A stretch of DNA of 22,047 nucleotides from a virus. The notes under the pieces were generated by a model. That model did not search any database, was not told the origin of the DNA, and saw only the letters and a program-made list of their open reading frames with translations. The stretch lies in the IMG/VR virus record IMGVR_UViG_3300035162_003131, positions 1-22,047 of that record; one strand, given 5' to 3'. Below, piece after piece: positions 1 to 22,047 of this stretch; position 1 is the stretch's first letter; every line of letters begins with the position of its first letter. A program made the position numbers and the translations under genes.

Positions 1-85
1 CGTCGTTGTCATCATCAACATCAATATCAGATAAGACTGCATTAATAACAAAAAGCATTATCAAACTCGATGCGAATACTAACAT
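1..85 (-). CDS. Small membrane protein, cut by the window edge
   Basis: The reading frame starts with ATG at 85 and is still open at base 1, giving 28 residues. It begins MLVFASSLIMLFVINAVLSD, a hydrophobic segment that is either one membrane helix or a signal anchor, and then turns strongly acidic (a run of Asp residues). Its ATG follows the stop of the hli gene at once, with no spacer, so it is probably translated by coupling to that gene. The GGAG just upstream, inside the hli 3' end, can act as ribosome binding site. The C-terminus is outside the window and I do not recognise the family. Confidence 0.6.
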   Translation of the reverse strand, partial: MLVFASSLIMLFVINAVLSDIDVDDDND

Positions 86-193
86 TTACCATACTCCAGG
101 GATTAGGTTGCCGGTTAGGGCATAAGCACCCATTGCTGCGATGACGCCGAGCATTGCTGCCCAACCATTAATACGTTCTGCATTTTGATTCAT
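86..193 (-). CDS. hli: High-light-inducible protein, short form (35 aa)
   Basis: This 35-residue protein contains AERINGWAAMLGVIAAMGAY, the single chlorophyll-binding helix of the Hli/Scp family with the conserved E-x-x-N-G-x-x-A-M-x-G pattern. Hli proteins sit in the thylakoid membrane, bind pigment and protect photosystems from excess light. Cyanophages carry them to keep host photosynthesis running during infection. The gene is small, but a strong TTTGGAGC ribosome binding site lies about 7 bases before the ATG. The start overlaps the stop of the upstream 49-aa gene (ATGA), and a membrane-protein gene follows without a gap. The family assignment is secure. The exact pigment role in this phage is inference. 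Confidence 0.93.
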   Translation of the reverse strand: MNQNAERINGWAAMLGVIAAMGAYALTGNLIPGVW

Positions 194-339
194 TTGTTTT
201 GCTCCAAAGTTTTGTTGGTAATAATAATTTTCTCTCCGTCATGAGAGAATTGTAACTCATCTTCTGGATGCCATAGAAGTTCTTCGTACATGTCATCCAG
301 TTTCTGCATGTCCTCGTAGAGAGCATTGGGATTTGTCAT
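190..339 (-). CDS. Hypothetical acidic protein (49 aa)
   Basis: ATG at 339, TGA at 192-190 overlapping the ATG of the short hli gene. The 49-residue protein starts MTNPNALYEDMQKLDDMYEE and is rich in Asp and Glu. Its N-terminal half is probably helical and the C-terminal half carries a short strand-like stretch (EKIIITNK). It has no signal peptide or membrane segment. It is the first gene after an extended -10 promoter at 372-399 and heads a small operon with hli and the membrane protein. I do not recognise a function. The translational coupling, good frame and promoter support it as real. Confidence 0.75.
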   Translation of the reverse strand: MTNPNALYEDMQKLDDMYEELLWHPEDELQFSHDGEKIIITNKTLEQNK

Positions 340-371
340 TTGATGTTTAATGTCTGAGGTATCTATTCGCC

Positions 372-399
372 ATTATAGCAGATAGATATTATTTGTCAG
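372..399 (-). promoter_or_regulatory. Sigma70-type promoter for the 49-aa/hli operon
   Basis: On the minus strand CTGACA (399-394) and TATAAT (377-372) are separated by 16 bases. A TG lies one base before the -10, making an extended -10 (TGCTATAAT). The -35 overlaps the last codons of the longer hli gene. This is a host-polymerase promoter of the early cyanophage type, and the leader to the ATG at 339 is about 25 bases. Confidence 0.7.
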
Positions 400-614
400 A
401 ATCCGAAGACGCCAAAGAAAAATACACTACCACTAGTGGCATAAGAGACGACAGCAGCAACAAATCCAAGCATAGCAGTGCGTCCATTTAGTTTCTCTGC
501 TTTCTCTGCATATGTCTCAAGACCATAACGCTGTGCGTCGGTTTCTGAGATGTACATTCTAGGTTCTGCGGCATACATGTTTGTACGGCCACCATCTTCA
601 GTTGTTACAGTCAT
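396..614 (-). CDS. hli: High-light-inducible protein, long form (72 aa)
   Basis: This 72-residue protein has a polar N-terminal extension of about 35 residues (Tyr, Glu and Thr rich). It is followed by AEKAEKLNGRTAMLGFVAAV, the Hli chlorophyll-binding helix with its N-G-R-x-A-M-x-G core near residues 40-52, and a hydrophobic Phe-rich tail. It is expected to insert in host thylakoids and protect or stabilise photosystem complexes during infection. A consensus promoter (642-670) lies directly upstream and GGAG sits 10 bases before the ATG. The second promoter of this cluster overlaps its stop. The family assignment is secure. Two different hli genes within 600 bases suggest duplication or separate acquisition. 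Confidence 0.94.
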   Translation of the reverse strand: MTVTTEDGGRTNMYAAEPRMYISETDAQRYGLETYAEKAEKLNGRTAMLGFVAAVVSYATSGSVFFFGVFGF

Positions 615-641
615 GATACACTCCGTAATGTTTCTTTACAT

Positions 642-670
642 ATTATATAGTAAAAAAAGAAGGGCGTCAA
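642..670 (-). promoter_or_regulatory. Consensus sigma70 promoter for the 72-aa hli gene
   Basis: TTGACG (670-665) and TATAAT (647-642) on the minus strand with exactly 17 bases between. The -35 box lies in the loop and 3' arm of the terminator hairpin at 652-677, so one sequence ends the upstream transcript and starts the hli transcript. The leader to the ATG at 614 is about 20 bases. Confidence 0.8.
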
Positions 671-677
671 GCCCTTC
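652..677 (-). terminator. Rho-independent terminator, fused to a promoter
   Basis: On the minus strand GAAGGGC pairs with GCCCTTC around the loop TTGAC (677-659), followed by a run of seven T (658-652). This is a textbook intrinsic terminator 34 bases after the stop of the 57-aa gene, ending the small-gene transcript that comes from the right. Confidence 0.88.
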
Positions 678-710
678 AAAACAATTGTTGTAGTTTATGT
701 AACAAAATTA

Positions 711-884
711 TCAAATTCTGGTGCAGACAAGTTGTTCAGTAGTAGCATTTAATTTGCAAGAAAACTTATCCTTACGCATTTCAGATGCTTCAAAAAGTTC
801 AATTGCAATAAGTGCAAACAATTGAGCTATCAACATACCATGTATGATATAGTTGCCCAATTCTTTTCCATTTACATTTTTCAT
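711..884 (-). CDS. Small single-helix membrane protein (57 aa)
   Basis: ATG at 884, TGA at 713-711. The protein begins MKNVNGKELG, then has one predicted membrane helix (about residues 12-31, IIHGMLIAQLFALIAIEL). The tail is charged and then polar, with two Cys (near residues 42 and 54). There is no clear ribosome binding site. A late-promoter-like GTTAAATA lies 23 bases upstream and an intrinsic terminator lies just downstream, which frames it as a one-gene unit or the last gene of a run. The function is unknown. Many cyanophages carry such short membrane proteins. Confidence 0.65.
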   Translation of the reverse strand: MKNVNGKELGNYIIHGMLIAQLFALIAIELFEASEMRKDKFSCKLNATTEQLVCTRI

Positions 885-906
885 AGAATTGAAGTTATAC
901 TAATAG

Positions 907-914
907 TATTTAAC
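907..914 (-). promoter_or_regulatory. Possible late promoter variant (GTTAAATA)
   Basis: GTTAAATA on the minus strand (914-907), 23 bases before the ATG of the 57-aa gene. It differs from the T4-like NATAAATA late motif at one position. The same NNTAAATA shape occurs at similar distance before two other small genes here (18175-18182 and 20572-20579), which is the main support. Confidence 0.35.
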
Positions 915-947
915 AAATTAAAAAGTAACTAAAGAATTCTATCAAAA

Positions 948-1157
948 TCAATAATCCATGTTGCCGCCATAACTGATGCAGGTCTTTTTGTTTTCTGCTG
1001 ATGATCTACACCACTGTCTCACATAAGCATCTGGATCTTTGGTCATTCTAAGGTGAGCATCATTGTGGACCACCCCTATGAATGCTATCACTCCGAACAT
1101 CAGGAGTGAGGTCATCACCCCAGGATTCGTTATGAAGTTTATAAAATAATTTTTCAT
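948..1157 (-). CDS. Hypothetical membrane protein (69 aa)
   Basis: The ATG at 1157 overlaps the stop of the upstream 83-aa gene (ATGA). Residues about 13-30 (VMTSLLMFGVIAFIGVVH) form one membrane helix. The tail is hydrophilic with two Cys (WCRSS and KKTC), about ten residues apart, that could form a disulfide or bind metal. The topology is probably N-terminus in the cytoplasm, but I cannot prove it. I recognise no family. It is co-transcribed with the 83-aa gene and probably with the outer-membrane-like gene further upstream. Confidence 0.7.
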   Translation of the reverse strand: MKNYFINFITNPGVMTSLLMFGVIAFIGVVHNDAHLRMTKDPDAYVRQWCRSSAENKKTCISYGGNMDY

Positions 1158-1405
1158 TCAGAAACTTCGGGAGGATTTGGCCAACCTGGTGGACACATAG
1201 GTACACTGTAAGGTTCACTCATAATAGACTCTACAATTTTTTCATCAATATTTACAGGGTTTATAGCATCACTATCTCTCCATAGAGATGGCATATCTAA
1301 AAGTACTCTACCTGATGTCTCTGCAGGGACAATACTTCTAATACAGAGTGGGGGAAGTTGATAATCCATAAAAAAAGGGATGCCGTCGCACCCCCAGTAT
1401 AACAT
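1154..1405 (-). CDS. Hypothetical protein (83 aa)
   Basis: ATG at 1405, stop overlapping the next start. The 83 residues are rich in Pro, Cys and Trp near both ends (MLYWGCDGIPFF at the start, MCPPGWPNPPEVSE at the end) with a more regular acidic middle. It has no membrane helix and no known motif. It sits 28 bases after the stop of the outer-membrane-barrel-like gene, with no terminator visible between them, so they probably share the late transcript. The function is unknown. The coupling to the 69-aa gene supports it being real. Confidence 0.65.
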   Translation of the reverse strand: MLYWGCDGIPFFMDYQLPPLCIRSIVPAETSGRVLLDMPSLWRDSDAINPVNIDEKIVESIMSEPYSVPMCPPGWPNPPEVSE

Positions 1406-1433
1406 CTAGATGTTTATGTGTCTATATTGAATA

Positions 1434-1808
1434 TCAGAAGCTGTACTTCAGACCCAACTTGGTTCCATAACCGCGATCGATGTTGTCGTCGCCAGAACCG
1501 ACGAAACTAACTTCGCCATATGCACCCAGTGCATCGGTGACAGCAAGACCCAGGCCTGCCTTACCAGAAGGAACGGTGTCGCTTTCAGCGCCATCAGGGG
1601 AGACTACACTAGCTCCTCCTTGGACGTAATAGGAAGCAGACTCACCAAGTTCGCCTTCATAGCCAACGTGAAGATCGGTGGCGGTTCCTGAGTAATCAGA
1701 ACCAGTCCAACCTGAGTTGGCTTCCACGTTCACATAAGGACCGGCTAGGGCAGCAGCTGGAGCAAGGGCAATAGCAGCGGCAGCTGCAGCGATAGTCGTT
1801 TTAAACAT
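1434..1808 (-). CDS. Secreted outer-membrane beta-barrel-like protein (124 aa)
   Basis: Residues 1-22 form a clear signal peptide: a Lys, a long Ala/Ile stretch, then a cleavage site after Ala-Leu-Ala. The mature part, about 102 residues, alternates small, Gly-rich, aromatic strands (HVGYEGELG, ASYYVQGGASV, AGLGLAV, GAYGEVSFVG) and ends KLGLKYSF. A C-terminal aromatic residue in a last amphipathic strand is the usual signal for outer-membrane insertion. The length would fit a small barrel of about six to eight strands, or one subunit of an oligomer. Its base composition is clearly more GC-rich than its neighbours, suggesting recent acquisition, perhaps from a host porin-like gene. A late promoter and a hairpin-rich leader lie upstream, and AGAGGAAA supplies the ribosome binding site. 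It could act on the host surface late in infection, for example in superinfection exclusion. That role is inference. Confidence 0.8.
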   Translation of the reverse strand: MFKTTIAAAAAAIALAPAAALAGPYVNVEANSGWTGSDYSGTATDLHVGYEGELGESASYYVQGGASVVSPDGAESDTVPSGKAGLGLAVTDALGAYGEVSFVGSGDDNIDRGYGTKLGLKYSF

Positions 1809-1857
1809 TAGAATTTCCTCTTTGAATTTACTTGCGGAATGATTACCCGCAGATGAA

Positions 1858-1920
1858 AGAGCCTCGACGTGGCTCTGTTACGCAACTGTCACACTGAACT
1901 AAGTATTTTTACGGTGTGAC
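1858..1920 (-). promoter_or_regulatory. Two-hairpin mRNA leader of the barrel gene
   Basis: Between the late promoter and the ATG at 1808 lie two perfect inverted repeats. GTCACAC (1920-1914) pairs with GTGTGAC (1894-1888), leaving a 19-base loop. AGAGCC (1876-1871) pairs with GGCTCT (1863-1858), leaving a 7-base loop. Neither is followed by a T run, so they are more likely stability or translation elements of the roughly 110-base leader than terminators. Confidence 0.5.
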
Positions 1921-1926
1921 AATTGT

Positions 1927-1934
1927 TATTTATC
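1927..1934 (-). promoter_or_regulatory. T4-type late promoter (GATAAATA)
   Basis: GATAAATA on the minus strand (1934-1927) matches the NATAAATA late motif of T4-like cyanophages, read by phage-modified polymerase with a gp55-type sigma. It lies within a perfect 9-base-pair inverted repeat (TTATCTTAA at 1930-1938 and its complement at 1946-1954). That repeat follows directly after the glycan operon's last stop. The gene it would serve is the barrel-like gene. Confidence 0.7.
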
Positions 1935-1956
1935 TTAATTGATTTTTAAGATAATG

Positions 1957-2787
1957 TCAAGAAGGTGGGGTTTCCGCCTCTTGTGCTTGCTTGGCAGCAC
2001 TGTTTTCAGTAATTCTGCCAAGATAAGGATCATAGTTCATATAGTCTACAATGTCAATGTTGGCACCGTTTTGAGCCCAGAAGTTAGAAAGAGCATTAAA
2101 GTTTCCTTGATGAAAGACTCCAATATGTTCTGGATGAATAGATGATCCCAATTCCGTCTTATAGATTAAGAGTGGAATTGAATAAGTATTACCTGAATTA
2201 TAAATCAAATCATCAGCAACAGCGCGTGGTTTACAACCATTATCCAGTTTATACTTATCCTTTCTACAATGTAAACGGATCAATTTTTCTGCGTGATGAC
2301 GATTAATTAGATAACATGCAGTAGAGAAATCATTAACAAACCTCTTATGAAGTTTGACATGAATATCTCCAGTGCAGATGATTGCAATTTGAACAACATC
2401 CCAATCATATGGAACATGTGCATAAAAGTCTTTCCAAGAAAAGTTCCAGTACTTAACTAAGTCAAGGTTGCAATCATCTTCCATTATTATAGCATAAGGG
2501 CTATCAGATGTGGCAAGCCAATGTTTAATTGCTTTAAGATGACTAGTAGTACAACCAATCTCACCACCAGACATGTTATTAGGATATGTCCCAGTAAGAA
2601 TATTACTTAGGTCATCCTCTCTGCCATCATATGCAGAGATGCGTTCATAGTTTTCAACTTCCCAGTAGTCAAATTGATCCTCCATATACTGCTGTCTTTC
2701 TGGTTGCCCATCAAGATTGAGATAGTAGATAGGGCCAATTCCCTTTAACTTACATGCTGCTTTGTTTTTATCCTGCAATTCTTTCAT
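1957..2787 (-). CDS. Glycosyltransferase family 25-like (276 aa)
   Basis: The opening IYYLNLDGQPERQQYMEDQF, the central GEIGCTTSHLKAIKHW (about residues 75-90) and AIIMEDDCNL (about residues 98-109) are the hallmarks of LPS-biosynthesis glycosyltransferases of family GT25. The Glu-Asp-Asp binds the metal-nucleotide sugar donor. Members add galactose or similar sugars to LPS, or to hydroxylysine in eukaryotes. The protein is soluble with no signal peptide. It is the last gene of the long operon, its ATG overlapping the stop of the dehydrogenase gene. A hairpin with late promoter follows it, but no clear T-run terminator. The family call is strong. Donor and acceptor are unknown. Confidence 0.88.
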   Translation of the reverse strand: MKELQDKNKAACKLKGIGPIYYLNLDGQPERQQYMEDQFDYWEVENYERISAYDGREDDLSNILTGTYPNNMSGGEIGCTTSHLKAIKHWLATSDSPYAIIMEDDCNLDLVKYWNFSWKDFYAHVPYDWDVVQIAIICTGDIHVKLHKRFVNDFSTACYLINRHHAEKLIRLHCRKDKYKLDNGCKPRAVADDLIYNSGNTYSIPLLIYKTELGSSIHPEHIGVFHQGNFNALSNFWAQNGANIDIVDYMNYDPYLGRITENSAAKQAQEAETPPS

Positions 2788-3899
2788 AATTCAATCCAGT
2801 ATACAGGATCTGTAGGAGTTTTAAAATTCACTCTCTCGTCAACTTGAGATTTAATTTGATCTTCAGTAACATATACTTCATACCCAAGATTTAAAAGATC
2901 TTTACATAAACGATATTGTTGACTCTCCGTAAGAATATCAGTACCACTCTTATATGCAATTGACTGGAAACCAAATGGCAACTTATTTACATTTTTTGAA
3001 ACAAAATAATCTCTCAAAAACTTAGCATGTTCATCATTAAAATTATCTGTAGTTTCCCCCAGATTATATTTCAAACCAAGTTTTTCTGCGTAAGCAGCAA
3101 AAGCGCGGTTGTCTCTTGGTAAACAAGGGCCACCATACCCATATCCATATTTCAAATACTTACCACCAACCCTAGTGTCAGCACCTATAGCTTGGAGTGC
3201 CAAGTCAATCTCATCACCATGACCAGAAAGAGTCATCACTTCTCCAACCATATTTGCATAACTAATTTTAGTAGTCAGGAAACAATTGACTGCCAACTTA
3301 ACCATCTCAGCAGATGTCGTGGACATAAAACTAATCCGAGGTTCAGTCTCTTGAATTTTATTATATAATTCACAAAGATCTGCATAGATCAAACTATTAT
3401 TACCACCGATCAACACCATATCCGCACGTCTCAAATCACGCACAATTGATCCTTGAGCAATAAATTCTGGATTATAAAAAACTTCTATGCCATGACCATC
3501 CAATTTTTTTTGAATTTGTTCACAGTCTCCTGGATTAGTAGTACATCCGACTACAAAAGATTTACCTCCAATGAATCCAGATGTTTTTTTTATATCATCA
3601 ACAACACCCCAAACAGCACTTACATCATAACTGCCATCCGGAAGAGATGGTGTTGCAACAAGAGTGTATATGATTTCGCATTCATCAATAACTTTTTGAT
3701 TACTTGTAGTTGCAGTTAGATTTGTTGCCTCAAGCAACAACTTTTGTACTTCAGGTTCAGTAGTTTCAATTGTACGATTTTGAAGACCCTTTACATAATC
3801 TTCTCTACAGTCTGAAACTACAACGTCATATCCTGCTTGCTCGCAAAGAAGAGCAAAACAAATACCAAGTCGCCCTGCGCCAATTACTCCAATCTTCAT
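2784..3899 (-). CDS. UDP-glucose/GDP-mannose-type 6-dehydrogenase (371 aa)
   Basis: This enzyme family oxidises C6 of a nucleotide sugar twice with NAD+, giving a uronic acid donor. Visible are the Rossmann motif GAGRLG (residues 7-12) and Asn-Pro-Glu-Phe (143-146). The helix E-x-x-K-x-x-x-N carries Lys201 and Asn205, and the catalytic Cys259 sits in GYGYGGPCLPRDN. At 371 residues it is shorter than bacterial UDP-glucose dehydrogenases (about 390-450), mostly in the C-terminal UDP-binding domain. The substrate could therefore be UDP-glucose, GDP-mannose or an N-acetyl sugar. It overlaps the NAD synthetase gene upstream and the GT25-like gene downstream by 4 bases each. NAD demand by this enzyme could explain its neighbour. 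Confidence 0.88.
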   Translation of the reverse strand: MKIGVIGAGRLGICFALLCEQAGYDVVVSDCREDYVKGLQNRTIETTEPEVQKLLLEATNLTATTSNQKVIDECEIIYTLVATPSLPDGSYDVSAVWGVVDDIKKTSGFIGGKSFVVGCTTNPGDCEQIQKKLDGHGIEVFYNPEFIAQGSIVRDLRRADMVLIGGNNSLIYADLCELYNKIQETEPRISFMSTTSAEMVKLAVNCFLTTKISYANMVGEVMTLSGHGDEIDLALQAIGADTRVGGKYLKYGYGYGGPCLPRDNRAFAAYAEKLGLKYNLGETTDNFNDEHAKFLRDYFVSKNVNKLPFGFQSIAYKSGTDILTESQQYRLCKDLLNLGYEVYVTEDQIKSQVDERVNFKTPTDPVYWIEL

Positions 3900-4651
3900 A
3901 ACTTAAATGTCGGGATAGATTCCATCTTGTGCTTATTTTTACAATTGAATTCGTGCAGAATTCTAACAGCAGGGCCGTTACCATGCTCCATTGCATATTC
4001 TAAATCTTCGTATGATGCACCAATCTGTGCCTCATCGGTCCTTGAATCTTCCCACAGACCGTCTGTAGGAGGTGCATCAATAATACGTTGATCTACGCCA
4101 AGATGCCTTCCAAGTTCCCATACTTCAGTTTTATATAGATCAGCAATAGGAGCGATGTCAACACCGCCATCACCATATTTAGTGTAGAATCCAATACCAT
4201 AATCTTCAACCTTATTACCAGTTCCAACAACAATACCACCTACATAACCAGCAATTTGATACAGAGTCACCATGCGAAGACGAGACTTTGTATTAGCGTT
4301 AGCAAGTTGATTATCAAGGAACCTACCATCAGTACAAGTATCAATAGATTGCATCAATGACGAGTAAGTATTACTAAGATCTACTCTAACCTTTTCAACA
4401 TTCTCATATTTCGTAGAAAGATAATCAGTATAATCACTTGAAAGTTTATCATTTGCTTCACTTGAAAGTAAAGGCATTGACAACACATAGGTAGGCATAC
4501 CAGTTTCTGCACAGAGAGTAGAGACTACTGCAGAGTCAATACCCCCCGATACACCGATCACCAATGATTTAATATTATTTTTATCTGCGTATTCCTTAAT
4601 CCAGTTCGTGATATTAGATTTAAGTTTACTGTAATTTTCTATTCTATTCAT
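3896..4651 (-). CDS. nadE: Ammonia-dependent NAD+ synthetase
   Basis: It makes NAD+ from deamido-NAD+, ATP and ammonia. Counting from the ATG at 4651, the ATP-pyrophosphatase loop SGGIDS is at 35-40. The helix NTKSRLRMVTLYQ follows at about 120-132, GTGNK at 143-147, and KYGDGGVDIAPIADLYKT at about 158-174. The last carries the deamido-NAD site. Pro-Pro-Thr-x-Gly-Leu-Trp and Asp-Glu-x-Gln near 194-210 complete the set. There is no nitrilase domain, so ammonia must be free. The 251 residues match the short bacterial form. I chose ATG at 4651 because it overlaps the upstream stop as ATGA. A TTG at 4672 would add 7 residues. It sits inside a glycan operon, next to an NAD-using dehydrogenase. Confidence 0.93.
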   Translation of the reverse strand: MNRIENYSKLKSNITNWIKEYADKNNIKSLVIGVSGGIDSAVVSTLCAETGMPTYVLSMPLLSSEANDKLSSDYTDYLSTKYENVEKVRVDLSNTYSSLMQSIDTCTDGRFLDNQLANANTKSRLRMVTLYQIAGYVGGIVVGTGNKVEDYGIGFYTKYGDGGVDIAPIADLYKTEVWELGRHLGVDQRIIDAPPTDGLWEDSRTDEAQIGASYEDLEYAMEHGNGPAVRILHEFNCKNKHKMESIPTFKL

Positions 4652-5499
4652 AGGACAATCCAATCTGGGCAATAAAGGTCTTTAGTATCTTTGTCTGCAT
4701 ATGCAGGTCCGAACCACATCTTTGGTGCGATAACTTTTTTATCTGGATTAGAGATAAGCCAAGCACCCCACCAACTCATAGAACTATTAGCAATAATAGC
4801 ATGAGAACATAAAGACATCAAGCATAAGTCAGCATATGGTGTGAATGACCCATCAGCATACTTATCTTCTGGTTCCGAAATTAAAAATCTGTCTCCTGAA
4901 AAGAACTCTTGTTCTTTAACCCACTCAACAGAATCCGAAAAAACAACAACAGGTTGTCTTGGATCAAACTTTGATAGTGCTTTCTCATAATATTCAATGG
5001 ATTGCACTGGATGCATAGAACCACATTGAGTATAGGACCACTTAAATCCACGAACATCTGTAAGGTTAGGATCTCCTCTACGAACGTGAAGCATTATAGG
5101 TTCTTGACCTTTAAGCTCTTGCATCATCTCTTGACAGGGAATCAAGTGTTCTTTGTGAAATGTAAAATCCTTACGAATAACATCCGTAATATGATTGAAG
5201 TATCTCCATGATTGAAAGAATCCATAGAGACTCATATTATCTGGACATTGTTCAAACACTTCTTTAGAGAAATGAAAGTGTGGTTCCTGAACATATTGAA
5301 ACTCTTCAATAACACCTTCTTTCCTTTCTGGGGATAGTTCAAAGCATTCATGAAGACTATAATTTTCAATTCCCTTTCTATCTGGTGGAGGAATACACCA
5401 ATCATAATCATGATGAGCAGCAATACCACGGAGAGCAGCATACTCAAACATTTGATTTCCAAGTCTTCCAAGACTTCCTATGTGATTAAATGCTAGCAT
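4648..5499 (-). CDS. Fucosyltransferase-like glycosyltransferase, GT11 (283 aa)
   Basis: GRLGNQMFEYAALRG near the N-terminus (residues 11-25) and LHVRRGDP (H138, R140, D143) are the signature motifs of alpha-1,2-fucosyltransferases (GT11). The later block ANSSMSWWGAWL is also conserved in the family. These enzymes use GDP-L-fucose or a related GDP-L-sugar and add it to a sugar acceptor. The fold is GT-B with no membrane anchor. It overlaps the upstream GT gene by 14 bases and NadE by 4. It is one of four such proteins in the operon, and the closest to the textbook motif. Given the epimerase at the operon head, GDP-L-galactose is a possible donor (inference). Confidence 0.9.
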   Translation of the reverse strand: MLAFNHIGSLGRLGNQMFEYAALRGIAAHHDYDWCIPPPDRKGIENYSLHECFELSPERKEGVIEEFQYVQEPHFHFSKEVFEQCPDNMSLYGFFQSWRYFNHITDVIRKDFTFHKEHLIPCQEMMQELKGQEPIMLHVRRGDPNLTDVRGFKWSYTQCGSMHPVQSIEYYEKALSKFDPRQPVVVFSDSVEWVKEQEFFSGDRFLISEPEDKYADGSFTPYADLCLMSLCSHAIIANSSMSWWGAWLISNPDKKVIAPKMWFGPAYADKDTKDLYCPDWIVL

Positions 5500-6301
5500 A
5501 TTTTTTAAGATAATCTTGTTGCGAATAATAGTCTAATAGTTGTTCACGATCCATACTCTGGATTCTTTCCCACTCTGCCATATTAAATTGCATATGTGGA
5601 TTAGAGAACCAGGAGTTTTCACCTCTGGAATGTTCTAAATGATAAACTGGTTTATCAATTCTACCAACATTATATCCAAGTGTAGTGAATCTGTAAAATC
5701 TTTCCTTATCTTCTGGTGCATATGCCTTGAAGTTTTCATTCTCCATACCACCATCAATGTAAACTTGACGACGGAAGAACTGCGCCCATCCAAAATCAGA
5801 TGTAGAGTCTTCAGATACAGCATTCAAAAACTCATAGTCACCAGTTTCTAAAAACTTAGATACCGTGATGTCAGTGGCCATAACTTTCTTTTGATAGAGT
5901 CCACTACCATATGGATATACCACATCATAGATTTCTTCTATAATTCCAGTATATGCTAGCACATAAGATTCAATAGGAAGAATGACATCACAATCATAGT
6001 TGACCACAATTTCAGTCTTCGCCTCCATGATCATTTCATTGAGAACTCTCTGTCTATGAAACAGTGGTTCATGACTTTTCTCAAAGATATGAACAAGATC
6101 CACAGGAACATTACATATATCCTGAAGGATCGGCATTACATCTTCTTGGAAAATTGATCTAGAATCAACCTCCTTAACAATAATATTTGTTTCAAAGTTT
6201 TCTAATAGAAAAGCTAAGGAAGTAATAACATTTCGCATTCTATCATCCGACTCAATTCGAATAGGAATAATGAATGTTGCTTTAGATAAATCAGTTCTCA
6301 T
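5486..6301 (-). CDS. GT-A glycosyltransferase, galactosyltransferase-like (271 aa)
   Basis: The start TFIIPIRIESDDRMRNVITS is the first beta-alpha unit of an inverting GT-A fold. The metal-binding DXD is NYDCDV, about residues 100-105. FGWAQFFRRQVYIDGGMENE followed by APEDKERFYR matches the acceptor-side block of GT2/GT7-type transferases, in which a conserved Glu-Asp is the catalytic base. The protein is soluble and 271 residues long, normal for a single catalytic domain. The start codon overlaps the GT2 gene upstream by 11 bases. The donor and the linkage made cannot be told. I am sure of the fold class but less sure of the subfamily. Confidence 0.82.
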   Translation of the reverse strand: MRTDLSKATFIIPIRIESDDRMRNVITSLAFLLENFETNIIVKEVDSRSIFQEDVMPILQDICNVPVDLVHIFEKSHEPLFHRQRVLNEMIMEAKTEIVVNYDCDVILPIESYVLAYTGIIEEIYDVVYPYGSGLYQKKVMATDITVSKFLETGDYEFLNAVSEDSTSDFGWAQFFRRQVYIDGGMENENFKAYAPEDKERFYRFTTLGYNVGRIDKPVYHLEHSRGENSWFSNPHMQFNMAEWERIQSMDREQLLDYYSQQDYLKKYASI

Positions 6302-7046
6302 CTGGATACTTTCTATTTCTCACAAACTCTGGATATTTTTGTTGTACATAATGATATTCTCCTCTGTTCATCATCCAGTTTCCCTCTGAATGTTCAATTA
6401 CACAGTCATACTGCGATGTTGCCTGACTGCTCACCCTGTCATCATGTTCACGATTTGCAACCAATACGTCAGAAATAAACTTAGGCATTCCATTGTTCCA
6501 CCTCATTCTATGATAGAAATCAGTGTCAAGCAAGAGTTTTAAATTAGTATCAAACTCTACCTTACAATCATTTAGGAAAGAAACAACGGAGGGGCTACTA
6601 AGAAGGTTTCTACCTTCTAAAGTAGAGTCTGCCCATACCGGCATTTTCTCACTTGCATATTCACCATTTCTCAATTCACAGAAACCACTAAAGACCCACT
6701 TACACTCAGGGTCCTTATACTGTTCATTGATTTTCTCAAGAGCAGTATCATCTACAAATACATCATCAGAGAACATGACTTTGATAATTCTACCTTCACA
6801 ATTGTCCAGGGCAATGTTTATGTTTTCGCATGGTACATTACCCTCATATCTAACGTAAGTAAACTCAAAGTCGTCAGAGTATTCTTTACATACATCTAAG
6901 ATAATATCATTCTTACTCTGATCTGAAATAACAATATCAATATCATGAAAGGTCTGACTCTTGATTGATTCAAAGAGTTCTCTTAACCACTTAGGACCAT
7001 TCTCACCACGATCATGGCATGGGATAGCAATACTAATTTGCGACAT
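6291..7046 (-). CDS. Glycosyltransferase family 2 (251 aa)
   Basis: SIAIPCHDRGENGPKWLREL, then SIKSQTFHDIDIVISDQS, then the nucleotide-binding MFSDDVF (about residues 92-98) give a classic GT2 order: first strand, donor-binding helix, and a D-D in place of DXD. A later conserved WxFSGF and an acceptor-binding region with the His-rich RMRWNN complete the domain. It is a stand-alone cytoplasmic domain with no membrane segments, so it probably elongates a soluble or peripheral acceptor. Stop and start overlap both neighbours. GT2 enzymes use many donors, so the sugar is unknown. Confidence 0.88.
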   Translation of the reverse strand: MSQISIAIPCHDRGENGPKWLRELFESIKSQTFHDIDIVISDQSKNDIILDVCKEYSDDFEFTYVRYEGNVPCENINIALDNCEGRIIKVMFSDDVFVDDTALEKINEQYKDPECKWVFSGFCELRNGEYASEKMPVWADSTLEGRNLLSSPSVVSFLNDCKVEFDTNLKLLLDTDFYHRMRWNNGMPKFISDVLVANREHDDRVSSQATSQYDCVIEHSEGNWMMNRGEYHYVQQKYPEFVRNRKYPDEN

Positions 7047-7848
7047 CTAGATACTCCCATCCCTCTTGATAGATGTCCGTAGGATCCTCTCCATCGGGTC
7101 CAAACCATAGTTTAGGACCAATGACTCTATTATGCTTTGCCAACCATGCTCCCCACCAAGAGAAGGTGGAGTTAGCAATGATGCAGTAGTCGCACATAGA
7201 CATCAAACACATATCATGAACATTGTCGCTCTCAGAGATGAAGAATCTATCCGAAGCAAAAAACTCATGACCAAAGGCCCACATAGGATCATCAGTAAAT
7301 ACAAAGACTGGAATGTCTTCTGGTAGTTTAGACAGTGCCTCCTCATAGTAACTAATAGGAAGGACCGGATGATATGACGGTTTGATCAGATGATCTGTAC
7401 GTCGAACATGTAGAGAGATTGCCTCTGTATGTCCTTCATCAATAACAATCTCTTTCCAGATCTCGTCACACAATTTCTTTACATCATCACGAAACTCAAA
7501 GTCCTTACGAAGTTCTTCTTCTGCATGAAAAAAATATCTTTCAGACTGAAAGTAACCATATAGATTCACATTATCAGGACAAGTCTTTACAAGTTCTTTA
7601 TCATATCTAAAAGAACTCTCCTGCTTGTACTCAGCATTTAACATACCAATATTCTTAGCATCTGACATCTTGAATGCCATAAAAAGTTTATGCTGCTCTT
7701 CTTCGTCAGTGAACTCATCATCAGTTCTAGGCCCATCAGGAATAGTAAAGTCATATCCTCTCGCCTTTGCTACACCTCTCAGAGCAGCATACTGAAACAT
7801 CTGGTTGCCAAAGCGACCATTCTGTCCTAAGTGATTGTGTCCGATCAT
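7033..7848 (-). CDS. Second GT11 fucosyltransferase-like protein (271 aa)
   Basis: GRFGNQMFQYAALRG (residues 11-25) and LHVRRTDH (about residue 145) give the GT11 pair of motifs. The usual Gly of H-x-R-R-G-D is Thr here. The block NSTFSWWGAWLA follows near 225-237. It is clearly related to the protein at 4648-5499 but diverged, so the pair looks like an old duplication now aimed at a different acceptor. It overlaps the DUF5672 gene upstream by 4 bases and the GT2 gene by 14. GDP-L-fucose or another GDP-L-sugar is the expected donor by family. No donor synthesis genes for fucose (gmd, fcl) are seen in this window. Confidence 0.87.
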   Translation of the reverse strand: MIGHNHLGQNGRFGNQMFQYAALRGVAKARGYDFTIPDGPRTDDEFTDEEEQHKLFMAFKMSDAKNIGMLNAEYKQESSFRYDKELVKTCPDNVNLYGYFQSERYFFHAEEELRKDFEFRDDVKKLCDEIWKEIVIDEGHTEAISLHVRRTDHLIKPSYHPVLPISYYEEALSKLPEDIPVFVFTDDPMWAFGHEFFASDRFFISESDNVHDMCLMSMCDYCIIANSTFSWWGAWLAKHNRVIGPKLWFGPDGEDPTDIYQEGWEYLDVAN

Positions 7849-8546
7849 GATACTTCAACTCCTGGGGGAACTCTATAATGAAAACCAAATGGAATTACTC
7901 CTTCTGCTTCAGGTACTCTGGTTTCCTGTGAGAACCTGACAGCAACGTCAACGGGAGCATACTTACATCCCTCAGAATGAAAGATGTGACGATTATGTAC
8001 GCAAACGTTTCCGTCCTCATGATAGTTTACCACACCTTCTGGCATCCAATAAAAATCACTATTGTTTGTTTCCCAAGGAACTTCTACTTTAGTAGGAACC
8101 TCAAGAAACTTTTTACTTCTCAAAGAAAAACCACCATTACCTACACGATGATGATTGCCAAATGGATCAATATAAGCATCCTCAACATAATCCCATGGAG
8201 CTCCAATGTAATCGTATTCCAACCAAGTATCATCCCATTTGTCAGGAAACAATACAAATCCATCTGGTTGAACTAAGAGACAATGTGATGTATCGATGTG
8301 ATTGTGTAGATCATAAACAACATAATGGTTGTAGTCATTATAGTTTTTTATCTCTGAGACTGGTTCTTCTAAAGTAATACCCTCGGATTCAAGAGAAAGA
8401 TTCTTTTTGATCTGTTCCTTTGTCGTTATTAGTTTAACTTTACCAAACTGAATACCGCTCATACTAGTATAGACACCATTCAGAGTTCCTTTAAGGTCAT
8501 CTGTGGTGTCTATGGAAACTAAAGTTACATCAGGCAGATTTAGCAT
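7845..8546 (-). CDS. DUF5672 family putative glycosyltransferase
   Basis: The core HCLLVQPDGFVLFPDKWDDT, then YDYIGAPWDY, then VGNGGFSLRSKKFLE is the DUF5672 pattern. This family occurs in phage and bacterial glycan clusters and resembles GT-A transferases. The Asp-Tyr-Ile-Gly-Ala-Pro-Trp block probably lines the active site. I placed the start at ATG 8546 (MLNLPDVTLVSI, the usual domain start). The same frame also has ATG at 8555 and GTG at 8579, which would overlap the upstream gene by 26 or 50 bases. It has no clear ribosome binding site of its own, so coupling to the upstream stop at 8530 is likely. The catalytic role is known only by family context. Confidence 0.82.
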   Translation of the reverse strand: MLNLPDVTLVSIDTTDDLKGTLNGVYTSMSGIQFGKVKLITTKEQIKKNLSLESEGITLEEPVSEIKNYNDYNHYVVYDLHNHIDTSHCLLVQPDGFVLFPDKWDDTWLEYDYIGAPWDYVEDAYIDPFGNHHRVGNGGFSLRSKKFLEVPTKVEVPWETNNSDFYWMPEGVVNYHEDGNVCVHNRHIFHSEGCKYAPVDVAVRFSQETRVPEAEGVIPFGFHYRVPPGVEVS

Positions 8547-9468
8547 AATATTCATGAGCAAACTGTTTACAAGATTCACTTTGATAAAGATATCCTTCTC
8601 TATCTAACCATAACCATCGATCATCATTAACAATACTATCTTTCATTCTCCACCAACCATCAGAGCGTGACCAATCAAACCAATACATAGGAGCAATCAC
8701 ATTCTTTAAATTATCATTAGTCCAAATAGGCCAAAAAGCAAACGTAGATGCAGAGATAATAGCATACTTAGCAGTGTTTAGGATACTATAGTCCATTGAA
8801 ACTGGACCACCAGGATATACGTACCAACCAATATTTCTCTGATCTAGATCTTTTTCTTCAGCAACTGCAGATCCAACAACAGGAACTCCGGGAATCATTT
8901 GATTTGCAGTACCAGGATCATCAGTGACAATTACAAACTGAATATCTGAATTATTTTCACGCATCCTCTCCATTGCATTATGGTAATACTGAGGCGGGAG
9001 CATTGAGTGGCCTGTAGTGTAATCTCCACCGCGTAATTGAATTACACAAATATTATCAGAAGAGTAGTCTGTAACCTTGTACTCATCATTATATGTCAAC
9101 CAACTACAGATTTTATCTCGGTATGGTTCAATATAACTCATCCGTTGAAATGTTCCGTTTATATAAGTCCTATCCTCTAGTTCCCAAAGATTTTTATCTT
9201 CATCACCAATCTCACCAGGAGCAGAAGCATGATGAATCCACTCTTCTTTATAATAATTATCAAAGTCTTCATTAGGAGAGAAATCCTCATCCTGCTCCAC
9301 GTTAAGACTAATTTCTTTCCCCCAGTCCATATTCAAAAAAGGACCTCTCCAACCAGGAAAACTCACACCCCATTCATAACCTTTATGCTCTGCAAAAACT
9401 CTACAGGATACATATCTCCAAATCTGATTACCAAGACCAGCATGTTCATGAATACTTGCTGCTAACAT
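8530..9468 (-). CDS. Diverged GT11-like glycosyltransferase (312 aa)
   Basis: GLGNQIWRYVSCRVFAEHKG (residues about 11-30) is the GT11-type N-terminal motif, and VIQLRGGDYTTGH (about 142-154) aligns with H-x-R-x-G-D. The His is replaced by Gln and the second Arg by Gly. SASTFAFWPIW matches the third family block. At 312 residues it is longer than the two standard copies, with an acidic insertion near residues 60-95. The missing His may alter metal-independent catalysis or donor choice, so it may use a different GDP-sugar. It starts 2 bases before the stop of the methyltransferase gene region and runs into the DUF5672 gene. The assignment to the broader superfamily is safe, activity less so. 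Confidence 0.8.
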   Translation of the reverse strand: MLAASIHEHAGLGNQIWRYVSCRVFAEHKGYEWGVSFPGWRGPFLNMDWGKEISLNVEQDEDFSPNEDFDNYYKEEWIHHASAPGEIGDEDKNLWELEDRTYINGTFQRMSYIEPYRDKICSWLTYNDEYKVTDYSSDNICVIQLRGGDYTTGHSMLPPQYYHNAMERMRENNSDIQFVIVTDDPGTANQMIPGVPVVGSAVAEEKDLDQRNIGWYVYPGGPVSMDYSILNTAKYAIISASTFAFWPIWTNDNLKNVIAPMYWFDWSRSDGWWRMKDSIVNDDRWLWLDREGYLYQSESCKQFAHEYYAKSA

Positions 9469-9470
9469 TA

Positions 9471-10076
9471 TTATCTCCTGTGATATCGATTACTATACTT
9501 TTTTCGCAGGATGGTAAGACCATTGTGCCAAGGCAAGGTAGACCATTCCCAAAATTGTGGATTCAGTTCTGCAACTGCGCGGTATGGTCCTCCACCATCC
9601 CATTGAGGCCCACCATGAGCAATATCGCAGTGATAGAAAGGTTCAGTATTTCCATACATCAAATCATGCAAAAGAATAATGCTGCTAGGACCTACCAACT
9701 CATCCAACAATTCAAGTTGTTTCTTTACATGAGAATATGAATGCCAGTCATCTACAAAGACAACATCAATCTTGTGGTCTCTAGGCCACTCTTCCAGAAA
9801 TCTTATACTATCACTTTGAACAAATTCATAATGATTCCTATCATCAAAACCATTGACTATAGGAGTATACTCAGTCGGTTGATTGAGATCAACTGACCAT
9901 AGTTTACCTCCATTTAATTTTGCTGCCTGATACAAAGGTTCTGATGTATGACCTTCTCTTACTCCAAGTTCAACATATGTCTTACCTCTGGATGCAAGTG
10001 CCATTGCATAGATAGAGATTAAATGGCGGTCAGAATCCAACTCACCAGTTAAGGCCTTATCAATAAATTTATCCAT
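9471..10076 (-). CDS. Class I SAM-dependent methyltransferase (201 aa)
   Basis: YVELGVREGHTSEPLYQAA (about residues 35-53) is methyltransferase motif I, the SAM-binding Glu-x-Gly-x-x-x-G. Motif IV is VVFVDDWHSYSHVKKQLELL (about 111-130) and motif V is SIILLHDLMYGN. The Asp-Asp-x-His-x-Tyr and Leu-His-Asp pattern is that of the CmcI/Methyltransf_24 group, which includes small-molecule and sugar O-methyltransferases. It overlaps the exostosin-like gene by 8 bases. It probably caps or modifies a sugar made by its neighbours. The acceptor is unknown. Confidence 0.85.
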   Translation of the reverse strand: MDKFIDKALTGELDSDRHLISIYAMALASRGKTYVELGVREGHTSEPLYQAAKLNGGKLWSVDLNQPTEYTPIVNGFDDRNHYEFVQSDSIRFLEEWPRDHKIDVVFVDDWHSYSHVKKQLELLDELVGPSSIILLHDLMYGNTEPFYHCDIAHGGPQWDGGGPYRAVAELNPQFWEWSTLPWHNGLTILRKKYSNRYHRR

Positions 10077-11010
10077 TTACAAGCGCAAATCCATTTACAA
10101 TACTATCAAAGAAATCCGGAAGAGTCAATCCATCAAGACTCATTTCCTGGGCTTTCTGAAACAAATGATCATTCTCAATTAGAAGATCTTCTGTGACCTG
10201 CGAATATTTATCTACGAATAGGACAGGATAATCTTTAAACAATTCTTCCAGATAAGGATGTCTCTTCATAACTGGCACTCTCCTCATGTAAAGAACCTCC
10301 CAGTTGCGATGACAATCAATAGCATTTCCTCTAGGACAAATCATAAATTTTGATTGACTTAGATTATATAAAAAGACTGAGAAAGGAACTCTTTCTTTAT
10401 GAACTTCTGCCCAAGATTTTCCGCTAAAGTAATCTTTGATACCAACTCTTTCAGTATGAGAACTCTCATTATGACTAACATATAAAAGTCCCGGAGGATT
10501 TTTTGGTAATGATCTCATAGCACTTTTAATATCTTCATTCCTATTATCATTAAAGTGCATCTTCCTCTGCAATCCATATGGTGCAGGAATCACTTTGCCA
10601 CCAAAAGCAAGTGCATTGACTGCAGAAATACACAAGACGTTCTCGGGGATTGTATCAAAGATATGTTCATCTATTGGAGTGTCTTCAAGATTAGTGAAGA
10701 TAATAAACTTCATGTCTGGGAAATTTTTACACAAAGAAAGGAGATCGCTCTTCTCCATCATTGCACTCACAATGGGCCAATCTTCAGGTTTTACCTCTTC
10801 AATCTCTCTTTTATATAAACGAATATTATCAATAAACAAAGTCATATAATTCCTGCTTTTCTTAACCTCAAAGAGTTTATTAACAAACTCAAGATTCATA
10901 AGATTTGCATCTTTCATAAAGTGTGTATAGATATTTCCCCACTGACCTGCCTGGTCACCAAAAGAATAGTCACACAGATGAGATAATGATATACCTTCAA
11001 TCAGTTCCAT
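10069..11010 (-). CDS. Exostosin-like glycosyltransferase, GT47 type (313 aa)
   Basis: The C-terminal third holds FMICPRGNAIDCHRNWEVLY (about residues 222-241), then RVPVMKRHPYLEELFKDYPV and LFVDKYSQV. This is the donor-binding half of the exostosin/GT47 fold: an Arg-Gly-Asn in the loop, then the conserved Glu that contacts the nucleotide. The N-terminal part is less conserved, as expected of the acceptor half. The protein is soluble and lacks the membrane anchor of the eukaryotic enzymes. It overlaps the GT17-like gene by 10 bases. GT47 members transfer galactose, glucuronate, xylose or arabinose, so the donor is open. Confidence 0.82.
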   Translation of the reverse strand: MELIEGISLSHLCDYSFGDQAGQWGNIYTHFMKDANLMNLEFVNKLFEVKKSRNYMTLFIDNIRLYKREIEEVKPEDWPIVSAMMEKSDLLSLCKNFPDMKFIIFTNLEDTPIDEHIFDTIPENVLCISAVNALAFGGKVIPAPYGLQRKMHFNDNRNEDIKSAMRSLPKNPPGLLYVSHNESSHTERVGIKDYFSGKSWAEVHKERVPFSVFLYNLSQSKFMICPRGNAIDCHRNWEVLYMRRVPVMKRHPYLEELFKDYPVLFVDKYSQVTEDLLIENDHLFQKAQEMSLDGLTLPDFFDSIVNGFALVNG

Positions 11011-11861
11011 GGTTTAATAAACTCAGCATACTTCTCTTGATTTTTTACAATGTACTCTGGATAGGTATCATCTATTGGAACAGATTTGTAAGTCATTCCA
11101 CGATTGAGTGGATCAAGGCCTTGTTCTACTTTTTCTTCTGCATTGGAAACATTAACATCAGTGTTGTTTTCTGTATGTTCATACGATGCCAACTTTAATT
11201 TAAAGTTTTCTGCACTACCAAGAAAACTAAAGTGCCATCCTGCATCTTCAATCTTATGGGCATTAGCATGATCCTGACGATGCTGATCTATAGTAGTAGA
11301 CTTCAAATGCTTCCAGGTACAGATCCTAGACCCCATCCAATCCTCTTGGTATACAAAATTTAGTTTGTAGTAGAATGCTCGACAAAGAGCAACATAGTGT
11401 TGATTGGGATTGAACCAGTCACCCAAAAGAGATAAGACAAGAGGATTGATAATCTCATCAGCATCACTAGTAATAATCAAGTCATCATCCGAAGCTCCTG
11501 CTTTTTCAATACCAAAAGCACTATTGTTTCTATTATAGATTGCACGTTGAAATCGAATAGGAATATCAATAAATTTAGTTCCATATGGGTCCTTATCACT
11601 ATATGCCACATGATGCTTTGTCTTTTCCATCATATGACTAAAATCATTTGGAATTTCTTCAGTCACATGATGAATAATCTTATCATTAAATTTTCCAAAT
11701 AGATCTTTATTTTCCTGGTAGTATAAGGGTTTTTCATTACCACTTACAGTGAACGGCGATTCCGTAAGAACAAAATAATCCACAACATCATTTAGAATGT
11801 TCAATCGCATCTCTAAAAGTTCTAACTCGTTGAAGAAGATAAAGGAATCAAAAACTTTCAT
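11001..11861 (-). CDS. Glycosyltransferase family 17-like (286 aa)
   Basis: The start VFDSFIFFNELELLEMRLNI and VDYFVLTESPFTVSGNEKPL are diagnostic of GT17, the beta-1,4-mannosyl N-acetylglucosaminyltransferase family. Also present are FQRAIYNRNNSAFGIEKAGA and the metal-binding SDADEI (about residues 133-138). Bacterial and viral members are free cytoplasmic domains, as here, and usually lie in glycan clusters. They are expected to use UDP-GlcNAc or a related UDP-sugar. It overlaps the neighbours by 4 and 10 bases. The family call is firm. The bisecting-GlcNAc activity of animal members should not be carried over. Confidence 0.88.
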   Translation of the reverse strand: MKVFDSFIFFNELELLEMRLNILNDVVDYFVLTESPFTVSGNEKPLYYQENKDLFGKFNDKIIHHVTEEIPNDFSHMMEKTKHHVAYSDKDPYGTKFIDIPIRFQRAIYNRNNSAFGIEKAGASDDDLIITSDADEIINPLVLSLLGDWFNPNQHYVALCRAFYYKLNFVYQEDWMGSRICTWKHLKSTTIDQHRQDHANAHKIEDAGWHFSFLGSAENFKLKLASYEHTENNTDVNVSNAEEKVEQGLDPLNRGMTYKSVPIDDTYPEYIVKNQEKYAEFIKPWN

Positions 11862-12613
11862 TTAATTGTACCGTACATAATTTTTGGATTAGATTCTACA
11901 CCATGCTCACCATTAAAATCAATATCATGAGTATCTGACATAATTTCAATAAACTCTTTATGGGACATATTCCCATCATCCACATGAAAATCATTATGCA
12001 TCACATAAAACCTATCAGATTTTTTTACAAATTTTTCAATGTACTCCATCTGCGTTTCACGATCACACTCCGATAAAGCATAATTGCTAATGAATAAATC
12101 AAAGTTTTCATCAACTTCAATCTCTTCTCCACGATGAGAAAGAGTGGGTAAATTAAATTTTGACAAATATTTGCGAGAAAGTTCATTACACTCTTCCAAA
12201 TCAATCAAAAGGTAATTATCAAAATCAACGAAAGAACTAAGAACTTTACACAAGCCACCATATCCACCACCAACTTCAACAATAGATTTTATATCAGTAC
12301 CAAACTTATTAGTGATATCAGATACGTTCTTAATATATCTGATTGTTGTTGGCGACATAGAACCAACTCCAGGATAGTCAAACATAACTGGATTGCCAAT
12401 CATGTCATTCTTTTTAATTTCATCAAGTTTATCTTGATAGTCAATTTCAATCTCATCAAGATATAATTGACCTTCTTCTTGAGAAACATGTTCTAGAACA
12501 TGACGATATGCACTAGAACTTTTAAAATTATCAAAGTAATCTGAATTAACTGCGGCCGCATGGCATACCTGTAGATATGGCATGACTGCAGAATCTTGTA
12601 AAGTCCAACTCAT
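11858..12613 (-). CDS. Putative sugar O-methyltransferase (251 aa)
   Basis: SIVEVGGGYGGLCKVLSSFV (about residues 105-124) is the SAM-binding motif I in the form typical of putative sugar O-methyltransferases from LPS and capsule clusters. LLIDLEECNELSRKYL (motif II) and FDLFISNYALSECDRE (motif IV) follow. Upstream, MFDYPGVGSMSPTTIRYIKN is a family-specific block probably shaping the acceptor site. It overlaps the FkbM-like gene and the GT17-like gene by 4 bases each. Two such enzyme types so close suggest the glycan carries several methyl ethers, which often mask terminal sugars. Confidence 0.82.
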   Translation of the reverse strand: MSWTLQDSAVMPYLQVCHAAAVNSDYFDNFKSSSAYRHVLEHVSQEEGQLYLDEIEIDYQDKLDEIKKNDMIGNPVMFDYPGVGSMSPTTIRYIKNVSDITNKFGTDIKSIVEVGGGYGGLCKVLSSFVDFDNYLLIDLEECNELSRKYLSKFNLPTLSHRGEEIEVDENFDLFISNYALSECDRETQMEYIEKFVKKSDRFYVMHNDFHVDDGNMSHKEFIEIMSDTHDIDFNGEHGVESNPKIMYGTIK

Positions 12614-13290
12614 TTGTAAATAACCTCCTTACAATCTATACCCAACATAGTTTTATATGGTTTCCATCTTTCCTCTGGAACAACAGTAGGATCTACCCAC
12701 CAGTCTTCATAAGGATTTCCTTCAGTCATCACATTTTTAGCAACTAATTGATATCCATGTGATTTTAAAATACGTATTTGTTCATCCTGAATATCAGGTC
12801 CATCACGATAGACATCAGTCTCATATGTAATAACAGAATATCTATAATCTTTCAGTGGCATCACTTTCAAAGAATTTAAAGTTTGCTCAGCTGGATCAAT
12901 GTCAAGTTGAAGATAATCAATTTGCTTAGGATAATTTCTTTCTTTAAACAAAGATTCATAATCAAATATAGTTGCATCGGCACAGATACACTTATTTTTT
13001 CTCATGGAATTAAAAAATTCAACCTTTTCATCATCCAGTTCAAAGGATACTCCCGTCCAGTCAAACTCTGTTTCTAAAAGATATGTATTACTGATAACTC
13101 TCGGTTGATCTGCACCTAGTTCGACATAAACTCCGTTCTTTTTACCATCAAGCATAGACAGTACAAATATATCCTGCATCGATTGAGAATAGTTATTTGC
13201 AATATTTTTAGATCCAGGAAACTGATATCTAAGTTGATCAAAATCAGAATTAAAGTATCTGGGAGAGTTTGGCCATTTACATTCTTGCAT
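12610..13290 (-). CDS. FkbM-like methyltransferase
   Basis: GVYVELGADQPRVISNTYLL is motif I (about residues 53-72). WTGVSFELDDEKVEFFNSMR places the Glu that binds the SAM ribose, and IDYLQLDIDPAEQTLNSLK is the Asp-rich motif of the FkbM family. Known members O-methylate sugars or polyketides. I chose ATG at 13290, which has GGAAG 8 bases upstream inside the end of the epimerase gene. A TTG two codons earlier (13296) would overlap that stop and is also possible. The N-terminus (SQSMQDIFVLSML) matches the family's usual start. The acceptor is unknown. Confidence 0.82.
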   Translation of the reverse strand: MQECKWPNSPRYFNSDFDQLRYQFPGSKNIANNYSQSMQDIFVLSMLDGKKNGVYVELGADQPRVISNTYLLETEFDWTGVSFELDDEKVEFFNSMRKNKCICADATIFDYESLFKERNYPKQIDYLQLDIDPAEQTLNSLKVMPLKDYRYSVITYETDVYRDGPDIQDEQIRILKSHGYQLVAKNVMTEGNPYEDWWVDPTVVPEERWKPYKTMLGIDCKEVIYK

Positions 13291-13292
13291 AA

Positions 13293-14285
13293 TCAATTCT
13301 TCCAGTATTCATAGATTCCTTCTGTAACCTCATATTCCATATCCTTCACCTTTCTATTTGGTTGCTTCATTGCCCAGACAAACATGTCTTCAATTAACTC
13401 CTCTAGTTTAGTATCATCCTTAAACTTAAGCAAGTTCTTTGCCTTATCATGATTGCAATATGCGTGCTTTGCTTCATGTCTTGGTGGACCATGTTCAATA
13501 GGAACATCATGTCCATACTTCTTACCAATTGCTTGAACCGTTTCTGCAACTTGATTTAAACTAAAGTATTTGTCAGCACCAATGTTAAAGATTTCGCCAT
13601 CAAACTCATTTAATAAAATATCAAAGGGTTCCATATAGTATTGAATATCAGAAAATGCACGAGTCTGTTCTCCATCACCATAGACAAGGATAGGTTGACC
13701 ATTTAGAGTCTTACGAATAAAGATACCAATCACATTGCGATAACGATCCCAGATGTTTTGGTAGATACCTAAAACATTATGCGGACGGACAATATTATAT
13801 CTCAATCCAAATTGTTGATGAGCCATTCTCAAATCACACTCTACGGCATACTTTGCCATACCATATGGATCGATTGGTTGAGGTTGTTTGTCCTCTGTAA
13901 AAGGAGGTTCTTGTGCCCCATAGACGGCCATGCTGGAGGTAAAGATCATCTTTGTACCATAAGTGATACAAGGGTTGATCAAATTAGCAGAGCAAATTAG
14001 ATTATTTCGATAGTTGTAGTTACGAATAAACGGAGATAGTCCCTCTGCAGCATATGCCGCAAAGTGTAGAAGAACATTTGGACGATGCTCCTCAAATAAT
14101 TCTTCAACTTTTTTACGTCTTTCTAAGTTGAGTTTTACAAATTGAAAGTTTTCTCCTTTTGGAATAAATGCTTTATGACCACCAGACAAATCATCAATAC
14201 CTATGACATGGTGGCCATTTTCCAACAAATGACGACTATAATTTGCGCCAAGTAATCCAGCGCAACCTGTAACAAAGATCTTCAT
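13293..14285 (-). CDS. NAD-dependent sugar epimerase, UDP-glucose 4-epimerase-like (330 aa)
   Basis: This is an extended short-chain dehydrogenase. GCAGLLGANY (residues 7-16) binds NAD, Asp31/Asp32 in IGIDDLSGG picks the ribose, and SSMAVYG with YGMAKYAVE supplies the Ser and the Tyr-x-x-x-Lys catalytic pair. The order and length (330) match GalE-type epimerases that interconvert UDP-glucose and UDP-galactose or their GlcNAc/GalNAc forms. It lies mid-operon with 4-base overlap to the transferase gene upstream. By sequence I cannot tell it from UDP-glucuronate or dTDP-sugar epimerases. Its role would be to supply a donor for the neighbouring transferases. Confidence 0.85.
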   Translation of the reverse strand: MKIFVTGCAGLLGANYSRHLLENGHHVIGIDDLSGGHKAFIPKGENFQFVKLNLERRKKVEELFEEHRPNVLLHFAAYAAEGLSPFIRNYNYRNNLICSANLINPCITYGTKMIFTSSMAVYGAQEPPFTEDKQPQPIDPYGMAKYAVECDLRMAHQQFGLRYNIVRPHNVLGIYQNIWDRYRNVIGIFIRKTLNGQPILVYGDGEQTRAFSDIQYYMEPFDILLNEFDGEIFNIGADKYFSLNQVAETVQAIGKKYGHDVPIEHGPPRHEAKHAYCNHDKAKNLLKFKDDTKLEELIEDMFVWAMKQPNRKVKDMEYEVTEGIYEYWKN

Positions 14286-15097
14286 CTATACTCTAGAATA
14301 AATTTACGTTGCTCTTCTGTATTTTTCCAACTGCATGGAAAAACGGGAAGATAATTTTCCAATTCCATCACATGCACATTGACATTCTTATTGAATAGCA
14401 TACTATAATTTAGATGTTCTGTCAACAATAGATCTGTAGTGTATAAGTTCTTAAGCTCCGAAGAGCAAAGGGCAGCTGCCATAGCAAAAGTTCCTACACC
14501 AGACAATGCAATATTTTTTGCATTCATTAATGTTGCGAAGTCATCTGCAACTGTAGAAGATTGTATTCTAACTTTATCAATCTTTTTCAGTTCATGAATG
14601 ATGGGATTTTGTGCATCTGGTTCTGTAATTACAATAACATTATCAAAGGAATCAATTAAGTTTAGATAATAAACTAGAGGATTTGGAATATAATTCGTCG
14701 GTGGATCAAATATTCTATGATAATTATCCCCACTCCTGAGATGCATAACAATAGTGTCATCTCCAATAGTTTCTTTTTGAGGTAGATCTAGAAAAGGTGA
14801 TACAAACTTCCTACATGTTTCATGCATATGTTCATAAGCATATTCCTTAGTTACTCCAATCTCATTACCACCAACAAAACATGCGTTTTCGCAATGAACT
14901 AATGGTTCCCATGAATAAAATCTACCAGATACTTCAGTATCATTATTTCCAAATGATAAATCAAATTTCTTAATAATACTATGATCTAGTCTTTGAATAT
15001 ATTCTTGCTCATTAGTTTGTGCAGACATAATACAATTAGCAACCTGTTGAATATTATTACCCAACCGGCCAGACCAATGAGAAACATAATAACTCAT
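14282..15097 (-). CDS. GT11-like glycosyltransferase, fourth copy (271 aa)
   Basis: SHWSGRLGNNIQQVANCIMS (residues 6-25) is the N-terminal GDP-sugar binding motif with Asn-Ile in place of Gln-Met. IVMHLRSGDNYHRIFDPPTN (about 127-146) is the H-x-R-x-G-D block, and FATLMNAKNIALSGVGTFA is the third block. It lacks the Trp-Trp-Gly-Ala-Trp motif of the copies at 4648 and 7033, so it belongs to a different branch of the fucosyltransferase superfamily. Its start and stop overlap the methyltransferase and epimerase genes by 4 bases. A GDP-L-sugar is the likely donor by family, with the acceptor unknown. Confidence 0.75.
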   Translation of the reverse strand: MSYYVSHWSGRLGNNIQQVANCIMSAQTNEQEYIQRLDHSIIKKFDLSFGNNDTEVSGRFYSWEPLVHCENACFVGGNEIGVTKEYAYEHMHETCRKFVSPFLDLPQKETIGDDTIVMHLRSGDNYHRIFDPPTNYIPNPLVYYLNLIDSFDNVIVITEPDAQNPIIHELKKIDKVRIQSSTVADDFATLMNAKNIALSGVGTFAMAAALCSSELKNLYTTDLLLTEHLNYSMLFNKNVNVHVMELENYLPVFPCSWKNTEEQRKFILEYR

Positions 15098-15855
15098 GGA
15101 GTAATTACTAATTCATTTTCAATATTTTCTATGTCTTGATTCCAATCAATAAAATCTGGATTACTACGATTAAAGTGAAGGTCATTTAACTGATTGCGAA
15201 TTTTAAATACATCTTCCCAATCAATATTATCAGTAAACCTTTCAATAGCACTGAGAGTTTTAACTTGAACGAAAGTCATTCCATAACTTCCTGGATAGTG
15301 TTTCAACAAAATATCTTCATTTTCATAGACATCCATCTCCATTACATTAGTGGGGAGGTTAAAGAAGTCTGTAATCGCTTCATCAACTCTTTTCCATTCA
15401 ACACCACCAATCAAATCTCCACCTTCTTTTTCCCAGTGAGAATCATGAAAAATAAGATACCCACCTTCTTTCAAATGATTTACCCAGAAATATAGTTCTG
15501 CAAGAACTTGTTCTCTAGTATGAATAGTGTCAACAAAAATAATATCAAGGGGATCTTCATCCCAAGTTTTACCTAGGGTTACACTATCTGCTTGATAACA
15601 AGTATAGTTTTCACTAACAAATCTACGACCATTTTTAAAGAATCCATCGTAGTCCAAATCACAACCACAGACTTGATTATTTCTTTGGTCAGCCTCAATA
15701 GACATAACTGCAGATGATGCACCTAAACGAACACCTAGATCAATAAATCTAGCATCCTTCATTGTACGAACTAAGTCTGCAAGTTTCCATGCATTTTCTC
15801 CAAGGTCACAATGCGGTTCGTTAATAAATCGCTTAAGGGGTGTTAAATCAGTCAT
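15094..15855 (-). CDS. Class I SAM-dependent methyltransferase, CmcI type (253 aa)
   Basis: FIDLGVRLGASSAVMSIEAD (about residues 37-56) is motif I. DIIFVDTIHTREQVLAELYF is motif IV with the Asp-x-x-His-x-x-x-x-x-x-Glu pattern, and LKEGGYLIFHDSHW is motif V, where the Asp and His can bind a metal. These features match the cephalosporin-hydroxylase/CmcI group, also seen at 9471-10076, but the two are not close copies. The C-terminal third (about residues 200-253) is a separate region with acidic repeats and no known motif. It overlaps the epimerase gene upstream by 8 bases. It is probably an O-methyltransferase of the glycan pathway. Confidence 0.83.
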   Translation of the reverse strand: MTDLTPLKRFINEPHCDLGENAWKLADLVRTMKDARFIDLGVRLGASSAVMSIEADQRNNQVCGCDLDYDGFFKNGRRFVSENYTCYQADSVTLGKTWDEDPLDIIFVDTIHTREQVLAELYFWVNHLKEGGYLIFHDSHWEKEGGDLIGGVEWKRVDEAITDFFNLPTNVMEMDVYENEDILLKHYPGSYGMTFVQVKTLSAIERFTDNIDWEDVFKIRNQLNDLHFNRSNPDFIDWNQDIENIENELVITP

Positions 15856-16696
15856 AGTTTTTTTTCATATCATTGAACACATTTGAAATACCATCTTCAA
15901 TAGATGTTTTTGGTTTCCACCACTTTGTGATGAAAGTACTTGCTTCGTTTCTTTTATCTTTTTGAACGTTATCTTTTTCTTCTGATGGGGAGAGAGTAAC
16001 CTCTTTCCCAATGCCTTTGAATAACGATTGAATAATCTCACCAATCTTCAAAATACTTGTCTGGTTAAAAGATGTAATATGAAGATTATCATCAGAACTT
16101 AACTCATCATAATTATTCATCACAGACTCAAGAGCTTCACAGCAGTCCTCAGCATACAAGAACTCACGCTGCTCTGTGCCGTCAGTCAACATAGAAATAT
16201 TCCCTCCCTCAAATCCTTTACGGATGAAGTCAGTGATGACGTGTGCTTTCTCCATATCATTCTCAATGCCATAGACATTCCAGAAGTGAACATTCAGTCC
16301 TTTCAATGATGTGGTATGAAGTTCACCAACACGCTTCATCACACCATAGGGTGAGTAAGACATGTTACTCATCTGTGAAGAAGCAAAGACAAAACGCTTG
16401 CTATACTTTTCAAGTAAGGCAAAAGTATTTGCCATCATCCTGGTATTGTTGTTAATAAAGTCAAAAGTATGTTGATACTTTTTCAAATACCTAGATCCAC
16501 CCACATCAAAAGCAAGAAAGAATACAAAGTCTGCATTCTTGATAATGCTCTCAACATAGGTGTTAGGTGTGACTCTCAGGTCATTCTGTGGACCGTTAAC
16601 GGTATCAACACCAATAACATCGTGGCCTTTTTCTTTTAGGTACTCTTCCAAGTACGCACCGATCTGTCCCGCAGATCCTAAAATTGCAATGTTCAT
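15848..16696 (-). CDS. NAD-dependent epimerase/dehydratase (282 aa)
   Basis: NIAILGSAGQIGAYLEEYLK (residues 2-21) carries the G-x-x-G-x-x-G cofactor loop. FASSQMSNMSYSPYGVMKR has the Ser and Tyr-x-x-x-Lys of the extended SDR active site. At 282 residues it is smaller than GalE and could be a reductase or epimerase for a 4-keto or 6-keto sugar. If it were a GDP-4-keto-6-deoxymannose reductase, it would need a GDP-mannose 4,6-dehydratase that I do not see here. It is translationally coupled to the GME-like gene upstream (4-base overlap), so both probably act on the same nucleotide-sugar pool. The substrate is not decidable from sequence. Confidence 0.8.
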   Translation of the reverse strand: MNIAILGSAGQIGAYLEEYLKEKGHDVIGVDTVNGPQNDLRVTPNTYVESIIKNADFVFFLAFDVGGSRYLKKYQHTFDFINNNTRMMANTFALLEKYSKRFVFASSQMSNMSYSPYGVMKRVGELHTTSLKGLNVHFWNVYGIENDMEKAHVITDFIRKGFEGGNISMLTDGTEQREFLYAEDCCEALESVMNNYDELSSDDNLHITSFNQTSILKIGEIIQSLFKGIGKEVTLSPSEEKDNVQKDKRNEASTFITKWWKPKTSIEDGISNVFNDMKKNYD

Positions 16697-17787
16697 TTGT
16701 TTTCAATTTGTTCAGAAATCCAGATGTATGTTTTACGAATACCTTCTTCAAGAGTTTGTGAATAGTCCCACCCAAGTTCATTACGAATCACATCATTATT
16801 AGAGTTGCGACCACGAACACCAAGAGGTCCATCAATATGAATCTTGGAGACTTCTTTATCGGCAACCTTAGCAGCAGTATCTACCAGTTGATTAATAGTA
16901 ACCATCTCCTCAGAACCAATATTTACAGGACCCATAAAGTCACTGTCCATCAGTCTTCTAGTTGCTTCAACGCATTCGTCAATGAACAAGAAGGAACGAG
17001 TTTGTAACCCATCTCCCCACACCTCGATTGCTCCACCTGACTCCGGGAGGTAAGCAACTTTACGGCAGATTGCAGCTGGTGCCTTCTCTCTTCCACCGTC
17101 CCAGGTTCCTTCAGGTCCGAAGATATTGTGATACCTAGCAACCCGAACAGGGATGCCATGGTTACGATTGTAAGCAAAGTAGAGACGCTCACTGAAGAGT
17201 TTCTCCCATCCATACTCGGAGTCTGGGTTTGCGGGGTATGCAGATTCTTCACGGCAATCAGGATTATCGGGGTCTAATTGATTATGCTCTGGGTACATAC
17301 ATGCAGAACCAGAGTAGAAAATTTTAGTAGGTTGCTCTAAGGAAGGCCGAACACATGCAGTTCCATTCTCTTCACCATCAAAGGTTTCATTCAGTTTACG
17401 AACTTCCTCAAGAACATTTAAGTTAACAGACACAGAGTTGTGCATGATGTCTGCATCGTTCTCACCACTGAAGACAAAACCTGCACCACCCATATCAGCA
17501 GCAAACTGATAGATCTCATCAAAAGGACGGATACAGCGATAAGGAACAGAGTTATAAAAATTACCTTGTTCACCTTTATATTCAATAACACGACGGACAA
17601 AAGTTACATCACGCAAGTCACCTTGCACAAACTCATTTGCTTCTGTGTTAGAGAACTCAGGACACTTAAGATCAACACCACGTACCCAATAACCTTCGGA
17701 GCGCAAACGCCTAACCATATGACTTCCAATAAATCCACCCGCACCTAGTACAAGTGCAGTCTTCTTATAGTCACTCATTAAACTCAT
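16693..17787 (-). CDS. GDP-mannose 3,5-epimerase-like protein
   Basis: It very closely resembles plant GME, which converts GDP-D-mannose to GDP-L-galactose and GDP-L-gulose. From the ATG at 17787, residues 15-21 are GAGGFIG. Cys163 lies in YSGSACMYPE, Tyr192 and Lys196 in EYGWEKLFSE, and Lys235 in WDGGREKAPAAICRK. Arg325 and Arg327 lie in GVRGRNSNND, and WGDGLQTRSFLFIDECVE is also conserved. All the residues known for catalysis and substrate binding in the plant enzyme are present. Two extra loops lie near residues 70-90 and 138-152. I chose 17787 because AAGAG lies just upstream. TTG at 17799 or ATG at 17778 are alternatives. It is first in the operon, as fits donor supply. Confidence 0.9.
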   Translation of the reverse strand: MSLMSDYKKTALVLGAGGFIGSHMVRRLRSEGYWVRGVDLKCPEFSNTEANEFVQGDLRDVTFVRRVIEYKGEQGNFYNSVPYRCIRPFDEIYQFAADMGGAGFVFSGENDADIMHNSVSVNLNVLEEVRKLNETFDGEENGTACVRPSLEQPTKIFYSGSACMYPEHNQLDPDNPDCREESAYPANPDSEYGWEKLFSERLYFAYNRNHGIPVRVARYHNIFGPEGTWDGGREKAPAAICRKVAYLPESGGAIEVWGDGLQTRSFLFIDECVEATRRLMDSDFMGPVNIGSEEMVTINQLVDTAAKVADKEVSKIHIDGPLGVRGRNSNNDVIRNELGWDYSQTLEEGIRKTYIWISEQIENK

Positions 17788-17804
17788 ATATCTCTTCAAT
17801 ATGT

Positions 17805-17833
17805 ATAATACTAAAAAAGACGGTTGTTGTCAA
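17805..17833 (-). promoter_or_regulatory. Consensus promoter of the 16-kb glycan operon
   Basis: TTGACA (17833-17828) and TATTAT (17810-17805) on the minus strand with exactly 17 bases between. It is the only promoter I find before the 19-gene block, and the leader to the ATG at 17787 is about 10-15 bases. The -35 lies in the terminator hairpin 17813-17838, the same design as at 642-677. Confidence 0.78.
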
Positions 17834-17838
17834 CCGCC
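17813..17838 (-). terminator. Rho-independent terminator, fused to a promoter
   Basis: On the minus strand GGCGGTTG pairs with CAACCGTC around the loop ACAA (17838-17819, 8 pairs including one G-T), followed by six T (17818-17813). It would end the small-gene transcript coming from the right, while its own sequence holds the -35 of the operon promoter. Confidence 0.82.
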
Positions 17839-17991
17839 CTTGAAAGGTCTTGCCATGCACGCCACTTGCTCTTTAACCAGAAGCAAGAAACTGGACGGTA
17901 GTAACTCCCACCCGCACCACTTTGTTTTATCTAAACAAAGAAACTCAAAGATTACTAAACTTAGCAGGCCATTGCGACTTAAGTATAGCAA
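17830..17991 (-). other. GC-rich spacer with a weak 53-codon frame
   Basis: The spacer between the 68-aa gene and the operon promoter is visibly more GC-rich than its surroundings. It holds two hairpins: CTTTGTTT with AAACAAAG (17920-17940) and CTTGC-TCT with AGA-GCAAG (17865-17887, one bulged base). A minus-strand frame from TTG at 17991 stays open for 53 codons to a TGA at 17832-17830 and ends VKEQVACMARPFKGG, but it has no ATG until 8 codons before the stop and overlaps the 68-aa gene. It may be a small RNA or 3' UTR element. A decayed or out-of-frame coding piece is also possible. Confidence 0.25.
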
Positions 17992-18151
17992 TGATTGCAT
18001 CCACCTTTGATTCTAAATCCCCACTAGTCTCATCAGAAGACTTTGAATTTACTTGAGATTCAAGTGCTTGAAGTCTTGCTTCAACCTCAACATCATACTT
18101 TGACATTGCTGCACCAGATGCAGATTTTGCTGCCTTTCCTTGCGTTGACAT
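17945..18151 (-). CDS. Hypothetical coiled-coil protein (68 aa)
   Basis: The N-terminus is Ser/Ala/Lys rich (MSTQGKAAKSASGAAMSKYD). Residues 19-62 then carry hydrophobic positions spaced as heptads (VEVEARLQALESQV and LESKVDAIIAILKSQW), so a two-part coiled coil is likely. It has no membrane segment and no Cys. It is preceded at 24 bases by an ACTAAATA late-like motif, and the frame has good coding character. A small oligomeric structural or scaffolding protein would fit, but I do not recognise it. Confidence 0.72.
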   Translation of the reverse strand: MSTQGKAAKSASGAAMSKYDVEVEARLQALESQVNSKSSDETSGDLESKVDAIIAILKSQWPAKFSNL

Positions 18152-18174
18152 AATAGTAAAATTAACTCTTTGAT

Positions 18175-18182
18175 TATTTAGT
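18175..18182 (-). promoter_or_regulatory. Possible late promoter variant (ACTAAATA)
   Basis: ACTAAATA on the minus strand (18182-18175), 24 bases before the ATG at 18151. It keeps the TAAATA core of the T4-like late box and has the same placement as the motifs at 907-914 and 20572-20579. Confidence 0.35.
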
Positions 18183-18211
18183 TTTATAAGGGTCTAATGA
18201 CTCCACCAGGG

Positions 18212-18454
18212 CTAGTTTATACGACTTACCGAGTCTGTTGTATAACATGGTACGCCAGATGGATCTAACCATTTAGTATACTCTGGGTCTTCCATCACAG
18301 TCAAGAGTTGCATCTGATTGTCAAGAAGATACATATCACTGTATCTTTTTGTCCAACTATCTGCCTTTTGAATACGATAGTCTGGCATACCATTGATTTC
18401 CAATGTGCCACACTCAACATAACGATATGGAAAACGTTCTAGTAGAACTTTCAT
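18212..18454 (-). CDS. Hypothetical protein (80 aa)
   Basis: ATG at 18454 overlaps the stop of the 70-aa gene, so the two are coupled. The protein begins MKVLLERFPYRYVECGTLEI. Its middle is rich in Tyr, Asp and Met and it ends near SGVPCYTTDSVSRIN. The mixed beta-like pattern suggests a small compact fold. There is no signal, helix or catalytic motif. It lies directly downstream of a strong sigma70 promoter, so it is likely an early gene. The function is unknown. Confidence 0.75.
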   Translation of the reverse strand: MKVLLERFPYRYVECGTLEINGMPDYRIQKADSWTKRYSDMYLLDNQMQLLTVMEDPEYTKWLDPSGVPCYTTDSVSRIN

Positions 18455-18663
18455 GCTTCTACTGCTTCAAGATCAATTGCAACTTGCTCAATCAGAATAT
18501 CATAATCATCAAGAGCATCTCCCGAAAAGACAACACCATTATTTTCATAATATCGTCGAACCTTTTTGAGAAGTTTCGGATTCTTCACATCCAGGAAGAA
18601 GTCTCCATTTACAGCACCGCGAAGGGTTTGAATGTCTTTCTTGAACTTTGTAGTCAGTGTCAT
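18451..18663 (-). CDS. Hypothetical early protein (70 aa)
   Basis: ATG at 18663 with GGAA six bases upstream. The 70 residues are mixed charged, with Lys-rich N-terminal half (MTLTTKFKKDIQTLRGAVNG) and acidic C-terminal half (ALDDYDILIEQVAIDLEAVE), probably mostly helical. It is first gene after the promoter at 18686-18715 with a leader of about 15 bases, so early expression by host polymerase is likely. It is coupled to the 80-aa gene. I do not recognise a family. Confidence 0.78.
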   Translation of the reverse strand: MTLTTKFKKDIQTLRGAVNGDFFLDVKNPKLLKKVRRYYENNGVVFSGDALDDYDILIEQVAIDLEAVEA

Positions 18664-18685
18664 TGTTCCGTTTGTTGACCTTAGT

Positions 18686-18715
18686 ATTATAAGGGTTTGA
18701 CAGGGTTTCTGTCAA
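18686..18715 (-). promoter_or_regulatory. Sigma70 promoter with -35 inside an inverted repeat
   Basis: TTGACA (18715-18710) and TATAAT (18691-18686), both perfect, with 18 bases between. The -35 is one arm of TTGACAG/CTGTCAA (18715-18709 and 18703-18697), a 7-pair repeat that could bind a dimeric regulator. A second hairpin, GCTTCC/GGAAGC (18734-18718), lies just upstream after the Met tRNA and may mark that transcript's 3' end. Confidence 0.78.
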
Positions 18716-18736
18716 GTGCTTCCTGTGAGGAAGCTA

Positions 18737-18810
18737 TGCTGGTTGTGGGAATTGAACCCACCTTCGCAGAATTATGAGTTCTGAGCATTCTACCAGATTG
18801 CTAAACCAGC
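18737..18810 (-). tRNA. tRNA with CAU anticodon, probably elongator Met
   Basis: A full cloverleaf on the minus strand: acceptor GCTGGTT/AACCAGC (7 perfect pairs), short D stem GCA/TGC with GG in its loop, anticodon stem CAGAA/TTCTG with loop CTCATAA, T arm GTGGG/CCCAC with TTCAATT, discriminator A. No CCA is encoded. CAU could also be the Ile2 type that needs lysidine. The 1-72 pair G-C argues against initiator Met. Confidence 0.9.
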
Positions 18811-18814
18811 GTTA

Positions 18815-18884
18815 GTGTAGATGACAGGATTTGATACCTGCAATACTCTCCGAAGAGGCGTGTTTTCTTACATCACACCTACAC
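18815..18884 (-). other. tRNA-sized structured element, not a standard tRNA
   Basis: On the minus strand GTGTAGGTG pairs with CATCTACAC (9 pairs, one G-T) and closes a 70-base unit. Next to it a 5-pair stem GCAGG/CCTGT encloses TATCAAAT, which looks like a T arm with one extra base. The rest has only a 4-pair TTCG-type hairpin, with no D arm and no anticodon arm. It sits between two tRNAs and may be a decayed tRNA or a tRNA-like RNA. Confidence 0.3.
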
Positions 18885-18934
18885 CATATGGATAGCGGCA
18901 TTCTGGATTATCAGTCCCAGCGCAAACTACCCAA

Positions 18935-19022
18935 TACTCGTGGATGGATTTGAACCATCTCAAAGCCTCTAATCTGGAGGAAAAGGTTTATAAAACCTCT
19001 CTGACTACCAAGTCTCACGAGC
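18935..19022 (-). tRNA. Long-variable-arm tRNA, anticodon read as UAU
   Basis: 88 bases. Acceptor GCTCGTG/CACGAGT (G-T at the end), small D arm GAC-TTGGTA-GTC, anticodon stem GAGGT/ACCTT with loop TTTATAA, variable arm CCTC/GAGG, perfect T arm GATGG/CCATC with TTCAAAT, discriminator A. The size and variable arm are those of Leu, Ser or Tyr tRNAs, yet the loop reads UAU (Ile, AUA). The identity is therefore uncertain. Confidence 0.6.
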
Positions 19023-19032
19023 AGATGATGAA

Positions 19033-19203
19033 CTACTGAGCTTCGTTATTGTTCTCAGTGTATATGCGTATGAGTTCCTCATCCGCTGGCATCATTATAG
19101 CACGGTTTCGTCCGTTTGTAATCCCTATACTCTCTCCATCTTCCACTCTAGAAACTAACTCTTCCCAGTTCTCTTGCCAGTGTTCCACTGAATAAAATTT
19201 CAT
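19033..19203 (-). CDS. Phd/YefM-type antitoxin-like protein (56 aa)
   Basis: MKFYSVEHWQENWEELVSRV followed by EDGESIGITNGRNRAIMMPA is the N-terminal DNA-binding and dimerisation fold of Phd/YefM antitoxins. The landmarks are Ser-Val-x-x-x-x-x-N, then Gly-Glu-x-x-x-I-T-N-x-x-x-x-x-A-x-x-M-P-A. The last 15 residues are an acidic helix-like tail. There the toxin-binding part is usually longer, and 56 residues are fewer than the usual 70-90. No toxin gene lies beside it. It may repress its own promoter, neutralise a host toxin (as an anti-defence factor), or work as a plain regulator. It has a perfect promoter and a highly structured leader whose last hairpin hides the ATG, so translation is probably controlled. 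The family is fairly clear. The biological role is inference. Confidence 0.8.
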   Translation of the reverse strand: MKFYSVEHWQENWEELVSRVEDGESIGITNGRNRAIMMPADEELIRIYTENNNEAQ

Positions 19204-19296
19204 AGTTGCATTATGTATAATGAAATTTTGTGGTAGATTCCTATCGCCGCTACTCCTGAACCTACCAAAGGGGAGTACCGCAGTTGATCTCTCAAC
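19194..19296 (-). ncRNA. Structured mRNA leader, riboswitch candidate
   Basis: The predicted transcript starts near 19296. In order come three elements. (1) A hairpin GTTGA-GAGA-TCAAC with GNRA loop (19296-19283). (2) An H-type pseudoknot: TACTCC (19277-19272) with GGAGTA (19256-19251), interlocked with GGTAGGTTC (19266-19258) and GAATCTACC (19240-19232), with loops of 5, 1 and 10 bases. (3) A 10-pair stem AAAATTTCAT (19229-19220)/ATGAAATTTT (19203-19194) that contains the start codon. Aptamer plus start-masking hairpin is riboswitch architecture. The class may be glutamine-II-like or new. Confidence 0.6.
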
Positions 19297-19302
19297 CTTT
19301 AA

Positions 19303-19331
19303 ATTATACTACTCAATATGTCCGTTGTCAA
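19303..19331 (-). promoter_or_regulatory. Perfect-consensus sigma70 promoter
   Basis: TTGACA (19331-19326) and TATAAT (19308-19303) on the minus strand, 17 bases apart, lie across the 3' end of the 105-aa gene. The expected start point, about 7 bases after the -10, falls at the base where the GNRA hairpin of the leader begins, which supports both calls. Confidence 0.88.
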
Positions 19332-19626
19332 CATGAGATTTCTTCCATAGTTCTAGAAAATAACGATCAACTTGATACAAGTCTTTAGCAGGTGGAATCT
19401 CATCAATATTTTCAGACCACTCTCTACAAAATGCTCTCATCTCACATACAATATTATTGGGTTTAAACATTCTACCAAATGATGACATGGCAAACGCATA
19501 CCTCATCTTAATGCGCTGTTCCATTTCCGTCATATTTGTCACTTTCATAATAGATATTTTCACCTTTTCTGTACCCGAAATAAATGGTGGCACATATAAA
19601 GGGTAGTGTTCCGAATAGTAAGACAT
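19309..19626 (-). CDS. Hypothetical protein (105 aa)
   Basis: ATG at 19626, 9 bases after the stop of the 6PGDH-like gene. The protein starts MSYYSEHYPLYVPPFISGTE. It then has a helical region rich in Met and Arg (MTEMEQRIKMRYAFAMSSFG) and another around residues 60-98 with two Cys. It shows no signal or membrane segment and no motif I recognise. The -35 and -10 of the next promoter are embedded in its last codons, a common economy in phage genomes. Confidence 0.72.
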   Translation of the reverse strand: MSYYSEHYPLYVPPFISGTEKVKISIMKVTNMTEMEQRIKMRYAFAMSSFGRMFKPNNIVCEMRAFCREWSENIDEIPPAKDLYQVDRYFLELWKKSHVDNGHIE

Positions 19627-19635
19627 TAGCTAAAG

Positions 19636-20106
19636 TCATTTAATATTACCCGGTGATAGTGATTGGAAAATTTTAGAGCAAACATCAATAGCATAAGGTG
19701 ATCCATATACACCAGAGAAGATATAGGATATACCCAACTTAGAACAATACTTCTCAAGTTCCTGACATTTTTTTATGTCACTGGTACTGTGATCAATAAT
19801 AATATCGCCCTCTTCAAGTAACGGTAGTAACTCATCAAATGTGTCTTCTGTCTTTTGCTCTGGGAGTGTAATCTGAAATATACCAGGAACTTTTCCGGCA
19901 CTAGTGTATCTAAGACCATCAGATTTAACTGCTCGAACAAGATACTCCAGTGAAGTTACACACCCACTAATATATCCTGCTTCATATTGACCACAAGCAT
20001 TCTCATAGTTAGTGCTACTGTAACCCCAGACTTCAATTCCCTTTGCAAGCATACGGCGGGCCATGCCTTCACCAGTACGACCTAACCCAATCATTCCAAC
20101 TTTCAT
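19636..20106 (-). CDS. 6-phosphogluconate dehydrogenase-like, NAD(P)-binding half only (156 aa)
   Basis: MKVGMIGLGRTGEGMARRML is the Rossmann start of the 6PGDH/3-hydroxyisobutyrate dehydrogenase superfamily (GLGRTG at residues 7-12). EEGDIIIDHSTSDIKKCQEL matches the strand-helix that carries the conserved Asp/Ser-Thr block, and YIFSGVYGSPYAID aligns with the G-V-S-G-G region, where the second Gly run is changed. The full enzyme has about 300-340 residues. The helical C-terminal domain that forms the active site is missing, and the stop is clean, so oxidation of 6-phosphogluconate is unlikely. It may be a cofactor-binding or regulatory remnant of the gnd gene that other cyanophages carry. The start overlaps the 30-aa gene (ATGA). 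Confidence 0.8.
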   Translation of the reverse strand: MKVGMIGLGRTGEGMARRMLAKGIEVWGYSSTNYENACGQYEAGYISGCVTSLEYLVRAVKSDGLRYTSAGKVPGIFQITLPEQKTEDTFDELLPLLEEGDIIIDHSTSDIKKCQELEKYCSKLGISYIFSGVYGSPYAIDVCSKIFQSLSPGNIK

Positions 20107-20195
20107 TTTAATCTTCCTCTATTTTTTACAGACCATGTTATTTCCATTGCAATAACCATCAAACTAATAAATCCAAAGACAAATAATCCGCTCAT
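20103..20195 (-). CDS. Tiny membrane protein (30 aa)
   Basis: It begins MSGLFVFGFISLMVIAMEIT, one membrane helix with a short basic tail (SVKNRGRLK) that should face the cytoplasm. Its ATG shares bases with the stop of the gene before it, its stop overlaps the ATG of the 6PGDH-like gene, and AGAGGAAG near its own end serves that next start. Thirty-residue phage membrane proteins often tune a membrane enzyme or act in lysis timing. No function is visible here. Confidence 0.6.
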   Translation of the reverse strand: MSGLFVFGFISLMVIAMEITWSVKNRGRLK

Positions 20196-20410
20196 CATAG
20201 TTGTATATTTAACCAAGGTAACAGTGGTGGAATCACTCCGATAAGTCGAAGAAGACCCTCAGCAAAAAGTGCGAGAACAACCCAACCAACGCACATACTG
20301 ATAATTCCAGCATTGCGATTATGTTTTCGTATGGCATCATCAATCATCTCCTGACATTCTTGTCGGGTTATATAGTGTTCTGGTTTTATTTCATTCATCC
20401 TGGGAGACAT
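20195..20410 (-). CDS. Hypothetical membrane protein (71 aa)
   Basis: A charged N-terminal half (EIKPEHYITRQECQEMIDDA, then IRKHNRN) precedes one membrane helix, about residues 34-56 (IISMCVGWVVLALFAEGLLR), then a hydrophobic Pro-rich end. The topology is probably cytoplasmic N-terminus with C-terminus outside. ATG at 20410 gives 71 residues. ATG at 20398 (MNEIKPEHY) would give 67 and an 8-base overlap with the upstream stop, which is equally likely. It is co-transcribed with the small genes on both sides. I know no family. Confidence 0.72.
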   Translation of the reverse strand: MSPRMNEIKPEHYITRQECQEMIDDAIRKHNRNAGIISMCVGWVVLALFAEGLLRLIGVIPPLLPWLNIQL

Positions 20411-20546
20411 TAGGCAAACTACTCATAGGGTCTGGTAGTCCTCCTACTATAGCACAAGCTCGCTTATAATAGTAGTTGTCTGTTGTGCCGTTTTCCTCAA
20501 ACTTCTCTTTGATGATTGCCCAATTGGCAAATTCGTCTGGATGCAT
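20391..20546 (-). CDS. Hypothetical protein (51 aa)
   Basis: ATG at 20546, TGA at 20393-20391, overlapping the membrane-protein gene in another frame. It begins MHPDEFANWAIIKEKFEENG, continues TTDNYYYKRACAIVGGLPDP and ends in a polar Ser/Asp tail. It is probably a small helical domain, with no signal or metal motif. The late-like box ATTAAATA lies 26 bases upstream. Good codon character and the gene-dense layout support it. The function is unknown. Confidence 0.68.
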   Translation of the reverse strand: MHPDEFANWAIIKEKFEENGTTDNYYYKRACAIVGGLPDPMSSLPNVSQDE

Positions 20547-20571
20547 GATAGATGAATAGTATCTACAATAC

Positions 20572-20579
20572 TATTTAAT
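20572..20579 (-). promoter_or_regulatory. Possible late promoter variant (ATTAAATA)
   Basis: ATTAAATA on the minus strand (20579-20572), 26 bases before the ATG of the 51-aa gene and 45 bases after the end of the Ser tRNA. It keeps the TAAATA core of the T4-like late motif and the same spacing to the start as the boxes at 907 and 18175. Confidence 0.35.
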
Positions 20580-20623
20580 ACAGAGAACTACTAATTAGTA
20601 TCTGTTGTGTTTGTATTTCCTAA

Positions 20624-20706
20624 CGGAAGAAACAGGAATCGAACCTGCGAAGGTGTTACCCTCAGCCGCTTTCAAGGCGGTGTCCTCGACCAACCGGACC
20701 TCTTCC
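20624..20706 (-). tRNA. tRNA-Ser (UGA anticodon)
   Basis: Type II cloverleaf: acceptor GGAAGAG/TTCTTCC, D arm with GG, anticodon loop CTTGAAA (UGA) on a CCGC/GCGG stem, long variable arm, T arm GCAGG/CCTGT with TTCGATT, discriminator G as in all Ser tRNAs. No CCA is encoded. Its 5' end touches the stop codon of the 82-aa gene. Confidence 0.93.
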
Positions 20707-20955
20707 TTACTTAATTTCAAAATCCAATCTACGAACTTTACGTTTCCGCCTTGCCTCTTGATAAACAAGTTCTTCAGATGAGAAATGACTATCAATTTTC
20801 ACTTCCCTATCATATGATACCATAACAACCTTATCAAGGTCAACTGCACCAATTTTATCGTCAACAATTCTCATTTGATTTGAGCAACCACACACTTGAA
20901 CTTTTGGTTTACTGGTCAACTCTGTATTGCATTGCTTGCATCGTATGGTAATCAT
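20707..20955 (-). CDS. Zinc-ribbon-like hypothetical protein (82 aa)
   Basis: Cys6 and Cys9 (IRCKQCNTEL) and Cys22 and Cys24 (QVCGCSNQMR) form two Cys pairs, a likely zinc ribbon, although the second pair has one residue between the Cys instead of two. A beta-rich middle follows and then a basic C-terminal helix (EARRKRKVRRLDFEIK), which could touch nucleic acid. The TAA stop is directly next to the Ser tRNA, so mRNA and tRNA are probably cut from one transcript. A CATAAATA late box lies 34 bases before the ATG. Confidence 0.75.
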   Translation of the reverse strand: MITIRCKQCNTELTSKPKVQVCGCSNQMRIVDDKIGAVDLDKVVMVSYDREVKIDSHFSSEELVYQEARRKRKVRRLDFEIK

Positions 20956-20988
20956 TTTTTTTCACTCAAATCATTTCATTTGACATTA

Positions 20989-20996
20989 TATTTATG
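20989..20996 (-). promoter_or_regulatory. T4-type late promoter (CATAAATA)
   Basis: CATAAATA on the minus strand (20996-20989) matches NATAAATA. It overlaps the last codon and stop of the cupin gene. It would drive the zinc-ribbon gene and possibly the Ser tRNA and the genes after it. Confidence 0.6.
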
Positions 20997-21324
20997 TACG
21001 ACCATAGTCATCTTCGACTCTAACAATATCATCTTCAACACACTCCCCAATTTGAGTTTCAATAAAAGTTAAAGCATCCTTTCCCGCAGTGGCTCTATGA
21101 AGTATTCCACATGGAACATGCCAAAAAGTACCAACAACTCCGATGTGCTCTTCACCATCAATTTCAATTGAACCAGACCCATCCACAATTGTCCAATATT
21201 CTGCGCGGGTATTATGATACTGCAAAGAAAATTTTTTTTCTGGATCAACTACAATTCTTTTAACTTTATAATTTGGTTCATCAAGAAGAACTTCATAAGT
21301 TCCCCATGGTCTTTTATAAATCAT
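20992..21324 (-). CDS. Phosphomannose isomerase-type cupin (110 aa)
   Basis: It begins with RPWGTYEVLL, then KVKRIVVDPEKKFSLQYHNT and RAEYWTIVDGSGSIEIDGEE, and HVPCGILHRATAGKDALTFI. This is the type II mannose-6-phosphate isomerase domain, usually fused to GDP-mannose pyrophosphorylase. Metal ligands Gln35, His37, Glu42 and His76 are all present. Conversion of fructose-6-P to mannose-6-P would feed GDP-mannose, the substrate of the GME-like enzyme of the operon. It is a stand-alone cupin of 110 residues, a form known in cyanophages. There is no good ribosome binding site. It follows a UAU tRNA at 58 bases, so it is probably on the tRNA transcript. The link to the glycan operon is inference. 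Confidence 0.88.
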   Translation of the reverse strand: MIYKRPWGTYEVLLDEPNYKVKRIVVDPEKKFSLQYHNTRAEYWTIVDGSGSIEIDGEEHIGVVGTFWHVPCGILHRATAGKDALTFIETQIGECVEDDIVRVEDDYGRT

Positions 21325-21381
21325 TATTAAATTTTTTGTTGTATTCCCTCATTATATATTCATCGATTGATATATTTTTAA

Positions 21382-21453
21382 ATCCAAATGTCAGAATTGA
21401 ACTGACAACCAATGCTTCATAAAAGCATCGCTCTACCATTGAGCTAATTTGAA
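21382..21453 (-). tRNA. tRNA with UAU anticodon, probably Ile (AUA)
   Basis: Acceptor TTCAAAT/ATTTGGA (one T-G pair), D arm GCTC/GAGC with AATGGTA, anticodon stem ATGCT/AGCAT with loop TTTATGA, T arm GTCAG/CTGAC with TTCAATT, discriminator T. AUA decoding would suit an AT-rich phage. G rather than A at position 37, and T at position 73, are unusual for Ile, so the identity is not certain. Confidence 0.78.
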
Positions 21454-21457
21454 ATGA

Positions 21458-21518
21458 GTTGGAACACCATTCGGAAATTAAACCTAACAGTGTATTAGAG
21501 GGAGCAGAACTCCCCAAC
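21458..21518 (-). other. Structured spacer between two tRNAs
   Basis: On the minus strand GTTGGGG (21518-21512) can pair with TTCCAAC (21464-21458), enclosing TCTAA/TTAGG, while GGGAG/CTCCC (21514-21500) competes with the outer helix. GGTTTAATTTCC resembles a damaged T arm. No anticodon arm has a T at position 33. I read it as a decayed tRNA or processing spacer. Nothing else is visible in it. Confidence 0.25.
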
Positions 21519-21554
21519 CAACTTATGTATGACAACTACCAAAGTAATTGTCAA

Positions 21555-21626
21555 CTCCCCTTCCTGGGATCGAACCAGGGACATTTTGATTAACAGTCAA
21601 ACGTTCTACCGCTGAACTAAAGAGGA
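21555..21626 (-). tRNA. tRNA-Asn (GUU anticodon)
   Basis: Acceptor TCCTCTT/AAGGGGA, D stem GTTC/GAAC with AGCGGTA, anticodon stem TTTGA/TCAAA with loop CTGTTAA, T arm CCTGG/CCAGG with TTCGATC, discriminator G. No CCA is encoded. The last codons and stop of the 51-aa gene upstream lie inside its first 21 bases. Confidence 0.95.
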
Positions 21627-21761
21627 TTGTTTTAACCAACAAGGTTTACATAAAGAATTTTTATATTTTTTCTCAGATGGAACATAGCATCCAACTTGAG
21701 GGCATTTATTTGCAGGAGTCATTTTATCACACCCAACGCATTTTGTCTCCCACATTTTCAT
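21606..21761 (-). CDS. Small Cys-rich, zinc-finger-like protein (51 aa)
   Basis: ATG at 21761, overlapping the stop of the 63-aa gene (ATGA). The sequence MKMWETKCVGCDKM gives a first Cys-x-x-Cys. CPQVGC follows (Cys20, Cys25), and LCKPCWLK gives the last Cys-x-x-Cys pair at 38 and 41. Six Cys in this order could hold one or two zinc ions, and such tiny zinc proteins are common among phage host-takeover factors. The TAG stop (21608-21606) is the GGTAG of the Asn tRNA D loop, so the frame runs 21 bases into the tRNA. Either gene may be used from the same RNA, but not both intact from one molecule. Confidence 0.65.
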   Translation of the reverse strand: MKMWETKCVGCDKMTPANKCPQVGCYVPSEKKYKNSLCKPCWLKQSSLVQR

Positions 21762-21949
21762 TTTGCGTCGTACTCTTTCTTTGTTTTAAAGTAGAGTTTG
21801 TAATATGGTTTTTTCATTTCATCAAGGATTTTCATGTCCTCTTCAAATCCCATATACTTACAAAGTTGATAAGACCCTTCTAACTCACTAATTAATCTTA
21901 GTATGTTAGCAGGGTGCCTTTCAAGTCCTCCAAAATCATATTGTGACAT
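21758..21949 (-). CDS. Hypothetical protein (63 aa)
   Basis: It begins MSQYDFGGLERHPANILRLI and then SELEGSYQLCKYMGFEEDMK, with a Lys- and Tyr-rich tail (ILDEMKKPYYKLYFKTKKEY). It is probably two or three helices, soluble, with one Cys. It starts 18 bases after the 3' end of the Gly tRNA and couples by ATGA to the Cys-rich gene, so it belongs to the tRNA transcript. I do not recognise it. Confidence 0.7.
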   Translation of the reverse strand: MSQYDFGGLERHPANILRLISELEGSYQLCKYMGFEEDMKILDEMKKPYYKLYFKTKKEYDAK

Positions 21950-21966
21950 AATAATAGTTTGGAGAA

Positions 21967-22037
21967 AGCGGAATACCAGAATCGAACTGGTGACGAAAGG
22001 TTGGAAACCTTTAGTTTTGCCTCTAAACTAATTCCGC
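21967..22037 (-). tRNA. tRNA-Gly (UCC anticodon)
   Basis: Acceptor GCGGAAT/ATTCCGC (7 perfect pairs), D arm GTTT...AAAC with GAGG, anticodon stem AAAGG/CCTTT with loop TTTCCAA, T arm ACCAG/CTGGT with TTCGATT, discriminator T as in bacterial Gly tRNAs. No CCA is encoded. Confidence 0.93.
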
Positions 22038-22047
22038 ATATAAATGG

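Follow-up and report, generated by a model that had tools for sequence, protein, structure and literature searches.

The window, i.e. the entire stretch of 22,047 nucleotides analysed here (IMG/VR virus record IMGVR_UViG_3300035162_003131), carries on its minus strand a leader RNA unit at 19297-19232, which is composed of a 5'-terminal hairpin (P0) and an H-type pseudoknot and has homologues across cyanophages. A 28-nt AU-rich spacer separates the pseudoknot from a gene of 56 codons (19203-19033), the product of which matches the profile PHROG 375 'Phd-like antitoxin' (E=6.5e-8 over 50 residues) and gave no match in a Pfam search. An earlier note on this DNA, made from the sequence alone, had proposed a perfect sigma70 promoter at 19331-19303, and TTGACA (19331-19326), a 17-nt spacer, and TATAAT (19308-19303) are indeed found there. 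The P0 hairpin, GGUUGA-GAGA-UCAACU with a GNRA loop (19297-19282), is flush with the predicted transcription start, as had also been noticed.

The pseudoknot spans 19277-19232 and has loops of 5, 1, and 10 nt when read from the sequence. The first helix (S1) is formed by UACUCC (19277-19272) and GGAGUA (19256-19251), and the second helix (S2), of nine pairs, by GGUAGGUUC (19266-19258) and GAAUCUACC (19240-19232). This is the pseudoknot that the earlier note had drawn, and all of the six pairs it assigned to S1 are present, but the helix is longer by two pairs, G19279-C19249 and C19280-G19248, lying beyond an invariant G.G mismatch (19278/19250), and with this extension S1 occupies 19280-19248. 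In a 61-row alignment of homologues, loop L1, CCUU(U) at 19271-19267, has an invariant CCUU and a length that tracks the length of S2. The segment between the 3' strands of S1 and S2 (19250-19241), G-N-G-G-C-N-A-Y-A-G, is near-invariant in the same alignment and among 306 instances, and holds the outer S1 pairs together with loop L3 proper (19247-19241). The leader folds better than shuffled sequences with a z-score of -2.3 in a nested-only calculation, which is blind to the pseudoknot. The locus might well encode a cyanophage RNA of compact build, about 65-75 nt long, for which both the start and the 3' end are predicted.

Covariation of the pseudoknot and its promoter

A BLAST search with the leader found matches in 63 phage records, nearly all of them cyanophages, where the RNA adjoins different genes, and pattern scans of IMG/VR provided many further instances. 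A structural filter kept 144 instances, 122 of which are distinct in sequence, and later scans yielded 306 distinct instances. The pseudoknot was aligned for 61 distinct homologues, giving 1002 scored pair cells over both helices. Standard pairs occupy 1002 of the 1002 cells (100%, compared with 82% for shuffled and at most 49% for slid partners), a percentage that is inflated by the filter, which demanded paired stems. The compensatory changes are not produced by this filter: two-sided changes occur in 13 of the 17 pairs, and the covariation score is 0.545, versus 0.198 after shuffling and no more than 0.073 for slid partners. Aligning homologous leaders, as the earlier note had recommended, reveals such changes in both pseudoknot stems, namely in seven of the eight S1 pairs and six of the nine S2 pairs, with every cell of either helix paired. 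The G19279-C19249 pair of the S1 extension, for example, is GC in 53 sequences and UA in 8. The same compensatory changes, judged by eye, are seen in homologues that were first found by BLAST alone (L081-L089). Because of the pairing, the two-sided changes, and the covariation score relative to the shuffled and slid controls, we consider the pseudoknot to be far beyond chance.

The promoter and the P0 hairpin are connected with similar regularity. A -10 box is recognisable in 109 distinct homologues, and in 103 of them the 5' arm of P0 starts 5-7 nt past it; the P0 arms covary, with 22 distinct arm pairs among these 109. A P0 stem of 5 bp or more, flush with the -10 box, was likewise found in 103 of the 109, compared with a mean of 45 when the arms were swapped between sequences. 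In a set of 300 distinct homologues, a -10 box with at least 5/6 matches is present in 266 (27% in shuffled sequence) and is accompanied by a -35 box of at least 5/6 matches in 205 of these 266; P0 is flush in 241 versus 83 with swapped arms. The junction between promoter and P0 is fixed irrespective of the downstream feature, and by these comparisons the RNA and its promoter form one unit. In many copies from Prochlorococcus phages, a T run resembling that of an intrinsic terminator lies just upstream of the promoter (49 copies have a T run). At four loci (L171, L205, L142, and L153), the -35 box TTGAC is at the same time the loop of an intrinsic-terminator hairpin upstream of the element, as in GGGATC-TTGAC-GATCCC-TTTTTTT, where upstream termination overlaps the new promoter.

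About 22 nucleotides are invariant in the 61-row alignment, most of which lie in the loops and the junction of this small pseudoknot: CUGC-G, the CCUU of loop 1, the UU-AA pairs of S2, a lone linker A, and G-GGC-A-AG between the 3' strands. This pattern suggests a major-groove triplex in S2 with loop contacts to S1, and the invariant core probably forms a triplex. Such invariant positions are also a feature of the SAM-II, preQ1, and guanidine-III aptamers (PMC6698751), and they would suit a metabolite riboswitch of a new class, in which the pseudoknot, of triplex type, would control the RNA downstream of it through a small bound ligand. The genomic neighbours described below make such a riboswitch unlikely.

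Comparison with known RNA families

No family of Rfam 15 matches the RNA, also under lenient cut-offs, when the window and the homologues are compared with its covariance models, which agrees with one of two options left by the earlier note, that of a new class. The other option, a diverged glutamine-II (Downstream-peptide) riboswitch, was rejected on the covariance models together with the differing strand order. The covariance search that had been suggested, with the Downstream-peptide (RF01704) and glnA (RF01739) models, gave no match at the gathering score nor at E<=10. In glutamine-II, the pseudoknot helix comes first, followed by the inner hairpin P1, and P2 closes 3' of the pseudoknot helix, i.e. 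the GUUC/GAAC helix is crossed by one that closes 3' of it (PMC6698751). In the cyanophage RNA, the strand order supported by covariation is S1a-S2a-S1b-S2b without an inner hairpin, and the partner strand of the crossing helix lies 5' instead of 3'. Both are small pseudoknot RNAs of picocyanobacteria in which GUUCA and GGAAC pair with each other. Within the order UUCA/GGAGUAG/AGGAA, in which a likeness had formerly been seen, GGAGUAG is not conserved in the cyanophage RNA, where it is a covarying stem strand. The gene context differs too: instead of nitrogen-metabolism genes or short peptides, the cyanophage RNA mostly precedes tRNA-Arg or tRNA-Pro and unrelated genes.

The wcaG (RF01761) and manA (RF01745) RNAs are likewise structured RNAs of T4-like cyanophages found in the same neighbourhoods (window 17851-17948; L084 287-484), but they have distinct covariance models and have been described as cis-regulatory candidates leading particular classes of metabolic genes. 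In the window, the wcaG RNA (17851-17948, minus strand, 85.5 bits) precedes a sugar epimerase gene; wcaG RNAs recur near the pseudoknot RNA at L112, L113, L208, and L210, and two stand in tandem at L166. Phage T4 produces two small, stable RNAs of unknown role, RNAs C and D, which are made together with the tRNAs of its tRNA operon. We found no homology to them, and the cyanophage RNA differs in that it occurs also away from tRNAs. A self-cleaving ribozyme was considered unlikely because the RNA begins at the transcription start and leaves nothing upstream to cleave. The motif was not described in the literature searched, which was mostly without subscription journals and preprints, and an earlier listing is possible. 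On these comparisons, the RNA family is new, while the type of fold and the idea of small phage RNAs are already known.

Genomic neighbours and distribution

The feature following the RNA varies between phages. According to ARAGORN, a tRNA gene starts 1-5 nt after the RNA in 85 of the 144 instances (68 tRNA-Arg(UCU) and 17 tRNA-Pro(UGG)), a Phd-like gene follows in 13, and a new promoter comes after the RNA in 14 by a hand count. The remainder lie at a contig edge or before assorted genes, including those for purM, gp32, DUF6561, a weakly HAD-like protein, and others without known function. The 306 distinct instances comprise 138 near the start of a coding sequence, 112 before a tRNA, 22 before the next promoter, 25 others, and 9 truncated ones. 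In phage S-SKS1, the RNA is followed by the promoter of the next gene, with about 3.7 kb to the closest tRNA. Where a downstream feature was called, it shares the strand of the RNA, which says little because phage gene blocks are mostly unidirectional. Since most downstream genes have no other obvious promoter, the RNA is also their leader, a point against reading it as a separate product.

This arrangement leaves little to a riboswitch. Some copies do lead purM or other metabolic genes, but the downstream products share no pathway, no expression platform fits where a tRNA starts 1-5 nt after the RNA, and no terminator follows. Nor does the RNA have relatives in Rfam, and the start-codon stem seen in the window is not conserved. 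For the free-standing forms, no clear terminator closing the RNA was found; at L216, L217, L210, L219, and L147, a hairpin of 6-7 bp (GUGCCAG-N8-CUGGCAC type) comes directly after the RNA, ahead of the promoter that follows, and is possibly a terminator or the 3' boundary of the free-standing form.

The neighbours also bear on the purpose that the earlier note had given to the leader, control of the antitoxin-like gene. In the window, the ATG of this gene lies in a 10-pair stem formed by AAAAUUUCAU (19229-19220) and AUGAAAUUUU (19203-19194), and the computed probability of an unpaired AUG is 0.02. The masking stem is therefore present as had been claimed, but it is kept in close relatives only: L004 has a strong stem (0.03), L024 and L007 a weaker one, and L001, L005, and L010 none (0.44-0.95); in L025, the stem is similar and the second codon altered. 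By this comparison, the start-codon stem is restricted to the window and a small set of close relatives. A leader dedicated to the Phd-like gene, switching its translation via the pseudoknot and the ATG stem, would account for the co-occurrence of both structures in the window and L004. It is nevertheless very improbable, as the RNA is present at 7 of the 75 Phd-like loci scanned (one of the seven is cut by the contig end), the 13 Phd-like genes stand against 144 instances, and most homologues precede tRNAs or unrelated genes. With RNA at so few Phd-like loci and no conservation of the stem, we ruled out a conserved translational switch, and we regard the gene as a neighbour rather than a constant part of the system. 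In the window itself, the RNA would also form the 5' UTR of the antitoxin gene, the ATG of which lies within a lineage-specific hairpin. Downstream of this gene, at 19030-18800 on the minus strand, are two tRNA-like sequences, apparently degenerate or unusual, which the Rfam tRNA model did not report at the gathering score; a tRNA at 18737-18810 was reported, and ARAGORN places the start of a tRNA-Ile(UAU) 207 nt past the RNA.

Each of nine complete phage records bearing the element contains exactly one copy. Among 20 IMG/VR contigs, some have only marginal hits, probably due to chance, or none; the others have one clear copy, and there is no clear second copy except in G006 (IMG/VR 2619619257_000003; L105, L314); this copy sits in a perfect 5,756-bp inverted repeat, and we set it aside as probably an amplification or assembly artefact. 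The RNA occurs in the cultured phages P-SSM2, S-SM2, S-SKS1, Bellamy, and ACG-2014f, and the scans indicate hundreds of carriers among the viruses of marine cyanobacteria, each normally with one copy. The element was not found in nine other T4-like cyanophages, seven of which carry 5-24 tRNAs. A general leader of tRNA operons was rejected on this basis: S-PM2 (24 tRNAs), S-RSM4 (12), S-BM3 (11), and S-TIM5, all within 10-24 tRNAs, lack the element, and P-SSM2 shows the opposite, having the element and one distant tRNA. A host origin was rejected as well. A strict pattern, which would overlook diverged host copies, was run over the genomes of 84,980 species (GTDB-based) and retrieved a single contig, NZVE01000057.1 (L304), which is filed under a Rhodobacteraceae MAG and is by its genes a cyanophage fragment, apparently misbinned; there, the RNA precedes a tRNA-Arg-like gene. 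As far as searched, the family appears to be virus-only.

Occurrence in viruses alone, together with the predicted early expression, would fit counter-defence. The antitoxins of the ToxI type are small pseudoknot RNAs, and the cyanophage RNA might be a decoy of such a type III antitoxin that neutralises an abortive-infection toxin of the host. The report of an abiF sRNA in cyanophage S-CREM1 (PMC9964418) also speaks for this. Yet the RNA matches no Rfam family, antitoxin RNAs included, is not tandemly repeated, and came with no toxin gene or host copy in our searches; we consider a decoy very unlikely.

Possible modes of action

The comparisons establish the fold, the spacing between promoter and RNA, the single copy per genome in the tested records, and the changing neighbours. 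The weights that we attach to the readings are a judgement from sequence comparison. The main rival to action in trans is a cis-acting module at the transcript start that works on whatever follows. It might resemble the put RNAs, binding the elongating host RNA polymerase and suppressing pausing or termination, or it might be cap-like, with the structure shielding the transcript from 5'-end-dependent decay. The HK022 putRNA has about 70 nt, starts within a few nucleotides of the early transcript start, forms a triplex, and binds the zinc domain of the polymerase beta' subunit (PMC9378689). The cyanophage RNA parallels it in size, in its likely triplex, in its indifference to downstream genes, and in its location, as P0 lies 5-7 nt past the -10 box and hence at the 5' end of a promoter-proximal transcript. 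That the RNA directly adjoins a strong promoter and precedes both unrelated genes and tRNAs, which are not translated, fits such a module. The fold, on the other hand, is a hairpin plus an H-type pseudoknot instead of two stem-loops, and no sequence relation was established. HK022 has two copies, putL and putR, heading fixed early operons, whereas the cyanophage RNA has one copy per genome in the tested records and heads an operon that differs from one phage to another. For some copies, a further promoter comes within tens of nucleotides, and the main tRNA clusters at other sites of these genomes lack the element, as do those of other phages. Taken together, a cis-acting module, put-like or cap-like, is possible, though clearly less probable than action in trans.

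We favour, with a probability of roughly one half, an independent phage RNA that is sealed at both ends, acts in trans, and is often co-transcribed with tRNAs or mRNAs. The shifting neighbours, the single copy per genome, and the absence of space for an expression platform ahead of a tRNA make a cis switch hard to defend. The single copy, its own promoter, the sealed 5' end, a 3' end that RNase P would fix ahead of tRNAs, and the free-standing form in S-SKS1-like phages fit better with the RNA itself being the product, which it probably is. A promoter of its own and a fixed unit independent of the neighbours are indeed what the comparison finds, as for trans-acting small RNAs. The RNA would be transcribed from its own strong host-type promoter, and P0 would seal the 5' end. 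The 3' end would be released by RNase P where a tRNA follows and by other processing where an mRNA follows. The RNA would then act in trans early in infection. As its conserved unpaired stretches do not exceed a few nucleotides, its partner would most likely be a protein of the host or phage and not an antisense target. A more detailed picture, to which we give somewhat less than even odds, is an undescribed, virus-only family of structured RNAs that are expressed early from one dedicated promoter per genome, are mobile, often accompany tRNA genes, and act in trans on the host machinery, where the polymerase, a ribonuclease, or a defence protein could be the target.

Few non-coding RNAs are known from T4-like cyanophages, which rank among the commonest marine viruses, and most of these RNAs are presumed to be cis switches. 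The RNA described here is strongly supported by covariation, has no entry in Rfam, and is present in cultured phages amenable to infection experiments. If it acts in trans, it could provide a direct handle on the takeover of picocyanobacteria by cyanophages; a put-like action would make it a case of antitermination by RNA alone beyond the lambdoid phages.

A second conserved-looking block, GAGGAGAUGGAUGUGCCUC...GAAAGAACUAACAUCC, follows the element directly or after a short spacer at L149 (locus 1954-2024, minus strand) and is also found at L425, L428, L458, L505, and L517. An Rfam search with this block gave no match; it contains a hairpin and a possible crossing pairing, GGAUGU/ACAUCC.
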